A DNA stretch of 64,000 nt. It comes from Roseicella sp. DB1501. Lineage in GTDB: Bacteria > Pseudomonadota > Alphaproteobacteria > Acetobacterales > Acetobacteraceae. Positions within the stretch are counted from its first letter, which is position 1. Every line of letters begins with the position of its first letter. Shown here piece after piece: positions 1-64,000 of the stretch. Location: assembly GCF_013112485.1 (NCBI RefSeq), contig NZ_JABFHG010000004.1:1-64000 (forward strand), given 5' to 3'. The notes under the pieces were generated by a model. It was not told the DNA's origin and made no database searches. It was given only the letters and a program-made list of their open reading frames with translations. The position numbers were made by a program, and so were the translations under genes.

Positions 1-301
1 GCACCTCCGGCACCACCGCCACCGGCACGAACCCCGACACCGCCGCCGCCAGCATCTCCTTGCGCCAGGTGTAGATCTGTCCCGTGCTCGCCCCGTTCCG
101 GTCGGCTACCGTCTGAACCACCGCACCAGGCTGCAGGCTCTCGCGCACGATCCGCAACTTGTCCTCGTCCGGCCACTCGCGCCGCCGCACCGGCCGCACC
201 TCAACCCGAACGCCCCGATCCGGGCGCGCTCGCATCGTGCCCTTCCGACCGTCATAAGAACCCGCTCCGAGCGGTTCCGCCACGTCAGCTTCGTCCGTCA
301 T
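1..301 (-). CDS. tnpA: IS66-family accessory protein TnpA (OrfA), 5' part
   Basis: The frame starts with ATG at 299-301 and runs off the left edge, giving about 100 residues. The protein has a basic N-terminal stretch (RARPDRGVRVEVRPVRRREW) followed by a helix-turn-helix-like segment around VADRNGASTGQIYTWRKEML. This matches the Xre/IS3-OrfA-like DNA-binding fold of IS66 TnpA, and the ending FVPVAVVPE is also typical of the family. TnpA is needed with TnpB and TnpC for IS66 transposition. This frame is the same as that of the interrupted primase gene, with no stop codon between them. Confidence 0.8.
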   Translation of the reverse strand, partial: MTDEADVAEPLGAGSYDGRKGTMRARPDRGVRVEVRPVRRREWPDEDKLRIVRESLQPGAVVQTVADRNGASTGQIYTWRKEMLAAAVSGFVPVAVVPEV

Positions 302-360
302 GCCCGCTATCTCGGCAGGCAAGCCCGGGCATCTCAAGGCCACTGATGGCTGACGCTTAC
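1..360 (-). mobile_element. IS66-family insertion sequence, one end (continues past the left edge)
   Basis: Read on the minus strand, the sequence starting at 360 begins GTAAGCGTCAGCC. It resembles IS66-family terminal inverted repeats, which characteristically start GTAAGC. A TnpA-type gene begins 59 bases inside it, the normal IS66 layout of tnpA-tnpB-tnpC. IS66 elements make 8-bp target duplications, so CGATAAAC at 361-368 is the candidate duplication; its partner is off the window. The insertion splits the primase-like gene that reads leftward from 1978. Confidence 0.75.
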
Positions 361-1978
361 CGATAAACCAGAGATCGGCCGTTTTCTGTTTCTGAGCCTG
401 ATAGGCACAAGCATCGAATAGCGGGCATTTGGCGCCCGTGCGGCTGTTGCGGCAAACCTGCGTGTCGGGATCAGCGCCAACCGACCGCGCCAAGTTGACC
501 GCATCGAGGTCGCGGCACATGCGCTGCGGCTGGCCGTCCTCCCCAGGTTCCGCGTCCGGGTCAATGGCCGTCCGGCCACGCCACACGGCAGCGCGCAGCC
601 CCGCCGCGTGGGCAGCCGGGAGCCTTTCAAACTCCGCCGCCTGTTCGTCGCCCAGCTTGAGCGTTGGCACGGCCAGAATGCCAGTGCGGGTGTCGCCCCT
701 TTCCCGAAGCTCGGCCAGCAGCTCGGCGGCGCGGAAGCGGGCGCAGGCACTCTTGCCAACCCCGACCCCAACCCCGATCGCATGGACGATGGGCGGGGGC
801 GCGTCTTCCGCTTCGTCGCTCGGACGATAGGCGCGGGCCTCGCGGAAGAAGTCCGCCACGGCGCGGCCCAGCTTGGCGCGGGCCTCTGCGATCGGGACGC
901 TATCGGCGGCCTCGGGCTTGGCCGGGGCAATGGTCGCCACGATCCGAGCGCGGACCGCTCCCAGGCCCTCGGCTCCCAGCGCATCGTTGAAGTCGCTCCG
1001 GTCGTAGCGCCGCGTCGCCCAGGGGTAGGAAACGACCACGTTCCGCCCCTCGGTCCGCCATTTGCCAACGGCGCGGCGCAGCGCCTTGGCGGCCGGGGCA
1101 TCCCTCGGGTCATCGTCGCCGCAGATACACAGCAGCCGATCAGACGGCGGCGCGGCCTTGCTGATGCTGCCGAGTGCGATCCAGGTTTCGTGGCCGGTGG
1201 CGGCCCAGACGGACAGGCCGGTTTCCGGCCCCTCGGCCAGCAGCAGCGGCGCCCCTTCGCCGGGAAGCCGGACCACGGCCCCGTCAAAGTCGCCGCGGCT
1301 GACCTTCACCAGCCCCGTGGCACTGTCCTCGCGCTTGTCACCAGCCTCGGTGACGTGGACAAGCTGCACCCCGCGGACCTCGCCGGCCGCATTGGTGGCG
1401 ACGAAAACCACAGCGCCTCGTGCCCGGTGGTACAGCGCTGCTCGGGATTGGGTAGCGCGCAGCACCGCTGGCCCAGGAATGCGGCGCCGGCGAGTCAGGT
1501 ATAGCCAGGCGGGATCACCCTCGGTGATCGGCTCGGCCGCTGTTGCAATGCGCTGCGCAGCCTGAACCCTGGCGGTACGCTCGGCGGCTTCGGTAGCGGC
1601 GCGCTCTGTCTGCCGACGAGCTCGGTTCTGGCGGGCTCGTTCAGCCTGTTCCCTGGCCCGTTCCCGATCGCCGACAATGCCGAGCCAGTTCTCTGCGAAC
1701 GCGATGGCCGCCGGCAGACCGCAGCCCATCGCGTCCATAATGAGGTCGAGGGGTCCGCCGCCCTTGTTCGCTTCGTGCGAATAGTAGGCGCCTTTCCTCG
1801 GCCCACTGACGATGGCTGCGCGGCTGCCCTTGCTGCCCCAGCGCCATTCGCGCTTCCGGCGAGTGTCGGGGTTCGGTTCGCCCAGAAGCGCCTCTGCCAG
1901 CTCCCCAAAGCGATCCGTCAGGATCGCCTTCAAGGCATCCAGCCTTTCGCCCGCCTCCCTGTCGAAGCGGGCGCTCAT
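361..1978 (-). pseudogene. Toprim/P-loop primase-like protein, interrupted by IS66
   Basis: The frame begins with ATG at 1976-1978, overlapping the helicase stop (ATGA), and encodes about 539 native residues before the IS66 terminus. An N-terminal WGSKGS...YYSHEANKGGGPLDLI block resembles plasmid and phage primase-type proteins. A long charged helix follows at about 100-145. A Toprim-like core comes next, with LLLAEGPETGLSV near 245-255 and the acidic GDDDP near 286-290. A glycine-rich Walker-A-like IGVGVGVGKS lies near 400-409, then a cysteine cluster (CRN...CPLFDAC). The native sequence stops at ADLWFIG. The rest of the gene should lie beyond the IS, outside the window. Function as an element-encoded primase or replication ATPase is inferred from the domain order. 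Confidence 0.7.
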
Positions 1979-3453
1979 GCACGCCACTCGCGCAGAACGT
2001 GGCGAACCCAGCCGCGCCGATAGCCGCGAGCAACTGCTATCTCACGGAGATCGGCCTCGGTCTGGGCCTCATTGAGCAACCGGCGCAGAGGTAGCGTGCG
2101 GAGACGCTCAAGCCTCCGGGTGCGCATGCCGATCTCACGGAGTTCGCCGGAGACCGTGCGGAGCGTAGGGCGCTGGATTTCGTAGGCGTGCCCACATGCC
2201 GGACATACGGCGGCAGCGAGGCCATGGAGATGACCGCACTCCGGACAGGTCCGGATCGGAGCAGCGCCAGCTCGCTTCGGCCTGCCTTCGAGACGCCACT
2301 CATGCGGATCGTCTGGCAATCCATGGCGGCGCGAATTGCCAGCATGGTCGAGGACGATGAGGTGCCGCTTGCCCGCTGCAGGGCGCATGCCGCGCCCGAC
2401 CTGCTGGACGTGGAGGCTCAGCGATTTGGTGGGACGCAGCAGGATGGCGGCGCCGATCGCCGGGACGTCCAGCCCCTCGCTGATCAGGTCGCAGGTGCAG
2501 AGGACCTGTACGGCACCGGATGCCAGACCTCCCAGAGCGGCATCTCGCTCGACGGCCGGTGTATCGCCGCTGATAGCAACGGCCCGCCAGCCCGCTCCAC
2601 GAAAGGTCTCGGCGACGTCCGAAGCGTGTTGGACCGACACACAGAAGACGACAGCGGCCAGGCCCGGGGCGAGCCGACCGTAATGCGCGACCGCGTCTCC
2701 AACGAGAGTTCGGTCGCCCATGACCGCGGCAAGGCCGGTTACGTCAAAGTCGCCGGCCCGTGTGCCGATGCGGGACAGATCCGGGCTATCCGAAGGGGCG
2801 AACGTCCGCGTGGGAACGAGGTATCCGCCTTCCACCAACTCGGCTGTGGATGGCCCGAGAACGATGGCGTCAAATGGCCCGCCACTGCCGACACCAAGAC
2901 CTTTGCCGTCCAGACGCTCAGGCGTCGCGGTCACGCCCAGCAGGTTGGCCTGTGGATAGGCCCTGATGATGCGGGCCCACTGGCCGGCAACGGCGTGGTG
3001 GGCCTCGTCGATGATGATCAGGTCTGGCGCTGGGTAGCGTGGATCGCCAAGCCGAGCCGCAAGCGTCTGGACCGACGCAACCTGGACGAGGTCCTCGGTG
3101 CTGGGGTGGCCAGGCGCGATGACCCCATGCCGAACACCCGCCGCGGACAGCTTGGCACTGGCCTGCCGGATCAGCTCCCGGCGATGGGCGAGCACCAGGA
3201 TCCGCCGGCCTCGAGCGGCTGCGGCGTGGGCGATGGCAGAGAAGATGACCGTCTTCCCGGCGCCACAGGGGAGCACCAGCAAGGGGGCCCGAGCGCCGGT
3301 GAGGTACGCCGCGCGGGTATCTGCGATGACTGCGGCCTGATAGGGCCGCAGGACTACGGGGTGGTGGCTGACGCTCGCTTGAGCGTCAGTCGGAGGGCTG
3401 CAAACCGCCTTGCGCTGGCTTGCAAAACGCCCTATCTCGCGTCCACTACGCAC
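1975..3453 (-). CDS. DEAD/DEAH-box helicase of superfamily 2 (SSL2/RecQ-like core)
   Basis: This 492-residue protein carries the SF2 motifs in order: Walker A PCGAGKT at 62-68, DEAH at 149-152, TATPER near 175-180, a second RecA lobe with SEGLDVPAIGAAILLRPT, and the arginine-finger motif QVGRGMRP near 351-357. A C-terminal treble-clef-like zinc site has Cys403, Cys406, Cys417 and Cys420. It probably unwinds or translocates on DNA during maintenance of the element. The best available start is GTG at 3453, since no ATG precedes motif I; no strong ribosome site is visible, so the start is uncertain. An inverted repeat (CTGACGCTC/GAGCGTCAG, 3368-3389) lies inside the N-terminal coding part. The stop overlaps the start of the primase gene. 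Confidence 0.85.
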   Translation of the reverse strand: MRSGREIGRFASQRKAVCSPPTDAQASVSHHPVVLRPYQAAVIADTRAAYLTGARAPLLVLPCGAGKTVIFSAIAHAAAARGRRILVLAHRRELIRQASAKLSAAGVRHGVIAPGHPSTEDLVQVASVQTLAARLGDPRYPAPDLIIIDEAHHAVAGQWARIIRAYPQANLLGVTATPERLDGKGLGVGSGGPFDAIVLGPSTAELVEGGYLVPTRTFAPSDSPDLSRIGTRAGDFDVTGLAAVMGDRTLVGDAVAHYGRLAPGLAAVVFCVSVQHASDVAETFRGAGWRAVAISGDTPAVERDAALGGLASGAVQVLCTCDLISEGLDVPAIGAAILLRPTKSLSLHVQQVGRGMRPAAGKRHLIVLDHAGNSRRHGLPDDPHEWRLEGRPKRAGAAPIRTCPECGHLHGLAAAVCPACGHAYEIQRPTLRTVSGELREIGMRTRRLERLRTLPLRRLLNEAQTEADLREIAVARGYRRGWVRHVLREWRA

Positions 3454-3462
3454 GCTTTTTTC

Positions 3463-3504
3463 GGCCGCGCTGCCCCCGCCAGGGCGCGCGGCCTTCCTTT
3501 TTTC
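3463..3504 (+). terminator. Rho-independent terminator-like hairpin
   Basis: GGCCGCGC at 3463-3470 pairs with GCGCGGCC at 3486-3493 and is followed by TTCCTTTTTTC. The T-run is on the plus strand, so it would stop plus-strand transcripts, although the adjacent genes read on the minus strand. It may shield the helicase gene from read-through or antisense transcription. A second perfect hairpin, GCGAACTC-ctt-GAGTTCGC, lies at 3589-3607. Confidence 0.5.
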
Positions 3505-3663
3505 AGCTAGCGGTGTGACGCGAGGCGAGCGTCAGCCGAAGCTGGCCCTCACCGCGACCGGATAGCACGCAACTCGCACGCACTTTTTGCGAACTCCTTG
3601 AGTTCGCGTGACTAGTTTTGCGCAGCTTTGCCTAGTTAAGTCACTGAGAACGCTTGAGTTTTA

Positions 3664-3713
3664 CAACCTTGCCAAGGTTGGGGTCGAGGGTTCGAATCCC
3701 TTCGCCCACTCCA
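3664..3713 (+). other. Attachment-site scar: 3' half of tRNA-Gly(GCC)
   Basis: The segment contains the anticodon stem-loop CCTTGCCAAGG (anticodon GCC at 3671-3673), the variable region, a T-arm GAGGG-TTCGAAT-CCCTT, the acceptor 3' strand CGCCCACT and a templated CCA at 3711-3713. The 5' half is missing: no matching acceptor or D-arm is found upstream. It is therefore not a functional tRNA but a duplicated 3' end of about 50 bp, as left when a tyrosine-recombinase element integrates into the 3' end of a tRNA gene. It marks the element-chromosome junction. Confidence 0.8.
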
Positions 3714-3949
3714 GTCGGTTTCGTCACAAGCTGTCTCTCCTGACTATGGCACAGCGCAGCGCCATGCCTGTCTGCGGTCACACCCGCGACGCTGCGTGCT
3801 CGGCGAGCCCGAAAGGACCCTTCGGCGGCCGCCTGCGGTGCCTATGCCGATGCGTGGCCGCCCGCCAGCTGCTGGCAACGGTCAGCGCCCCGCCGCCGGT
3901 CCTGGCCTGCTGAACGAACCGGAAAATGCGTTGCGATGCGGCGCCTATC
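3714..3949. other. Intergenic region right of the attachment scar
   Basis: I see no convincing gene here. It is the chromosomal side of the tRNA-Gly scar and precedes the end of the EamA permease gene on the minus strand. Confidence 0.5.
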
Positions 3950-4861
3950 CTAACTCCGGGATGCAACCACGATTCCAGACGCAATCAGCAATCCGCCAAT
4001 CATAAGTTCCGCATTTATGACTTCGCCGAGCATCAGCTTTCCCAGAACGACGCCGGTGAGCGGTATAGCCATGAACGAAATCGCCGAAACCATGGAGGAA
4101 AGCCGCCGGGAAATCTCAAGCAGGCAGAGCGTGCCCAGGGGCGCAACCACCATCCCGTTGAATATGGCGGCGGGCCAGGCCTGCAAGGGAACCCTGACCG
4201 ATGTGTCGAAGACGAATGCTATGAAAACAAGAATTGCGGCTGAAATGGCAAACGACCAAGGCAGCAGATCGACGAAATTCAGTCGTGGTGATCTCAGGCG
4301 TGTTATAACGATGGTGCAAGCCCAGGCGAATGCCGCTATCAGCAGCGCTGCGTAAGACGATATTTTGTTGAAGTCATCCCACTCGATGGTCCAAGGCTGG
4401 ACGATGACAACGACGCCGGCGAGGGTCACGGCAGCGGCGCACCAGCGCAGCAATGGCTCCTTCTGTCGCAGCAAGGCAGCGAGCGGTACCACCCAGATCA
4501 GTGCGGCATTCGACAAGATCGCCGTCTGACCGGCGGGCACGAACCTGAGCGAAAGATGGCAGAGGAGGAAGAAGATCGTCAGCTGTAGCACGCCGACGGC
4601 GAGGAGCGCCGGCATGTCCTGACGGGACGGGCGGACAAGGCGGCCGCCACGAAAGATGATGAGCGTCACGCAGGCCAGGCAGGACCGGACGGCCGCAAGC
4701 CAGAGCGGGCTCGCCGATGTCGTGACCATCGCAAGCTTGACAACCGGCCAAGACGCTCCAAAGAGCAAAATGGCCACGAGCAGCAGAAATGTGGTCGAGC
4801 TTAGTATCCGCCTTGCACGCCACTCGGATAGCTCGGCAGATGATGATGCTGAAGGCGGCAT
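3950..4861 (-). CDS. EamA-family (DMT superfamily) inner-membrane transporter
   Basis: The 303-residue protein is almost wholly hydrophobic, with about ten predicted membrane helices and the two-fold EamA repeat. The first half opens with LLLVAILLFGASWPVVKLA and includes LSNAALIWVVPLAALL and GVVVIVQP. The second half ends with SFMAIPLTGVVLGKLMLGE and GLLIASGIVVAS. Family members export metabolites, but the substrate cannot be read from the sequence. The gene is visibly less G+C-rich than most of the window and lies next to the tRNA-Gly scar, which suggests it was acquired. It is on the same strand as the GNAT gene upstream, 131 bp away. Confidence 0.85.
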   Translation of the reverse strand: MPPSASSSAELSEWRARRILSSTTFLLLVAILLFGASWPVVKLAMVTTSASPLWLAAVRSCLACVTLIIFRGGRLVRPSRQDMPALLAVGVLQLTIFFLLCHLSLRFVPAGQTAILSNAALIWVVPLAALLRQKEPLLRWCAAAVTLAGVVVIVQPWTIEWDDFNKISSYAALLIAAFAWACTIVITRLRSPRLNFVDLLPWSFAISAAILVFIAFVFDTSVRVPLQAWPAAIFNGMVVAPLGTLCLLEISRRLSSMVSAISFMAIPLTGVVLGKLMLGEVINAELMIGGLLIASGIVVASRS

Positions 4862-4992
4862 GCTCGACAGGCCAACTCAATTTTCACGAGATCTTAGCAT
4901 GAGATACGCGTAAGCACACTGGATCGGCTGCCATACACCGTCGAATAATGGGACAGCGCAAAGCGCATCAGGATCCATTTGATTTCGAAATA

Positions 4993-5535
4993 TTAAGAAA
5001 TAACAATATCCTTCAGGCCATCCTCATCGAGGCGGTAATACACCCGCTCCAGAAGCTTGGCGCCCTGGCTGCTGTAGAGACGACGAGCATTGACGTTGCC
5101 AGCATCCGTCGTCCAATCGAGCGCTGAAAAGCCCTGATCTAGGGCAAGCGCCGATGCAGCCCGAAGCAGCGCTTTCGCAATACCCAGCCGGCGAGCCCCC
5201 GAGGAAACGTAGAGATCCCTGATATAGAGCGCCCGGGTAAGTTCGTTGGCCGGAAAGCTGACATTCAACACGATCGACCCCAGGATCCTGCCGTCCTCTG
5301 ACGCGGCGACAAGGATCCGAGGGCCGAAATCTCCGAGCTGCACGTTCTCGCATGCAAGCCTGGCGGCTTCCAAGGCAACCTGTTCAGTGACAGGTTTGCC
5401 GTAATGCATCTGCATTTCCTGCCAGAGCACCGCAAGGCACCGTGCATCACTTGGAAAGAGCGCTCGAACAAGCGGCGTATCCTGGTTTTCAACCTGGATT
5501 TGTTCTTTGGTGAGCGCGTTCAAGGTGTGCCTCAT
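4993..5535 (-). CDS. GNAT-family N-acetyltransferase
   Basis: This 180-residue protein has the GNAT core. YIRDLYVSSGARRLGIAKALLRAA in the middle supplies the beta4 strand and the acetyl-CoA pyrophosphate loop (a variant of R/Q-x-x-G-x-A, here RRLGIA). LDWTTDAGNVNARRLYSSQGAKLLERVYYRL is the usual C-terminal block. It should transfer an acetyl group from acetyl-CoA to an amine, but the acceptor is unknown. Like the adjacent EamA gene it has lower G+C than its surroundings, so the two may have been gained together. Confidence 0.85.
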   Translation of the reverse strand: MRHTLNALTKEQIQVENQDTPLVRALFPSDARCLAVLWQEMQMHYGKPVTEQVALEAARLACENVQLGDFGPRILVAASEDGRILGSIVLNVSFPANELTRALYIRDLYVSSGARRLGIAKALLRAASALALDQGFSALDWTTDAGNVNARRLYSSQGAKLLERVYYRLDEDGLKDIVIS

Positions 5536-5699
5536 GGAGTCGAAGTCAACATCCTAAGAGTGGCGCGAGCTGTGCGGCGAGCACAACCTTCACCACTCAT
5601 TACGATCTCATACTACCATAATGTGGAATTTTCAATGATGAATTAGATATCAAAGGTTGTATATGGATCCTGGCGAGGGGTGTGCCCAAGGCCGATCCG

Positions 5700-6800
5700 A
5701 TGCTCGTTGCTTCCCGAACCAGATGGCGCGCAACCTTTCCCGCTCCGTTGAGGCTGTCGCGCCTCATCGTCTGCGTCGTGCTGATCCTGGCCTGCGCCGG
5801 AATCCGTCCCGGCGAAGCCGAGGCGCCCGCTGAAATCGACGTCGTGGGCGGCCTAGCCGGCGTGATGCAGTACGATCAGCATGAGGCGCCGTTCTGGTCC
5901 GTCCGGGTTCCGGAACTGACCGGCGGGCTGGTCCACGCGCAGATCGTGCCCTTCGACCGAAGCGGCATCCGCGGCCAGGAAATGCTCCAGCTTCTCCGCC
6001 TCGGCGTCGTGTCCTTCGGGAATGTCCTGCTCGGCCTGGCTGCCGCGGACGAGCCGGAGCTGAATGCAATCGACCTACCCTTGCTGAGCCCGGACATGGA
6101 TGCCCTCCGGCGCGTCGTCAGCCTGTGGCGGCCGAGGCTCGAGACGTTGCTGCAGGAACGGTACGGGCTGACCCTCCTGGCCATCTATACCTATCCCCCG
6201 CAGGTGGTCTTCTGCCGGCAGGCCTTCAGCGGGCTTTTCGACCTCGCGAAGCGCCGGATCCGCACTTCCTCCGTCGGGCAGTCCGAACTCGTCGCCGCGC
6301 TTGGCGGCATTCCCGTCGTCATCCCCTTTGCCGAAATCGTCCCCGCCATGCGGTCCGGCGTGGTCGATTGCGCGATCACCGGCGCCCGGTCCGGCAACTC
6401 GATCGGGCTGCACGAGGTGTCGACCCATATCTCCAACCTCGGCGTCAGTTGGGGCGTCAGCATCTTCGTGGCGAACCAGACCGTCTGGAACGCCCTCCCC
6501 GCCGCCCAACAGGGGCAGCTCCGCGAAGGGCTCGTCAGGCTGCAGGACGAGATCTGGGATGCGGCGGACCGCGAGCGGCAGGAGGGCCTGGATTGCAACC
6601 TCGGCCGGCCGACCTGCCGGACCGGCCGCCTCGGGCACATGACCCTCGTCGAAGACAGCTGGAAGGACGACGCGCGGCGGATCGGGTTGCTCAACAAGGT
6701 CGTCGTGCCGAACTGGGTCCAGCGCTGCGGCAAGGAATGCGCCCAGGAATGGAACCGCCTCGTCGCGCCGCATCTCGGCGTCACGGCGAGCGCGCGATAG
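5700..6800 (+). CDS. TRAP-type (DctP-family) periplasmic substrate-binding protein
   Basis: The protein has an N-terminal signal segment (LSRLIVCVVLILACAGI) and the DctP fold, including VVFCRQAFSGLFDLAKRRIR, the binding block IPFAEIVPAMRSGVVDCAI and VFVANQTVW-like helices. I chose ATG 5700 because CAAGG lies eight bases before it. An in-frame GTG at 5682 is possible but sits directly on its own GAGGGG. There are no DctQ or DctM membrane genes beside it. Instead the stop is seven bases before a GGDEF/EAL gene, so it more likely senses a ligand in the periplasm than feeds a transporter. Two C-terminal Cys pairs (DCNLGRPTC and RCGKEC) are unusual and may form disulfides. Confidence 0.8.
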   Translation: MLVASRTRWRATFPAPLRLSRLIVCVVLILACAGIRPGEAEAPAEIDVVGGLAGVMQYDQHEAPFWSVRVPELTGGLVHAQIVPFDRSGIRGQEMLQLLRLGVVSFGNVLLGLAAADEPELNAIDLPLLSPDMDALRRVVSLWRPRLETLLQERYGLTLLAIYTYPPQVVFCRQAFSGLFDLAKRRIRTSSVGQSELVAALGGIPVVIPFAEIVPAMRSGVVDCAITGARSGNSIGLHEVSTHISNLGVSWGVSIFVANQTVWNALPAAQQGQLREGLVRLQDEIWDAADRERQEGLDCNLGRPTCRTGRLGHMTLVEDSWKDDARRIGLLNKVVVPNWVQRCGKECAQEWNRLVAPHLGVTASAR

Positions 6801-6807
6801 CCGCCGC

Positions 6808-9800
6808 ATGCTCCTCCGCACCCCACGCCGCGCCGCGGCGCTGATTGCCGCATCGCTGCTTCTCGCCATCGGCGTCGGGACCGGCCTGCTGCTCGACCGT
6901 ATGCACCGGACCGCTCGCGATGCGGCCGAGGGCTTGGTGCAGCGGTCCGCCTCCGTTGTCGAGAGCACCGTCAACCGGCTTTTCCTGCAGATCGACGGCA
7001 CCCTCGCCAGCCTCCCGGACCTGCTGACGCAGCTGTCGCAGGGCCGGGAACTCGAGCCCGATGAGGTCTCGAAGATCCTCCGCAGCATCTCCTTCCAGAA
7101 CCTGAACTTCCGGGACCTGCTGCTGATCGAGCCGAATGGCGTCGCCTGGGCCAGCGCGCAGCCCGCCTCGAAGGACAGGCCGATGCCGATCGCGCCGGCC
7201 GCTCTCGCCCTGACCTCGAAGCGCGCGGCGTTGGAGATCATCGGCCCGGTGCTGAATCCAGCCACCGGCGAATGGGCGCTCCTCTTCGTTCGGCCCGTCC
7301 GGATACGGAGCATAGGCACCCTGTTCGCGGTGGCGGAGGTGCCCATCCCGCTCGTCGTCACCCTGTTGACCCCTGCCGCCGAGGTGACCGGGTTGCGGGT
7401 GGCCGTGACGCGCGCCGGCAGCCAGCTCCTGGTGAGCCTGCCGCATGACGAGGAGGGGATGAACCGACCCGCTGTCGCATCCGGCGTCTTCCCGGCTGAG
7501 GGCGCGGGCAGGAGCGGTGCGTTCCGCATCGGATCGTCGGCGCCCGTCATCGCCTCCCGCCCGACCCTGTATCGCGGCATCTCCATCGCGGTCACGCTCG
7601 ACCCGGATACGGGGTTTGCCGATTGGGGGCGGGATCGGGATCAGTTGATCGCTGTCGCATTGGGCTCGTCCGTGGTCGTGGTCGCGCTGGCAGCGGTGAT
7701 CGTCCTCCTCATCCAGCAGCGGGAACGGACCGAGAAGGAACGCCAGCGTGGGCGCGCGACGCTGGAAAGCGCCATCGAATCCATGTCCGACGGGTTCGTC
7801 ATGTTCGACGCGCAGGATCGACTCGTCGTCTGCAACAGCCGCTTCCTGGATCTCTATTCCGTCAGCGCGCCGATCATCGAGCCGGGCGCGACGTTCGAGC
7901 ACATCATCAGGGAGGGCGCCAAGCGCGGGCAGTATCCGCAGGCGGGCGATGACCTGGAGGCCTTCACGCGGGAGATGGTCGAATGGCACCGCGGCGATCA
8001 CCCCTCCATGGAGCGCCTGCTGCCGAATGATCGTTGGCTGCTCATCACTGAACGTTCGATGCCCGATGGCGGCACGGTGGGCATCCGCACCGATATCACG
8101 CCGATGAAGCAGGCGATGCGCGAGCTGGCGATCAGCGAGAGGCGGTTCAGCGCGCTCGCGAAGGCCGGCGCGATCGTCACCTGGCATGCGACCGTCGAAG
8201 GCAGCGTCATTGAGGCGCCTGGCTGGGAAGCCCTGACCACGCTGCCACTCGAGACGCTGCAGGACGATCGGTGGCTGATGGTCGTCCATCCGCAGGACCG
8301 CGCCCTCGTCGCGCCGAACTGGGTGGCCGCCGCGGCGGACAACGCGATTGACGTGGAGATCCGGCTGCTGACCTACGGAAGCTGGCGGTGGGTCCGGGTG
8401 CGCGGCGTGCCCGTCTACGAGCCGAACCGCAACGAAATTTCGGAATGGGTCGGCACGATCCACGATATCCATGAGCAGCGCTCGGCGCAGGCAGCCCTTG
8501 GCGAGAGCGAGGCGCGCTTTGCGCGCGCCATCGCGGCCGTTGGCATGGGGACCTGGGATTGGGATCTGGCGACGGATGCCCTGCACCTCTCGCCCGGCTA
8601 CGAGGCTTTGTACCAGAAGGCGCCCGGCTCGCTTCCCACGGCTCGGGCCGCCATGGAGGCGATGCATCCGGAAGACGTGCCCAGCTACGTCACGGCCGTC
8701 GAGAGGGCGCTGAGCGGCAATGGCGGTGCCGGTTACGACATCGAGTTCCGCATCGTCCAGAGCGATGGCAGCGTCCGCTGGCTCAGGATGCAGGGCCGCG
8801 CCGAGCGGGACGCCATGGGTCAGGCGGTGCGCATGAGCGGCGTGACGCAGGACGTCACAGCCAAGCATGTCGCGGAGTTGCGGCTGGCGCATATGGCGCG
8901 GCACGACGCGCTCACCGATCTGCCGAACCGGATCATGCTGCGCGAGCGCCTGGACGAGGCCGTGGCCAGCGCGAAGCGAGGCGATGCGAGCGCGATTTTC
9001 TGCCTCGACCTCGACCGTTTCAAACAGGTGAACGACACGCTGGGCCACCCCGTGGGCGACGAGCTGCTAAGGGCGGTGACGAGGCGCATCCTCGATTGCA
9101 CGCGCAAGAACGACATGGTGGCCCGCGTCGGCGGGGACGAGTTCGCCATCGTCCAGACATCGCTCGACCAGCCGGGCGATGCGACGGTCCTTGCCCAGCG
9201 GATCATCGCCGAAGTCAGCAGGCCCTATGAGATCGAGGGCCATCGCCTGGTGGTCGGCACCAGCGTCGGCATCGCCATCTCGCCGCGGGACGGCACCGAT
9301 CCCGACCAGCTTCTTCGCAGCGCCGATCTCGCCCTGTATCGGGCGAAGACCGAAGGCCGGGGAACCTATCGTCTCTTCGAGCCTGACATGAACATTCGCA
9401 TGCAGGCCCGGCACGCGCTGGAGCATGATCTCCGGCGGGCCATCGTGAAGGACGAGTTCGAGGTCTTCTACCAGCCGCTGATCGACATGGAGACCAGGCG
9501 AATCTGCAGCTTCGAGGCGCTGCTCCGCTGGAGCCATCCGGCACGCGGCGTGGTCGGCCCGGACAGCTTCATCGCCGCGGTGGAAGAGCTGGGCATGATC
9601 GGCCAGATCGGCGAGGTCGTCCTGGCGCGCGCCTGCATGGAAGCCGCGCGATGGCCGGCGGACATCAAGGTAGCGGTCAACCTCTCGCCGGCGCAGTTCG
9701 CCAATCGCGGCATCAAGAACCTGGTGCTCGCCGCCCTGGATCGCTCCGGGCTCGCCCCGGAACGGCTGGAGCTGGAGATCACCGAGACCTTGCTCCTGCA

Positions 9801-10188
9801 GGAGAGCGACGAGATCCTCAATACCCTGCATGACCTGCAGGAATACGGCGTCACGATTTCCATGGACGATTTCGGGACCGGGTATTCCTCGCTGAGCTAT
9901 CTCCGCAAATTCCCGTTTAGGAAAGTGAAGATCGACAAGTCCTTCATCCGGGAGCTGGGCAGCGAGCCAGGCAGCACCGCGATCGTCCATGCGATCCTGG
10001 AGCTCTGCCGGAAGCTCGGCATCAAGACCACGGCCGAAGGTGTCGAGACGACGCGGCAGCTGGAATGGCTGGCCGCGGCGGGCTGCAAGGAAGCCCAGGG
10101 CTTCCTGTTCAGCGCCGCGCGGCCGGCCTCGGAGGTGCTGCCCCTCATCAAGGCGCATTCCGCGATGCTGGTCGAGACCCAAATGTGA
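6808..10188 (+). CDS. Membrane PAS-GGDEF-EAL protein (c-di-GMP synthesis and breakdown)
   Basis: The order along 1126 residues is: membrane helix (about 10-28), a periplasmic sensor region of about 245 residues, a second helix (279-301), three PAS-like domains (about 315-690), GGDEF (motif GGDEF at 775-779) and EAL (EAL at 903-905). The I-site RxxD (RKND) lies five residues before GGDEF. The EAL domain keeps DDFGTG, ETLLL and AEGVET, so both catalytic centres look intact. The protein may therefore both make and degrade c-di-GMP. It follows the periplasmic DctP-type gene by seven bases, so the periplasmic region may receive a signal from that binding protein. Confidence 0.92.
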   Translation: MLLRTPRRAAALIAASLLLAIGVGTGLLLDRMHRTARDAAEGLVQRSASVVESTVNRLFLQIDGTLASLPDLLTQLSQGRELEPDEVSKILRSISFQNLNFRDLLLIEPNGVAWASAQPASKDRPMPIAPAALALTSKRAALEIIGPVLNPATGEWALLFVRPVRIRSIGTLFAVAEVPIPLVVTLLTPAAEVTGLRVAVTRAGSQLLVSLPHDEEGMNRPAVASGVFPAEGAGRSGAFRIGSSAPVIASRPTLYRGISIAVTLDPDTGFADWGRDRDQLIAVALGSSVVVVALAAVIVLLIQQRERTEKERQRGRATLESAIESMSDGFVMFDAQDRLVVCNSRFLDLYSVSAPIIEPGATFEHIIREGAKRGQYPQAGDDLEAFTREMVEWHRGDHPSMERLLPNDRWLLITERSMPDGGTVGIRTDITPMKQAMRELAISERRFSALAKAGAIVTWHATVEGSVIEAPGWEALTTLPLETLQDDRWLMVVHPQDRALVAPNWVAAAADNAIDVEIRLLTYGSWRWVRVRGVPVYEPNRNEISEWVGTIHDIHEQRSAQAALGESEARFARAIAAVGMGTWDWDLATDALHLSPGYEALYQKAPGSLPTARAAMEAMHPEDVPSYVTAVERALSGNGGAGYDIEFRIVQSDGSVRWLRMQGRAERDAMGQAVRMSGVTQDVTAKHVAELRLAHMARHDALTDLPNRIMLRERLDEAVASAKRGDASAIFCLDLDRFKQVNDTLGHPVGDELLRAVTRRILDCTRKNDMVARVGGDEFAIVQTSLDQPGDATVLAQRIIAEVSRPYEIEGHRLVVGTSVGIAISPRDGTDPDQLLRSADLALYRAKTEGRGTYRLFEPDMNIRMQARHALEHDLRRAIVKDEFEVFYQPLIDMETRRICSFEALLRWSHPARGVVGPDSFIAAVEELGMIGQIGEVVLARACMEAARWPADIKVAVNLSPAQFANRGIKNLVLAALDRSGLAPERLELEITETLLLQESDEILNTLHDLQEYGVTISMDDFGTGYSSLSYLRKFPFRKVKIDKSFIRELGSEPGSTAIVHAILELCRKLGIKTTAEGVETTRQLEWLAAAGCKEAQGFLFSAARPASEVLPLIKAHSAMLVETQM

Positions 10189-10291
10189 AAAAGTGTTCGG
10201 GGGCGCGGCCGCCTCCCGGCGCGCCCCGGGATGTCGGCCGCGGATGCAGTGGCCCAGGGAAAACCGCTTACCGATCGAGAGGGACTTCGCC

Positions 10292-10648
10292 ATGAACACC
10301 TACGCCATCGTTGCATACGACAAGCTCGACGGGCAGGCGGCGGCGCGCCGGCAGGCAGCGCGCACGCCGCATTTCGAGCGCATGAAGCTGGCCGTCGGCG
10401 AGGGGAAGATCCATTTTGCCGGCAGCATGCTGGCGGAGGACGGCCGCATGACCTGCTCGATCGTCATCGCCAGCTTCCCCGACCGGGCCGCGCTGGATGC
10501 CTGGGTGCGGGAGGAGCCCTATGTGAAGAACGGGGCCTGGGAGAGGATCGAGGTCGCGCCGATGTTCGTCGCCGTCAAGGAAGGCGTCATCACCGATGAA
10601 TGGATGAGTTTGATGGCGCGCCATCTCGCGGCCAGCGCGAAGGCGTAA
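10292..10648 (+). CDS. YciI-family protein
   Basis: The protein has 118 residues and the YciI-like ferredoxin-fold pattern: MNTYAIVAYDKLDG, RxxHxxxM (RTPHFERM), FAGSMLAEDGRMTCSIVIASFPDRAALDAWVREEPYVKNGAWERIEVAP. Family members are small cytosolic proteins proposed to have hydrolase or dehalogenase-like chemistry, but most have no known role. The ATG at 10292 follows GAGGG. It is about 100 bp downstream of the GGDEF/EAL gene, so co-transcription is possible. Confidence 0.85.
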   Translation: MNTYAIVAYDKLDGQAAARRQAARTPHFERMKLAVGEGKIHFAGSMLAEDGRMTCSIVIASFPDRAALDAWVREEPYVKNGAWERIEVAPMFVAVKEGVITDEWMSLMARHLAASAKA

Positions 10649-11027
10649 AGCCCTTCCAGCCTGCGCGCCGCGCCGGGACGCGGCGGATCGGGTCCGCGCT
10701 CGCACGGAGCCGCCGCCCGACGCCGGGGCCGGGCGCGGCGCGCCACGACGCTGCGTTGCGGAGGCGTGACCCGGCCCTGAGCGCCATGATGCGGGACATG
10801 CCGCGGTCCCGGCTGGCCAGCAACATGCCCCGGGCCGTGCGGGCAGGGCACCACCCCAGGTTTCGGCCCCGGACGATCTGGTCTAGCCTCCGCCGGCCCG
10901 CGCCGACCGGCGCCCGGGTAGTGGAGCGGCGGCCCGGCATGGGCTGGTCCGGCATCGCGCCGAACGGCCCCGGCCCGATGCCGGACCAGTGGCAGGGTGG
11001 CGGCGCGGCAGAGAGGAGACGAACGCG
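10649..11027. other. Intergenic region, no gene seen
   Basis: The stretch of about 380 bp between the YciI gene and the aldolase gene is very G+C-rich. I find no convincing ORF, repeat or hairpin with a T-run. It probably holds the promoter of the aldolase gene, whose ribosome site GAGAGGAG lies at about 11011-11018. Confidence 0.5.
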
Positions 11028-11789
11028 ATGGCGAACCAGGTGAAGGAAGCGTGGAAGGCCGGCAAGGCCGTGGTGAACGGCTGGCTCGCCATTCCCAACG
11101 CCTTCAGCGCGGAGATGTACGCCCAGGCCGGCTGGGACAGCGTGACGGTCGACATGCAGCACGGCGTGCAGGACTACCTCTCCTGCGTCGCCTGCTTCCA
11201 GGGCATGGCGCGCGCCCCGGTGACCCCGATGGTCCGCGTGCCCTGGAACGAGCCCGGCATCATCGGCAAGGTGCTCGATGCCGGCGCTTATGGCGTGATC
11301 TGCCCGATGGTGAACACGCCGCAGGAGGCCGCCAACCTCGTGCAGTACAGCAAGTACCCGCCGCAGGGCACGCGCAGCAACGGCCCGATCCGGGCCGGCG
11401 TCTATGGCGAGGCGGGCGGCTACCAGAAGACCGCCAACGAGAACATCCTCGTCATCCCGATGATCGAGACCAAGCAGGCGATTGAGAACATCGAGGCGAT
11501 CCTCGACGTCCCCGGGATCGACGGCATCTATGTCGGCCCCTCGGACCTCAGCTTCTCCTACGGGCTCGAGCCGAAGCTCGACGTCGACGACCCCTTCATC
11601 CTGAAGATCTACGAGAAGCTGCTGACTGAGACGAGCAAGCGGGGCATCGCCGCCGGCCTGCACAACGGCAGCGCCGCCTATGCGAACCGCATGATCAAGA
11701 TGGGCTTCAAGCTGGTGACGATCAGCAACGAGGTCGGCCTGATGGTCAATGCGGCGAAGGCGGCGGTGCAGCAGGCCCGCGGCGGCTAA
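11028..11789 (+). CDS. HpcH/HpaI-family class II aldolase/citrate lyase-like protein
   Basis: This 253-residue protein matches the metal-dependent HpcH/HpaI aldolases. It shows AGWDSVTVDMQHGVQDY, MVRVPWNEPGIIGKVLDAGAYGVICPMVNTPQEA (Arg and metal-ligand region), the YPPQGTRSNGP loop, VIPMIETKQAIENIEAI (metal Glu) and GIDGIYVGPSDLSFSYG. Relatives cleave 4-hydroxy-2-oxo acids to pyruvate and an aldehyde, but the substrate is not evident. The start follows GAGAGGAG at a normal distance. The gene stands alone, without other catabolic genes of the homoprotocatechuate type. Confidence 0.88.
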   Translation: MANQVKEAWKAGKAVVNGWLAIPNAFSAEMYAQAGWDSVTVDMQHGVQDYLSCVACFQGMARAPVTPMVRVPWNEPGIIGKVLDAGAYGVICPMVNTPQEAANLVQYSKYPPQGTRSNGPIRAGVYGEAGGYQKTANENILVIPMIETKQAIENIEAILDVPGIDGIYVGPSDLSFSYGLEPKLDVDDPFILKIYEKLLTETSKRGIAAGLHNGSAAYANRMIKMGFKLVTISNEVGLMVNAAKAAVQQARGG

Positions 11790-12753
11790 TTCCGGCGAAC
11801 CAGTTCCTCGGCCGGTCCAGGCGGCCCTGATGCGGTCGCGCATCGGGGCGCTCGGCAGGGCATGAGGGTGGGAAGGCGCGGGGTGCCCTGGCGCCGCCTG
11901 GCGTTGCCTGCCCGGGCCTCGCGCGGCCCTGCCTGCCGAGCAGGCCGCGGGGGTAGAACGCCGGGACGCCCGGAGACCTGAGACCGCTTCCCGAAGGGCA
12001 TGGCGCGGCCGATGCGGCCCCTTTTGTTCCAATATCGACATATTTGGCGCGCTCTGAAGCGGCATCGCCGCGGTCCCAGGGCCTCATGCGCCGGCTGCCG
12101 GGCAGGCACCCATGGCCGCTGGGTAGAGGCTGCATGATCTTCAACTGAAGATATTTATTCCCTCGGCGAAAACTACAGTAATAGCAAGGCCTGTGCGGTG
12201 GATGGCGAGAAAGGACCGTGCCCATCCAACCACTACATTCATTTTTATAATGAACTAGTAATGGTATGCCACCGGCCTCGCTGGCGCGGTGCCGGTGCTT
12301 TGTCGAATTGCAAGATTGCAGTTTAGAAAATTTCTCGATACCGCACTACTGATGCGGGCATGATAATAGTAATAAATGTCATAAACATAAACACTGACGC
12401 ATCAGAGCGCAGATCAGGCCTGTATCAATAAATATCGTGCTTGAGCAATTTCATGCGTTGACATTGAATGGTCGTGCCTTCATGACTGCAAGCGCCAGCG
12501 TCAGCCGTTTTCCGGTGCCGCCGGCCAGCTGCTCGCCAGTCCGGGTGAGCTGCCTCGTCCAGTCCTCCGTGCGAGGCCCGATGTCGCTCGGCGACACCGG
12601 GGCCGCCGGCTAACCGAACTGCGTCCCGCCGGTCTCCGGCGGGTCCTGGCGATCTGCGCGCGTGGCGAATCTCGCCGCGTGGGTGACGGTCTGCGGCCGA
12701 TTGCCAACCGCCAGGTGTCACGCAGGCATTTCAAGTAACGAGGGGATCAATTC
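11790..12753. other. Long intergenic region with an AT-rich core
   Basis: About 960 bp lack a convincing gene. The middle (about 12120-12480) is strikingly AT-rich for this genome, with runs such as ATTTTTATAATGAACTAG. A short dyad CACCGGC/GCCGGTG lies near 12270-12297. A TTGACA hexamer at 12458-12463 precedes a possible 43-codon ORF (12481-12612), which is followed by the hairpin at 12625-12643. The last part leads into the ribosome site GAGGGG of the glycosidase gene. Confidence 0.5.
12625..12643 (+). terminator. Perfect short hairpin upstream of the glycosidase gene
   Basis: CCCGCCGG (12625-12632) and CCGGCGGG (12636-12643) form a perfect eight-pair stem with a TCT loop. No T-run follows. 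It could be a terminator or attenuator between the short upstream ORF and the glycosidase gene. Confidence 0.35.
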
Positions 12754-13686
12754 ATGGCCGAAATCTCTGGTCAGCTGGGCTTTTCCACCCCGCTCGGCGA
12801 GCTGGTGAATCCGGGCGCCTCGGCAATGAACGCCGAGATGTCGGATTACCAGAACCTCGGGGCGAACTGGATCCGCACCAATTTCTGGTGGGACACCGTC
12901 CAGCCGAACCGCAACGGCGGTTACGACTGGTCCGAACTCGACCGGATGGTCTCCGCCGCCAAGGAGCACGGGCTGAAGGTGGTGGCGGAGCTGTCCTTCT
13001 CCCCGCGCTGGGGCGGCATCGACGCCGACGGCTATGCGAAGTTCGCCAAGGCCGCCGCCGAGCATTTCGGTGACTCGGTGAATTACTGGGAACTCGGCAA
13101 CGAGCCGAACCTGAAGATGAGCGTCAGCGACTACATGAGCCTGCAGAAGGCCGCCTATTCGGCCATCAAGAGCGTCAGCTCGGGCGACACGGTCATCTCG
13201 GGCGGCCTCTCGCCGGCCCCGGAGACGGCGAACGGCCATATCGGCGCGGTGGACTTCCTCAAGGGCATGTACGCGCAGGGCGCCGCCAACTCCATGGATG
13301 CGGTCGGCTTCCACGCCTACACTTGGCCGGAGATGCCGAGCAGCTCCAACTCCTGGAACGGTTGGCAGATCATGGAAGACGGCATCCGCGGCACCATGGT
13401 GGCGAACGGGGATGGCGGCACGCAGGTCTGGGTGACCGAGTTCGGCTCGCCGACGAAGGGCTACAACTCGGTTTCGCAGGATCAGCAGGCGCAGGCGCTG
13501 CGCGAGGCGGTCGATCTGGCGCACCAGGAGTCCTGGGTCGGGCCGATCATGTACTATTCCTACCAGGATCGCGGCGGCAACAGCGGCGACTCGGAGAACT
13601 GGTTCGGCCTGGTCGGGCCGAATGGCGAGCACAAGGCCGCCTACGACACCTACAAGGCGATCGCCACCCACGACGACTGGGCCTGA
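12754..13686 (+). CDS. Clan GH-A glycoside hydrolase (GH5/GH39/PslG-like)
   Basis: The protein has 310 residues and a TIM-barrel glycosidase pattern: LGANWIRTNFWWDTVQP early, VVAELSFSPRW, YWELGNEPN with the likely acid/base Glu117, AVGFHAYTWPE, and QVWVTEFGSP with the likely nucleophile Glu229. It ends IMYYSYQDRG...FGLVGPNGEHKAAYDTYKA, as in retaining beta-glycosidases. No N-terminal signal peptide is seen, so export by a signal-less route or a cytosolic role is possible. The gene is isolated downstream of the AT-rich region, with a clear GAGGGG ribosome site. The polysaccharide substrate is unknown. Confidence 0.82.
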   Translation: MAEISGQLGFSTPLGELVNPGASAMNAEMSDYQNLGANWIRTNFWWDTVQPNRNGGYDWSELDRMVSAAKEHGLKVVAELSFSPRWGGIDADGYAKFAKAAAEHFGDSVNYWELGNEPNLKMSVSDYMSLQKAAYSAIKSVSSGDTVISGGLSPAPETANGHIGAVDFLKGMYAQGAANSMDAVGFHAYTWPEMPSSSNSWNGWQIMEDGIRGTMVANGDGGTQVWVTEFGSPTKGYNSVSQDQQAQALREAVDLAHQESWVGPIMYYSYQDRGGNSGDSENWFGLVGPNGEHKAAYDTYKAIATHDDWA

Positions 13687-13891
13687 GCGGGTCGGGGGCG
13701 CGCCGCAAGGCTCCGCCCCCGCCTTCCTCTTCCCGGCGCAGACCTCTGCCAAGGCGCGGCCCCCTGGGCCGCGCCTTTTCCATGCCGGCGCCTTCGATCC
13801 GCGCCGTCCCGCCCCCCATGCCGCTCCCGCCGGCGAAAACGCGCGATGGCCCGTTCCTGCCCGCAGCGTTCTGGTCTACACAGCTCGCGTC

Positions 13892-14476
13892 ATGAGCCCG
13901 CGTCTCCGTTTCCTGCCCGCCCTTTCCGCGCTGGTCGCGCTCGGCCTGCTGCCGGGCTGCGGCGCGAATACGGCCCGCACCTTCGGCTTCACCCGCGACG
14001 CGCCGGACGAGTTCCAGGTGACGACCCGCGCGCCCCTGTCCATGCCGCCCTCGCTCGGCGACCTGCCGGTGCCCCGCCCCGGCGCCTCGCGGCCGCAGGA
14101 GCTCTCGCCGCGCCTCGCGGCGGAAACCACCCTCGCGCCCGGCGCGGCCCTCGCCCCGAACACCGGCCCGGCGCGGCAGAGCTCGGGCGAGGAGGCGCTG
14201 CTCTCCCAGGCCGGCCGGCCGGTCGGGCAGGACATCCGGCGCCGTGTCGACGAGGAAAGCCTCAAGCTCGACCAGCCCGATCGCAGCCTGGCCGACCGGC
14301 TGATCTTCTGGAAGGAGCCGGAGCCACCGGGGACCGCCCTCGATGCCCGGCGGGAATCCCAGCGGCTGCGGGAGAATGCCGCCCTTGGGCGCGAGGCGAC
14401 GGAGGGCGAGACGCCCATCATCCAGCGCGCCACCAGCGGCAACCCGGTCACCCGGCTTTTCGAGAGCATCTTCTGA
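13892..14476 (+). CDS. DUF3035 lipoprotein, BamF-like
   Basis: This 194-residue protein starts with a lipoprotein signal peptide ending LGLLPGC (lipobox, acylated Cys21). It continues RTFGFTRDAPDEFQVTTRAPLSMPPSLGDLPVP, the characteristic DUF3035 block. The family is known as BamF, an accessory of the alphaproteobacterial outer-membrane barrel assembly machine. The middle is Pro/Ala-rich and disordered-looking. It lies 64 bp before two M16 peptidase genes on the same strand, and this cluster also occurs in other alphaproteobacteria. The ATG at 13892 fits the signal peptide. Confidence 0.8.
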   Translation: MSPRLRFLPALSALVALGLLPGCGANTARTFGFTRDAPDEFQVTTRAPLSMPPSLGDLPVPRPGASRPQELSPRLAAETTLAPGAALAPNTGPARQSSGEEALLSQAGRPVGQDIRRRVDEESLKLDQPDRSLADRLIFWKEPEPPGTALDARRESQRLRENAALGREATEGETPIIQRATSGNPVTRLFESIF

Positions 14477-14540
14477 GCGCCGGCGGGGTGGGCCGCATGG
14501 CGGATTTGCGCCGGGCGGGCTTCGTCCCACATGCTAGGGT

Positions 14541-15968
14541 ATGTCGCCCGTGACCCGCCGCAGCGCCATCGCCTCGGCCGCCACCCTGCCGGTGGCTCTC
14601 AGCCTGCCCGCCGGAGCGGGGCACGCCGCGCCGCCGGTGCAACCGGCGCCGGAAGACCAAGCGAAGCTTGCTGGCGACCGGCCACTCTTCGGGGCAACCA
14701 CCTGGACCCTGCCGAACGGGCTGCGGGTGGTGCATGCCGAGAGCCGGCGGGTGCCGGTGGTCGGCCACTACCTCTTCTATGCGGCCGGCGCCGGCGAGGA
14801 CCCGGCCGGGCGCAGCGGCGCCGCGCATTTCCTTGAGCACATGATGTTCAAGGGCAGCCGCAACGTGCCGCCCGGCCAGCTCTCCCTGGTCGTCGCGCGG
14901 GAGGGCGGGCAGGACAACGCCTTCACCTCACGCGACGTCACCGCCTACCACCAGACCGTCGAGGCCTCGCGCCTGCCGCTGGTCATGCGCATGGAGGCGG
15001 ACCGCTTCGCCGGGCCGCTGCTGCCGCCCGAGACGGTGGAGCCGGAACGCGCTGTGGTGCTGGAGGAACGGCGCCAGCGCACCGACAGCAATCCGCGAGC
15101 CCGCTTCTGGGAGGAATTCGAGGCCGCCCTCTGGGGCCGGCAGCACTGGCGGGGCCGGCCGATCATCGGCTGGGAGGACGAGATCCGCGCCATCAGCCGC
15201 GGCGACCTGCTCGAATTCTACGATCGCCGTTACGCCCCCGGGAATGCGGTGCTGGTCGTCACCGGCGATGCACGCCCCGAGCGGGTGCGGGCCCTGGCCG
15301 AGGAATACTATGGCGGCGTGCCGAGCCGCGCCGTCACCCCGCGCGACCGCGCTCCGCCGGCAGCTGCCGCGGCGGAGCCGCGCCTCGTGCGCAACGATCC
15401 CGGCGTGCGGGAGGCGAGCTTCCTGCGTGCCGCCATGGCGCCCAGCCTCACCTGGGGCGACCGCAACCAGGCCTGGGCGCTCGAGGCGCTGGCGCATCTC
15501 CTCGGCGGCGGCCCGGGCAGCCGGCTGCATCAGGCGCTGGTCGAGACCGCGCTCTGCGTCGGCGCCAGCGCGTCCTATGACAGCGATTCCGTCGGCGCCA
15601 CCTCCTTCCTGATCTCCGCCCTGCCGCGGTCGGGCGTGACGCCGGAGAAGGTGGAGGCGGCGATCGACGAGGTGGTGGCGCGGCTGCTGCAGGACGGCCC
15701 GACCGAGATCGAGCTCGCCCGCACGCAGCGCCAGCTCACCGCCGGCGCGCTGCTGGCGCTCGATGGCATCGGCGCCGCCCCGCGCATGCTGGGCTCGACG
15801 CTGGCCTCCGGCCTGCCGCTCGAGGTGGTGGAGTTCTGGCCGCGGCACCTCCGCGCCGTGACCCTGCCGCAGGTGACCGAGGCGGCGCGCGCCGTGCTCG
15901 GCCAGGCGCCGACGACGACCGGTTGGCTGCTGCCCGAGGGCGTGGCGGCGCCGGAGCGCCGGATATGA
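14541..15968 (+). CDS. Zinc peptidase of family M16 (active subunit)
   Basis: The 475-residue protein has the inverted zinc motif HFLEH at 96-100 (HxxEH) and the third ligand Glu176, exactly 76 residues later. A twin-Arg-like signal segment (TRRSAIASAATLPVALSLPAGAGHA) precedes it, so it should act in the periplasm. The C-terminal half has the second M16 domain (GGGPGSRLHQALVE...). Its stop overlaps the start of the second M16 gene (ATGA), so the two are probably made together and form a heterodimer like mitochondrial processing peptidase or PqqL-type pairs. Substrates are likely small peptides or misfolded periplasmic proteins. Confidence 0.9.
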   Translation: MSPVTRRSAIASAATLPVALSLPAGAGHAAPPVQPAPEDQAKLAGDRPLFGATTWTLPNGLRVVHAESRRVPVVGHYLFYAAGAGEDPAGRSGAAHFLEHMMFKGSRNVPPGQLSLVVAREGGQDNAFTSRDVTAYHQTVEASRLPLVMRMEADRFAGPLLPPETVEPERAVVLEERRQRTDSNPRARFWEEFEAALWGRQHWRGRPIIGWEDEIRAISRGDLLEFYDRRYAPGNAVLVVTGDARPERVRALAEEYYGGVPSRAVTPRDRAPPAAAAAEPRLVRNDPGVREASFLRAAMAPSLTWGDRNQAWALEALAHLLGGGPGSRLHQALVETALCVGASASYDSDSVGATSFLISALPRSGVTPEKVEAAIDEVVARLLQDGPTEIELARTQRQLTAGALLALDGIGAAPRMLGSTLASGLPLEVVEFWPRHLRAVTLPQVTEAARAVLGQAPTTTGWLLPEGVAAPERRI

Positions 15969-17314
15969 GCGCTATCCGGCCGCGGCCGGTCTTCGCCGCG
16001 GAAGGCGCCGCGGAGGGTGGCGGCGCGCCGCTGCAGGACGCCCCGCTGCCGCGGCCGGACGCGCCGGCCGCCTTCTCGCTGCCCATCCAACGGGTCGAGG
16101 CGGAGGGAATCTCCGCTTGGCTGGTCGAGGACCATGCCGTGCCGGTGGTGGCCCTCTCCTGGTCCTGGCGTGGCGGCGCCGCGCTCGACCCGGACGGGCA
16201 GGAGGGCACGGCCGCCATGGCCGCCGCCCTGCTGACCGAGGGCGCCGGCCCGCTGCGTGCCGTCGAATTCGGTGATGCCCTGCGCGACGAGGCGATCAGC
16301 CTGAATTTCGGGGTCGAGCGGGACAATTTCGAAGGCGGCTTCCGCGCCCTGGCCGATGCCCTGCCGGATGCGGTGCGGCTCGGCCGGCTCGCCATGGTCG
16401 AGCCGCGGCTGGATGCCGATGCGGTCGAGCGGGTCCGCGCCCGCGCTGCCGCCGCCGCCCGCCGCAGCCTGGAGACGCCGCGCGGCCAGGCCGGGCGCGG
16501 CTTCTGGGCCCGCGCCTTTCCTGGCCATCCCGCCGGCCGGCCCTCCGGCGGCACCGCCGAGAGCCTGGCCGCCGTGCCGACCGAGGCGATCCGCGCCGCG
16601 CTCTCCCGCCAGCTGCACCGCGACGGGCTGCTGGTCTGCGCCGCCGGGGCGATCACGCCCGAGGCGCTGAAGGGCGTCCTCGCCCGCCTCTTCGACGGGC
16701 TGCCGGCCGGGGCGCCGCCCGCGGTGGCGCCGCTGCCGCCCTTCAACGCTTTCGGCCAGGCGGTGCTGCCGGTCTCCTCGCCGCAATCCGCCGTGGTCTT
16801 CGGCCAGGCGGGGCTGGCGGCCGAGGATCCGGACTGGGAGGCGCTGCAGGTGGTGCTGCGCATCCTGGCCGGCGGCGGCTTCGCCTCCCGCCTCATGCAT
16901 TCTGTGCGCGAGCAGCGTGGCCTCGCCTATGGCATCGGCGCCGGGCTGGACGTGATGTTCCGCCGCGGCACGATCGTCGGCTCGGTCGCCACCGAGAATG
17001 CCCGGGTCGCCGAGACGCTCTCCGTCACCCGCGAGGAATGGGCCCGCATGGCCGCCGAGGGCCCGACCGAAGCCGAGCGGGAGGATGCCGTCGCCTATCT
17101 CACCGGCTCCCTGCCGCTGCAGTTCACCGATAGCCGGCGGGTCGCGGAATCGCTGCTGGTGCTGCGGCAGAACGGCCGGCCGCTCGATTGGCTGGCTGGG
17201 CGGGCGGCGCGGCTGCGGGCCATCCCGGTGGAGCGCCTGAAGCAGGTGGCGGCGCGCGTGCTGCAACCCGAGGCCCTGGCCGTGGTGGTGGCGGGGCAGC
17301 CGGTCGGACTTTAG
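15965..17314 (+). CDS. M16-family non-catalytic partner subunit
   Basis: This 449-residue protein has the M16 fold (WRGGAALDPDGQEGTAAMAAALLTEGAG, GGGFASRLMHSVREQRGLAYGIGAGL). In place of HxxEH it reads TEGAGPLRAVEF, so it cannot bind zinc there. The glycine-rich loop near the C-terminal half (GGGFASRL) is kept, as in beta-type partners that help hold substrate. It overlaps the stop of the active subunit by four bases. No clear signal peptide is visible at the chosen ATG, which leaves its export route open. Confidence 0.88.
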   Translation: MSAIRPRPVFAAEGAAEGGGAPLQDAPLPRPDAPAAFSLPIQRVEAEGISAWLVEDHAVPVVALSWSWRGGAALDPDGQEGTAAMAAALLTEGAGPLRAVEFGDALRDEAISLNFGVERDNFEGGFRALADALPDAVRLGRLAMVEPRLDADAVERVRARAAAAARRSLETPRGQAGRGFWARAFPGHPAGRPSGGTAESLAAVPTEAIRAALSRQLHRDGLLVCAAGAITPEALKGVLARLFDGLPAGAPPAVAPLPPFNAFGQAVLPVSSPQSAVVFGQAGLAAEDPDWEALQVVLRILAGGGFASRLMHSVREQRGLAYGIGAGLDVMFRRGTIVGSVATENARVAETLSVTREEWARMAAEGPTEAEREDAVAYLTGSLPLQFTDSRRVAESLLVLRQNGRPLDWLAGRAARLRAIPVERLKQVAARVLQPEALAVVVAGQPVGL

Positions 17315-17317
17315 ATG

Positions 17318-17357
17318 TCCCCACGACGTCGCTGCGCGCCTTCGCGGGCCTGACCCC
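17318..17357 (-). repeat. Partial copy (tail) of the 105-bp intergenic repeat
   Basis: Read on the minus strand, this stretch contains GCGCAGCGACGTCGTGGGG, which closely matches the tail of the full copy at 19093-19199 (GCGCAGCGGCTTCGTGGGG). Only the downstream stem-loop half is present, directly after the second M16 gene. Confidence 0.55.
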
Positions 17358-17431
17358 AAGGATCGCATGCCGGGGCGTGCATGCGCCGCCGCGATCTGCT
17401 CTATGCCAGCAGAAGCATGGGGGTTCACGAC

Positions 17432-19090
17432 ATGACGGCGACGGATCGGGTGACGGCGGCCTGGGCGGCGATCGAGCGGCTGGCGCGGGAGCCGCGCCCC
17501 GATGGCAGCGCGCCGCATGCCATCCGGCCGCTCTTCGCCGCCGATCCGGGCCGCTTCGACCGCTTCTCCCGCCGGGCCGACGGGCTGCTCCTCGACCTCT
17601 CCAAGACCGCGCTCAGCGCCGAGGTGCTGGCGGTGCTGCTGGCGCTCGCCGAGGCGGCGGGGCTGGCCGGGAAGCGCGACGCCATGGCGCGCGGCGAGGC
17701 GATCAACACCACCGAGCGCCGCGCCGTGCTGCACATGGCGCTGCGGGCGCCGCGCAGCGCCGGCTTCCGCGCCGAGGGCGAGGATGCCGCGGCCGAGGTC
17801 GAGGCGGTGCTCGGCCGCATGCGCGACTTCTGCGCCGCGGTGCATGGCGGGACGCTGCGGGGCGCGACCGGCGAGCGCTTCACCGATGTGGTCAATATCG
17901 GCATCGGCGGCTCCGATCTCGGCCCGGCCATGGTGACCCGCGCCCTCTGGACCCCGGCGGCGCCGCTCCGGGCGCATTACCTCGCCAATGTCGATGCGCA
18001 TGCCTGGGAGGCGATGCGGCCGCAGCTCGACCCGGCCCGCACCCTGGTCCTGGTCGCCTCCAAGACCTTCACGACGCAGGAGACCATGACCAATGCCGCG
18101 CTGGTGCGCGACTGGCTTCGCGGCGCGCTGGGCGAGGAGGGGGCGAAGCAGCATTTCGCGGCGCTGTCGACCAATCTGAAGGCGACCGCCGGCTTCGGCA
18201 TCGCGCCCGAGCGGGTCTTCCCCTTCCGCGACTGGGTGGGCGGCCGCTTCTCGCTCTGGTCGGCGATCGGCCTCTCGGTCGCCCTCGCCCTCGGCTGGGA
18301 GGGCTTCGCCCGCCTGCTTGCCGGCGCCCGGGCGATGGACGAGCATTTCCTCGCTGCCCCGCTGGCGGAGAACCTGCCGGTGCTGCTGGCGCTGGCCGAG
18401 ATCTGGCATGTCGACGGGCTCGGCTACCCGACCCGCGCGGTGCTGCCCTATGATGAGCGGCTGGCGCGGCTGCCGGCGCATCTGCAGCAGCTCGAGATGG
18501 AGAGCCTCGGCAAGCGGGTGACGCTGGAGGGGGCGCCGGTCGGGCGGCAGACCGGGGCGGTGGTCTTCGGCGAGCCCGGCACCAATGCCCAGCACAGCTT
18601 CATGCAACTCATCCACCAGGGCACCACGCCGGTGCCCTGCGACATCATCCTCGTCGCCCGCCCCGACCACCCCCATGCCGACAGCCACCGCAAGCTGCTG
18701 GCCAACGGCCTCGCCCAGGCCGAGGCGCTGATGCGCGGCAAGACCGCCGCCCAGGTCGAGCAGGAGATGGCGGCTTCCGGGACGGCGCCGGCCGAGATCG
18801 CCCGGCTGCTGCCGCACCGGGTCTTCCCCGGCGACCGGCCGAGCGCGACGCTGGTGCTGCCGCATCTCGACCCCTTCACCCTCGGCCAACTCGTCGCCCT
18901 CTACGAGCACAAAGTCTTCTGCCTCGGCGCGCTCTGGGACATCAACGCCTTCGACCAGTGGGGCGTCGAGCTGGGCAAGCAGCTCGCCGGGGTGCTGCTG
19001 CCGGAGCTCGAAGCCGGGACGGCGAAGCCCGGGGCGCATGACGGCTCGACCGAGGGGCTGCTGCGGGCGCTCCACGCGGCCTGGAGTTGA
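17432..19090 (+). CDS. pgi: Glucose-6-phosphate isomerase
   Basis: The protein (about 552 residues) is a full-length phosphoglucose isomerase converting glucose-6-phosphate to fructose-6-phosphate. It contains DVVNIGIGGSDLGPAMV, the sugar phosphate loop VASKTFTTQETMTNA, the family signature GEPGTNAQHSFMQLIHQGT with catalytic Glu and His, and a C-terminal INAFDQWGVELGKQLA with the essential Lys. I chose ATG 17432 because the homologous domain begins just after it and GGGGG lies eight bases before. In-frame starts at 17381 and 17417 are weaker. The gene is followed by a full copy of the 105-bp repeat. Confidence 0.95.
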   Translation: MTATDRVTAAWAAIERLAREPRPDGSAPHAIRPLFAADPGRFDRFSRRADGLLLDLSKTALSAEVLAVLLALAEAAGLAGKRDAMARGEAINTTERRAVLHMALRAPRSAGFRAEGEDAAAEVEAVLGRMRDFCAAVHGGTLRGATGERFTDVVNIGIGGSDLGPAMVTRALWTPAAPLRAHYLANVDAHAWEAMRPQLDPARTLVLVASKTFTTQETMTNAALVRDWLRGALGEEGAKQHFAALSTNLKATAGFGIAPERVFPFRDWVGGRFSLWSAIGLSVALALGWEGFARLLAGARAMDEHFLAAPLAENLPVLLALAEIWHVDGLGYPTRAVLPYDERLARLPAHLQQLEMESLGKRVTLEGAPVGRQTGAVVFGEPGTNAQHSFMQLIHQGTTPVPCDIILVARPDHPHADSHRKLLANGLAQAEALMRGKTAAQVEQEMAASGTAPAEIARLLPHRVFPGDRPSATLVLPHLDPFTLGQLVALYEHKVFCLGALWDINAFDQWGVELGKQLAGVLLPELEAGTAKPGAHDGSTEGLLRALHAAWS

Positions 19091-19092
19091 GT

Positions 19093-19199
19093 TCCCCACG
19101 AAGCCGCTGCGCGTCTTCGCGGCGGCCCCGGTGAATCCCTTCTGACCCGGGGCGCATCACAGCCTGCCGCGGCGAAGCCATGGCAGGGCAACGGGCAGG
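19093..19199 (-). repeat. 105-bp intergenic two-hairpin repeat, copy 2 (minus orientation)
   Basis: The reverse complement reads CTGCCCGTTGCCCTGCC...GCCGCGGCAGGCTGTGATG...CAGAAGG...GGGGCC...CAGCGGCTTCGTGGGG and aligns along its full length with the copies at 24056-24160 and 42874-42976. It lies between pgi and mutL, both on the plus strand, starting three bases after the pgi stop. It may act as a terminator for pgi. Confidence 0.8.
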
Positions 19200-19228
19200 G
19201 GGCAAAGCCGGACCCGCATGCTAGGCTC

Positions 19229-21061
19229 ATGCCGATTCGCATGCGCCAGGCCATCCGCCTCCTGCCCGAGACCACCGCCAACCGCATCGCCGCCGGCGAG
19301 GTGGTGGAGCGGCCGGCCGCGGTGGTGAAGGAGCTGGTGGAGAACGCGCTCGATGCCGGCGCCACCCGCATCGCCGTCACCCTCGAGGGCGGCGGGATCG
19401 AGCGCATCCTGGTCGAGGATGACGGCGCCGGCATGGGGCCGGAGGACCTCGCCCTCTGCGTCGAGCGGCATGCCACCTCCAAGCTGCCGGAGGAGGCGAT
19501 GCTGTTCCGCATCGCCACCCTCGGCTTCCGCGGCGAGGCGCTGCCCTCCATCGGCGCCGTCGCGCAGCTCACCATCACCAGCCGGCCGCGCGCCGGCGAC
19601 GCGCATGCGCTCACTGTCGAGGCCGGGCGCAAGGGCGCCGTCCTGCCCGCCGCCGGCGCGCCGGGCACGCGGGTGGAGATGCGCGACCTGTTCCGGGTGG
19701 TGCCGGCGCGGCGGAAATTCCTGAAGAGCCCGCGCAGCGAGGCCGAGGCGGCCATCGAGATGGTGCGACGCCTGGCGCTGGCCTGGCCGCAGGTGGGGTT
19801 CCGCGTCAGCCATGACGGCCGGGAGGTGCTCGCCCTGCCGGTGCAGGCGCAGGAGGCGCGCATCCACGCCCTGCTCGGCGCGGATTTCGCCGCCGCCGCC
19901 CTGCCGGTCGCGGCCGAGGCGGGCGGCATGACGCTGGCCGGCCTCGCCGCCCAGCCGGCCTATACCCGCGCGACGGGCACCGAGCAGCATCTGGTGGTGA
20001 ACCGCCGGCCGGTGCGCGACCCGCTGCTGCGCCTGGCGCTGCGCGTCGCCTATCGCGACCTGATCGCCGCCGGCCGGCATCCGGTCGCCGCCCTCTTCCT
20101 CGACCTGCCGCCCGAGGCAGTGGATGTGAACGTCCACCCGATGAAGACCGAGCTGCGTTTCCGCGAGGAGGCCGGGGTGCGGGGCATGCTGATCGCGGCG
20201 CTGCGGCGCAGCCTCGCCGCCGGGGCGGGGGTGGCCGTGCCGGCGCCGGCGCTGACCCAGTACCGGCCCTCGCCCGGCGGCTGGAGCGGCTGGCGGCCGC
20301 GCGGCCCGGCGCCGCTGCCCGCCGCCCCGGCCATGCTCGCCTCTGGGCGCGGCTTCGACGAGACGCAGCTCGGCCTAGCCCCGCCGGAACCGGCGCCGTC
20401 GCCCATCGCCACCCTGCCGCTCGGCTTCGCCCCGCCCCGCCCGGCCGCCGCGCCGCCGCCTGCCTCCGCCCCGGCGGACCATCCGCTTGGCCGGCCGCTG
20501 GCGCAGCTTCTCGAGACCTACATCCTGGCCGAGGCGCCGGACGGGGCGCTGATCCTGGTCGACCAGCACGCGGCGCATGAGCGGCTGACGCATGAGGCGT
20601 TGCGGACGCAGCTCGTCGAGGGCGGCGTGCGGGCGCAGCCGCTGCTGCTGCCGGCGGTGGTCGACCTGCCGCCGGCGGATGCGGCGCGGCTGCTCGGCTT
20701 CGCCGAGGGGCTGGCGCGGCTCGGCCTGGAGATCGAGGGCTTCGGCCCCGGCGCGGTGCTGGTCCGCGCCCTGCCGGCGCTGCTCGGCGCCGCCGACCCG
20801 GCGCCGTTGCTGCGCGACCTGGCCGAGGAGCTGGCCGAGAGCGGCGAGGCGCTCGCCCTGGAGCGGCGGCTGGACGCGGCCATCGCCCGGCTGGCCTGCC
20901 ATGGCTCGGTGCGTGCCGGGCGGCGGCTGGCCCCGGACGAGATGGCGGCGCTGCTGCGGCAGATGGAGGCGACGCCGCGCGCCGCCACCTGCAGCCATGG
21001 CCGCCCGACCTTCCTCCGCCTCGGCCCGGCCGAGCTCGAATCGCTGTTCGGGCGACGGTGA
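19229..21061 (+). CDS. mutL: DNA mismatch repair protein MutL
   Basis: The 610-residue protein has the GHKL ATPase N-terminal domain: IAAGEVVERPAAVVKELVENALDAGA, DDGAGM, ERHATSKL, TLGFRGEALPSI. A long Pro/Ala-rich linker follows (about 350-420) before the C-terminal dimerisation domain. It keeps the endonuclease metal motif DQHAAHERLTHE (DQHAx2Ex4E), ACHGSVRAG and CSHGRPTFLRL, so it should be the nicking type of MutL found in bacteria without MutH. It acts with MutS in post-replicative repair. The gene is followed by a perfect hairpin at 21150-21173. Confidence 0.96.
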   Translation: MPIRMRQAIRLLPETTANRIAAGEVVERPAAVVKELVENALDAGATRIAVTLEGGGIERILVEDDGAGMGPEDLALCVERHATSKLPEEAMLFRIATLGFRGEALPSIGAVAQLTITSRPRAGDAHALTVEAGRKGAVLPAAGAPGTRVEMRDLFRVVPARRKFLKSPRSEAEAAIEMVRRLALAWPQVGFRVSHDGREVLALPVQAQEARIHALLGADFAAAALPVAAEAGGMTLAGLAAQPAYTRATGTEQHLVVNRRPVRDPLLRLALRVAYRDLIAAGRHPVAALFLDLPPEAVDVNVHPMKTELRFREEAGVRGMLIAALRRSLAAGAGVAVPAPALTQYRPSPGGWSGWRPRGPAPLPAAPAMLASGRGFDETQLGLAPPEPAPSPIATLPLGFAPPRPAAAPPPASAPADHPLGRPLAQLLETYILAEAPDGALILVDQHAAHERLTHEALRTQLVEGGVRAQPLLLPAVVDLPPADAARLLGFAEGLARLGLEIEGFGPGAVLVRALPALLGAADPAPLLRDLAEELAESGEALALERRLDAAIARLACHGSVRAGRRLAPDEMAALLRQMEATPRAATCSHGRPTFLRLGPAELESLFGRR

Positions 21062-21149
21062 TGCCGGCCTGCAAAAACCCTGGCTTGCAGCCGGCGCCGC
21101 CACCGATGCGGCGACGCCAAGCGGCCGAGGGCAGCGCCGGCGCATGAGG

Positions 21150-21173
21150 GCATCGATGCGTCAACATCGATGC
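21150..21173 (+). terminator. Perfect hairpin after mutL, with repeat-like core upstream
   Basis: GCATCGATG (21150-21158) pairs with CATCGATGC (21165-21173) around a six-base loop. The preceding GCCGGCGCATGAGGG resembles the core found at 32555, 55213 and 57610. The hairpin covers an ATG at 21170, which argues that the heme oxygenase starts at 21182. Confidence 0.55.
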
Positions 21174-21181
21174 AGGCCGGC

Positions 21182-21823
21182 ATGAGCCCCGGCCCGACCC
21201 GGGCGGCGCTGCAGGCCGCGACGGGCGCGATCCATGAGCGGCTGCACGGCCTGCCGGCGCTGGCCGCCCTCGCCGCCGGGCGGCTCGACCGGGCGGGCTA
21301 TGCCGCGCTGCTGCGGCGCTTCCTCGGCTTCCATCGGGGCGCCGAGGCGACGCTCGCCCGGGCGCCGGACCTCGCTCCCTGGGGCATCCACCTCGCCGAG
21401 CGGCGACGGGCCTGGCTGATCGAGGCCGATCTGGCGACGCTCGGCGCCGCGGCCGGGGGGGCGGGATCGGTGCCGGGCCTGGCGCCGCTGCCGGTGCTCG
21501 ACAGCGCCGCCCGGGCGCTCGGCTGCCTCTACGTGACCGAGGGCTCCACCCTCGGCGGGCGGCAGCTTGCCCGGGCGCTGGACGGGCTGCTGCCGCCGGG
21601 CGAGGCGGGGCGGCGCTTCCTGCTCGGGCATGGGGCGCGGCATGCGGTGCTGTGGCGCGAATGCTGCGCCGCGCTCGAGCGCTGCGGGGCCGATCCCGGC
21701 CGCCGGGCGGCGATGCTGGAAGGCGCCGCCGGCACCTTCGCCGCCTTCGCCGCTTGGTTCGAGGCGCCTGGCCCAGGGGCGCCTGGCCCAGAGGCGCAGG
21801 GCATGGCGCAGGGCATGCTGTAG
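21182..21823 (+). CDS. Biliverdin-producing heme oxygenase
   Basis: The protein of about 213 residues has an all-helical heme oxygenase pattern. The proximal heme ligand is probably His18 or His22 in ATGAIHERLHGLPAL. The distal helix contains LGCLYVTEGSTLGGRQLARAL, matching the BphO-type family. It should open heme to biliverdin, releasing iron and CO. In many bacteria this gene accompanies a bacteriophytochrome, but none is in this window. It is inserted between mutL and surA on the same strand. The C-terminus has a Pro/Gly/Ala repeat (GPGAPGPEAQGMAQGM) encoded by short direct repeats. Confidence 0.85.
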   Translation: MSPGPTRAALQAATGAIHERLHGLPALAALAAGRLDRAGYAALLRRFLGFHRGAEATLARAPDLAPWGIHLAERRRAWLIEADLATLGAAAGGAGSVPGLAPLPVLDSAARALGCLYVTEGSTLGGRQLARALDGLLPPGEAGRRFLLGHGARHAVLWRECCAALERCGADPGRRAAMLEGAAGTFAAFAAWFEAPGPGAPGPEAQGMAQGML

Positions 21824-21864
21824 GGTATGGCCCTGCCGCCCGGCGCCGGGTAGAGAGCGGGACC

Positions 21865-23175
21865 ATGCCGCGTCTTCCCCTCCTTGCCCTGCCGCTCGCC
21901 GCGCTGCTGGCCGGTCCGGCCCTCGCGCAGCACGCCGCGGCGCAGCTGCCAGGGAAATCCCAGGCGGCCGCCCAGACCAACCGCATCGTGGCGGTGGTGA
22001 ACGGGGAGGTGGTCAGCCGGGCCGATGTGATCGGCCGTGCCCGGCTCTTCGCGCTGAATGCCGGCATCGCCGTCGCGCCCGAGACGCTGGACCGGCTCAC
22101 GCCGCAGGTCACGCGGCTGCTGGTCGATGAGCGGCTGCGGCTGCAGGAGGTGCAGCGCCGCCGCATCCCGGTGACCGATGCCGATGTGGCGGATGCGGTC
22201 AGCGAGCTGGAAAAGCGCAACAACCTGCCGCCGGGGGCGCTGCGCCAGCAGCTCGCCCAGGTCGGCGTGGCGCCGCGCGTGCTCTACGACCAGATCCGCA
22301 CCCAGATCGGCTGGGCGCGGCTGATCCGCCAGCAGCTCGGCCCGAATGCCGAGCCCTCCCAGGCCGAGGTGGAGGAGGCGGTGCGCAACGCCAAGGCCCG
22401 GGTCGGCCAGCCGGAATTCCTGGTCTCGGAGATCTTCGTGCCGGTGGACGATCCGGCGAACGAGCCGCAGGTGCGGCGCTTCGTCGAGGATGTCATCGGC
22501 CAGCTGCGCCGCGGCACGCCCTTCCCGATCGCCGCCACCCAGTTCAGCCAGGCGCAGACGGCGCTGCAGGGCGGCGATCTCGGCTGGGTGCGCAAGGAGG
22601 AAGTGGACCCTGAGGTCGCCTCGGTGCTCGAGCGCATGCCGCCCGGCGCCATCAGCAACCCGATCCGCGTGCCCGGCGGCTACCAGATCATCGCGCTCCG
22701 GCAGAAGCGCGAGACGGGGCGGGACATGGCGACCATGATCAGCATGCGCCAGGCCTTCTTCCCCTTCAGCGGCACGCTCGATCCCAACAACCCGACGCAG
22801 CAGCAGCGCGACCAGGTCGAGAAGGCGCAGCGCCTCGCGGCCAATGCGAGAAGCTGCGACGCGGTGGAGGCGGCCGGGCGCAGCGGCGGCGCCGGCGAGC
22901 GGCCGATCGATCCCGGCCTGATCCGGCTGGAGACGGTGAACCCGCCGCCGCTGAAGGCGCTGCTGGCGGGCCTGACGCCCGGCAAGGCCTCCCAGCCCAT
23001 CCTGACGCCCGACGGGGTGATCGTGATGATGGTCTGCTCGCGCGACATGCGGAACCTCGCCGAGGTGACGCCGGAGGAGGTGAAGCAGCAGATCCTGCGC
23101 GACCGGATCGAGAACCTGTCCCGCCAGCTGCAGCGCGACCTCAAGCGGCGGGCGCAGATCGAGATGCGGCACTGA
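21865..23175 (+). CDS. surA: Periplasmic chaperone / peptidyl-prolyl isomerase SurA
   Basis: The 436-residue protein starts with a signal peptide (LLALPLAALLAGPALAQ), then the SurA N-terminal chaperone domain (NRIVAVVNGEVVSRADVIGRARLFAL). A recognisable parvulin domain (SEIFVPVDDPANEP...GGDLGWVRKEEVDPEVA...GGYQIIALRQKR) follows. The second parvulin-like unit is degenerate, with Cys residues in RSCDAVEAAG and MVCSRDMRN. It assists outer-membrane protein folding. In many alphaproteobacteria the order is lptD-surA-pdxA-rsmA; here lptD and pdxA are absent and rsmA follows after 19 bp. ATG 21865 fits the signal peptide and a GAGAGCGGG ribosome site. Confidence 0.92.
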   Translation: MPRLPLLALPLAALLAGPALAQHAAAQLPGKSQAAAQTNRIVAVVNGEVVSRADVIGRARLFALNAGIAVAPETLDRLTPQVTRLLVDERLRLQEVQRRRIPVTDADVADAVSELEKRNNLPPGALRQQLAQVGVAPRVLYDQIRTQIGWARLIRQQLGPNAEPSQAEVEEAVRNAKARVGQPEFLVSEIFVPVDDPANEPQVRRFVEDVIGQLRRGTPFPIAATQFSQAQTALQGGDLGWVRKEEVDPEVASVLERMPPGAISNPIRVPGGYQIIALRQKRETGRDMATMISMRQAFFPFSGTLDPNNPTQQQRDQVEKAQRLAANARSCDAVEAAGRSGGAGERPIDPGLIRLETVNPPPLKALLAGLTPGKASQPILTPDGVIVMMVCSRDMRNLAEVTPEEVKQQILRDRIENLSRQLQRDLKRRAQIEMRH

Positions 23176-23194
23176 TCCCAGGCGGCCTCCGCGC

Positions 23195-24028
23195 GTGAGC
23201 GGCGCCGCGCTCCCCTCCCTGCGGGAGACCATCGCCCGGCACGGGCTGGATGCCCGGAAGTCGCTCGGCCAGCATTTCCTGCTCGACGAGGCGCTCTGCC
23301 GGCGCATCGCGGCGCTGGCCGGCGACCTCGCCGGGCGGCAGGTGCTGGAGGTGGGGCCGGGGCCCGGCGGCCTGACCCGGGCGCTGCTCGCCTCGCCCGC
23401 CGCGATGGTGACGGCGGTGGAGCTGGACCGGCGCGCCGTCGCCGCGCTGGCCGAGCTGGAAGCGGCCTTCCCGGGTCGGCTGCGGGTGATCGAGGCCGAT
23501 GCGCTGGCCATCGACCCGGCGAGCCTGTTGCCGGCTCCCAGGAAAATCATCGCCAACCTGCCCTACAACGTGGCGACGCCGCTGCTCGTTGGTTGGCTCC
23601 GAGGCGCCGCGGCGCTCGAGGGCATGGCGCTGATGTTCCAGCAGGAGGTCGCCGAGCGCATCTGCGCCGCGCCGGACACCAAGGCCTATGGGCGGCTGGC
23701 GGTGCTGGCGCAGTGGCGCTGCCGCTGCGACCTGCTGCTGCGCCTGCCGCCCGGCGCCTTCAGCCCGCCGCCCAAGGTGTGGTCGGCGGTGGTCGGCTTC
23801 GTGCCGCATGCCGAGGATCCCGGCCCGGCACTGTTCCGCAGCATGGAGCGGCTGACCGCCGCCGCCTTCGGCCAGAGGCGCAAGATGCTGCGCGGCGCGT
23901 TGAAGAGTCTCGGCGATGCCGAGGGGCTGCTGCAGGCAGCGGGGATCGAGGGGCAGCGGCGGGCGGAGACGCTCACCGTCGCCGAGTTCGACCGCATGGC
24001 GCGGGCGCTGCTGGCGCGGCAGGGATAG
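23195..24028 (+). CDS. rsmA: 16S rRNA dimethyladenosine transferase RsmA (KsgA)
   Basis: The 277-residue protein has all the family motifs: DARKSLGQHFLLDEALCRRI, the SAM-binding EVGPGPGGLTRALL, VELDRRAV, and the catalytic NLPYN in IIANLPYNVATPLL. It dimethylates two adjacent adenines near the 3' end of 16S rRNA. Translation starts at GTG 23195, 19 bases after surA, so the two are probably co-transcribed. The gene ends shortly before the repeat and hairpin that separate it from the convergent dehydrogenase gene. Confidence 0.95.
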   Translation: MSGAALPSLRETIARHGLDARKSLGQHFLLDEALCRRIAALAGDLAGRQVLEVGPGPGGLTRALLASPAAMVTAVELDRRAVAALAELEAAFPGRLRVIEADALAIDPASLLPAPRKIIANLPYNVATPLLVGWLRGAAALEGMALMFQQEVAERICAAPDTKAYGRLAVLAQWRCRCDLLLRLPPGAFSPPPKVWSAVVGFVPHAEDPGPALFRSMERLTAAAFGQRRKMLRGALKSLGDAEGLLQAAGIEGQRRAETLTVAEFDRMARALLARQG

Positions 24029-24055
24029 GTCGGGCAGGGCCAGTCCATCCTGTCG

Positions 24056-24160
24056 CTGCCCGTTGCCCTGCCGCGGCTTCGCCGCGGCAGGCTGTGACGT
24101 CCCTCGGACCAGAAGCGCTGAACGGGGCCCCACGGAGCCGCACAAGCGGCTTCGTGGGGC
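24056..24160 (+). repeat. 105-bp intergenic two-hairpin repeat, copy 1
   Basis: Two stem-loops are joined by about 35 bases. The first is CTGCCGCGG-cttcg-CCGCGGCAG (24068-24090). The second is GCCCCACGGAGCCGC-acaa-GCGGCTTCGTGGGGC (24127-24160), with one mismatch. The element fills the space between the convergent genes rsmA and the dehydrogenase, and the second hairpin is well placed as a bidirectional terminator. Confidence 0.8.
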
Positions 24161-24168
24161 ATAAAGTA

Positions 24169-26508
24169 TCAGGCCGCCATCTTCGCGCCGGCAATCGCCT
24201 TCCACACCGCCTCCGGCGTCGCCGGCATGTCGATATGCTGCACGCCAACGGTGGCGAGCGCATCCACCAGCGCATTCATCAGCGCCGGCGGCGAGCCGAC
24301 CGCGCCCGCCTCGCCGGCCCCCTTCACGCCGAGCGGGTTGGTCTCGCAGGGCACCTCGATCAGCTCGACCTCGATATCCGGCAGGTCCTCCGCCCGCGGC
24401 AGGGCGTAGTCCATGAAGGAGGCGGAGAGGAGCTGGCCGCTCTCCTTGTCGTAGGCGGTGCGCTCATGCACCGCCTGGCCGATGCCCTGGGCCACGCCGC
24501 CATGCACCTGGCCGCGCACGATCAGCGGGTTGATGGCATGCCCGACATCGTCGACGACGATGTAGCGCTGCACGGTGATGAGGCCGGTATCGGGCTCCAC
24601 CTCCACCTCGGCGATGTGGCAGCCATTGGGGAAGGTGTGGAACTTGATGTCCGCCACCTCGGCGGCGTCGAGCAGCGTCGCCGGCTCGCCCTTCGCCGCG
24701 CGTTCCTTCTGGATGCGGGCGAGGTCGAGGATGCCGACGCCGCGATCCGTGCCGACCACGGTGAAGCGCCCCTGGCCGGGGGTGAACTCGATATCCGCCA
24801 CCGCGGCCTCGAGATGCTCGGAGGCGGCCTGCTTGCCCTTCTCGATCACCGTCGCGGTGGTGAGCAGGATCGCCTGCCCCTCGGAATAGAGCGAGCGGGC
24901 GCCGCCGGTGCCGCCGCCGGTCGGGATCTCGTCGGAATCGCCCTGGACGATGCGGATCTTCTCGATCGGGATGCCGAGCTCGTTCGAGGTGAGCATGGCA
25001 TAGGCGGTCTCATGGCCCTGGCCGGTTGATTGCGTGCCGACCAGCACCTCGGCGAAGCCGTCATTGGCGAAGCGCACCTCGGCACGCTCCGTCGGGCCGC
25101 CGCCGGTCGCCTCCAGGTAGTAGGCGAGGCCGATGCCGCGCCGCTTGCCCTTGGCCTCCGAGGCGGCGCGGCGGGCCGGGAAGCCGGCCCAGTCGATCTT
25201 CTCGAGCGCCGCATCCAGCACGCGCGGGAACTCGCCGCTGTCGTAGCGCTGGCCCATGGCCGAGGTGTAGGGCATGGCGCTCTGCGTCACCATGTTGCGC
25301 TTGCGGATCTCGACCCGGTCGATGCCGAGCTCGCGCGCCGCGGCGTCGATCAGCCGCTCCACCACGTAATTGCTCTCCGGCCGGCCGGCGCCGCGATAGG
25401 CATCGACCGGGACGGTATTGGTCAGCACGCCGATGACCCGGGCATGGATGGCCTGGAAGTTATAGACGCTGGCCAGCACCTTGGTGCCGGCCATGGTCGG
25501 GATCATGGGTGCGAAGGTGTTGAGATAGGCGCCCATATTGGCGTAGTTGCGCGTCCGCAGGGCGAGGAACCTGCCATCCTTGTCGAGCGCCAGCTCGCCG
25601 AGGGTGATGTTGTCGCGGCCATGCGTGTCGGACTGGAAGGCCTCGGTCCGGTCGGCGGCCCAGCGCACCGCCCGCTTCAGCCGCCGCGCCGCCATGCAGA
25701 CCAGGGCGTATTCGGCATAGAGGTAGAGCTTCATGCCGAAGCCGCCGCCGACATCGGGCGTGACGACCCGGATCTTCTCCGGCGGCACGTGGAAGACATT
25801 GGCGGCGAGCAGGTCCTTCACCAGCCAGGAGCCCTGGGTGCCGCAGGTGAGGGTGAATTTCTCGCTCGCCGCATCGTATTCGGCGGTGGCGGCGCGCCCT
25901 TCCATGCTGGCGACGACCACACGGTTGTTCACCACCGTCAGCCGCGTGACATGCGCGGCCTGCTGCATCAGCGCCTCGGCCTTGTCCTTGTCGCCGGTGT
26001 CCCAGTCGAAGACGATGTTGTTCGCAACACCGTCCCAGACCAGCGGCGCGCCCGGCTCATGCGCCGTGGCGAGGTCGGTGGCGGAGGGGAGCAGGTCGTA
26101 ATCGACCATCACCGCCTCGGCGCCGTCGCGGGCGGCCTGCGGCGTCTCGGCCACGACGAAGGCGACGGGATCGCCGACATAGCGCACCCGGTCCTCGGCC
26201 AGCGCGCCGCGCGGCGTCTCGGCCCGCGGCGAGCCGTCGGAGTTCTTCAGCGGGATGACGCAAGGGATCTCGCCGAGCCCCTCTTCCTTCCACTCCCTGG
26301 CGGTGATGACGGCGAGCACGCCCGGGACGGCGAGCGCCGGCGCGGTGTCGATCGACAGGATCCTCGCCGCGGCATGCGGGCTGCGCAGGACCACGCCATG
26401 CGCCGCGCCCAATTTCGCCGCGATATCGTCCGTGTAGCGGCCGCCGCCCTTGAGCAGGCGCGGATCCTCGATCCGACGCAGCGGCTGGCTCAGCCCGAAT
26501 TTGGCCAT
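24169..26508 (-). CDS. Xanthine dehydrogenase-family molybdopterin-binding large subunit (form II CoxL-like)
   Basis: The 779-residue protein has the molybdenum hydroxylase large-subunit order: RRIEDPRLLKGGGRYTDDI, VGGGFGMK, DAYRGAGRPESNYVVERLIDAAA, GTQSTGQGHETAYAML, and GVKGAGEAGAVGSPPALMNAL with the catalytic Glu. The loop is AYRGAGR rather than the AYxCSFR of true form I CO dehydrogenase, so the substrate is unlikely to be proven CO. The usual FAD (CoxM) and 2Fe-2S (CoxS) subunits are not adjacent. I chose ATG 26508, which follows GGGAGAGGGACG; an upstream in-frame start at 26550 lacks such a site. Confidence 0.9.
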   Translation of the reverse strand: MAKFGLSQPLRRIEDPRLLKGGGRYTDDIAAKLGAAHGVVLRSPHAAARILSIDTAPALAVPGVLAVITAREWKEEGLGEIPCVIPLKNSDGSPRAETPRGALAEDRVRYVGDPVAFVVAETPQAARDGAEAVMVDYDLLPSATDLATAHEPGAPLVWDGVANNIVFDWDTGDKDKAEALMQQAAHVTRLTVVNNRVVVASMEGRAATAEYDAASEKFTLTCGTQGSWLVKDLLAANVFHVPPEKIRVVTPDVGGGFGMKLYLYAEYALVCMAARRLKRAVRWAADRTEAFQSDTHGRDNITLGELALDKDGRFLALRTRNYANMGAYLNTFAPMIPTMAGTKVLASVYNFQAIHARVIGVLTNTVPVDAYRGAGRPESNYVVERLIDAAARELGIDRVEIRKRNMVTQSAMPYTSAMGQRYDSGEFPRVLDAALEKIDWAGFPARRAASEAKGKRRGIGLAYYLEATGGGPTERAEVRFANDGFAEVLVGTQSTGQGHETAYAMLTSNELGIPIEKIRIVQGDSDEIPTGGGTGGARSLYSEGQAILLTTATVIEKGKQAASEHLEAAVADIEFTPGQGRFTVVGTDRGVGILDLARIQKERAAKGEPATLLDAAEVADIKFHTFPNGCHIAEVEVEPDTGLITVQRYIVVDDVGHAINPLIVRGQVHGGVAQGIGQAVHERTAYDKESGQLLSASFMDYALPRAEDLPDIEVELIEVPCETNPLGVKGAGEAGAVGSPPALMNALVDALATVGVQHIDMPATPEAVWKAIAGAKMAA

Positions 26509-26577
26509 CGTCCCTCTCCCGATCCGAAGCTTGCCCCCATCATCTGCCACCGCCGGGGCGGATGGAAAGGGGGTGTC

Positions 26578-27066
26578 TCATGATGGGTCGCGCAGGTCCC
26601 GCAGCTCGATGCGCTCGATCATCCTGGCCGAGCGGGCCGGCCGCAGCTCGCCGGGGACGACGAGGCGGAAGGGGCCCTCCTCCGGCCCGAGCGGCCCGTC
26701 CGCGCGGCGATCGGCGAGCAACACGCCGCCCGGCCGCAGCGTCGGGTCGGTCTCGGCCAGGGAAAGGCTCACGACATAGCCGTCCCGGCTGCGGGCGACG
26801 ACGACGAGGGCGAGCGCCGGCCCGCGCAGCGCCTGGCCCTGCGGCGCGCCCAGCTGGGCGAGCAGGGCGCCGAGCGGCACGCCCTCGAAGCTCGCGGCGG
26901 GATGGCCGGGCGCCTCCAGCCGCCGCGCCTCGTGCGGCATGGCGGCGATCTCCGCGGCGGTCAGCGTGACCTCCCGCCCATCGGTGCCGCGCAGCAAGAG
27001 CGACTGCGCCAGCGCCGGGGCGGGCGCTGCCAGGCCGAGCGCGAGGAGCAGCAGGGCCCGCCGCAC
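26578..27066 (-). CDS. Small exported molybdopterin-oxidoreductase-fold protein
   Basis: About 162 residues start at GTG 27066, six bases past the RND permease stop, with a signal peptide RRALLLLALGLAAPAPALAQ. The mature part (LRGTDGREVTLTAAEIAAMP...SFEGVPLGALLAQLG...VVVARSRDGYVVSLSLAETDP...GPFRLVVPGELRPARSARMIERIELRDL) matches the short oxidoreductase molybdopterin-binding-domain family. It contains no cysteine, so the usual Moco-ligating Cys is absent and the protein may not be an enzyme. The close coupling to the efflux genes is unexplained. Confidence 0.75.
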   Translation of the reverse strand: MRRALLLLALGLAAPAPALAQSLLLRGTDGREVTLTAAEIAAMPHEARRLEAPGHPAASFEGVPLGALLAQLGAPQGQALRGPALALVVVARSRDGYVVSLSLAETDPTLRPGGVLLADRRADGPLGPEEGPFRLVVPGELRPARSARMIERIELRDLRDPS

Positions 27067-27071
27067 CGCCC

Positions 27072-30000
27072 TTATCCCGCGGCCGTGGGGGCGTGGCCGC
27101 CGGGCTTCGGCCCATCCCCATGGCCGCCGGCGCCGGGCCCACCGGGCGGATGCACGCCGAACCAGGATTTCACCTTCTCGCGTGTCCATTGGAAGGTCAC
27201 GTAGAGCATCGGGATCATGAAGATGCCGACGATGGAGGCGGCGAGCATGCCGCCGAAGACCGGCGTGCCCACCGCCCGGCGCGAGAGCATGGCCGCGCCG
27301 GTCGCCGTCACCAGCGGCAGCAGGCCGAGGCAGAAGGCGATCGAGGTCATCATGACGGCGCGGAACCTCAGCCGCGACCCTTCGATCGCCGCGTCCCGGA
27401 TCGACATCCCGCGCTCGCGCGCCTCCTTGGCGAATTCGATGATCAGGATGCCGTTCTTGGCCGCCAGCGCGATCAGCACGACCAGCCCGATCTGGGCATA
27501 GACGTCGAGGCTGAGGCCGGCGATCAGGATCGCCAGGAAGGAGCCGAGGCCGCCGACCACGACGGACATCAGCACCGGGACCGGGATGGTCCAACTCTCA
27601 TAGAGCGCGACGAGGAAGAGGTAGGCGAAGAGCACGGCAAGCGCGACCACGTAGATGGTCTGCCCGGCCGCCAGCTTCTCCTGATAGGCGGTGCCGGTCC
27701 ATTCGAAGCTGTAGCCCGCCGGCAGCACCTGCCGCGAAAGCTGCTCCATCGCGGCCAGCGCGTCGCCCGAGGAGATGCCGGCGCGCGGCGAGCCGTTGAT
27801 CAGCACCGCGCGGTAGTTGTTGTACCGGCTGATGGTCTGCGGCCCGACCACGATCCGGACATCGGCCAGGGCGCGCAGCGGCACCATGTCGCCCTTGCTG
27901 CTGCGCACACGGATGCGCCAGATGTCGGAGATGTCGTCGCGGTCCTTCGCCTCGGCCTGGATGTTCACCTGCCAGGTGCGGCCGAACAGGTTGAGGTCGT
28001 TGACGTAATAACCGCCGAGCGAGGCCTGCAGCGCCTGGAAGATGGAGCTGATCGGCACGCCGAGCGCCTGCGCCTTGTCCCGGTCCACATCGAGATAGAG
28101 CGAGGGCGTGGAGGCGGAGAAGGTCGAGAAGACCTGCTGCAGCCGCGGGTCCTGGTTGGCGGCGACGATCAGCCCGAGCATGGCGCTGCCGAGCTCCGCC
28201 GGGTCGCGGCCCTGCAGGTCCTGCAGCTGGTACTCGAAGCCGCCGCCGGTGCCGAGGCCGATGATCGGCGGCAGGTTGAAGGCGACGACATTGGCGGTAC
28301 GCACCGCCGCGCCGGCGCCGAAGACCCGGCCGATGGAGGCGAAGACCGAATCGCCCGGGCTGGTCCGCTGATCGAAGGGCTTCAGCCGCGCCACCATGAA
28401 GGCGGAGTTGGACTGGGCGCCCTGGTCGATCAGGCTGAAGCCGACGATCGAGAGCACGTTCTCCACTGCCGGGATCTGCTTGAGGATGCCCTCCACCTGC
28501 TCGACCGCCGCGCGGGTGCGGGAGAGCGAGGCGGCCTGCGGCAGCTGCACCTGCACGAAGAAGGTGCCCTGGTCCTCCTGCGGCAGGAAGCCCTGCGGCG
28601 TCTTGGAGCCGATGGCGAAGATGCCGAAGGCGATGGCGGCCGTGATGGCGAGGGAGACGACCGAGATGCGCACGATCCGCCGCACCACCGCCGCATAGCC
28701 GTCCCGCACCTTGTCGATGCCGCGCAGCACGTACTTGATCGGCCCGCGCTTCGGCCCGGTATGCCGGAGGAACAGCACGCAGAGGGCCGGCGAGAGGGTC
28801 AGCGCGTTGATGGCCGAGATCACCATCGCCGCCGAGATGGTCACCGCGAACTGCCGGAACAGCACGCCCGAGAGGCCCGGGATGAAGGCGATTGGGACGA
28901 AGACCGAGAGCAGCACCAGGGTGATGGCGATGATCGGCGCCGTGATCTCGTTCATCGCCTGCTTGACGGCCTGGTTCGGCGTCCAGTCCGGGTGTTCCTC
29001 CATCACCCGCTCGACATTCTCCACCACCACGATGGCGTCGTCGACGACGATGCCGATGGCCAGCACCATGCCGAGGAGCGAGATGGTGTTGGCGCTGTAG
29101 CCGATGGCCAGCAGGATGGCGAAGGAGCCGATCAGGCTGACCGGCACGGCGATGGTCGGGATCAGCGTCGCCCGCAGCGAGCCGAGGAAGAGGTAGACGA
29201 CGATGACGACGAGGATGAAGGCCTCGAGCAGCGTCTTGATCACCTCGTGGATCGTGTCGACCACGAAGGTGGTGCTGTCATAGAGCACCTGGGCCCTCAA
29301 CCCTTCCGGGAAGCGCGTGCCCAGCTGGTCGAGCGTCTTGTTCATCGCGTTCGCGACCGTCACGGCGTTCGCGCCCGGCGACAGGTAGACGCCCATCGTC
29401 ACGGCCGGCTGGCCGTTGAGCCGCGACACCGTATCCATGCTCTGGGCGCCCAGCTCGACCCGCGCGACATCGCGGATGCGCAGCGCCGATCCGTCCGGAT
29501 TGGCCCGGAGGATGATGTTGCCGAACTGCTCGGGGGTGATCAGGCGCCCGAGCGTCTGGATGTTCATCTGGATCTGCTGCGTGTCGGGCATCGGCTGGCC
29601 GCCGATGCGGCCGACCGCCGCCTGGACGTTCTGGCTCTGGATCGCGGTGATCAGGTCCTGCGGCGTCAGGTTCAGGTTGGTCAGCCGGTCGATCTCGAAC
29701 CAAATCCGCATCGAGTAGTCGAGCCTGCCGAACAGGTTCACCTGACCGACGCCCGGCACCCGCGCCATGGTGTCGATCATGTTGATCGTGGCGTAGTTCG
29801 ACAGGTAGATCGGGTTGTGGTCCGGGTTGGTTGAGGTCAGCGCGACGAATTGCAGCACCGAGGAGGACTGCTTGCGCACGATCAGCCCGGAGCGCTGCAC
29901 CTCCTGCGGCAGGCGTGCGAGATTGGCCTGGATGCGGTTGTTGACGTTGACGGTGTTGATGTCGGCGTTGGTGCCGAGGGCGAAGCTGACGCTGAGCTGG

Positions 30001-30266
30001 TAGGTGCCATCATTGGCGCTGTTCGAGCGCATGTAGATCATGTTCTCGACGCCGTTGACGGCGCTTTCGATGATCTGCCCGACGGTCGCCTCCACGACCG
30101 CGGCCGAGGCGCCCGGATAGGTGGCCTGCACGGAAACCTGGGGCGGGACGATGTCCGGGAACTGCGCAACCGGGATGCGCAGCAGCGCGAGGGCGCCGGC
30201 CAGGGTCGTCACGATGGCGATGACGATCGCCAGCCGCGGCCGGTCGACGAAAACACCAGAGATCAT
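27072..30266 (-). CDS. RND efflux permease of the HAE1 (AcrB/MexB) family
   Basis: The 1064-residue protein has the AcrB architecture: short N-terminal cytosolic start [19 protein letters not shown], helix 1, a large porter domain ([17 protein letters not shown]), helices 2-6 including the proton-relay Asp pair in [17 protein letters not shown], a second porter domain, and a C-terminal helix bundle ([31 protein letters not shown]). It extrudes hydrophobic or amphiphilic compounds using the proton gradient. It is seven bases after the membrane fusion gene, while an outer-membrane TolC-type gene is not in this cluster. Confidence 0.95.
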
Positions 30267-30272
30267 CGCGGT

Positions 30273-31475
30273 TCAGCCCTGCCGGCCGGCGGGTGCAGCG
30301 GCCGGAGCCCCGGCGGGGCGACCTCCTGGCGCGCCGCCGGGCGGTTGGCCGACGGGCGCCGCATTCACTTCCTGGCCCGGGCGGACGCGCTGCAGCCCTT
30401 CGGCGATCACCGTCTCGCCGCCCTGCAACCCATCCTCGATCACCACTTGCGCGTCGATCGACTGACCGAGCCGCACCGCGCGGCGCTGCGCCTTCTTGTC
30501 GGCATCCACGATCATGACGTAGTTGCCGCCCTGGTCCTGCAGCACCGCGGCGCGGGGCAGGACGATGGCCTGCACCGGCTCGGCGCCCTCGACGAAGACG
30601 TTGACGAACTGGCCGTCGATCAGCTCGCGGTCGCCCGCGCCGCCGGCCGCCACCTCCTGGCGCCGGGGGTTGGGGATCAGGGCGCGGATCAGCAGGCTGT
30701 CGGTGGTGCGGTCGATCTGGGTGTCGATGAACTCGACGCGTCCCTTCTCGGGGTAGAGCCGCCCATCGGTGGTGCGGATGCGGATCACCACGGCATTCAC
30801 GCCGCCGCGCGGCTCGTAGCGGTTGCGCAGCTCGACCGCGGCGCGGGCGCTGACCGTGAAGACCACGCGCATCGGGTCCTGGCTGACGATCACCGCCAGC
30901 GGATCGGTCAGCTGCGGCGAGACGACGTTGCCCGGCGTGTAGGTGGCGCGACCGATCTTGCCGTCGATGGGCGAGATGATGTCAGTATACCCCAGGTTGA
31001 TCTCCGCCGTGCGCAATTGCGCCTGGGCTGCGAGGAGCTGGGCATTCGCCGTCCGCTCCTGGGCCTGGGCGTTGTCGAGCGTCACCTGCGGGCCGTAGCC
31101 GGTCTGGCGGAGATCCTTGGCCCGGACCAGGGCGATGCGGGCATTCTCGAGCTGCGCCTGGGCCGAGGCGACATTCGCCTGCGCCTGCTGCACCGCCGCC
31201 TCGAAGGGCGGCTTCTCGATGCGGAACAGCACGTCGCCGGCCTTGACCTCCTGCCCCTCGGTGAAGGCGCGTTCCTGCAGGAAGCCGGTGACGCGGGCCC
31301 GCACCTCGACCCGGTTCACCGCCTCGATCCGGCCGGTGAACTCCGAACTCTCGGTGACCGGCTTCTTCTCCGCCGTCATGACGCCAACCGCAGGCGGCCC
31401 CTGCGGGCCGAACTGCGCGAGGGCCGGCGCCTCGGCAAGCAGAAGAAGCATCAGGGCGAGCGGAAGGAGACGCAT
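30273..31475 (-). CDS. RND efflux periplasmic adaptor (membrane fusion protein)
   Basis: The protein of about 400 residues has a signal peptide (MRLLPLALMLLLLAEAPALAQ), a lipoyl-like first half (VEVRARVTGFLQERAFTEGQEVKAGDVLFRIE), an alpha-helical hairpin rich in Gln/Ala (AAVQQAQANVASAQAQLENARIAL), and the beta-barrel part DGKIGRATYTPGNVVSP. The C-terminus is a Gly/Pro/Ala-rich tail. It links the inner-membrane permease to an outer-membrane channel. I chose ATG 31475 for its signal peptide; ATG 31487 is also in frame. Confidence 0.93.
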   Translation of the reverse strand: MRLLPLALMLLLLAEAPALAQFGPQGPPAVGVMTAEKKPVTESSEFTGRIEAVNRVEVRARVTGFLQERAFTEGQEVKAGDVLFRIEKPPFEAAVQQAQANVASAQAQLENARIALVRAKDLRQTGYGPQVTLDNAQAQERTANAQLLAAQAQLRTAEINLGYTDIISPIDGKIGRATYTPGNVVSPQLTDPLAVIVSQDPMRVVFTVSARAAVELRNRYEPRGGVNAVVIRIRTTDGRLYPEKGRVEFIDTQIDRTTDSLLIRALIPNPRRQEVAAGGAGDRELIDGQFVNVFVEGAEPVQAIVLPRAAVLQDQGGNYVMIVDADKKAQRRAVRLGQSIDAQVVIEDGLQGGETVIAEGLQRVRPGQEVNAAPVGQPPGGAPGGRPAGAPAAAPAGRQG

Positions 31476-31646
31476 GCAATGGGGCATCCGGCGATGAGGC
31501 GGCGCATACTGCACCAGCTAAGTCGGCTTTGGCAGGTGGGCCATCCGGGCCGGTAGCGCAAGCCGGGGCCGCTGCCATGGCATGCCGCCCACCGCCGCTC
31601 AACCCTCCGTCTTGCCGGCTCCGGCCTCCGGCGGCAGGCTGCGGGC

Positions 31647-32552
31647 ATGTGGTTCAGCCCGCCGCGGCCGCTGCCGGTCCGCACCTTCGCGCGCCTGCCC
31701 GAGGCGCATCGCCGCCCGCGCCGCACCGCCTGGTCGGATGCGAATCGGGGCGGGGCCGCGATCGACAGCTTCCTCGAGGGGCCTTGCTTCGATGCCGCAG
31801 GTCATTTCCTCGTCACCGACATCCCGAACGGCCGCATCTTCCGCGTCGGCCCACAGGCCTGGGACCTGGTCGCCGAGTATGAGGGCTGGCCGAACGGCAT
31901 GGCTCGCGGGCCGGCCCAGGGCGCGCATGCCGGCGCGCTGCTGATCACCGACTACCGCCATGGGCTGCTGAGCCTCGATCCGGCGACGGGCGCCGTCGCG
32001 CCGGTGCTGGAGACGGTTCTGTCCGAGGGGTTCCGGGGGCTGAACGACCTGGTGGTGGACGCCGCCGGCGCCATCCTCTTCACCGACCAGGGACAGACCG
32101 GGCTGCAGGACCCGAGCGGCCGGGTCTTCCGCCTCTGGCCCGATGGCCGGCTGGATCGGCTGATCGGCAACGGCCCGAGTCCCAACGGCATCGCGCTCAA
32201 TCGCGCCGGGACGCATTGCTACGTGGCGATGACGCGGAGCTGCGAGGTCTGGCGCTTCGCCCTGCGGCCCGACGCTCAGGTGGGGAAGGCGAATTGCTTC
32301 GCCCGCCTGCCCCCCGGCACCAGCGGCCCGGACGGCATGGCAGTGGATGCCAAGGACCGGCTCTTCATCGCCAATCCCGGCCATGGCCAGGTCTGGGGCC
32401 TCGACGCCCATGGCCAGGTGCTGTTCCAGCTGGATTGCACCGGGCATGGGCGGATGCCGACCAATTGCTGCTTCGCCCCGGACGGCACGACGCTGCTGAT
32501 CACCGAGAGCGAATCCGGCCAGGTGCTGGCCGCTGAGATCCCGCCGGGCTGA
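31647..32552 (+). CDS. SMP-30/gluconolactonase/LRE-family protein
   Basis: The 301-residue protein is a six-bladed beta-propeller of the SMP-30 family. It has FLEGPCFDAAGHFLVTDIPNGRIFRV (metal Glu), GLNDLVVDAAGAILFTDQGQTG (metal Asn/Asp region), GPSPNGIALNRAGTHCYVA and SGPDGMAVDAKDRLFIANPGHG (metal Asp). Family members hydrolyse sugar lactones with a divalent metal. It is divergent from the efflux operon and convergent with the TRAP transporter, whose end is 28 bases away across a short repeat. A role with the neighbouring transporter is possible but unproven. Confidence 0.88.
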   Translation: MWFSPPRPLPVRTFARLPEAHRRPRRTAWSDANRGGAAIDSFLEGPCFDAAGHFLVTDIPNGRIFRVGPQAWDLVAEYEGWPNGMARGPAQGAHAGALLITDYRHGLLSLDPATGAVAPVLETVLSEGFRGLNDLVVDAAGAILFTDQGQTGLQDPSGRVFRLWPDGRLDRLIGNGPSPNGIALNRAGTHCYVAMTRSCEVWRFALRPDAQVGKANCFARLPPGTSGPDGMAVDAKDRLFIANPGHGQVWGLDAHGQVLFQLDCTGHGRMPTNCCFAPDGTTLLITESESGQVLAAEIPPG

Positions 32553-32576
32553 TGCGCCCGGCGTTTGAGGGGCATC
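32551..32576 (+). repeat. Short intergenic repeat core in a convergent gap
   Basis: GATGCGCCCGGCGTTTGAGG continues GGCATC, so GATGC and GCATC flank the core. It overlaps the lactonase stop and nearly fills the 28-bp gap to the convergent TRAP gene. The same core recurs at 55213 and 57610. Confidence 0.6.
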
Positions 32577-32580
32577 GGAA

Positions 32581-34449
32581 TCAGAGGAAGCCGATCGAGA
32601 TCCAGGGCACCGCGGCGATGACGATGGTGCCGATGAGCAGCGCCAGCATGTAGCCCCAGATCGGCCGCATGCCCTCGTCCGGGTGGATGCGGCTGATGGC
32701 GCAGGCGGCGTAGTAGCCGACGCCGAAGGGCGGCGCGAAGAGGCCGATGCCCATGGCGAGGATCACCACCATGGCGTAGTGCACCTCGTGCACCCCCATG
32801 GTCCGGGCGATGGGGAAGAGCAGCGGCCCGAACAGCACGATGGCCGGGATGCCCTCCAGCACGCTGCCGAGGATGACGAAGGCGAGGATGGAGACGGCGA
32901 GGAAGCTGGCCTGCCCGCCCGGCAGCGCCGCCATGGCGGTGGCCAGGTCGCGCGAGAAGCCCGATTGCGTCAGCGCCCAGGCCATGCCGGTCGCGGCGCC
33001 GATGATCAGCAGGATGGCGCCCGAGAGCGAGGCGGTCTCGACCAGGATTGGCCCCAGCCGGCGCCAGTCGAACTGACGGTAGATCAGCAAGCCGGCGAGC
33101 GCGCCGTAGGCGATGCCGATGGTCGAGACCTCGGTCGCCGTCGCCACGCCCTCGATGACCGCGGCGCGGATCAGGAAGGGCAGGGCAAGCGCCGGCAGGG
33201 CGATGACGAAGCTGCGCAGGATCTCCCCGGCCGGCGGCATGGCGGCGCGGGCCGCGCCCCCGCCGCGGTGCCGCCAGCGCACGACGAGGCCGAGCACCAG
33301 GGCAAGCACCGCCCCCGGCAGCAGCCCGCCGGTGAAGAGCGCGCCGATCGAGACGCCGGTGACCGAGCCGATGGTGATCAGCACGAGGGAGGGCGGGATG
33401 GTCTCGGTCTGCGCGCCGGTCGCCGCCAGCAGCGCCACCAGGTCACCCGGCTTGGCGCCGCGCTCGCGCATCTCGGGGAAGAGCACCGGCGCGACGGCCG
33501 CCATGTCGGCCGCCTTGGCCCCCGAGATGCCGGAGACGAGGTACATCGCCCCGATCAGCACATAGGAGAGGCCGCCACGCACATGGCCGAGCAGGTTCGC
33601 CAGGAAGCGGATCATCGCCCGCGCCATGCCCGTCATCTCGATCAGGCTGCCGAGGAAGATGAAGAGCGGCACGGCGAGCAGGATGAGGTGCGACATGCCC
33701 TCATCCATCCGCCCGACCACCACCATGATCGGCACCCGCGTGGTCAGCGCCAGGTAGCCGAAGGTGGCAAGGCCGAAGCAGAAGGCGATAGGCACCCCGG
33801 CGAGCACCGTCGCCGCCACCAGCCCGACAAAGAAGATCAGCAGGTTGAGGTTGCCGAGCGGCGCGAGCACCGGGCCAGCCAGCCAGAACCCGCCGGCGAC
33901 AGCCAGGACCAGCGCCAGGGCGCCGAGCACCCGGCCGGCGCCGCCGAGGCGCAGCAGGCGCGAGACCGCCATCAGCAGCATCAGGCCGAGGCCGGTCGGC
34001 AGGGCGGCGGCGCGCCAGCTTCCCGGGATCTCGAGCGCCGGGGTGGTGATGAAGCTCTCCTCGACGGCGTAGTCGATCGCCGGATGCAGCAGGAGCAGCA
34101 GGAAGAGGATCGGCGCCGCGACGGCGAGCGCCTCCAGCATCCCGCGCAGGGCCGGCGGGGCGCGCGTCGCCAGCGCCGTCATGCGCATGTGCTCGCCGCG
34201 CCGGAAGGCGACCACCGCGCCGAGCATGGCGAGCCAGAGGAAGAGGATGGAGGCGAGCTCGTCCGACCAGACCAGCGAGTTGTGGAAGACGTAGCGGGCC
34301 ATGACGCCGGCCAGCAGAACCACCGTCTCGACCGCGACCAGCAGGCCGGCCGCGGCCTCCACCGCCAGGCCGAGCCCGGCCTCGGCCTGGCCGAGCCGCC
34401 GCCGCAGGCCGGACGGTGCCGCCGGCGTCATCTCCTCCGCCGCCTGCAT
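32581..34449 (-). CDS. TRAP transporter permease, fused DctQ-DctM
   Basis: The 622-residue protein joins a four-helix DctQ-like small subunit (about 1-190: VMARYVFHNSLVWSDELASILFLWLAMLGAVVAFRRGEHMRM) to a twelve-helix DctM-like large subunit (about 200-622: FFVGLVAATVLAGVPIAF, LFIFLGSLIEMTGMA, SGISGAKAADMAAVAPVLFPEM). It takes up a carboxylate-type solute with Na+ or H+ using the periplasmic protein encoded four bases upstream. Fused QM permeases are known in the TRAP family. The operon ends convergently with the lactonase gene. Confidence 0.93.
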   Translation of the reverse strand: MQAAEEMTPAAPSGLRRRLGQAEAGLGLAVEAAAGLLVAVETVVLLAGVMARYVFHNSLVWSDELASILFLWLAMLGAVVAFRRGEHMRMTALATRAPPALRGMLEALAVAAPILFLLLLLHPAIDYAVEESFITTPALEIPGSWRAAALPTGLGLMLLMAVSRLLRLGGAGRVLGALALVLAVAGGFWLAGPVLAPLGNLNLLIFFVGLVAATVLAGVPIAFCFGLATFGYLALTTRVPIMVVVGRMDEGMSHLILLAVPLFIFLGSLIEMTGMARAMIRFLANLLGHVRGGLSYVLIGAMYLVSGISGAKAADMAAVAPVLFPEMRERGAKPGDLVALLAATGAQTETIPPSLVLITIGSVTGVSIGALFTGGLLPGAVLALVLGLVVRWRHRGGGAARAAMPPAGEILRSFVIALPALALPFLIRAAVIEGVATATEVSTIGIAYGALAGLLIYRQFDWRRLGPILVETASLSGAILLIIGAATGMAWALTQSGFSRDLATAMAALPGGQASFLAVSILAFVILGSVLEGIPAIVLFGPLLFPIARTMGVHEVHYAMVVILAMGIGLFAPPFGVGYYAACAISRIHPDEGMRPIWGYMLALLIGTIVIAAVPWISIGFL

Positions 34450-34453
34450 GGCG

Positions 34454-35464
34454 TCAGGTCAGCGCGCCGGTCGATTGCTCCAGGATCGCCCAGGCCTCGT
34501 CGCCGTAGCGCTGCTTCCACTGCGCATAGAAGCCCGCCTTCTTCAGCGCCTCGCGGAAGGGGCCGGTCTCGGGCTGGTTGAAGGCGAGGCCCTGCTTCTC
34601 CAGCTCGGCCTTCAGGCCGGCATTCAGCTTCGCCACATCCGCCCGCTCCGCCACCGCGGCGGCGTTCCAGTTCTTCGCCACCGCCTCCTGCGCGTCCTTC
34701 GGCAGCGCCACCCAGGACCGGCGGTTCCCGAGCATCCAGAAGCCATCCCACATGTGGTTGGTGAGGGAGCAGTATTTCTGCACCTCGTACAGCTTCGCGG
34801 TGGAGATGATGGCCAGCGGGTTCTCCTGCCCGTCGACGACCCGGGTCTGCAGGGCGGAATAGACCTCGGAGAAATTGATGCTGGTCGGCGCCGCGCCGAA
34901 GGCCTGGAAGAGCGAGGTCCAGAGCGGGCTCACCGGCACCCGGATCTTGAAGCCGCGCAGGTCCTCGGGCGAGGCGATCGGCTTGGTTGAGGTGGTGATC
35001 TGGCGGAAGCCGTTGTCCCAGATCTTGTCCATGACGACGAGGCCGGCCTTGCCGATCTGGGCGCGGATATGGGCGCCGAGCGGGCCGTCCATCGCCCGCC
35101 AGACCGCATCGTAATCGGGGAAGGCGAAGCCGAGGCCGTTGATCGAGGCGGGCGGCACCAGGGTAGCGAGGATCAGGCCGGAGAGGGTGAAGAACTCGAT
35201 GGCGCCCGAGCGTACCTGGCTCAGCATGTCGGTGTCCGAGCCGAGCTGGTTGTTCGGGAAGATCTGGATCTCGACCTTGCCGCCGGTCTCCTCCTTGATC
35301 CGCGCCGCCGCCTCCTTGGCGCGGACATTCATGGGATGGGCGTCGGGCAGGTTGTTCGCGTATTTGTAGGTGAACTCGGCCGCATGGGCCGGGTGCGCGA
35401 GCAGCCCAGGCGCTGCCAGCACAGCCGAGGCACCGAGCAGGCTGCGGCGATCGAGACGGACCAT
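34454..35464 (-). CDS. TRAP transporter substrate-binding protein, DctP family
   Basis: The 336-residue protein has a twin-arginine-like signal (LDRRSLLGASAVLAAPGLLAHPAHAA) and the DctP fold (YKYANNLPDAHPMNVRAKEAAARIKEETGGKVEIQIFPNNQLGSD, LRGFKIRVP with the ligand Arg, INFSEVYSALQTRVVDGQENP). It delivers the solute to the fused permease downstream. The solute is not evident from sequence. A divergent PPC/DUF296 gene starts 207 bp away, so the two may share a control region. Confidence 0.93.
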   Translation of the reverse strand: MVRLDRRSLLGASAVLAAPGLLAHPAHAAEFTYKYANNLPDAHPMNVRAKEAAARIKEETGGKVEIQIFPNNQLGSDTDMLSQVRSGAIEFFTLSGLILATLVPPASINGLGFAFPDYDAVWRAMDGPLGAHIRAQIGKAGLVVMDKIWDNGFRQITTSTKPIASPEDLRGFKIRVPVSPLWTSLFQAFGAAPTSINFSEVYSALQTRVVDGQENPLAIISTAKLYEVQKYCSLTNHMWDGFWMLGNRRSWVALPKDAQEAVAKNWNAAAVAERADVAKLNAGLKAELEKQGLAFNQPETGPFREALKKAGFYAQWKQRYGDEAWAILEQSTGALT

Positions 35465-35671
35465 CTGGTGTTTCCCCCAAGTGCATTCGGTGGGGGAGGC
35501 TCTTCGGTCCGCCGGCCCGAGCTGGATGCTCCCGCTGGCGTGCTCCCCCGGCCATGGCGTGGACTGCCGGTGCGGCGGGTCTTAGACCATGTCGTGCAAG
35601 GCGGCGAGGCGGTATTTTGCACGCCCCGGAGGGGGCCGAAGAAGGGGCCGCGGACGGGGAGGAACCGTATC

Positions 35672-36550
35672 ATGACCCAGCCATCCCCCCTGTCGCGCGC
35701 GCCATTCCTGGCGCAGCCCGGGCTGGCGCTGCAGCCCCGGCTGCTCTGCCTGCCCGCCCGGAGCCAGGCGCTCGATCTGATCCTGCCGCCGGGGGCGAGC
35801 CTGCTGCAGGCGGTGGCGGCGCCGCTCCTGCGGGCCGGCTTCTCCAGCGCCGTGCTGGAGCTGCGGGGCGGCCGCTGCGATCCCTTCGCCTATGTGCTGC
35901 CGGCCCACGCGCCCGATGCGCGCCACGCGGCCTGGTACAGCGCCCCGCATGCGCCGGCGGGCGGCGCCCGGCTGGAGCGGGCCTGCGTGACCTTCGGCAC
36001 GCGCGACGGCGCGGCATGGCTGCACTGCCATGCGATCTGGGAAGAGGGCGAGGGCCGCCGCGCCGGCCATGTGCTGCCCGAGGAGACGATCCTCCAGGCT
36101 CCGGTCACGGCGCGGGCCTGGGGCCTGGCCGACGCCGGCTTCGCGGTCGGCGAGGATGCCGAGACGAATTTCAGCCTCTTCCAGCCTGTTGCCATCTCCG
36201 GTCCCCTGTCTGGCCCTGCGGGCGGGCGGCGCGCCCTGGTGCTGCGGCTGCGGCCGAACACCGACATGGTCGCGGCGCTGGAGGAGGCCTGCGCGGCGCA
36301 TGGCTTCGCCGGCGCGGTGCTGCGCGGCGGGGTCGGCAGCCTTGTCGCGCCGCGCTTCCGCGAGGGCGGCGGCACCGAGGACATCGCCACCGAGCTGCTG
36401 GTCACCGGCGGCGGCGTGATGGGGGGCCGCGGCGCGGTGGCCGTCGCGCTCGCCGACATGCGGGGCCGCGTGCATGCCGGCCGGGTGGCGCCGGGCGCCA
36501 ATGCGGTCTGCATCACGGCCGAGCTGGTGCTCGAGGAGCTGCCGGGCTGA
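35672..36550 (+). CDS. PPC (DUF296)-domain protein with two domain copies
   Basis: The 292-residue protein appears to hold two PPC domains. The N-terminal one (about 15-150) includes LILPPGASLLQAVAAPLLRAGFSSAVLELRGG. The C-terminal one (about 165-290) includes LVLRLRPNTDMVAALEEACAAHGFAGAVLRGGVGSLVAPRF and ends in the usual strand pair VHAGRVAPGANAVCITAELVLEEL. The domain occurs in AT-hook plant proteins and in small bacterial proteins of unknown role. Start ATG 35672 follows GGGGAGGAA. It is divergent from the TRAP operon. Confidence 0.82.
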   Translation: MTQPSPLSRAPFLAQPGLALQPRLLCLPARSQALDLILPPGASLLQAVAAPLLRAGFSSAVLELRGGRCDPFAYVLPAHAPDARHAAWYSAPHAPAGGARLERACVTFGTRDGAAWLHCHAIWEEGEGRRAGHVLPEETILQAPVTARAWGLADAGFAVGEDAETNFSLFQPVAISGPLSGPAGGRRALVLRLRPNTDMVAALEEACAAHGFAGAVLRGGVGSLVAPRFREGGGTEDIATELLVTGGGVMGGRGAVAVALADMRGRVHAGRVAPGANAVCITAELVLEELPG

Positions 36551-36663
36551 GGATGGGTCGGCAGCCCGCACCCTGCCCAACCCCCTCTCCCGGGAGACCG
36601 CCCGATGCGCCGATGCGACCGCCTCACCCTCGCTGCGACCTGCCCGGCGGGGCGCGCCTGACC

Positions 36664-38262
36664 ATGGCCGGCCAGGATGCCGTCCGCGCGACCGCGCTCG
36701 ACTGGATCGCCGCCAACGAGGCGCGGCTCTCCGCCTTCAATGCCCGCATCTGGGCGCATGCCGAGCCGGCCTGGCGCGAATACCGCTCGGCCCGCGACTA
36801 TGTGGAGCTGCTGCGCGCCGAGGGATTCGCGGTGGAGGCCGGCTCGGGCGGCATGCCGACCGCCTTCGTCGCCCGCTGGGGCGAGGGGAAGCCGGTGCTG
36901 GCGGGCTTCGCGGAATACGACGCGGTGCCGGGCAACTCGCAGCAGGTGGTGCCCCGCCAGGCGCCGCGCGCGGGGCTGCACCCCTATGCCGCCGGCCATA
37001 CCGATCCGCATTCCATGCTCGGCACCGCCTCCCTCGCCGCCATCCTCGGCGCACGGGCGGCGATGCAGGCGCATGGCGTGCCCGGCGCGCTGGTGCTGTT
37101 CGGCGAGCCGGCAGAGAAGGTCTGCGGCTCCAAGCCGATCCATGCCGCCAAGGGCTATTACGACGGGCTGGATGCTGCCGTGGTCTGGCACCCCTGGCCG
37201 CTGAACACGGTGACCGCCGAGACGCAGTTCGGCGCCTACTGGTCCGCGGTCATCACCTTCGAGGCCGAGGCGCCGGAGCGGTGGGTCGATCCCTCGCTGA
37301 TGCCGATCGATGCGGCGCATGCCGTCGCGCGCTGCCCGGGCGCGCTGGATGCGCTGTGCCTGATGTACACCACGACGAAGTACACCAAGGAGGCGATGTT
37401 CCCGCATGCCGGCTCCTGGACGCTGAACGAGTTCGTCTTGGGCGATGCCGGCGCCACCTCGGACAACCTGACGCCGCGCTTCGCGCAGATCCAGTATTCC
37501 TGGCGCTCCTCCTCCCTCGGCATCCAGGAGCAGATCTGGCGGGTGCTGGCGCAGAATGCCCGGCACGCCGCCGCCATCACCGGCTGCACGGCGCATGTGC
37601 GCTGGGTGACGAAGACCCGGGTCGGCCTGCCGAACACGGTGATGACCGAGCTCACCTGGAGGAACTTGCAGGCGGTGGGCGCGCCCCGCTATGGCGAGGC
37701 GGCGCTGGAATTCGGCCGCGCCATCCAGCGCGAGCTCGGTCTGGAGCCGATGCCGGACCCCTTCATCGCCAGCGTGACGCGGCTGACCCCGCCGGAGGAG
37801 AACGAGGCGGCGCTGCGGGCCGGCCTGCCCGCCTGGCAGAAGCACCTTTCGGCCGATGACTATGTCGAGTTCTGCTGGCACGCGCCGACCGTGCGGCTGC
37901 TCGCCGCCCGGCCGCGGCTGCGGCCGCCCGAACCGGGCTATGCCTATCCCACCTGGGCCTACAACGCGCTCGGCGGCCTGCCCGCGGCGATCGATCCCGG
38001 CCTCTTCGTCGCGGCGAAGACCATGGCGCTGACCCTGGTCGACCTGGCGACGGAGTCCGCCATGCTGGCGGCGGCGCAGGCCGAGTTCCGCGAGCGGACC
38101 GGCGGCGGCATCGGCGGCGCGGGCTGGGTCGGCCCGCTGCTGCCGCCGGACTTCGACCCGCCGGTTGATCTGCGCTGGCCGGAATACGTCACCACCCCGC
38201 GCGGCGAGGAATGGTGCTTCCCGACGCCGAACCGAGGCAGCGGTGCCGGCGAGCCGCTGTGA
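36664..38262 (+). CDS. M20-family amidohydrolase (AbgB/p-aminobenzoyl-glutamate hydrolase-like)
   Basis: The 532-residue protein resembles the AbgB branch of M20 peptidases: VLAGFAEYDAVPG (bridging Asp), YAAGHTDPHSMLGTASLAAILGARAAM (metal His), LFGEPAEKVCGSKPIHAAKGYYDGLDAAVVWHPWPLN (Glu ligand), and a dimerisation domain in the middle. It should hydrolyse an amide bond, perhaps of an aminoacyl or aminobenzoyl conjugate. There is no AbgA partner beside it. It lies 113 bp after the PPC gene on the same strand and may share a transcript. The last ~60 residues extend beyond the catalytic core. Confidence 0.88.
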   Translation: MAGQDAVRATALDWIAANEARLSAFNARIWAHAEPAWREYRSARDYVELLRAEGFAVEAGSGGMPTAFVARWGEGKPVLAGFAEYDAVPGNSQQVVPRQAPRAGLHPYAAGHTDPHSMLGTASLAAILGARAAMQAHGVPGALVLFGEPAEKVCGSKPIHAAKGYYDGLDAAVVWHPWPLNTVTAETQFGAYWSAVITFEAEAPERWVDPSLMPIDAAHAVARCPGALDALCLMYTTTKYTKEAMFPHAGSWTLNEFVLGDAGATSDNLTPRFAQIQYSWRSSSLGIQEQIWRVLAQNARHAAAITGCTAHVRWVTKTRVGLPNTVMTELTWRNLQAVGAPRYGEAALEFGRAIQRELGLEPMPDPFIASVTRLTPPEENEAALRAGLPAWQKHLSADDYVEFCWHAPTVRLLAARPRLRPPEPGYAYPTWAYNALGGLPAAIDPGLFVAAKTMALTLVDLATESAMLAAAQAEFRERTGGGIGGAGWVGPLLPPDFDPPVDLRWPEYVTTPRGEEWCFPTPNRGSGAGEPL

Positions 38263-38406
38263 GTCATTCTTGCGACACCCTTGCATGGCATCGCAACGGG
38301 GCGAAGCCCGCCGGCCTGCGGCGCGGACGTCACGCTGCGCCGGTTCGGGGTGTGCGGACCCAATCCTCTGTAGGCGGCCAGGGGGGCTTCTGCTAGCGGG
38401 GCGTGC

Positions 38407-39693
38407 ATGGCCGATGGCGTTCCAGTTCGTGCCGGATCCGCCGCCCTGTGGCGGGACCGGCGCTTTCCTCTCCTCTTCGCCCTCGGTTTCTCGGCCGGCG
38501 TGCCCCTGCCGCTGGTGGCCGGGCAGGTGCTGCGGCAATGGTTCGCGGAGAGCAACCTCTCCCTCTCGGCCATCGGCCTGACGGCGCTGATCGGCTTGGC
38601 CTATGCCTATAAATTCCTCTGGTCCCCGGCGCTGGATGCGCTGCCGCCGCCGCTGCTCGGCCAGCGCCGCGGCTGGCTGCTCACCATCCAGCTCACCCTC
38701 GTCGCCGCCATCGCCGCCGTCGGGCTGAGCAACCCGGCGATCGACCCGGTGACGACCTCGCTGCTCGCCGCCCTGGTCGCCTTCCTCTCGGCCAGCCAGG
38801 ACATCGTCGTCGATGCCTACCGCATCGAGGTGCTGGGGGAGGATGACGAACGCCAGGCCTTCGGCCTCGCCGCCTATGTCTGGGGCTACCGGATGGCGCT
38901 GCTGGCGAGCGGCGCCGGCACGCTGATGCTGGTCGAGCCCTTCGGCTGGAGCGGCGCCTTCTTCTACGGCGCGGCGCTGATGCTGGTCGGCCTGGGGGCG
39001 ACGCTGCTGGGGCCGGAGCCGCCGCCGCGGCCGGTGGCGGCCATCGGCTGGCGGGCGCGGCTGCGCCATTCGGTGCTCGACCCCTTCCTGGACTTCACCC
39101 GCCGGCCGCTCTGGCTCGCCATCCTGCTCTTCATCGCCCTGTTCAAGCTGGGCGAGGCGCTGGCGGGCGTCATGACCACACCCTTCTACCGCTCCCTCGG
39201 CTTCAGCCGGGAGGATGTGGCGACGGTCGCCACCGTCTTCGGCATGGTCGCCACGCTCGGCGGCGCCCTGGTGGGCGGCTGGCTGGTCGGGCTGCTCGGC
39301 GTGCGCCGGGCGCTGGTGGTGACCGGCTTCGGGCAGATGCTGTCGAACCTGATGTATGTCGCCCTCGCCTCGGCCGGGCACGACATGCCGATGCTTTGGG
39401 CGCAGGTGGGCATCGAGAGCTTCACCGACGGGCTGGCCGATGCGGCCTTCCTCACCTGGCTGTCCCTGCTGACCAGCCGGGCCTTCACCGCGACGCAATA
39501 CGCGCTGCTCTCCTCCCTCGCCGCGCTGCCGCTGCGGACGCTCGGCGCCACCTCGGGCTGGCTCGCCGAGGCGCTCGGCTGGCCGGACTTCTTCCTGCTG
39601 ACCACGGCGGCGGCGCTGCCGGCCATGGGCATCATGCTCTACCTGCTGCGCCGCCTGCCGCCGGAGGCGATGCGCCTGGATCGGTCAGCCTGA
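38407..39693 (+). CDS. ampG: AmpG-type MFS permease (muropeptide uptake)
   Basis: The 428-residue protein has about twelve membrane helices and the AmpG signature ASQDIVVDAYRIEVLGEDDERQAFGLAAYVWGYRMALLASGAGTL. Other matches are FLWSPALDALPPPLLGQRRGWL near the N-terminus and the MTTPFYRSLGFSREDVATVATVFGM repeat. AmpG imports anhydromuropeptides from the periplasm for cell-wall recycling and influences beta-lactamase induction in some bacteria. No ampC or ampR is visible here. It starts at ATG 38407. Confidence 0.87.
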   Translation: MADGVPVRAGSAALWRDRRFPLLFALGFSAGVPLPLVAGQVLRQWFAESNLSLSAIGLTALIGLAYAYKFLWSPALDALPPPLLGQRRGWLLTIQLTLVAAIAAVGLSNPAIDPVTTSLLAALVAFLSASQDIVVDAYRIEVLGEDDERQAFGLAAYVWGYRMALLASGAGTLMLVEPFGWSGAFFYGAALMLVGLGATLLGPEPPPRPVAAIGWRARLRHSVLDPFLDFTRRPLWLAILLFIALFKLGEALAGVMTTPFYRSLGFSREDVATVATVFGMVATLGGALVGGWLVGLLGVRRALVVTGFGQMLSNLMYVALASAGHDMPMLWAQVGIESFTDGLADAAFLTWLSLLTSRAFTATQYALLSSLAALPLRTLGATSGWLAEALGWPDFFLLTTAAALPAMGIMLYLLRRLPPEAMRLDRSA

Positions 39694-39815
39694 GGCGGGA
39701 GCCCGGGATGGTTCGGGCGCGCCGCCTCGGCAGGCGACCTGCCGGGAGCATGGGCAATGGCGCGCCGGCCGTACTGGCGTAATACTCGACGCCGACATAG
39801 CCGAGATCGCAGATC

Positions 39816-41060
39816 ATGAGTCGCCAGACGCTTGCCGCGGAAAGTGGATCAGGAATTACATCCAAGTCAAAAAGCGCTGCCGTCTCCGGCGGCGAGACCG
39901 CATTTGCGATGCTGCTGACGCTGAGCGTCTGTCATTTGCTGAATGACATGGTCCAGTCGCTGGTGCCGGCGCTCTACCCGATCCTGAAGGAGAATTACGC
40001 GCTGTCCTTCAGCCAGATCGGGCTGATCACCCTGGCCTTCCAGTGCACCGCCTCGCTGCTGCAGCCCGTCGTCGGCTTCTATACCGACAAGCGCCCGGCG
40101 CCCTACTCGCTGCCGGTTGGCATGGCCTCGACCCTGATCGGGCTTCTGACCCTGTCGCAGGCGGCCAGCTATCCCGTCATCCTCCTGGCCGCGGCGCTGA
40201 TCGGGGTGGGGTCCTCCGTCTTCCATCCGGAGGCGTCGCGCGTGGCGCGCCTGGCCTCGGGCGGGCGCTACGGCATGGCGCAGTCGCTCTTCCAGGTGGG
40301 TGGCAATTTCGGCCAGGCCATCGGCCCGTTGCTGGCCGCCTTCATCGTCGTGCCACATGGCCAGCACAGCATCGTCTGGTTCTCGGCCGCCGCGCTACTG
40401 GCGATGGCCATGCTCACGCGCGTCGGCGGCTGGTATGCGCGCAACCAGCGCAATGCCGGGCCGAAGCGGTCGACCGGTGCCGGCGCCGTCTCCCTGCCCC
40501 GTGGCAAGGTCCTGTTCGCCGTGGCCATCCTGGTGACGCTGATCTTCTCCAAGAACGTCTACACCGCCAGCCTGAACAGCTACTACACCTTCTACCTCAT
40601 CGAGACCTTCGGCATCTCCATCCAGGCGGCGCAGCTCTACCTCTTCATCTACCTGGTCTCGATCGTGGTCGGGCTGGTGCTTGGCGGCATGGTCAGCGAC
40701 CGGGTGGGGCGCCTGCCGGTGATCTGGTTCTCGATCCTCGGCGTCCTGCCCTTCACGCTGGTCCTGCCCTATGTGGGCCTGACCGCGACCGTGATCCTGA
40801 CCGTCATCATCGGCCTGATCATGTCCTCGGCCTTCCCGGCCATCCTGGTCTATGCCCAGCAGCTGATGCCCGGCCGGATCGGGCTGGTGGCCGGGATCTT
40901 CTTCGGCTTCTCCTTCGGCCTCGGCGGGCTCGGCGCCGCCGTGCTGGGCGAACTGGCGGATCATGTCGGCATCCGGTCGGTCTACATCGCCTGCGCCTAT
41001 CTGCCGGTCCTCGGCATCCTCACCGCATTGCTGCCGAACATCGAGAAGCGGGCGGCCTGA
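39816..41060 (+). CDS. MFS exporter of the fosmidomycin-resistance (Fsr) type
   Basis: The 414-residue protein has about twelve membrane helices and Fsr-type segments: LLTLSVCHLLNDMVQSLVPALYPILKENYALSFSQIGLITL, FHPEASRVARLASGGRYGMAQSLFQVGGNFGQAIGPLLAA, LVLGGMVSDRVGRLPVIWFSILG. Homologues export fosmidomycin and related compounds. The N-terminal 30 residues are hydrophilic. It lies 122 bp after ampG and 73 bp before a DUF486 gene on the same strand. Confidence 0.85.
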   Translation: MSRQTLAAESGSGITSKSKSAAVSGGETAFAMLLTLSVCHLLNDMVQSLVPALYPILKENYALSFSQIGLITLAFQCTASLLQPVVGFYTDKRPAPYSLPVGMASTLIGLLTLSQAASYPVILLAAALIGVGSSVFHPEASRVARLASGGRYGMAQSLFQVGGNFGQAIGPLLAAFIVVPHGQHSIVWFSAAALLAMAMLTRVGGWYARNQRNAGPKRSTGAGAVSLPRGKVLFAVAILVTLIFSKNVYTASLNSYYTFYLIETFGISIQAAQLYLFIYLVSIVVGLVLGGMVSDRVGRLPVIWFSILGVLPFTLVLPYVGLTATVILTVIIGLIMSSAFPAILVYAQQLMPGRIGLVAGIFFGFSFGLGGLGAAVLGELADHVGIRSVYIACAYLPVLGILTALLPNIEKRAA

Positions 41061-41133
41061 CGGCACCCTTGCCCCGCGACGGGCCGGCGCCGCCGGCGCT
41101 TGCCCTCGCGGCGGGGCGAGGCGAGAAGGCTGC

Positions 41134-41487
41134 ATGCACCAGAGCCTGATCCTGCCGCCCCTGCTGCTCTTCGGCAGCAACATCGTCATGACCTTCGCCT
41201 GGTATGGCCACCTGAAGCGACCATCCTGGCCGATCTGGCTGGCCATCCTCGTCTCCTGGGGGATCGCGCTGCTGGAATACTGCCTCGCCGTGCCGGCCAA
41301 CCGCATCGGCTACACGACCGGCGCCTATAGCGGCCAGCAGCTCAAGGTGATGCAGGAGGTGATCACCCTGGCCGTCTTCGCCGGATTCAGCGTCCTCGTC
41401 CTCGGCGAGCCGTTGCGCTGGACCTATCTCGCCGCCATGGCCTGCCTGGTCGCCGCTGTGGTCTTCGTCTTCCTGCCGGTGGATTGA
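41134..41487 (+). CDS. DUF486-family small membrane protein (DMT-like)
   Basis: The 117-residue protein has about four membrane helices and the family pattern LLFGSNIVMTFAWYGHLK, WLAILVSWGIALLEYCLAVPANRIGY, LKVMQEVITLAVFAGFSVLVLGEPLRW, LAAMACLVAAVVFVFLPV. It looks like a half-size drug/metabolite transporter unit, but no function is known. ATG 41134 lies after GAGAAGG at a normal distance. Confidence 0.85.
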   Translation: MHQSLILPPLLLFGSNIVMTFAWYGHLKRPSWPIWLAILVSWGIALLEYCLAVPANRIGYTTGAYSGQQLKVMQEVITLAVFAGFSVLVLGEPLRWTYLAAMACLVAAVVFVFLPVD

Positions 41488-41599
41488 GCCGCGTCCTGCG
41501 ATGAGTTGACGAAACCGGGCCTCTTGCCCGCGCGTCGCAGCAGCGAGGATGCGGCCCCGCCGGCGCCATCGCGCCGGGGCGCGCCGCGAGGGAAAAACG

Positions 41600-42733
41600 A
41601 TGCAGGTCGGCGTCCCGAAGGAAACCAAGATCCACGAATACCGGGTCGGGCTGACGCCGGCCTCGGTGCGCGAACTGGTGGCGCAGGGGCATCCGGTGCT
41701 GGTCGAGACCGAGGCCGGCGCCGGCACCGGCTTCCCCGACGAAGCCTATCTCGCCGCCGGGGCGACCATCGCGCCCGATGCCGCGACGATCTTCGCCCGC
41801 GCCGCGCTGGTGGTGAAGGTGAAGGAGCCGCAGCCCGAGGAATGGCGGCTGCTGCGGCCCGGCCAGATCCTCTTCACCTATCTGCACCTCGCGCCCGATC
41901 CGGCGCAGGCCGAGGGGCTGATGCGCAGTGGCTGCACCGCCATCGCCTATGAGACGGTGACGGATGCGCAGGGCGGGTTGCCGCTGCTGGCGCCGATGAG
42001 CGAGGTGGCCGGCCGCATGGCGGTGCAGGTTGGCGCCCGCTGCCTCGAGAAGGAGGCGGGCGGCGCCGGCATCCTGCTCTCCGGCGTGCCGGGCGTGCCG
42101 CCGGCGCGGGTGGCGGTGCTGGGCGGCGGCGTGGTCGGCTCCAACGCCGCCCGGATCGCCGCCGGGATGCGGGCGCGGGTGACGGTGCTCGACCGCAACC
42201 CGCGGGTGCTGGATGCGCTCGACCGCGAGTTCGGCGGCGCGGTCGCCACGCTCTTCGCCACCACCGAGTCGGTGGAGCAGGCGGTGACCGAGGCGGATCT
42301 GGTCATTGGCGCCGTGCTCGTCCCCGGTGCTGCCGCGCCGAAGTTGGTGAGCCGGGCAATGGTCGGGCGGATGCGGCCGGGCAGCGTGCTGGTGGATGTG
42401 GCGATCGACCAGGGCGGCTGCTTCGAGACTTCCCGGCCCACCACCCATGCCGATCCCACCTATCTGGTGGACGGCGTGGTACACTACTGCGTCACCAACA
42501 TGCCGGGCGCCGTCGCCCGCACCAGCGCCCTGGCGCTGAACAACGCGACGCTGCCCTTCACCCTGCATCTGGCGAACCGCGGCTTCCCGCGGGCGCTGCT
42601 CGACAATCCCGGCCTGGCGCAGGGGCTGAACGTGCAGGCGGGGCGCATCGTGCATCCCGCCGTGGCGCAGGCGCTGGGCCAGGAGCCGCTGCCGCTGGAG
42701 CAGGGCCTCGCGCCCCCGGCCGCCATCGCCTGA
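41600..42733 (+). CDS. ald: Alanine dehydrogenase
   Basis: The 377-residue protein matches NAD-dependent alanine dehydrogenase: MQVGVPKETKIHEYRVGLTPA, catalytic Lys75 in VVKVKEPQ, catalytic His96 in FTYLHLAPD, the Rossmann loop VAVLGGGVVGSNAARIAAGM, and the conserved VVHYCVTNMPGAVARTSALALNNATLP. It interconverts alanine and pyruvate plus ammonia. The ribosome site is GAGGGAAAAA. The gene ends in a 248-bp convergent gap filled by repeats. Confidence 0.95.
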   Translation: MQVGVPKETKIHEYRVGLTPASVRELVAQGHPVLVETEAGAGTGFPDEAYLAAGATIAPDAATIFARAALVVKVKEPQPEEWRLLRPGQILFTYLHLAPDPAQAEGLMRSGCTAIAYETVTDAQGGLPLLAPMSEVAGRMAVQVGARCLEKEAGGAGILLSGVPGVPPARVAVLGGGVVGSNAARIAAGMRARVTVLDRNPRVLDALDREFGGAVATLFATTESVEQAVTEADLVIGAVLVPGAAAPKLVSRAMVGRMRPGSVLVDVAIDQGGCFETSRPTTHADPTYLVDGVVHYCVTNMPGAVARTSALALNNATLPFTLHLANRGFPRALLDNPGLAQGLNVQAGRIVHPAVAQALGQEPLPLEQGLAPPAAIA

Positions 42734-42873
42734 GCGACGGCGCCCTTAAGCGCATTCACTCTGACTGGAACGGCGAGGTGCGCTCTATCTCGTTGCTTGC
42801 AGAGCAGAGTCTCGCCTCAGGGTGATTTCCCCCCTGCGGCGATCAGCGCCGGAAGCGCCTATCGGAACCGTCG

Positions 42874-42976
42874 CTGCCCGTTGTCCGGCCGCGGCTTGGC
42901 TGCGGCAGGCTGTGACGGCTCTTGAGCAGGAGGGCGCTCATGGGGGGCCGCAAAGCCGCGAAGCGGTTTTGCGGGG
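42874..42976 (+). repeat. 105-bp intergenic two-hairpin repeat, copy 3
   Basis: It aligns with copy 1: CTGCCCGTTG, GCCGCGGCTT, GCGGCAGGCTGTGACG, then a hairpin CCGCAAAGCCGC-gaa-GCGGTTTTGCGG (42948-42974). It sits between convergent ald and the alpha/beta hydrolase gene. Just upstream (about 42750-42790) AGCGCATTC...GTGCGCT forms a further imperfect dyad. Confidence 0.75.
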
Positions 42977-42981
42977 AGTTC

Positions 42982-44040
42982 TCATCCCCCCGGCGGCGCG
43001 GCGAGCAGCGCCTTCAGGTGCCGGTCGATCTGCGCCAGCGCCGCCGGATCGGCGCCGAACAGCGCGAGATGCCCGTCGACCGTCTCGATCGGGTGGAACT
43101 CGGCCCCCGGGATCAACCGCCACTCCGCCTGGCAATCGGCGGGCGGGAAGAACATGTCGCTCGTCATCGGCATGATGCAGGTGCGCGCCCGGATGCGCCC
43201 GAGCGCCGCCCGCAGGTCGCCGCCGGCGAGGCGGGAGACATCGCCGCGCTGCCACTTCCAGGCCATGCAGAGCAGGTTGTTCGGGTCCATCACCCGGAAA
43301 TAGGCGAACATGAAGTTGAGGATGAAGTCGTCCAGCGAGGAGAAGCCGAGCAGCTTGTGCCGCTCCCGCTGGTAGAACTCGGTGCTCCAGCCCATCACCG
43401 CCCAGATCCGGGCATGCCGCAGCAGCCCCTCCCGCACATCCTCCGCCGATGCGTAGAAGCCCTTGGCGAAGCCGGGATCGGAGGTGATGGCCTCGACCAG
43501 CGTCTCGGTGAAGAGAAAGTCGTGCGACGTGTTGCGCGCCGTCCCGGCGATGGGGGCGGCGCGTTGCACCATCTCCGGATAGCGCACCGCCCATTCATAG
43601 GTCTGCTGCGCGCCCATCGAGCCGCCGACCACCAGCGCCAGGCGCTCCAGGCCGAATTTGCCGGTGACCAGCCGGTGCTGCGCGACGACGTCGTCGCCGA
43701 TGCGCACCTTCGGGAAATACGGCCCGCCGGCCGGCACCGGCGTGTTCTGCGGCGATGTGGAGAGGCCGTTGCCGATCTGGTTGACGACGAGGATGAAGTA
43801 GCGCTCCGGGTCGAGCGCCCGGCCCGGCCCGATCAGCACCTGCTCGATGATCTTGTGCGTGCCGGAATACCAGGTCGGCACCAGGATGGCGTTGTCCCGC
43901 TTCGCGTTGAGTTGGCCATAGGTGGCGTAGGCCAGGCGGCAGCCGCGCAGCGTGCCGCCTTCCTCGAGCACCAGGTCGCCGATCTCCTCCGTCTCGTAGG
44001 GGCCATGGAGTGCCTGCGAGTAGTAGTCGTTATTCGACAT
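42982..44040 (-). CDS. Alpha/beta hydrolase of the homoserine O-acetyltransferase (MetX)-like fold
   Basis: The 352-residue protein has the MetX-type fold: YATYGQLNAKRDNAILVPTWYSGTH, VVNQIGNGLSTSP, nucleophile elbow GGSMGAQQTYEWAVRYP (Ser in GGSMG), and catalytic MTSDMFFPP and DGHLALFG (Asp, His) near the C-terminus. Metabolic MetX uses acetyl-CoA, but many members of this branch are hydrolases. It starts 17 bases after the monooxygenase stop and is probably co-transcribed with it. A role in opening the ester or lactone product of that enzyme is plausible. Confidence 0.82.
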   Translation of the reverse strand: MSNNDYYSQALHGPYETEEIGDLVLEEGGTLRGCRLAYATYGQLNAKRDNAILVPTWYSGTHKIIEQVLIGPGRALDPERYFILVVNQIGNGLSTSPQNTPVPAGGPYFPKVRIGDDVVAQHRLVTGKFGLERLALVVGGSMGAQQTYEWAVRYPEMVQRAAPIAGTARNTSHDFLFTETLVEAITSDPGFAKGFYASAEDVREGLLRHARIWAVMGWSTEFYQRERHKLLGFSSLDDFILNFMFAYFRVMDPNNLLCMAWKWQRGDVSRLAGGDLRAALGRIRARTCIMPMTSDMFFPPADCQAEWRLIPGAEFHPIETVDGHLALFGADPAALAQIDRHLKALLAAPPGG

Positions 44041-44057
44041 GCGCCTGCGCTCCCCGG

Positions 44058-45674
44058 TCAGGCCAATGCGAAGCCTTCATAGCCCCTGGCCGCCACGGCA
44101 TCGCAGTGGCGACGGTAGCCGCCGACGCCTTCGGGGCCGAGATAGGGCAGGAAGGCGCGCGGCTTGCCGGGGATGTTGGCGCCCATGTACCAGGAATTGG
44201 CGGTCGGGAAGAGCGTCTGGCCGATCACCTCGTTCACATGCTCGCCCCAGGCCCGCTGGGCCTCGGGCTGCGCCTCGATCCGCGTCTTCCCGGCCTGCCG
44301 CATGCTGTCGATGCAGTCCGTGATCCACTCGACATGCTGCTCGATGGCGACCGGCATGTTGGTCAGCACAGAGGGGCTCTGCGGGCCGGTGATGGTGAAG
44401 AGGTTGGGGAAGCCGGCGACGGCGATGCCGAGATAGGTCTGCGGGCCATCCGCCCAGGCATCCTGCAGCCGGTGGCCGCTGCGGCCCTGCAGGTTCAGCG
44501 CGGTCAGCGGGCCGGTCATGGCATCGAAGCCGGTGGCGAAGACGATGATGTCCACCGCGTAGTCGCGGCCGCCGGCGCGGATGCCGCCTTCGGTGATGTC
44601 CTCGATGGCGCCGTCGGTCTTGGCGTCCACCAGCAGCACGTTGTCCTTGTTGAAGGTCTCGTAGTAGTTGGTGTCAAGCGGCTGGCGCTTGGTGCCGTAG
44701 TAGTAGCCCTTCGGGATCAGCCGCTCGGCGACCGCCGGGTCCTTCACCGTGCGGCGGATGCGCCGGCGCAGGTAGTCGGCACAGATCTCGTTCGCTTCCG
44801 GGCTGGTCAGCATGTCCTGGTAGTTGCCGATCCAGAAGGCGAAGCCGCCCTGGTCCCACATGCGGTCGAACTCGCGCTCCCGCTCCTCGGGCGACGTCTC
44901 CAGCACCGATTTCGGGATCGCGTAGTGCTCCTGCCCGAAGGGGGATTCGCGGATGCGCCGGACGATCGCGTCGTATTCCGCCTTGCGCGCCTGCACCACC
45001 TCCGGGTCCACCTTGCCGTTGCGCGCCGGCACGCAGTAATTGGCGGTCCGCTGAAAGACGATGAGCTGCTTGGCCTGCTGCGCGATCATCGGGATCGCCT
45101 GCACCGCCGTCGCGCCGGTGCCGACCACCGCCACGCGCTTGCCGGTGAAGTCGACGCCGCCCTTCGGGAAATTGCTGGTGTGGTACCACTTGCCCCGGAA
45201 GCGCTCGAGGCCCTTCACCTCGGGGATGTTGCGGGCGGAGAGGGTGCCGACCGCGGTGATCAGCCACTGCGCCGAGGCGGTCTCGCCCGTATCGGTCTGC
45301 ACGGTCCAGCGCCCGGTCGCCTCGTCGAAGCTGCCGGCGGTGACGCGGGTGTTGAAGCGGATGTCGCGCTTCAGGTCGTGGCGCTGCGCCACATGCTCCA
45401 GATAGCGCAGGATCTCCGGCTGTTCCGGATAGCGCTCGGACCATTCCCACTCCTGCAGGAGCTGCCGATCCCAGGTGAAGCAATAGATGTAGCTGTCGGA
45501 ATCGCAGCGTGCGCCGGGATAGCGGTTCCAGTACCAGGTGCCGCCCACCGTCTCGCCCGCCTCGTAGACGCGGGTCTTCAGCCCGAGCCGGTCGCGGAGC
45601 GATTTCAGCATGTGCATGCCGGAGAAGCCGGCGCCGATGACGATGGCGTCGAATTGCTGGGTTGCGCTGCCCAT
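44058..45674 (-). CDS. Flavin monooxygenase, probable Baeyer-Villiger type
   Basis: The 538-residue protein has an FAD site GAGFSG (14-19), VYEAGETVGGTWYWNRYPGARCDSDSYIYCF, and an NADPH site VVGTGATA (185-190). The Baeyer-Villiger fingerprint is FRGKWYHTSNFP at 159-170, with Phe where Trp is usual. Close sequence pattern to cyclohexanone and phenylacetone monooxygenases continues (LIVFQRTANYCVPARNG). It should insert an oxygen atom next to a ketone carbonyl. ATG 45674 follows GGGGAGGAC. It precedes the hydrolase gene by 17 bp, and an Old Yellow Enzyme gene is divergent. Confidence 0.88.
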   Translation of the reverse strand: MGSATQQFDAIVIGAGFSGMHMLKSLRDRLGLKTRVYEAGETVGGTWYWNRYPGARCDSDSYIYCFTWDRQLLQEWEWSERYPEQPEILRYLEHVAQRHDLKRDIRFNTRVTAGSFDEATGRWTVQTDTGETASAQWLITAVGTLSARNIPEVKGLERFRGKWYHTSNFPKGGVDFTGKRVAVVGTGATAVQAIPMIAQQAKQLIVFQRTANYCVPARNGKVDPEVVQARKAEYDAIVRRIRESPFGQEHYAIPKSVLETSPEEREREFDRMWDQGGFAFWIGNYQDMLTSPEANEICADYLRRRIRRTVKDPAVAERLIPKGYYYGTKRQPLDTNYYETFNKDNVLLVDAKTDGAIEDITEGGIRAGGRDYAVDIIVFATGFDAMTGPLTALNLQGRSGHRLQDAWADGPQTYLGIAVAGFPNLFTITGPQSPSVLTNMPVAIEQHVEWITDCIDSMRQAGKTRIEAQPEAQRAWGEHVNEVIGQTLFPTANSWYMGANIPGKPRAFLPYLGPEGVGGYRRHCDAVAARGYEGFALA

Positions 45675-45845
45675 GATGTCCTCCCCTACGCGTTTTGCTG
45701 AACGGCGCGCCGGGTTGCGGCGGCGCGCCGGGCGGATGCCTTGGCCGCCGGAGCTGCTGTCCTGGACCGGGGGAGTGTCGATCCGGCAGGCGGCCGATGG
45801 CAAGTCCGACCTGCGGGCGTTAGGCGACCGTTCCGGCACGGGGTT

Positions 45846-45864
45846 TCATTCACCGCCTGAATGA
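45846..45864. promoter_or_regulatory. Palindromic operator-like site in a divergent promoter region
   Basis: TCATTCA-ccgcc-TGAATGA is a perfect inverted repeat with seven-base arms. It lies in the 283-bp region between the divergent monooxygenase and Old Yellow Enzyme genes, 94 bases before the latter. TetR/MarR-type regulators often bind such sites. No regulator gene is adjacent, so the binder is unknown. Confidence 0.5.
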
Positions 45865-45957
45865 CAGCCATGCGGCCGGCTGGATTGGCCGCCGGCCGCA
45901 GCCGACCCAGCTTGCAGGCAATGCCCTTGTGGCACCGCAGCATGGAATGACACCCCG

Positions 45958-47049
45958 ATGACCGCAGATCTCTTCCAGCCCTTCCAGCTTGGGCCGCTTT
46001 CCCTGCCGAACCGCGTCGTCATGGCGCCGCTCACCCGCAGCCGCGCCGGCAGCAAGGGCATCCCGGGCCCGCTGAACGCCGAATACTACGCTCAGCGCGC
46101 CTCGGCCGGGTTGATCATCGCCGAGGCGACGCAGGTCTCGCCCCAGGGCCAGGGCTATGCCTTCACGCCTGGCATCCATGACGAGGCGCAGGTGGCGGGC
46201 TGGCGCCAGGTGACCGAGGCGGTGCATGCCGCGGGCGGCCGCATCGTCCTGCAGCTCTGGCATGTCGGCCGCATCTCGCATCCGAGCCTGCAGCCCGGCG
46301 GCGCGCTGCCGGTGGCGCCCTCTGCCATCCGTCCCGAGGGCCAGGCCTTCACCGAGAGCGGCTTCCAGCCTTTCCAGACGCCGCGCGCGCTCGAGACCGA
46401 TGAGATCGCCGGGATCGTCGACGACTACCGCCAGGCGGCGGTGAACGCCCGGCAGGCCGGCTTCGACGGCGTCGAGATCCACGGCGCCAATGGCTACCTG
46501 ATCGACCAGTTCCTCCGCGACAAGACCAACCGGCGGACCGACCGCTATGGCGGCAGCATCGAGAACCGGGCCCGCTTCCTGCTCGAGGTGACGGCGGCGG
46601 TGACGGAGGTCTGGGGCGGCGACCGCGTCGGGCTGCGCATCTCGCCCGTCTCGCCGGCCAACGACATCGCCGACAGCGATCCGCAGGCGCTCTTCGACCA
46701 TGTGGCGGAGCAGGTGAACCGCTTCGGCCTCGCCTATCTGCATGTGGTGGAGGGGGCGACCGGCGGGCCGCGCGACAACCTGCCCTTCGACTTCGCGGCG
46801 CTGCGCCGCGCCTTCCGCGGCGCCTACATGGCGAATAACGGCTATGACCTGGCGCTCGCGCAGGCGGCCCTGCGCGAGGACCGGGCCGATCTGATCGCCT
46901 TCGGCCGGCCCTTCATCGCCAACCCGGACCTGGTCGAGCGGCTGCGCCGCGGCGCGCCCCTGAACGCGCTGGACACGGCGACGCTCTATGGCGGCGATGC
47001 GAAGGGCTATACCGACTATCCGGCCCTGGCCCGGCAGGCCGCCGAATAG
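45958..47049 (+). CDS. Old Yellow Enzyme-family alkene reductase
   Basis: The 363-residue protein is an FMN-dependent ene-reductase: LPNRVVMAPLTRSRA, LQLWHVGRISHP (FMN and active-site residues), DGVEIHGANGYLIDQFLRDKTNRRTDRYGGSIENRARFLLEV with the His/Asn pair, and DLIAFGRPFIANPDLVERL. It uses NAD(P)H to reduce activated C=C bonds such as enones. It is divergent from the monooxygenase and hydrolase operon, with a palindrome between them. Two strong hairpins follow the stop. Confidence 0.92.
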   Translation: MTADLFQPFQLGPLSLPNRVVMAPLTRSRAGSKGIPGPLNAEYYAQRASAGLIIAEATQVSPQGQGYAFTPGIHDEAQVAGWRQVTEAVHAAGGRIVLQLWHVGRISHPSLQPGGALPVAPSAIRPEGQAFTESGFQPFQTPRALETDEIAGIVDDYRQAAVNARQAGFDGVEIHGANGYLIDQFLRDKTNRRTDRYGGSIENRARFLLEVTAAVTEVWGGDRVGLRISPVSPANDIADSDPQALFDHVAEQVNRFGLAYLHVVEGATGGPRDNLPFDFAALRRAFRGAYMANNGYDLALAQAALREDRADLIAFGRPFIANPDLVERLRRGAPLNALDTATLYGGDAKGYTDYPALARQAAE

Positions 47050-47056
47050 AGCAGAC

Positions 47057-47084
47057 CGCGTTCAGATGGATTCATCTGAACGCG
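47057..47084 (+). terminator. Perfect 12-bp hairpin after the Old Yellow Enzyme gene
   Basis: CGCGTTCAGATG (47057-47068) and CATCTGAACGCG (47073-47084) form a perfect stem with a GATT loop, beginning eight bases after the stop codon. No T-run follows, but the position suits a terminator or REP-like element. Confidence 0.6.
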
Positions 47085-47110
47085 TGAAGCGGCCCGCAAC
47101 ACGACAGGCT

Positions 47111-47150
47111 GGAGCATGCCGCGTAAACGCATGGGAGCGCGGCATGCTCC
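47111..47150 (+). repeat. Second strong hairpin downstream
   Basis: GGAGCATGCCGCG (47111-47123) pairs perfectly with CGCGGCATGCTCC (47138-47150) across a 14-base loop. It lies 26 bases after the previous hairpin. Confidence 0.6.
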
Positions 47151-47351
47151 AAGCGGGCAACCCACCCGCTCTCGACATCGCGCGCGATCGCCGCCGAGGT
47201 TGATCGTTTCCCCATCGCCGCGCTGCACCCCGAGGCCATGGCGGACAGGGCTGTCTCGCCGGAAGAGACGACCGGGATCTCGCTCTGTCGCAACCATCGA
47301 GGCGCTGGCCGGACTTCACTCGAAAATCCCACAAGTCTCGCTTTTTGATAC

Positions 47352-47380
47352 TTGCGCAGAGGTTGATAAAGTCAGATACG
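47352..47380 (+). promoter_or_regulatory. Possible promoter of the RTX protein gene
   Basis: TTGCGC (47352-47357) and GATACG (47375-47380) are 17 bases apart, in a locally AT-richer stretch. A start about seven bases later would give a leader of about 25 bases with GGAG before the ATG at 47413. Confidence 0.35.
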
Positions 47381-47412
47381 TTGCTCCACCGAAACGTGAC
47401 GGAGCAGCCACA

Positions 47413-48015
47413 ATGGCCCCCATCTCCACCACCATCACCGGCACCAACAACAACGACCTGCTCAACTACAGCACTCGCGCCGACAACCTGAAGATCAACG
47501 GCCTCGGCGGCAACGACACCGTCTATGGCGGCCTCGGCAACGACACCCTCTACGGCGCCACCGGCAACGACAAGCTCTATGGCGGCGCCGGCAACAACTA
47601 CATGGAAGGCGGCCTCGGCAGCGACACCATCGTCGGCGGCACCGGCAGCGACATCATCGTCGGCGGCGGCGGCAACGACATGCTCTATGCCGGCACCGGC
47701 CACGACGTCTTCCGCTTCGCCCCCAACGACACGACCTGGACCGCCGACAAGGGCAGCGACACCATCATCGGCTTCAAGGGCCTCGGCTCCGGCGGCCAGG
47801 GCGACATCATCGAGTTCCTCAACTACGGCCCCGACGCCCATCTCGAATACGTCGGCAGCTCCGCCAAGGTCGTCGGCCTGCAATACTACGCCGTCTACGC
47901 CACGCCGGGCACCGAGGAGGTCAACCGCGTCGACGTCATCGCCATCAAGCTCGATGCCGCCACCGCAGCCGCCGGCAGAACCCTCGCCGAGGGCGACTAC
48001 GTCTTCCATTCCTGA
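47413..48015 (+). CDS. Small RTX calcium-binding protein, probably type I secreted
   Basis: The 200-residue protein starts directly with ITGTNNNDLLNYSTRADNLK and then has about six glycine-rich nonapeptide repeats (GGNDTVYGG, GNDTLYGAT, GNDKLYGGAG, GSDTIVGGTG, GSDIIVGGGG, GNDMLYAGTG) between about 29 and 95. A non-repetitive beta-rich C-terminal domain follows (DVFRFAPNDTTW...DTIIGFKG...GDIIEF). This is the RTX pattern: parallel beta-roll binding Ca2+ and a C-terminal signal for a type I secretion system. No secretion genes are in the window and no enzymatic domain is present. Confidence 0.85.
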   Translation: MAPISTTITGTNNNDLLNYSTRADNLKINGLGGNDTVYGGLGNDTLYGATGNDKLYGGAGNNYMEGGLGSDTIVGGTGSDIIVGGGGNDMLYAGTGHDVFRFAPNDTTWTADKGSDTIIGFKGLGSGGQGDIIEFLNYGPDAHLEYVGSSAKVVGLQYYAVYATPGTEEVNRVDVIAIKLDAATAAAGRTLAEGDYVFHS

Positions 48016-48069
48016 GACGGCAGGGGAAGCACAGGGCGGCGGCAATCAGACCGGCGGCGCCGTCGCCGG

Positions 48070-49350
48070 TCACGCCGCCCGGAACAGCAGGCTGGCATTG
48101 GTGCCGCCGAAGCCGAAGCTGTTGGAGAGGACGGCGCGGATCGGCCGCCGCTGCGCCGTCCGCGCGACCCGGTCGATCACCGTGCGCCGGCTTGGCTCGT
48201 CGAGGTTCAGCGTCGGCGGCGCAGCGCCGTCGCGCAGGGCGAGGATGGAGAAGATCGCCTCCGCCGCGCCCGCCGCGCCGAGCATGTGGCCGGTCGCCGA
48301 TTTGGTGGACGACATCGCCAGCCCCGCCGCGGCATCCCCGAAGAGCCGTTCCACCGCCTCGATCTCCAGGTCGTCGCCGAGCGGCGTCGAGGTGCCATGG
48401 GCGTTGACGTATTGCACCTCGGCCGGCGTCAGGCCGCCGCGCCGCAGGGCATGCGCCATGGCGCGATAGGCGCCGGCATGGCCCTCGGCCGGGGCGGTCG
48501 GGTGATGCGCGTCGCCCGACATGCCATAGCCGGCGAGCTCGGCATGGATGCGCGCGCCCCGCCGTCGCGCATGGTCGTACTCCTCGAGCAGGAGCATCGC
48601 GGCCCCCTCCGCCATGACGAACCCGTCCCGTCCGCGATCCCAGGGGCGGGAGGCCGCGGCCGGCCGGTCGTTGAAGCTGCTGGAAAGGGCCCGCGCCGCA
48701 GCGAAGCCGGCCATGCCGAGTTCGCAGATCGCCGCCTCGGCGCCGCCGGCCAGCATCACCGCGGCATCGCCGAGCGCGATCATCCGCGCCGCATCGCCGA
48801 TCGCATGCGCGCCGCTCGAGCAGGCGGTGGATACGGCGCGCCTCGGGCCGCGCAGGTCGAAGCGCCGCGCCAGCTCGCAGGCCAGCTCATGGATCATCGC
48901 GGCCTGTGAGAAGGGCAGCGCGGCCGGTTCCGCGCACTCGCCGCCATGGTGCCGGGCATGCTCGTGCAGCGCCTTCAGCCGGCCGCAGCCGGACCCGATG
49001 CAGATGCCGGCCGCCTCCGCCTCCGGCCCGTTCGAGTGCCAGCCCGCATCCGCCATCGCCTCCCGCGCCGCCGCCATGGCGAAATGGCCGACGCGATTCG
49101 CCTCGGCCTGCGGCGCCAGCCCGTCCCCGCCCGGGCCGGACGGGTCCGGGCCAGCCAACGCCCCGGCCAACGCCCCCGCCAATGCTCCGTCTGGCACCTG
49201 GCCGGCGACCCGGCTCGGCAGGCCCCGGCTGTCGAAGGCGGTGACGGCGCCGATGCCGGATCGCGAGGCGAGCAGGCGTTCCCACACCGCCTCCAGGCCA
49301 GCCCCCAGCGGGCAGATGATCCCCATGCCCGTGACAACGACCCGCCGCAT
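48070..49350 (-). CDS. Beta-ketoacyl-ACP synthase II-type enzyme
   Basis: The 426-residue protein has the condensing-enzyme triad Cys177 (STACSSG), His318 (NAHGTST) and His355 (SATGHMLG), with the N-terminus RRVVVTGMGIICPLGAG. It elongates acyl-ACP with malonyl-ACP. Residues about 55-77 are an insert, ALAG repeated three times plus PDPSGPGGDG, not found in ordinary FabF. There is no acyl-carrier or ketoreductase gene next to it, so it may serve a special lipid or a secondary product rather than housekeeping synthesis. The start ATG 49350 fits the conserved N-terminus. Confidence 0.88.
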   Translation of the reverse strand: MRRVVVTGMGIICPLGAGLEAVWERLLASRSGIGAVTAFDSRGLPSRVAGQVPDGALAGALAGALAGPDPSGPGGDGLAPQAEANRVGHFAMAAAREAMADAGWHSNGPEAEAAGICIGSGCGRLKALHEHARHHGGECAEPAALPFSQAAMIHELACELARRFDLRGPRRAVSTACSSGAHAIGDAARMIALGDAAVMLAGGAEAAICELGMAGFAAARALSSSFNDRPAAASRPWDRGRDGFVMAEGAAMLLLEEYDHARRRGARIHAELAGYGMSGDAHHPTAPAEGHAGAYRAMAHALRRGGLTPAEVQYVNAHGTSTPLGDDLEIEAVERLFGDAAAGLAMSSTKSATGHMLGAAGAAEAIFSILALRDGAAPPTLNLDEPSRRTVIDRVARTAQRRPIRAVLSNSFGFGGTNASLLFRAA

Positions 49351-49497
49351 CGCCTCGTCCTGCCGCAGTGACGACAGCGACCTGGACCGCGTGGCCGTTT
49401 CGGTACAGTGAAGCTTTGAGGACGGCCGTGGGAGACCCGGCCGTCGCGGGCGAGAATCCGGGTCGCATCGAACCTTGGACCGGTCGATCCTCGCGCC

Positions 49498-51015
49498 ATG
49501 CGACCACCACTCCTCTCCCGCCGGATCGGCCGGGCGAGATGTCCGGAGGCCAGGCCATTGAGGGGCGTCCCCACGAGACGGCTGCTGCGCCGGTGCCTGT
49601 TCGTGCTGCTCGGCATCGGCATCGGCCTGCTCGGCCTGCGCATCTGGCAGACCGAGACCGGCCCGGCGCTGCATGTCTGGCACCGCTTCGTGCCCGCCGA
49701 CCTGCAGGCGGCGCGGATCGAGGGCATGGACTGGGACGGCTACCTCGCCGCCGAGGCGACGCTCTTCGAGAGCGTGCGGCGCGAGGTGACGGAGCAGCTC
49801 GAGCCCGAGGACCGCACGCCGCTCAACCGCTATTTCGAAGGCAGCCCGGTCTATCCTCCGCGCTTCCGGCAGGACTGGAACCGGTCCTACCTGCTCGAGC
49901 CGGAGGGGCCTCCGCGCGGCGCCGTGGTGATGCTGCACGGCCTGACCGATTCGCCCTACAGCCTGCGGCACCTGGCCCGGCTCTACCGCTCGCGCGGCTT
50001 CGTCGCGGTCGGCATCCGGCTGCCCGGCCATGGCACCGTGCCGGCCGGCCTGAGCGATGCGGTCTGGGAGGACTGGATGGCCGCCACGCATCTCGCGGTG
50101 CGCGAGGCGCGCCGGCGGGCGCCGGACGGGCCGCTGCATGTCGTCGGCTTCAGCAATGGCGGCGCGCTGGCGATGAAGCAGGCGATGGAGGCGCTGGACG
50201 ATCCGCGGCTCGGCCGGCCGGATCGGGTCGTGCTGATCTCGCCGATGGTCGGGATCACGGAATTCGCCCGCTTCGCCGGGCTGGCCAGCCTGCCGGCGCT
50301 GTTGCCGACCTTCGCCAAGGCGGCGTGGCTCGGCATCGTCGCCGAGTTCAACCCCTTCAAGTACAACTCCTTCCCGGTGAACGGCGCCCGCCAGTCCTGG
50401 CGGCTGACGCGGGCGCTGCAGGCGCAGCTCGACCGCCGCGCGCGGGAGGGGCGGCTGGAGGGGCTGCCGCCGGTGCTCACCTTCCAGTCAGTGCTGGATT
50501 TCACCGTCAGCACGCCGGCGGTGGTCAACAGCCTCTACGATCTGCTGCCGGCGAATGGCAGCGAGCTGGTGCTGTTCGACATCAACCGCAACAGCATGCT
50601 CGGCATCCTGTTCCGCACCGCCTCCGAGGCGGCGCTCGGGCGTATCCTGCCGCCGGCCGTCCGGCGCTACCGCACTATCGCGGTGACGAATGCCGGCGAG
50701 GGCGAGGATGCCATGGTGGCGCGGGTGACCGAGCCCGGCGCCAGGGAAACGCGCGACCGGCCGCTGCGGGCGCGCTGGCCGGAGGGGGTCTATTCCCTCT
50801 CGCATGTCGCGCTGCCCTTCCCGCAGGGCGACTCGCTCTACGGCATGGCGCCCGATCCGGCTGACGAGGATTTCGGCGTGCATTTCGGCACCATCGCGCC
50901 GCGTGGCGAGCGCGGCGCGCTGCGGGTGCCGCTCGACGGGCTGATCCGCATGTCCTCGAACCCGTTCTTCGAGGAGATGGCGGAACGCATCGTGCAGGGC
51001 ATCGAGGCGCGCTGA
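49498..51015 (+). CDS. Membrane-anchored alpha/beta hydrolase (serine aminopeptidase/lysophospholipase-like)
   Basis: The 505-residue protein has one N-terminal membrane helix (LFVLLGIGIGLLGLRIW, about 34-50) and then a hydrolase domain: AVVMLHGLTDSPYSLRHLARLYRSRGFVAVGIRLPGHG (oxyanion HG) and a nucleophile elbow GFSNGGALAMKQAM. Later sequence includes LISPMVGI and SHVALPFPQGD (possible catalytic His). It probably faces the periplasm, with the substrate unknown. The gene is convergent with the LLM oxidoreductase, 19 bases away. Confidence 0.83.
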   Translation: MRPPLLSRRIGRARCPEARPLRGVPTRRLLRRCLFVLLGIGIGLLGLRIWQTETGPALHVWHRFVPADLQAARIEGMDWDGYLAAEATLFESVRREVTEQLEPEDRTPLNRYFEGSPVYPPRFRQDWNRSYLLEPEGPPRGAVVMLHGLTDSPYSLRHLARLYRSRGFVAVGIRLPGHGTVPAGLSDAVWEDWMAATHLAVREARRRAPDGPLHVVGFSNGGALAMKQAMEALDDPRLGRPDRVVLISPMVGITEFARFAGLASLPALLPTFAKAAWLGIVAEFNPFKYNSFPVNGARQSWRLTRALQAQLDRRAREGRLEGLPPVLTFQSVLDFTVSTPAVVNSLYDLLPANGSELVLFDINRNSMLGILFRTASEAALGRILPPAVRRYRTIAVTNAGEGEDAMVARVTEPGARETRDRPLRARWPEGVYSLSHVALPFPQGDSLYGMAPDPADEDFGVHFGTIAPRGERGALRVPLDGLIRMSSNPFFEEMAERIVQGIEAR

Positions 51016-51034
51016 GCGCCCCGGCCCTGCTCCC

Positions 51035-52264
51035 TCACCCCCGCTGCTTGTCGAAATCCGGCAGGTTGCTGGCCGAGGCCGCCAGATACTGCGACCTGGT
51101 CGCCTTCAACGCCGCGGCGGCCGACTCGTTCTCGGTGATCTTGGCCATCACCGCCTCGCGGGCCCGGTCGAAATACTCGCGGTTGGCGGCGACGAATTCC
51201 CGCGACCGGCGCAGGCCGGCGAGATAGCCGTTGATCTCCGGCACCACGTAGCGGGCCACCATGTCCCAGCTGCGGAAGGTGTTCTCGGGGTTCGCCCAGT
51301 CATGCACGAAGCCGACCACCGTGCCGAAGCCGCCGCTGAGGGCCAGCACCTCCTTGATGCGGGCGATGAGGTCGTCCGGCGTGCCGATGGTGGCGACCGC
51401 GCCGGGCCCGTAGGCGGTCTTCTCAACCGCCTCGTCCGGATCCGTGAAGGGCTTGGCGCCCGGCCGCTGCAGCGTGCCGGTGATGTATTCGTTGTGGTGC
51501 CGCATCAGCCCATCGCGCGCCTCGGCCCGCGCCTTCTCGCGCGTCTCGGCGATGTGCCAGCTCAGCAGGACGCGCCAGTTCTTCCGATCGACCGTGGTGC
51601 CGTGCTTGCGCGCAGCCTGTTCGGCGAAGCCCCATTGCGTCGGCAGCGCGTTCAGCCCCTCGGTCGAGAGCGAGCCGATGGAGATGATGCCGATGCCGTG
51701 CTTGCCGGCGAGCGTCATGCCCGAGGGGCTGATCTGCGAGGCGACGGCGAAGGGCATCTCCTCCTGCAGCGGCAGCAGTTGCAGCGCCGCGTCGTTGAGC
51801 TGGAACCAGTCACCGCGGTAGGAGATGCGTTCGCCCTGGAACAGGCGCCGGATGATGCCGATCGCCTCGTCCTGCCGGTCGCGCAGCAGCATGGGGTCGA
51901 TGCCGAGCGTATGCGCGTCGGAGGCCAGCGCGCCGGGGCCGGAGCCGAAGATCACCCGCCCGCCGGTCATGTGGTCGAGCTGCACCATGCGCTGCGCCAC
52001 GTTGAAGGGGTGGTGGTAGGGGAGCGAGACAACGCCGGTCGCCAGCTTGATGCGCTTGGTCCGCTCGCCGGCCGCGGCGAGGAACATCTCCGGCGAGGCG
52101 ATCATCTCCCAGCCGCTCGAATGGTGCTCACCGCACCAGAACTCGTCATAGCCGAGCCGGTCGAGATGCTCGACGAGATCGAGGTCCCGGCGGAATTGCA
52201 GCATCGGGTGCTCGCCGATGGGGTGATGGGGGGCGAGGAAGGCACCGAATCCGAGCCGGGGCAT
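51035..52264 (-). CDS. LLM-class flavin-dependent oxidoreductase
   Basis: The 409-residue protein has the luciferase-like TIM barrel: GFGAFLAPHHPIGEHPMLQFRRDLDLVEHLDRLGYDEFWCGEHHSSGWEM, LATGVVSLPYHHPFNVAQRMVQLDHMTGGRVIFGSGPGALASDA, TIGTPDDLIARIKEV. Relatives such as limonene hydroxylase-type and long-chain alkane monooxygenases use reduced FMN. The start follows AGGAGACG. It is divergent from the Fe-S/flavoprotein/NuoF-like operon, with 483 bp between, so the two may share regulation or even supply reduced flavin to each other. Confidence 0.88.
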   Translation of the reverse strand: MPRLGFGAFLAPHHPIGEHPMLQFRRDLDLVEHLDRLGYDEFWCGEHHSSGWEMIASPEMFLAAAGERTKRIKLATGVVSLPYHHPFNVAQRMVQLDHMTGGRVIFGSGPGALASDAHTLGIDPMLLRDRQDEAIGIIRRLFQGERISYRGDWFQLNDAALQLLPLQEEMPFAVASQISPSGMTLAGKHGIGIISIGSLSTEGLNALPTQWGFAEQAARKHGTTVDRKNWRVLLSWHIAETREKARAEARDGLMRHHNEYITGTLQRPGAKPFTDPDEAVEKTAYGPGAVATIGTPDDLIARIKEVLALSGGFGTVVGFVHDWANPENTFRSWDMVARYVVPEINGYLAGLRRSREFVAANREYFDRAREAVMAKITENESAAAALKATRSQYLAASASNLPDFDKQRG

Positions 52265-52747
52265 GGGGACGTCTCCTGGTCGCCGAAGGCGCGGCCAGGC
52301 CGGCTCCGTCGTACCGCAATGGGTGGGGCAGGGGCCGCCCGCATTCGATTATCGGTTTCGTCGGTGCGGCCGCCGGGAACGATAGGCGAGGCGTCGCGGG
52401 GCCGGCAAGCCGGCCCGGCCCATGGGCTTTGCAACCGGCGGACGACCGCGCCTCCCGTGCGGACTGTGCTCTGGCGCACAGCCGGCAGGCGGGAGGCTGG
52501 GCCATGCTGGCGGCATCCATTCCTTACACAACCTCGGGTCGGTGCCTCGGCATCGGCCCTTTTCTTTGTCCGGCTGCCGTGTCGGACGCCCCGCCTGGCC
52601 CGAGCGGCGGGAACGACCGGGTGAACGCCTGGACCCAGTGCCTCGTTGGTGCGGATGCGGCCCTGCCCCAAGATGGGCCCCAGGATGGAGCACGGCCCGC
52701 CGCCGCGTGGCACCCCCGGCGCTGGCCCGTAGCATGGCGAGGCGAGC
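52265..52747. other. Divergent intergenic region
   Basis: The 483-bp region between the divergent LLM and Fe-S protein genes holds no gene I would support. I see no strong palindrome or T-run. It must contain promoters for both directions. Confidence 0.5.
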
Positions 52748-53431
52748 ATGGAAGGCGAGCCCGGTGACCAGCCCCTGCGGCTGGTCCTCGATGGATACGA
52801 GGTAGTGACCCGGCCGGGCATCTCCCTGCTGCAGGCCTGGATCGCGGCCGGCCTGCCGCTCACCGAGAATGTCGGCTGCCTGGGCCAGGGGGTCTGTGGC
52901 GCCTGCCGGGTGCTGGTGCGCCGGCCGGGCGAGCGCATTGCCGGCACCGCGCTGGCCTGCGAGGTGCCGGTGGAGGAGGGGATGCAGGTCGCCTTCATCG
53001 ACCATTTCCCGGCCCGCCGGCCGCATGCCTACGACCTCGCCGCGCTCGGCGACAGCTGGTCCATCCCGGAGCAGATCGACCGCGTCTTTCCCGAGGCGAA
53101 GCATTGCCGCCATTGCAGCGGCTGCGACCGCGCCTGCCCGAAGGGCATCGAGGTGCAGCGGATGGTCAACCTGGCCGCCGAGGGCCAGGTCTTCGCCGCG
53201 GCCGAGCTCTTCGACCACTGCGTCATGTGCAATCTCTGCGTCGCCGCCTGCCCAGAGCATATCGACCCGGCGCATCTTGGCCAGTTCGCCCGCCGGATGG
53301 GCGCCGCCCTGACCCTGCGTCCCGCCGACCTGATGCGGCGGCTGCACGAGATCGAGCGTGGCGGCCAGGCGATCGACCCCGATGCGCCCGGGGCCGGACC
53401 AGGCAAGCCGCCGGGCGGGCCGCCGGCATGA
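52748..53431 (+). CDS. Ferredoxin-like Fe-S subunit with 2Fe-2S and two 4Fe-4S sites
   Basis: The 227-residue protein has an N-terminal plant-type 2Fe-2S domain (Cys44, Cys50, Cys53, Cys71) and a C-terminal domain with two CxxCxxCxxxCP motifs (Cys120/123/126/130 and Cys158/161/164/168). It resembles SdhB/FrdB, but its second cluster has the 4Fe-4S rather than the 3Fe-4S pattern. It should shuttle electrons between the flavoprotein and the NuoF-like subunit encoded downstream. Its stop overlaps the next ATG by four bases. The tail is Pro/Gly-rich. Confidence 0.88.
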   Translation: MEGEPGDQPLRLVLDGYEVVTRPGISLLQAWIAAGLPLTENVGCLGQGVCGACRVLVRRPGERIAGTALACEVPVEEGMQVAFIDHFPARRPHAYDLAALGDSWSIPEQIDRVFPEAKHCRHCSGCDRACPKGIEVQRMVNLAAEGQVFAAAELFDHCVMCNLCVAACPEHIDPAHLGQFARRMGAALTLRPADLMRRLHEIERGGQAIDPDAPGAGPGKPPGGPPA

Positions 53432-55059
53432 GCGCCGAGCCTGTCGCCGGCATCCCCTTCGCCACCGCCCTGATGGCCTGGGCGGCGGCCGCACCGGCGC
53501 CCGAGCGCAGCTGCGACCTGCCGGTGCCGGAGCTGCTGCAGCGCTTCCACCCCGATCACCGCCCCGGCGGCATGGTCACGCTGCAGGCCGGGCCGAGCGC
53601 CGGCGCCGCCTGCCCGGCGGAGCTGGCCGGGCTGCTGCTCTCGGATTCCCTGCTCGACGATATCGACATCGCCGGCGCGCCGATCCTCGATGCCGATGTC
53701 CTGGTGCTCGGCGGCGGCGGCGCCGGCTGCGTGGCGGCGCTGACCGCGGCGCGGGCGGGGGCGCGGGTGCTGCTCGCCACCAAGCTGCGCATGGGCGACG
53801 GCAACACCGTCATGGCCGAGGGCGGCATCCAGGCCGCGATCGGCGCCGAGGACAGCCTGCAGCGGCATTTCGAGGACACGCTGCGGGCCGGGCATTTCGC
53901 CGCCGACAAGGCGCTGGTCGCGGCGCTGGCGGGCGACGGGCCGGACTGCATCCGCTGGCTGATCCGCGAGGGCATGGGCTTCGACCTCGGCGACGACCGG
54001 CAGCGCATGGGCGGCACGCTGCTGCGCAAGACGCCCGGCGGGGCGACGGCGGCGCGGCTGCTCTCCTACCGCGACTTCACCGGGCTCGAGATGATGCGGG
54101 CGCTGCGCGAGGCGGTGCTGCTCACCCCCGGCATCGCCGTGCTGGACCGGCATCCGGCGCTGGAGCTGCTGACCGACGACCGCGGCCGCTGCGGCGGCGC
54201 GGTGCTGCAGGATCTCGGCCAGGGGCGGCTGGTGCTGGTGCGGTCCGGCGCCACCCTGCTGGCGACGGGCGGGGCGGGGCGGCTGCACCTCGCGGGCTTC
54301 CCCACCTCCAACCATTACGGCGCCACGGCGGATGGGCTGGTGCTGGCCTATCGCGCCGGTGCCCGGCTCCGCGAGATGGACAGCTTCCAATTCCATCCGA
54401 CCGGCATCGCCTGGCCGCCGCATTTGAAGGGGACGCTGGTCAGCGAGGCGGCCCGCTCCGCCGGGGCGCGGCTGGTCAATGGCCGAGGCGAGCGCTTCGT
54501 CGCCGAACTGGCGCCGCGCGACGTGGTTGCCTCGGCCATGCTGCGCGAGCTGGCGGAGGGGCGGGGCGTGGCGCATGACGGCGGGGCGGGCCTGTTCCTG
54601 GATACGCCGAGCCTGGAGCGCGAGCAGCCCGGCATCCTGGGCAAGCGGCTGCTGACCCTCTCGCATCTCGCGCATCGCGCCGGCTTCGACCCGGCGCGCG
54701 AGCCCTTCCTGGTGCGGCCGACGCTGCACTACCAGAATGGCGGCGTGGTCATCGACCCGGCGGGGCGCACCACCCTGCCGGGGCTGCTGGCGGCGGGGGA
54801 GGTGACGGGCGGGCTGCACGGCCGCAACCGCATGATGGGCAATGCCCTGCTGGAGCTGGTCGCCTTCGGCCGCCGCGCCGGCGCCGCCGCGGCCGCCGAT
54901 GCCCGGGCCGAGCGGCCGCGCAACCTCGGTCTCAATCACCTCGCCGGCTGGCGGCGCGACCTGCTCGCCGCCGGGATCGACCTCGGCCGCAAGGGGCCGC
55001 TGCTCTTCCCGCCCTATGGCAACGTGACCGCCGAGGGCCTGCTGGGACATGCCGCGTGA
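53428..55059 (+). CDS. FAD-dependent oxidoreductase, SdhA/FrdA/NadB family
   Basis: The 543-residue protein has an FAD-binding loop LVLGGGGAGCVAALTAARAG (about 93-110). The covalent-flavin family block LRMGDGNTVMAEGGIQAAIGAEDSLQRHFEDTLRAG lacks the usual SHT motif of SdhA. QFHPTGIAWPP carries the active-site His/Thr, and a Glu/Arg region lies in SEAARSAGARLVNGRGERFV. The C-terminal helical domain of SdhA is reduced, while the N-terminal ~85 residues are extra. It probably oxidises or reduces a dicarboxylate-like substrate. No SdhC/D-type membrane gene is present. Confidence 0.87.
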   Translation: MSAEPVAGIPFATALMAWAAAAPAPERSCDLPVPELLQRFHPDHRPGGMVTLQAGPSAGAACPAELAGLLLSDSLLDDIDIAGAPILDADVLVLGGGGAGCVAALTAARAGARVLLATKLRMGDGNTVMAEGGIQAAIGAEDSLQRHFEDTLRAGHFAADKALVAALAGDGPDCIRWLIREGMGFDLGDDRQRMGGTLLRKTPGGATAARLLSYRDFTGLEMMRALREAVLLTPGIAVLDRHPALELLTDDRGRCGGAVLQDLGQGRLVLVRSGATLLATGGAGRLHLAGFPTSNHYGATADGLVLAYRAGARLREMDSFQFHPTGIAWPPHLKGTLVSEAARSAGARLVNGRGERFVAELAPRDVVASAMLRELAEGRGVAHDGGAGLFLDTPSLEREQPGILGKRLLTLSHLAHRAGFDPAREPFLVRPTLHYQNGGVVIDPAGRTTLPGLLAAGEVTGGLHGRNRMMGNALLELVAFGRRAGAAAAADARAERPRNLGLNHLAGWRRDLLAAGIDLGRKGPLLFPPYGNVTAEGLLGHAA

Positions 55060-55211
55060 TACCTGGCGCACGACGTTCCGACCTGCGGCCCACAGGGCCG
55101 AGCGCCCGAACGGGCGCCGCGGGTCGCGCCGTAAGGCGGCGCGCCAAATGGCGCGTCATGCCGAAGACGTGCTGTTCGCACGACGCCGCGAAGCCAAGCC
55201 GCTGGAAGCGG

Positions 55212-55249
55212 TGCCCGGCGTTTGAGGGGCAGGAAGGTGAAACCTTCCT
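55212..55249 (+). promoter_or_regulatory. Repeat core and hairpin ahead of the NuoF-like gene
   Basis: The core CCCGGCGTTTGAGGGGC is followed by AGGAAGGT-gaa-ACCTTCCT (55231-55249), a perfect hairpin ending nine bases before the ATG at 55259. Its left arm contains AGGAAGG, a Shine-Dalgarno-like sequence, so the hairpin may limit translation or act as a terminator. The 199-bp gap upstream also holds other dyads (CGCGCC-aaat-GGCGCG). Confidence 0.45.
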
Positions 55250-55258
55250 ACGCTCGGT

Positions 55259-56494
55259 ATGAGGGTGCTCACCGATCCGGCCTGCCGCACCGGCGCCGAC
55301 CTCGCGGCCTGGCTGGCAGGGGGCGGCGGCGAGGGCCTCGCCCGCGCTCTGGCGGATCCCGCCGGCATCGTCCCGACCCTGGAGCGGGCCGGGCTGCGTG
55401 GCCTCGGCGGCGCCGGCTTCCCGACCCACCGCAAATGGGCGACCGTCGCCGCCCAGCCCGCCCCCGAGCGCTGGGTCCTCTGCAACGGCAATGAGGACGA
55501 GCCCGGCACCTTCAAGGACCGCTTCCTGCTGGCGGAGACGCCGCATCAGGTGATCGAGGGCGCCCTGATCGCCGCCCTCGCGGTGCACGCGTCGCAGCTC
55601 GTGCTCTACGTCAACCCGCGCGAGGCCGCGGCAGTGGCGGCCTGCCGCGCCGCGCTGGCGGCCTGGGAGGCGCATCCGCTGGCCGCCGCGGTCACGGCCG
55701 CGACCGGCCAGGCGCTCGCGCTCCGCGTGGTGGAAAGCTCGGGCCTCTATATCGGCGGCGAGGAGAGCGGCGCCGTCGCCAGCGTCGAGGGCGGCTTCCC
55801 CTTCCCGCGCCTGAAGCCGCCCTTCCCGGCGGAGCAGGGCGTGCATGGCGCCCCGACGCTGGTGAACAATGTCGAGACCCTGGCGCATGTGCCGCACATC
55901 CTGCGGCATGGGGCGGACTGGTATCGCGGCCTCGGCCTGGGCGAGGCGGTGGGCACCAAGCTCTATTCCCTCTCGGGCGACGTGCTGCGGCCGGGGCTGC
56001 ACGAGCTGCCCATGGGCACCAGCCTGCGCGAGCTGGTCTTCGTCCATGGCGGCGGCATGCTGGCGGGGCGGCCCTTCAAGGCGGTCTTCACCGGCGGCCC
56101 CTCGAACACCCTGCTGATGGCGGCCGATCTCGACGTGGCGCTCGACTTCGACAGCCTGCGGGCGCGCGGCTCGCGCCTCGGCACCGGGGCGATGATCGTG
56201 GTCGGGGAGGGGACCAGCATCCTGCGCAAGACGGCGGAATACGTCTCCTTCTTCGCCAACAACTCCTGCGGCCAGTGCCCGCCCTGCAAGATCGGCACGC
56301 ATCAGGTGGCGCGCATCCTGGAGCGGCTGGACACCGGCGCCGGCCGGCCCGGCGACCTGGCGGCGCTGGCCAACCTCTCCCACATGCTGCCCGGCAGCGG
56401 TCGTTGCGGGCTGGTGGACGGCGCGGCGACGGTGCTGGCGAGCTCGCTCGCCACCTTCCGCGCCGAATACGAGGCGGCGCTGCCGCGGGAGTGA
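55259..56494 (+). CDS. NuoF-like NADH-binding flavo-iron-sulfur protein
   Basis: The 411-residue protein matches complex I NuoF: FMN site LRGLGGAGFPTHRKW and CNGNEDEPGTFKDRFL, NADH-site YIGGEESGAVASVEGGFPFPRLKPPFPAEQGVHGAPTLVNNVETL, the SLBB part, and a C-terminal 4Fe-4S motif SCGQCPPCKIGT with a later Cys in SGRCGLVD. There is no nuoE or other complex I subunit around, so it is not part of complex I. With the two upstream genes it would form an NADH-linked module. The ATG follows a hairpin, not a clear ribosome site. The gene is convergent with gshB. Confidence 0.87.
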   Translation: MRVLTDPACRTGADLAAWLAGGGGEGLARALADPAGIVPTLERAGLRGLGGAGFPTHRKWATVAAQPAPERWVLCNGNEDEPGTFKDRFLLAETPHQVIEGALIAALAVHASQLVLYVNPREAAAVAACRAALAAWEAHPLAAAVTAATGQALALRVVESSGLYIGGEESGAVASVEGGFPFPRLKPPFPAEQGVHGAPTLVNNVETLAHVPHILRHGADWYRGLGLGEAVGTKLYSLSGDVLRPGLHELPMGTSLRELVFVHGGGMLAGRPFKAVFTGGPSNTLLMAADLDVALDFDSLRARGSRLGTGAMIVVGEGTSILRKTAEYVSFFANNSCGQCPPCKIGTHQVARILERLDTGAGRPGDLAALANLSHMLPGSGRCGLVDGAATVLASSLATFRAEYEAALPRE

Positions 56495-56530
56495 GGAAAG
56501 CCCTCAGCCCGGATACGGCCCGGCGGCCGG

Positions 56531-57478
56531 TCAGCCGCCCCGCCGCTTCGCCTCGATAGCGTCCCAGATCGCCTTTTCCAGATGCACGCCGTCGAAGCGG
56601 GCGATCTCCTGCAGCCCGGTGGGGGAGGTGACGTTGATCTCGGTCAGGTAGCCGCCGATCACGTCGATGCCGACGAAGATCATGCCGCGCCGCTTCAGCT
56701 CCGGCCCGATCCGGGCGCAGATCTCCTGCTCACGCTCGGTCAGCGTGGTCCGTTCCGGCCGACCGCCGACATGCATGTTGCTGCGCGCCTCGCCCTCGGC
56801 GGGCACGCGGTTGATGGCGCCCAGCGCGACGCCGTCCACCAGGATGATGCGCTTGTCGCCCTGGCGGACGGCGGGGACGTATTTCTGGATCACCAGCGGC
56901 TCGCGCGAGCGCTCGGTGAACATCTCGACCAGGCTGTTGAGGTTGGAATCGCCCGGCTTCAGGTGGAAGACGCCGGCGCCGCCATTGCCGAAGAGCGGCT
57001 TGATGATGATGTCGCCGTGCTTCTCCCGGAATTTCATGATCTGGCCGCGATCGGCGGTGACCAGCGTCTCCGGCATCAGCTCGGGGAAATGCGTGACGTA
57101 GAGCTTCTCCGGCGCGTTGCGCACGCTGGCCGGGTCGTTCACCACCAGCGTCTTCGGGTGGATGTGCTCGAGGATATGGGTGGCCGTGATGTAGGCCATG
57201 TCGAAGGGCGGGTCCTGGCGCATCAGCACCACATCCATGCCGCCGAGGTCGATCTCCTCGCGCGGGCCGAAGGACCAGTGCGCCCCATGCTTCCGCTCGA
57301 CCGTCACCGGCTCGCCGAGCGCCGTCACCCGCCCGCCATGCAGGGCGAGGTTGCGGACATGGTAGTGCCAGAGCCGGTGGCCGCGTGCCTGCGCCTCCAG
57401 CATCAGGGCGAAGGTGCTGTCGGCATTGATGTCGATGCTCTCGATCGGGTCCATCTGGACCGCGACGCGCAGGGCCAT
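56531..57478 (-). CDS. gshB: Glutathione synthetase
   Basis: The 315-residue protein is an ATP-grasp enzyme: [122 protein letters not shown]. It joins gamma-glutamylcysteine and glycine to form glutathione. ATG 57478 follows GGGAAGGGAG. It is convergent with the NuoF-like gene. The preceding gap contains two large hairpins. Confidence 0.95.
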
Positions 57479-57583
57479 GGCTGTCTCCCTTCCCGGGGCA
57501 GGTGTCTCGGCCGACTGTGTTGGCAGAGAGGGCGGCCGGGCGCCAGGGGGTAGAGAGAGGGAGGGACCGGCGCTCATACCAGC

Positions 57584-57654
57584 GGCATGAATGCTCCATT
57601 CATGCCGAGCGCCCGGCGTCTGAGGGGGCCGTTGATGGGTCACCATCAACGGCC
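57584..57654 (-). terminator. Hairpin-core-hairpin element downstream of the SirB1 gene
   Basis: GGCCGTTGATGG (57627-57638) pairs with CCATCAACGGCC (57643-57654), a perfect 12-bp stem. GGCATGAATG pairs with CATTCATGCC (57584-57606), a perfect 10-bp stem with a CTC loop. Between them lies CGCCCGGCGTCTGAGGGG. Reading the minus strand, the larger stem follows the SirB1-family stop within ten bases, as a terminator would. Confidence 0.65.
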
Positions 57655-57661
57655 ATCCGTA

Positions 57662-58513
57662 TCAGTTCAGCCGGTGCCGCAGCTCCTCCACCACGTTGCG
57701 GATGCGCCGCGCCGTCTCGCCCTCCGGCTCGATCTCGAGCGAGCGGTCGAGGCAGCCGAGCGCCGCGCCGATCCGGTCCAGCCGCTGGTTCATCAGCCCC
57801 GCCTCGCGCCAGAGCAGGGCGGCATCGGGGGCGAGGCGCAGCATGTCCTCGGTGCAGGCGAGCGCCCCGGTCAGGTCGCCGGCGCGCAGCCGGCGCAACT
57901 TGATGTTGTTCTGCAGCCGCAGCAGCACCGAGCGCTTGTCCATGCCGCGCAGCAGGCCGGGCCGCAGCTCCGCCCGCTCGCCCTCGATCCGCTTGATCAG
58001 CGCCCGAAGCTCCGGCGCCGCCAGGCCGGTGCCGCCGGCGAAGACATCGACCAGCGCCTGGCCGCGCCCGCCCTCGACCGCCAGCAGGAAATGCCCCGGG
58101 AAATCGACGCCATGCGCCGCCCAGCCCGCCGCCTCGGCGGCGTGCAGCCAGAGGATGCCGAGCGCGACGGGCAGGCCGCGCCGGCGCTCGGTCACCCGGA
58201 TGAGGTTGGCATTGGCCGGATCGTCGTAGCGCTCGGTGTCGCCGGCATAGCCGAAGCGGCCGTGGATGACGGCGGCCAGCGCCTCCCGCCGGCGGTCGGC
58301 ATCCCCGGCATCGGCCTCGGGGTCGGCCAGGGCGGCGGCGACGGCGGCCTGGGCGAGTTCCGTCAGCCCGGCGGCGGCGGCGCGCCAATCAGCCTCCGGC
58401 GCGTCAATGCGGGCGAATTGCAGCGCGACCGCGGCGAGGTCGATCTCGGCATCGGGCAGCTGGCCGGCGGCGGTGAGGGCGGCGCGTGCCTCCTCCTGGG
58501 GGCTGGTGGCCAT
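57662..58513 (-). CDS. SirB1/transglutaminase-like protein with TPR-like C-terminus
   Basis: The 283-residue protein has the SirB1-family core (LAAVIHGRFGYAGDTERYDDPANANLIRVTERRRGLPVALGILWLHAAEAAGWAAHGVDFPGHFLL). His residues lie in FPGHFLL and an Asp in ALVDVFAGG. A C-terminal TPR-like part follows (AGDLTGALACTEDMLRLAPDAALLWREAGLMNQRLDRIGAALGCLDRSLEIEP). The family is widespread but its enzymatic role is not settled. It lies downstream of the HIT gene on the same strand. Confidence 0.85.
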   Translation of the reverse strand: MATSPQEEARAALTAAGQLPDAEIDLAAVALQFARIDAPEADWRAAAAGLTELAQAAVAAALADPEADAGDADRRREALAAVIHGRFGYAGDTERYDDPANANLIRVTERRRGLPVALGILWLHAAEAAGWAAHGVDFPGHFLLAVEGGRGQALVDVFAGGTGLAAPELRALIKRIEGERAELRPGLLRGMDKRSVLLRLQNNIKLRRLRAGDLTGALACTEDMLRLAPDAALLWREAGLMNQRLDRIGAALGCLDRSLEIEPEGETARRIRNVVEELRHRLN

Positions 58514-58557
58514 GGCCAGACTCTCCTTGGCTCAGGCGGCCCGCGAAGGCCGTGCGT

Positions 58558-58944
58558 TCAGGTCGGCACCGCCGGGACCATGCGGCCGAGCCGCCGGCCG
58601 CCGAAGATGTGGACGTGGAAATGCGGCACCTCCTGTCCCGCATCGGCGCCCATGTTGGAGAGGAGGCGGTAGCCGCTCTCCTCCAGGCCGAGCTCCCGTG
58701 CGACCCGGGTGACCAAACGCCAGAAACCGGCGATGGTCTCCGCCGGCGCCTCGGCATGGAAATCGGCGGCGCTGACCCAGCGGCCCTTCGGGATCACCAG
58801 CGCATGCAGCGGCGCCTGCGGCGCGATGTCGTGGAAGGCGAGGGCGTGCTCATCCTCGGCGATCTTCTTGCAGGGAATCTCCCCGCGCAGGATGCGGGCG
58901 AAGATATTGGCGTCGTCATAGGGCGGCTTGCCGGTGACCGACAT
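58558..58944 (-). CDS. hinT: HIT-family (HinT-like) nucleotide hydrolase
   Basis: The 128-residue protein has the histidine triad HFHVHIFGG with the catalytic middle His. Upstream is the fold YDDANIFARILRGEIPCKKIAEDEHALAFHDIAPQAPLHALVIPKG. HinT cleaves adenosine phosphoramidates. In many bacteria it sits next to the hisE gene, as here (149 bp). The intergenic part contains short direct repeats of CCCTCCCTGCCAG. Confidence 0.93.
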   Translation of the reverse strand: MSVTGKPPYDDANIFARILRGEIPCKKIAEDEHALAFHDIAPQAPLHALVIPKGRWVSAADFHAEAPAETIAGFWRLVTRVARELGLEESGYRLLSNMGADAGQEVPHFHVHIFGGRRLGRMVPAVPT

Positions 58945-59093
58945 GGCGGGCGTCCCCTCGCTGCGTTCCTCCGGTCGTCATGGCCGCGCCCGCCCGCGGC
59001 ATCAAGCCCCCCATCAGGCTCACGCAGCCAGCCCTCCCTGCCAGACCTCCTGCCGGCCCTCCCTGCCAGCCCGCCGGGCGGCCGGCTCGGCGC

Positions 59094-59615
59094 TCAGGGC
59101 AGCTTGGTGGTCCGCGCCGCGCGCGCGATGCCCTTCGGGCGCGAGGCCTTCTCGACGATGCCGCTGATGCCCTCGCGCCGGCGCAGCTCGGCCCAGACCT
59201 CCTCCGGCCGGATGCCGGCATCCACCCAGACCACCAGCAGGTGGTAGAGCAGGTCGGCGCTCTCCAGGATGGTCTCGCCGCGCTGGCCGATGGTGGCGGC
59301 GATGACGCATTCCACCGCCTCCTCGCCGAGCTTTTGGACCACTTTCGGGGTGCCGCGGGCGAGCAGCCGCGCGGAGTGGCTATGCGCCACGTCGCCGGCC
59401 AGCCGCCGTGCCTCCACCGTCCGCCAGAGATCGTCGAGCACACCGGCATCGCCGCCCGCCACCCGGACATCGAGCGGCCGGAGATGCCGCGCCTCAGCCT
59501 TCCGCACCGCCTTCGGCGGCTTCTTCGCCTTGGCCGGCACGCCGGCGGGCACGGGCAGCCCGGGCTGCTTCTTCGCCGGCTTTTGCTTGGTGGCCTTCTC
59601 GACGCTCTTCCCCAT
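59094..59615 (-). CDS. hisE: Phosphoribosyl-ATP pyrophosphatase with a basic N-terminal extension
   Basis: The 173-residue protein has a HisE core from about residue 60 ([72 protein letters not shown]) with the MazG-like EEAVE and ESADLLYH motifs. HisE is usually near 110 residues. The first ~60 here are Lys/Pro/Ala-rich ([26 protein letters not shown]). The ATG at 59615 lies two bases after the hisF stop, so the extension is probably translated. It hydrolyses phosphoribosyl-ATP in histidine synthesis. Confidence 0.9.
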
Positions 59616-59617
59616 GC

Positions 59618-60388
59618 TCAGGCGGCCTCCGCAAGGGGGCGCACCGGCAGGCCTGCCGCGGCCAGGGCCGCCTTGGCATCCGCGATGCGGAACTCCCCGT
59701 AATGGAACACGCTGGCGGCCAGCAGCCCGCTGGCGCCGGCCTCCGCTCCCTCCACGAAATGCTGCACCGTGCCGACGCCGCCGGAGGCGATGATCGGCAC
59801 CCGGACATGGCGGCGGATCGCCCGCAGCAGCTCGAGATCGAAGCCCGATTTGGTGCCGTCCCGGTCCATGGAGGTCACCAGCAGCTCGCCCGCCCCGGCC
59901 TCGGCCATGCGCCGCGCCCAGCCCACCGCCTCGATGCCAGTGCCCTTGCGGCCGCCATGGGTGAAGACCTCCCAGCGGCCCTCGGCCACCCGTCGGGCAT
60001 CGACGGCGACGACGATTGCCTGGCTGCCGAAGGCCTCGGCGGCGCGGCTGACGAGCGCCGGCTCGGCCACTGCGGCACTGTTGATGCTCGTCTTGTCGGC
60101 CCCAGCCCGCAGCAGGCGGCGCACATCCTCGACCGAGCGGACGCCGCCGCCGACAGTCAGCGGAATGAAGACCTCGGCCGCGGTGCGGGAGACCACGTCG
60201 TAGATCGTGTCGCGGTTCTCATGCGTCGCGCCGATGTCGAGGAAGGTGATCTCGTCCGCCCCCTCCCGGTCATAGGCGCGGGCCTGCTCCACCGGGTCGC
60301 CGGCATCGCGGAGAGAGACGAAATTCACCCCCTTCACGACCCGGCCGTCCTTCACGTCGAGACAGGGAATGACGCGGAGTGCGAGCAC
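59618..60388 (-). CDS. hisF: Imidazole glycerol phosphate synthase cyclase subunit
   Basis: The 256-residue protein is a complete HisF barrel: [29 protein letters not shown] (catalytic Asp), [79 protein letters not shown] (second catalytic Asp), [10 protein letters not shown]. With HisH it forms the imidazole ring. I start it at GTG 60388, just before LALRVIP, with AAGG about eight bases upstream; GTG 60397 is also possible. hisH and hisA are not in the window. Confidence 0.94.
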
Positions 60389-60778
60389 GGGAGCCACCTT
60401 CGGCGTGAGGATGCGCCGCGGCGGCGCGGGCTGCTGCGCTTGCGTCGGAACGCGGCCCGGGTCAAGCGCGGATCGGCTGGCACCTTTTGTCCCGCCAGAT
60501 CGGGGTTTTCTGCTTATTTCACGAATCACATTGGTCAGATCCTTGACGAAGCACGCTGACGAGGGGTTAATAGTGTGACGGCCGGCCCATCCTGCGCCGG
60601 CACCGCGGGATTTGATCCATGCAGCTTGCACCGCGTCACCAAGAGCTAAAGCGCCGTTCCGTCTCCGGCGGGGCCGCGTCTCCCTGGAGAGCCTGTCGGC
60701 GCTGAGCGCCCCCGGCCTCCCGCCGCCTTTCGCCTTTCGCCCGCTCGGCGCGCCCCAGCGCGCCCGGAGACCCCAGCC
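60389..60778. other. Divergent hisF / ssuA control region
   Basis: About 390 bp separate the divergent hisF and ssuA genes. It has an AT-richer centre (60490-60580) with the promoter-like hexamers listed separately, and no convincing gene. Confidence 0.5.
60543..60572 (+). promoter_or_regulatory. Possible promoter upstream of the ssu operon
   Basis: TTGACG (60543-60548) is followed after 17-18 bases by GTTAAT/TTAATA (60566-60572). It reads toward ssuA with a leader of about 200 bases, so additional control elements may lie between. Confidence 0.45.
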
Positions 60779-61759
60779 ATGCCCATCCTCCAGGCCGCGC
60801 GGCGCCGCGCCCTGCTCGCCGCCGCCCTCGGCGCCCCCCTGCTCGCAGCCCGTGCCGGCCGGGCGCAGAGTCAGCTCCCCCAGGGCCAGCCCAGCGAATT
60901 CCGCATCGGCTTCCAGAAATCCGGCCCCCTGCTCGTCGCCAGGCAGAACGGCGACTTCGAGCGCGCCTTCGCCCCGCTCGGTATCGCGGTGAACTGGCTG
61001 GAATTCACCTATGGCCCGCCGCTGCTCGAGGCGCTGAACGTCGGCAGCATCGATTTCGGCGCCGTCGGCGACGCCCCGCCCATCTTCGCCCAGGCGGCGC
61101 GGGCGAAGCTGCTCTACGTGGCGGCGACGCCGAGCCGCGGCGCCAGCCAAGCCATCCTGGTGCCGCAGGACAGCCCGCTCCGCTCGGTGGCGGAGCTGAA
61201 GGGCAGGCGCCTCGCCTTCGCCCGCGGCTCCTCCGCCCACAGCCTCGCGGTCGGCGCGGTGGAGAAGGCCGGGCTCGCCTGGTCCGACATCAGCCCGGTC
61301 GAGCTGCCGCCCGCCGATGCCGGCGCCGCCTTCGCCCGCGGCAATATCGACGCCTGGAGCATCTGGGACCCCTTCTTCGCCCTGACCGAGCTCCAGCGGA
61401 ACGCCCGGGTGCTGGTCGCCGGCGACGCGGTGGAGCCGCAGAGCAGCTACTTCCTGGCCAATCGCGGCTTCACCGAGGCGCATCCCCGGCTGGTCGCGCA
61501 GGCGGTGACGGTGCTGGCGGGCGTCGGCGCCTGGTCGGACGCGCATCGCGAGGAGGTGGCGCGCCTCGGCGCCGAGGCGACGGGCCTGCCGATCGAGGCC
61601 ATGCGCCGGGCGGCGGCCCGCGCCGCCTTCGAGGTGGCGCCGCTCTCCGAAGCCGTCATCGCGCAGCAGCAGCGCGTCGCCGACCGCTTCCACCGGCTGA
61701 AGCTCATCCCCCGCGCCGTCACCGTGCGCGACATCGTCTGGCAGCCGCCGGCCGCCTGA
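60779..61759 (+). CDS. ssuA: Aliphatic sulfonate ABC transporter, periplasmic binding protein
   Basis: The 326-residue protein has a signal peptide with a twin-Arg-like start ([22 protein letters not shown]). The SsuA/NrtT fold follows ([108 protein letters not shown]). It binds alkanesulfonates for uptake. It is the first gene of the order ssuA-ssuD-ssuC-ssuB. Confidence 0.93.
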
Positions 61760-61771
61760 GGGTCCATGATC

Positions 61772-62920
61772 ATGAGCAACGACACCCCCCCGCTCGACCT
61801 GTTCTGGTTCGTGCCGACTTCGGGCGACGGCCGCTATCTCGGCACCAGCGAGGGCGCCCGGCCGCAGGATTTCGGCTATCTGCGCGAGGTGGCGGTGGCC
61901 GCCGACCGGCTTGGCTTCGGCGGCGTGCTGCTGCCGACCGGCAACCAGTGCGAGGATCCCTGGATCACCGGCGCCGCCATCGCGCCCTGGACGCAGCGGC
62001 TGAAATTCCTGCTGGCGCTGCGGCCCGGCGTGCAGACCCCGGCGCAATGGGCGCGCCAGGCCGCCGCCTTCGACCGCATCACCAACGGCCGGCTGCTGCT
62101 GAACATCGTCACCGGCGCCGATCCGAAGGAGCTGGCCGGCGACGGCATCTTCCTCTCCCATGCCGAGCGCTACGCCCAGACCGAGGAATTCCTGACCATC
62201 TTCCGCGGCCTCTTCACCGCGGAGGGGATCGACTTCGAGGGGCGCTACCTCGCCTCGCGCGGCGGCCGGCAGCATTTCCCGCCGGTGCAGACGCCGCACC
62301 CGCCGCTCTGGTTCGGCGGCTCCTCCGAGGCGGGGATCGAGGTCGCGGCGCGGCATGTCGAGACCTACCTCACCTGGGGCGAGCCGCCGGCGCTGGTGGC
62401 GGCGAAGCTGGAGGCGGCGCGCGCCCGCGCCGCGGCGCATGGCCGCAGCCTGCGCTTCGGCCTGCGCGTCCACCTGATCGTGCGGGAGACCGATGCCGAG
62501 GCCTGGGCGGAGGCCGAGCGGCTCATCTCGCGGCTGGACGACGCGACCATCGCCGCGGTGCAGAAGCGCCGCGCCGAGGGCAATGAGAGCGTCGGGCAGC
62601 GGCGGCAGTCCGAGCTGCATGGCGGCCGGCGCGACCGGCTGGAAGTCTCGCCCAACCTCTGGGCTGGCATCGGCCTGGTGCGCGCGGGCGTCGGCACCGC
62701 GCTCGTCGGCAGCCCGGAGACGGTGGCAGCGCGGCTGCGGGAGTATCAGGCGCTCGGCATCTCCACCATCATCGCCTCGGGCTATCCGCATCTCGAAGAG
62801 GCCTACCGGGTGGCGGAGCTGCTCTTCCCGCGGCTTGGCCTCGGCGGGGCGGCGCGGCCGCAGGTGGCGGCGCGGGACTTCGTGACCACCGGCGGCGGCT
62901 ACGGGACGCTGGCGGCATGA
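61772..62920 (+). CDS. ssuD: FMNH2-dependent alkanesulfonate monooxygenase
   Basis: The protein of about 382 residues is close to SsuD in length and content: [33 protein letters not shown] with the active-site Cys, [68 protein letters not shown]-like RVHLIVRET. It desulfonates alkanesulfonates to aldehyde and sulfite. I chose ATG 61772 because GAGGG lies nine bases before; ATG 61766 is in frame too. The NAD(P)H:FMN reductase SsuE is not in the visible part. Confidence 0.94.
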
Positions 62921-63750
62921 GCGGGGCGGTCCTGCCGCAGGCGGGGCTGGCGGCGCCTGCCGCCCGCCGCGCCGGCTTGGCCTGGCGCGGCCTCGGCCGC
63001 TCGGCCCTGCCCTGGCTGCTGCCGGCGCTGCTGCTGCTGGCCTGGCAGGCCGGCAGCATGGCCGGCTGGATCGAGGAGGAGGTGCTGCCCGCGCCTTCCG
63101 CCGTCCTCGCCGCCGGCTGGGACCTGGCGCAGTCGGGCGAGCTGCTGCGCAACATCGAGGTCAGCGCCTGGCGCGCCCTCGCCGGCTTCGCCATCGGCGG
63201 CGGGCTCGGCCTCGGCTTCGGGGTCCTCACCGGCCTGTCGCGCCTGGGCGAGCGGTTGCTCGATTCCAGCGTGCAGATGCTGCGCAACATCCCGCACCTG
63301 GCGCTGATCCCGCTGGTGATCCTGTGGTTCGGCATCGACGAGGCGGCGAAGCTCTTCCTCGTCGCGCTGGGCAGCTTCTTCCCGGTCTATGTCAACACCA
63401 TGCATGGCGTGCGCTCGGTCGACCCGCAATTGGTCGAGATGGGCCGGGCCTATGGCATGGACGCGCCGAGGCTGTTCCGCCGCATCGTGCTGCCGGGCGC
63501 CCTGCCCTCGATCTTCGTCGGGCTGCGCTACGGGCTCGGCATCATGTGGCTGACGCTGATCGTGGCCGAGACGATCGCGGCGAATTCCGGCATCGGCTAC
63601 ATGGCGATGCACGCCCGCGAGTTCATGCTGGTGGATGTCGTGGTCTTCTCGATCCTGGTCTACGCCCTGCTCGGCAAGCTGGCGGACAGCCTGGCGCGGC
63701 TGCTGGAGCGGCTCTGCCTCTCCTGGAACCCGGCCTATCGGAGCGCGTGA
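62917..63750 (+). CDS. ssuC: Alkanesulfonate ABC transporter permease
   Basis: The 277-residue protein has about six membrane helices and the cytosolic EAA-type loop [43 protein letters not shown]. It forms the membrane channel of the sulfonate importer. The start overlaps the ssuD stop by four bases (ATGA), and the stop overlaps the next ATG by one base. Confidence 0.94.
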
Positions 63751-64000
63751 TGGACGGCATGGTGCAGGCGCCGGCGCGCGCCGGCGCGGCCGCGGTCGGC
63801 ATCCGCGGGCTGCGCAAGGATTTCGGCGGTCCCTCGGTGTTGCAGGGCATCGATCTCGACATCCCGGCGGGGCAGTTCCTCGCGGTGGTGGGGCGCAGCG
63901 GCTGCGGCAAGTCGACGCTGCTCCGTCTCATCGCCGGGCTGGACCGGCCGAGCGCCGGCACGCTCGCCCTGCAGGCGGGACCGGAGCGACTCGCCCCCGA
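63750..64000 (+). CDS. ssuB: Alkanesulfonate ABC transporter ATP-binding protein, 5' part
   Basis: The frame starts at ATG 63750, overlapping the ssuC stop (TGATG), and runs off the window. The visible ~83 residues include [54 protein letters not shown], with the Walker A motif GRSGCGKST. It should power sulfonate import. The Walker B and signature motifs lie beyond the edge. Confidence 0.92.

Follow-up and report, generated by a model that had tools for sequence, protein, structure and literature searches.

A three-gene locus of Roseicella sp. DB1501 predicted to encode a soluble NADH:fumarate reductase

Results

Gene content, linkage and distribution

The window analysed, a 64,000-nucleotide stretch of contig NZ_JABFHG010000004.1 of Roseicella sp. 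DB1501, codes at positions 52748–56494 for a protein with a Fer2 region and two [4Fe-4S] clusters, an SdhA/NadB-like flavoprotein, and a NuoF-like protein, here called the trio (Table 1). Genes 1 and 2 share an ATGA overlap. A scan for promoters and terminators at the trio gave nothing above chance.

Table 1. Features of the trio locus (positions in the window).
Feature	Start	End	Strand	Length	Description
Gene 1, iron-sulfur subunit	52748	53431	+	227 aa	N-terminal Fer2-type [2Fe-2S] region, then two [4Fe-4S] motifs
Gene 2, catalytic flavoprotein	53428	55059	+	543 aa	SdhA/FrdA/NadB core
Dispersed genomic repeat	55060	55258	.	199 bp	Hairpin-rich; between genes 2 and 3, outside the system
Gene 3, NuoF-like subunit	55259	56494	+	411 aa	FMN/NADH domain, SLBB-like region, N3-type [4Fe-4S] site

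The repeat between genes 2 and 3 is a local insertion. It has at least 53 matching places in its own genome, itself counted (40 of 168 candidates scored), and in the sister locus L034 an ATGA overlap stands at its place. Its folding z was −2.72. No Rfam match was found at gathering scores; it was rejected as an RNA and assigned as a dispersed repeat.

The three genes were all present and adjacent in the same 5 of 146 genomes, Roseicella sp. DB1501 included. Outside this genome, 27 of 30 loci carried all three genes (counting L056, whose gene 1 is present in part only), and the other three ended at contig ends. The NuoF gene followed gene 2 in all 27 uncut loci, by an ATGA or GTGA overlap in 20 and at 26–287 bp from the gene 2 stop to the gene 3 match in the remaining seven. 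The original prediction would have fallen had the three genes not co-occurred in other genomes; they do. Because the gene order is kept across Alpha-, Beta- and Gammaproteobacteria, the arrangement is not due to chance, and the trio is a real unit.

Iron-sulfur and NuoF-like subunits

Gene 1 carries two CxxCxxCxxxC motifs, and its Fer2 models lay just below the Pfam gathering scores (21.4 of 22.8 bits and 16.8 of 21 bits). Twelve cysteines, C44, C50, C53, C71, C120, C123, C126, C130, C158, C161, C164, and C168, were invariant in 15 rows, including that of Ilyobacter. Besides its [2Fe-2S] cluster, SdhB holds a [4Fe-4S] and a [3Fe-4S] cluster. As two ferredoxin-type [4Fe-4S] motifs replace this set in gene 1, the label SdhB-like given to it at first fits the cofactor layout only, and the NCBIfam dhsB model gave 19.6 bits against a cut-off of 88. 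The other two types, SdhA/NadB-like and NuoF-like, were present as described. The structure prediction of gene 1 was poor (pLDDT 58) and unusable.

In gene 3, Complex1_51K and NADH_4Fe-4S scored above the Pfam gathering scores and SLBB just below. The cluster cysteines C337, C340, C343, and C383 were invariant in 10 rows, and the NuoF profile TIGR01959 gave 372.4 bits (cut-off 558.65). The domains and invariant cysteines of both subunits are in line with the cofactors expected for them, one [2Fe-2S] and two [4Fe-4S] clusters in the small protein and one [4Fe-4S] cluster in the NuoF-like protein. The expected lack of NuoE was also confirmed, with none near the locus in any of the five trio genomes. 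Other NuoF homologues of the Roseicella genome lie at C43 and C34:147296 (38% identical), and gene 3 was rejected as the subunit of its complex I or formate dehydrogenase.

Catalytic flavoprotein

Gene 2 contains a FAD_binding_2 domain (244 bits) and an N-terminal extension of about 85 residues with a conserved HPD motif inside, and lacks the C-terminal helical domain of SdhA. Its residues H323, E340, R343, R364, H434, and R468 correspond to H242, E255, R258, R286, H354, and R399 of SdhA. All six dicarboxylate-site residues were invariant in the alignment, in 17/17 rows of the trio and 12/12 rows of a related two-gene pair described below. The seventh site residue, threonine in the SdhA set, was serine (S339) in 16 of the 17 trio rows. 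At the position of the histidine that binds FAD covalently (H45 in SdhA; FrdA also has histidine), all 29 trio and pair rows showed asparagine (N126 in gene 2); non-covalent FAD binding is predicted.

For genes 1 and 2, no NCBIfam model shown reached its cut-off. For gene 2 the best score was that of TfrA (325.4 of 718 bits); NadB gave 282.4 bits (cut-off 452.75) and the SdhA/FrdA profile TIGR01812 274.5 bits (cut-off 567.3). The gene 2 model matched the folds of FrdA and SdhA best (TM about 0.54); with a pLDDT of 71.6, low across parts of the active site, the model is good for the fold only. In the tree of gene 2 homologues, support was 94/99 for the trio (just below the level starred by the tool) and 99/97 for the pair, and both were jointly separated from SdhA/FrdA/NadB at 100/100, with four outgroup rows.

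Neighbourhood of the trio

A DASS symporter gene was present in 17 of the 30 trio loci, several of these 17 being close relatives, and was absent from the stretch seen in the other 13. In Cupriavidus metallidurans a DctA gene, and in Cupriavidus sp. P-10 a class II fumarase (FumC) gene, adjoin the trio directly downstream, each over its NCBIfam cut-off. Within the window the trio has no C4-acid gene next to it; the 6 Mb Roseicella genome holds one DASS over the cut-off, on a different contig. PTS genes were found near the trio in locus L067. No membrane anchor subunit gene is annotated beside the trio in that locus, and none lies between the trio genes of the window.

An LLM flavoenzyme gene (51035–52264) had been proposed for the same pathway. 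It was found in the stretch seen of only one of the 30 outside loci (L034), of the same genus, and was dropped as a member of the system. Locus L005, probably of the same strain as L034, also shows the LLM gene.

A sister pair in reductive-TCA-like clusters

Homologues of genes 1 and 2, alike in order and active site, occur as a two-gene pair in 20 fetched loci from another class of the phylum. In 18 of these loci the pair is followed by SucC-SucD in the same orientation; KorA was present in 17 and KorB in 16, and PorA/PorB neighbours scored below their cut-offs. The order in locus L103 is AcnB-MDH-FumA-FumB-[pair]-SucC-SucD-KorA-KorB, where the pair occupies the fumarate-to-succinate step of a reductive-TCA-like cluster. 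A classic SdhA over the cut-off was present in all six pair genomes checked, so the role of the pair in its genomes rests on gene order. Five of the six also held a further SdhA/NadB-like protein under the cut-off, and the sixth held two such fragments at contig ends. No NuoF match was present near the pair in the stretches seen of the 20 reductive-TCA-type loci. In Ilyobacter the pair, again with no NuoF match in the stretch seen, adjoins Hdr-like genes.

Discussion

Proposed function and alternatives

The gene content, the conserved cofactor and active-site residues, the tight linkage, and the kinship with the reductive-TCA pair lead us to propose, at a probability of about 0.73, that the product of the trio is a soluble NADH:fumarate reductase made of three subunits. 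NADH, rather than NADPH, would reduce the FMN of gene 3. Electrons would then pass through the [4Fe-4S] cluster of gene 3 and the two [4Fe-4S] clusters and one [2Fe-2S] cluster of gene 1, the proposed link between the other two subunits, to the non-covalent FAD of gene 2. This FAD would reduce fumarate to succinate with the same Arg, His, and Glu residues that complex II enzymes use. The trio may thus let its hosts dump excess NADH onto fumarate, either imported (DASS/DctA) or derived from malate (FumC), with succinate leaving the cell. The original prediction, which connected NADH to an SdhA-type active site, left the choice between a soluble NADH-dependent reductase and an NAD-reducing dehydrogenase; the former is the one supported here.

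Fumarate is the most likely substrate, because the sister pair lies at the fumarate-to-succinate step of a reductive-TCA-like cluster, DASS genes are frequent at trio loci, and DctA and FumC each turn up there once. The same NADH-linked complex might instead act on a fumarate-like acid such as mesaconate, itaconate, cis-aconitate, or maleate. The dicarboxylate-binding residues are kept, yet serine replaces threonine at position 339, and the neighbours are mixed: loci L066 and L128 hold a small gene with no NCBIfam match that is tautomerase-like by eye, and L054 an aldehyde dehydrogenase homologue below its cut-offs. However, FumC and DctA directly downstream in the two Cupriavidus loci and the place of the sister pair in the reductive TCA point to fumarate itself, and we consider a different acid rather improbable.

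A dehydrogenase working the other way, whose flavoprotein oxidises a low-potential substrate such as aspartate while the NuoF-like subunit makes NADH, appears very unlikely. Succinate cannot appreciably reduce NAD+, by redox potentials, and the NAD-reducing direction is for that reason unlikely and is not favoured here. In favour of such an enzyme, the homologous NadB also lacks the covalent-FAD histidine, and in the Roseicella genome no protein passes the NadB family cut-off. Nevertheless, a trio limited to 5 of 146 genomes is too patchy for a general NadB substitute, the NadB score of gene 2 is below the cut-off, and the context is one of C4-dicarboxylate uptake, fumarase, and, for the pair, reductive TCA. 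Equally hard to credit is a flavoprotein pair that forms the enzyme by itself, with the NuoF-like protein outside any fixed complex, either as a shared carrier or as an NADH dehydrogenase in its own right that supplies the pair. In favour of this, the pair stands without a NuoF match in the stretches seen of the 20 fetched loci and Ilyobacter; against it, the NuoF gene follows in 27/27 uncut trio loci and overlaps the gene 2 stop in 20.

Comparison with known systems

A close system is that of Hydrogenobacter thermophilus TK-6, where Miura et al. in 2008 reportedly found a fumarate reductase that is soluble, NADH-dependent, and built of five subunits whose genes are scattered. The predicted trio enzyme would share with it solubility, NADH as donor, an SdhA-type catalytic subunit, and a tie to the reductive TCA; the trio differs from that description in its NuoF-type NADH module and its three conserved, clustered genes, to which unlinked subunits might be added. 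Compared with the two-gene pair, which lies upstream of sucCD, the trio adds the NuoF gene.

Complex II (SdhAB/FrdAB) shares the catalytic fold, the substrate residues, and a small subunit with a [2Fe-2S] and two further clusters. In contrast to complex II, the trio has no covalent-FAD histidine, no C-terminal helical domain, and no anchor gene annotated beside it in L067 or lying between its genes in the window, has an N-terminal extension, and carries two predicted [4Fe-4S] clusters in place of [4Fe-4S] and [3Fe-4S]. The thiol:fumarate reductase TfrAB of methanogens is soluble with non-covalent FAD, and its TfrB has an HdrB-like C-terminal half. TfrA gave gene 2 its best NCBIfam score, though below the cut-off. 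Gene 1 stops after the ferredoxin part (19.7 of 385 bits with the TfrB profile) and lacks the HdrB-like half, and in place of a thiol donor site the trio has a NuoF-like gene. NuoF-type diaphorase subunits (complex I, HoxF, formate dehydrogenase beta) share the FMN/NADH domain and the N3-type [4Fe-4S] site with gene 3, which differs in having no NuoE nearby and in its linkage to a predicted fumarate reductase core.

Implications

Genes 1 and 2 may form a portable, anchor-free fumarate reductase core of an unnamed class, a view towards which we lean slightly. Its inputs would be NuoF in aerobic Proteobacteria, Hdr/Flx-like proteins in Ilyobacter, and another donor in reductive-TCA autotrophs; the trio itself would then be a pared-down complex II-type enzyme driven by NADH. 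Most bacteria with the trio (Roseomonas group, Cupriavidus, Paraburkholderia, Pseudomonas) are known as aerobes. A search of mostly open-access literature for a NuoF-linked fumarate reductase or the trio found no describing paper among the results listed.

The trio suggests that bacteria generally regarded as aerobic possess a soluble, NADH-linked fumarate reductase. Genes that the single annotated trio record seen labels as 'FAD-binding protein' and by domain would thereby gain a function, and three soluble subunits may be of use for NADH-driven succinate production. The trio also singles out the enzyme that probably reduces fumarate in reductive-TCA clusters.

Domain Composition and Active Site

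The trio is read as a soluble three-subunit NADH:fumarate reductase with a probability of roughly three in four. The [4Fe-4S] dicluster, FAD_binding_2, Complex1_51K and NADH_4Fe-4S domains were above the Pfam gathering scores, and Fer2_4, Fer2 and SLBB were slightly below them. Among the NCBIfam models listed for genes 1–3 (the best 25 of 51 for gene 2), none reached its cut-off. The top score among those 25 was TfrA (325 of 718 bits), and that of gene 3 was nuoF_fam (372 of 559); gene 1 gave weak partial matches only. Twelve gene 1 cysteines, four assigned to [2Fe-2S] and the other eight to two [4Fe-4S] clusters, were invariant across 15 rows.

Features of the trio and the intervening repeat
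Feature	Position in window	Strand	Content
Gene 1, iron-sulfur protein, 227 aa	52748-53431	+	[4Fe-4S] dicluster domains (Pfam)
Gene 2, flavoprotein, 543 aa	53428-55059	+	FAD_binding_2 (Pfam)
Hairpin-rich dispersed repeat, 199 bp	55060-55258		Between genes 2 and 3
Gene 3, NuoF-like protein, 411 aa	55259-56494	+	Complex1_51K + NADH_4Fe-4S (Pfam)

Compared with E. coli SdhA, FrdA, and NadB, gene 2 retained the dicarboxylate-site residues H323, T325, E340, R343, R364, H434, and R468. All seven were invariant in 17 trio rows and in 12 rows of the pair, which consists of homologues of genes 1 and 2 without NuoF. The Thr preceding the Glu was changed to Ser in 16 of the 17 trio rows, and the covalent-FAD His was replaced by Asn in all 29 trio and pair rows, where NadB has Ser. 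Gene 2 is without the C-terminal part of SdhA and is extended at the N-terminus by a segment that carries a conserved HPD motif and is shared by the Ilyobacter homologue. E. coli FrdA was the top match of its AlphaFold2 model (pLDDT 71.6), with TM-scores near 0.5.

Linkage and Distribution of the Trio

Close relatives of genes 1, 2, and 3 were found in the same five of 146 genomes (own genome included) and were adjacent in each; two of these searches were run at E 1e-100, and one left out 22 further genomes with weak matches only (E 1.7e-5 or worse). No NuoE was observed near the trio in these five genomes; the NuoE matches were either some 90 kb distant or on different contigs. A second NuoF/NuoE-like pair of the own genome (G000:C34:147296-149208), separate from complex I and about 90 kb from the trio, is possibly a formate dehydrogenase module.

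A gene 1 scan of genome contigs, which detects close relatives only, gave 24 loci from the Roseomonas group, Chitinasiproducens, Comamonas, Pseudomonas flavescens, one Ectothiorhodospiraceae MAG (two contig pieces), and others. Gene 2 matched eight plasmid records, and seven were examined, the second C. metallidurans record being left out. The 30 outside loci comprised these 24 with L065, L066, L067, L069, L127, and L128, while the Ilyobacter locus L068 was kept apart. The gene set was complete in 27 of the 30 (gene 1 of L056 is partial), and the remaining three (L037, L049, L055) were cut by contig ends. Because locus L034 probably comes from the same strain as genome G003 in the relatives' set, there is overlap between both sets.

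The gene 2 stop overlapped the gene 3 start (ATGA or GTGA) in 20 of the 27 loci, and the gene 3 match started 26-287 bp beyond that stop in the other seven. In this strain the 199-bp repeat is an insertion at the point where genes 2 and 3 of the sister locus L034 overlap by ATGA; both reading frames are intact. Counting itself, the repeat has 53 matches across the own genome, from the 40 candidates scored out of 168.

Neighbouring Genes

Of the 30 outside loci, 17 had a DASS family anion symporter on one side of the trio or the other, in three sequence groups (six members confirmed by family model, others by similarity); the independent links are fewer than 17 because several loci are close relatives. 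It was absent from the stretches covered in the other 13. Immediately downstream of the trio, Cupriavidus metallidurans has DctA and Cupriavidus sp. P-10 a class II fumarase, both above cut-off. DctP/DctM TRAP genes also occurred, in five loci that all belong to a single group of relatives. In the window no C4-acid gene lies beside the trio; a single DASS gene above cut-off, 78% identical to one linked group, is on another contig of the own genome. A distant DctM/DctP-like TRAP transporter (27-30% identity) was observed on the minus strand at 32605-35449, upstream of the trio by some 17 kb. The ORF at 47116-48015 has repeated GGxGxD-type motifs and appears RTX calcium-binding repeat-like by eye.

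The Two-Gene Pair in Reductive-TCA-Like Clusters

The gene 1 profile matched 30 of 398 genomes of the phylum, own included, with 137-185 bits in the 29 others against 376 for the own gene. Twenty of the 29, from another class of the phylum, were examined (loci L103-L122). Genes 1 and 2 were in the same order in all 20, with no NuoF match in the stretches covered. SucC and SucD followed on the same strand in 18 loci, with KorA also downstream in 17 and KorB in 16; upstream, a PorB-like gene was seen in 14 and a PorA-like gene in 11. Both loci without SucCD are on short contigs: L107 ends just past gene 2, and the 1.3 kb left in L119 contains no SucC. Many of the 20 share a conserved ~265-aa gene upstream of the pair (e.g., L104 7923-8717).

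In L103, the gene order AcnB-MDH-FumA-FumB-[pair]-SucC-SucD-KorA-KorB follows the reductive TCA cycle and places the pair at its fumarate-to-succinate step. These neighbours were above NCBIfam cut-offs, KorA/KorB at subfamily level only, as 2-oxoacid:acceptor oxidoreductases; the PorA/PorB-like genes (L104) were below. The pair's assignment rests on gene order, because classic SdhA above cut-off and further SdhA/NadB-like matches below cut-off were present in all six pair genomes checked. An excerpt of one source describes strong experimental evidence for the reductive TCA cycle in Magnetococcus marinus MC-1, with a fumarate reductase in the genome (PMC6783814); the genes considered here are not named in that excerpt. 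For Leptospirillum, an excerpt of another source reports a frdAB-sucCD arrangement that includes a proposed anchor gene (PMC2607301), comparable to the pair loci in gene arrangement.

Phylogeny and the Ilyobacter Locus

The gene 2 tree drew 17 rows from the 31 trio loci and 11 from the 20 pair loci, to which Ilyobacter and an outgroup of four rows were added. Trio flavoproteins formed one group (94/99, slightly below the tool's star), and the pair with Ilyobacter formed a second (99/97). Trio and pair were jointly separated from SdhA, FrdA, and NadB (100/100), with EcNadB and EcFrdA long-branched. These sequence groupings would fit, without proving, a single joining of NuoF to the core.

On the Ilyobacter polytropus plasmid pILYOP01 (L068 358-9260), Hdr-like genes precede the pair, and an aminotransferase and a TAXI TRAP transporter follow it. 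The annotations beside it are heterodisulfide reductase A and B family, hydrogenase iron-sulfur subunit, and FAD/NAD(P)-binding protein, the last of which we read as Flx-like. These surroundings suggest that the electron donor differs there, and perhaps the substrate as well; across the trio and Ilyobacter, at least two types of candidate electron-input genes accompany the same core.

Proposed Mechanism

The three trio proteins probably form one complex, with NADH rather than NADPH as the likely donor and fumarate as the likely true acid. Electrons would pass from NADH to FMN and [4Fe-4S] in gene 3, then to the two [4Fe-4S] and the [2Fe-2S] of gene 1, and from these to the FAD of gene 2 and fumarate. 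The fumarate/succinate couple is at about +30 mV and NAD/NADH at −320 mV; because the former is far above the latter, the reductase direction is expected with fumarate.

The soluble NADH-dependent fumarate reductase of Hydrogenobacter thermophilus TK-6 (Miura et al. 2008) reportedly has five subunits encoded by scattered genes, whereas the trio would be compact and operon-like, with a NuoF module. No published description of the trio was found in the literature searched. If it is an NADH:fumarate reductase, the trio would be a new compact form of the known soluble NADH-dependent fumarate reductase type.
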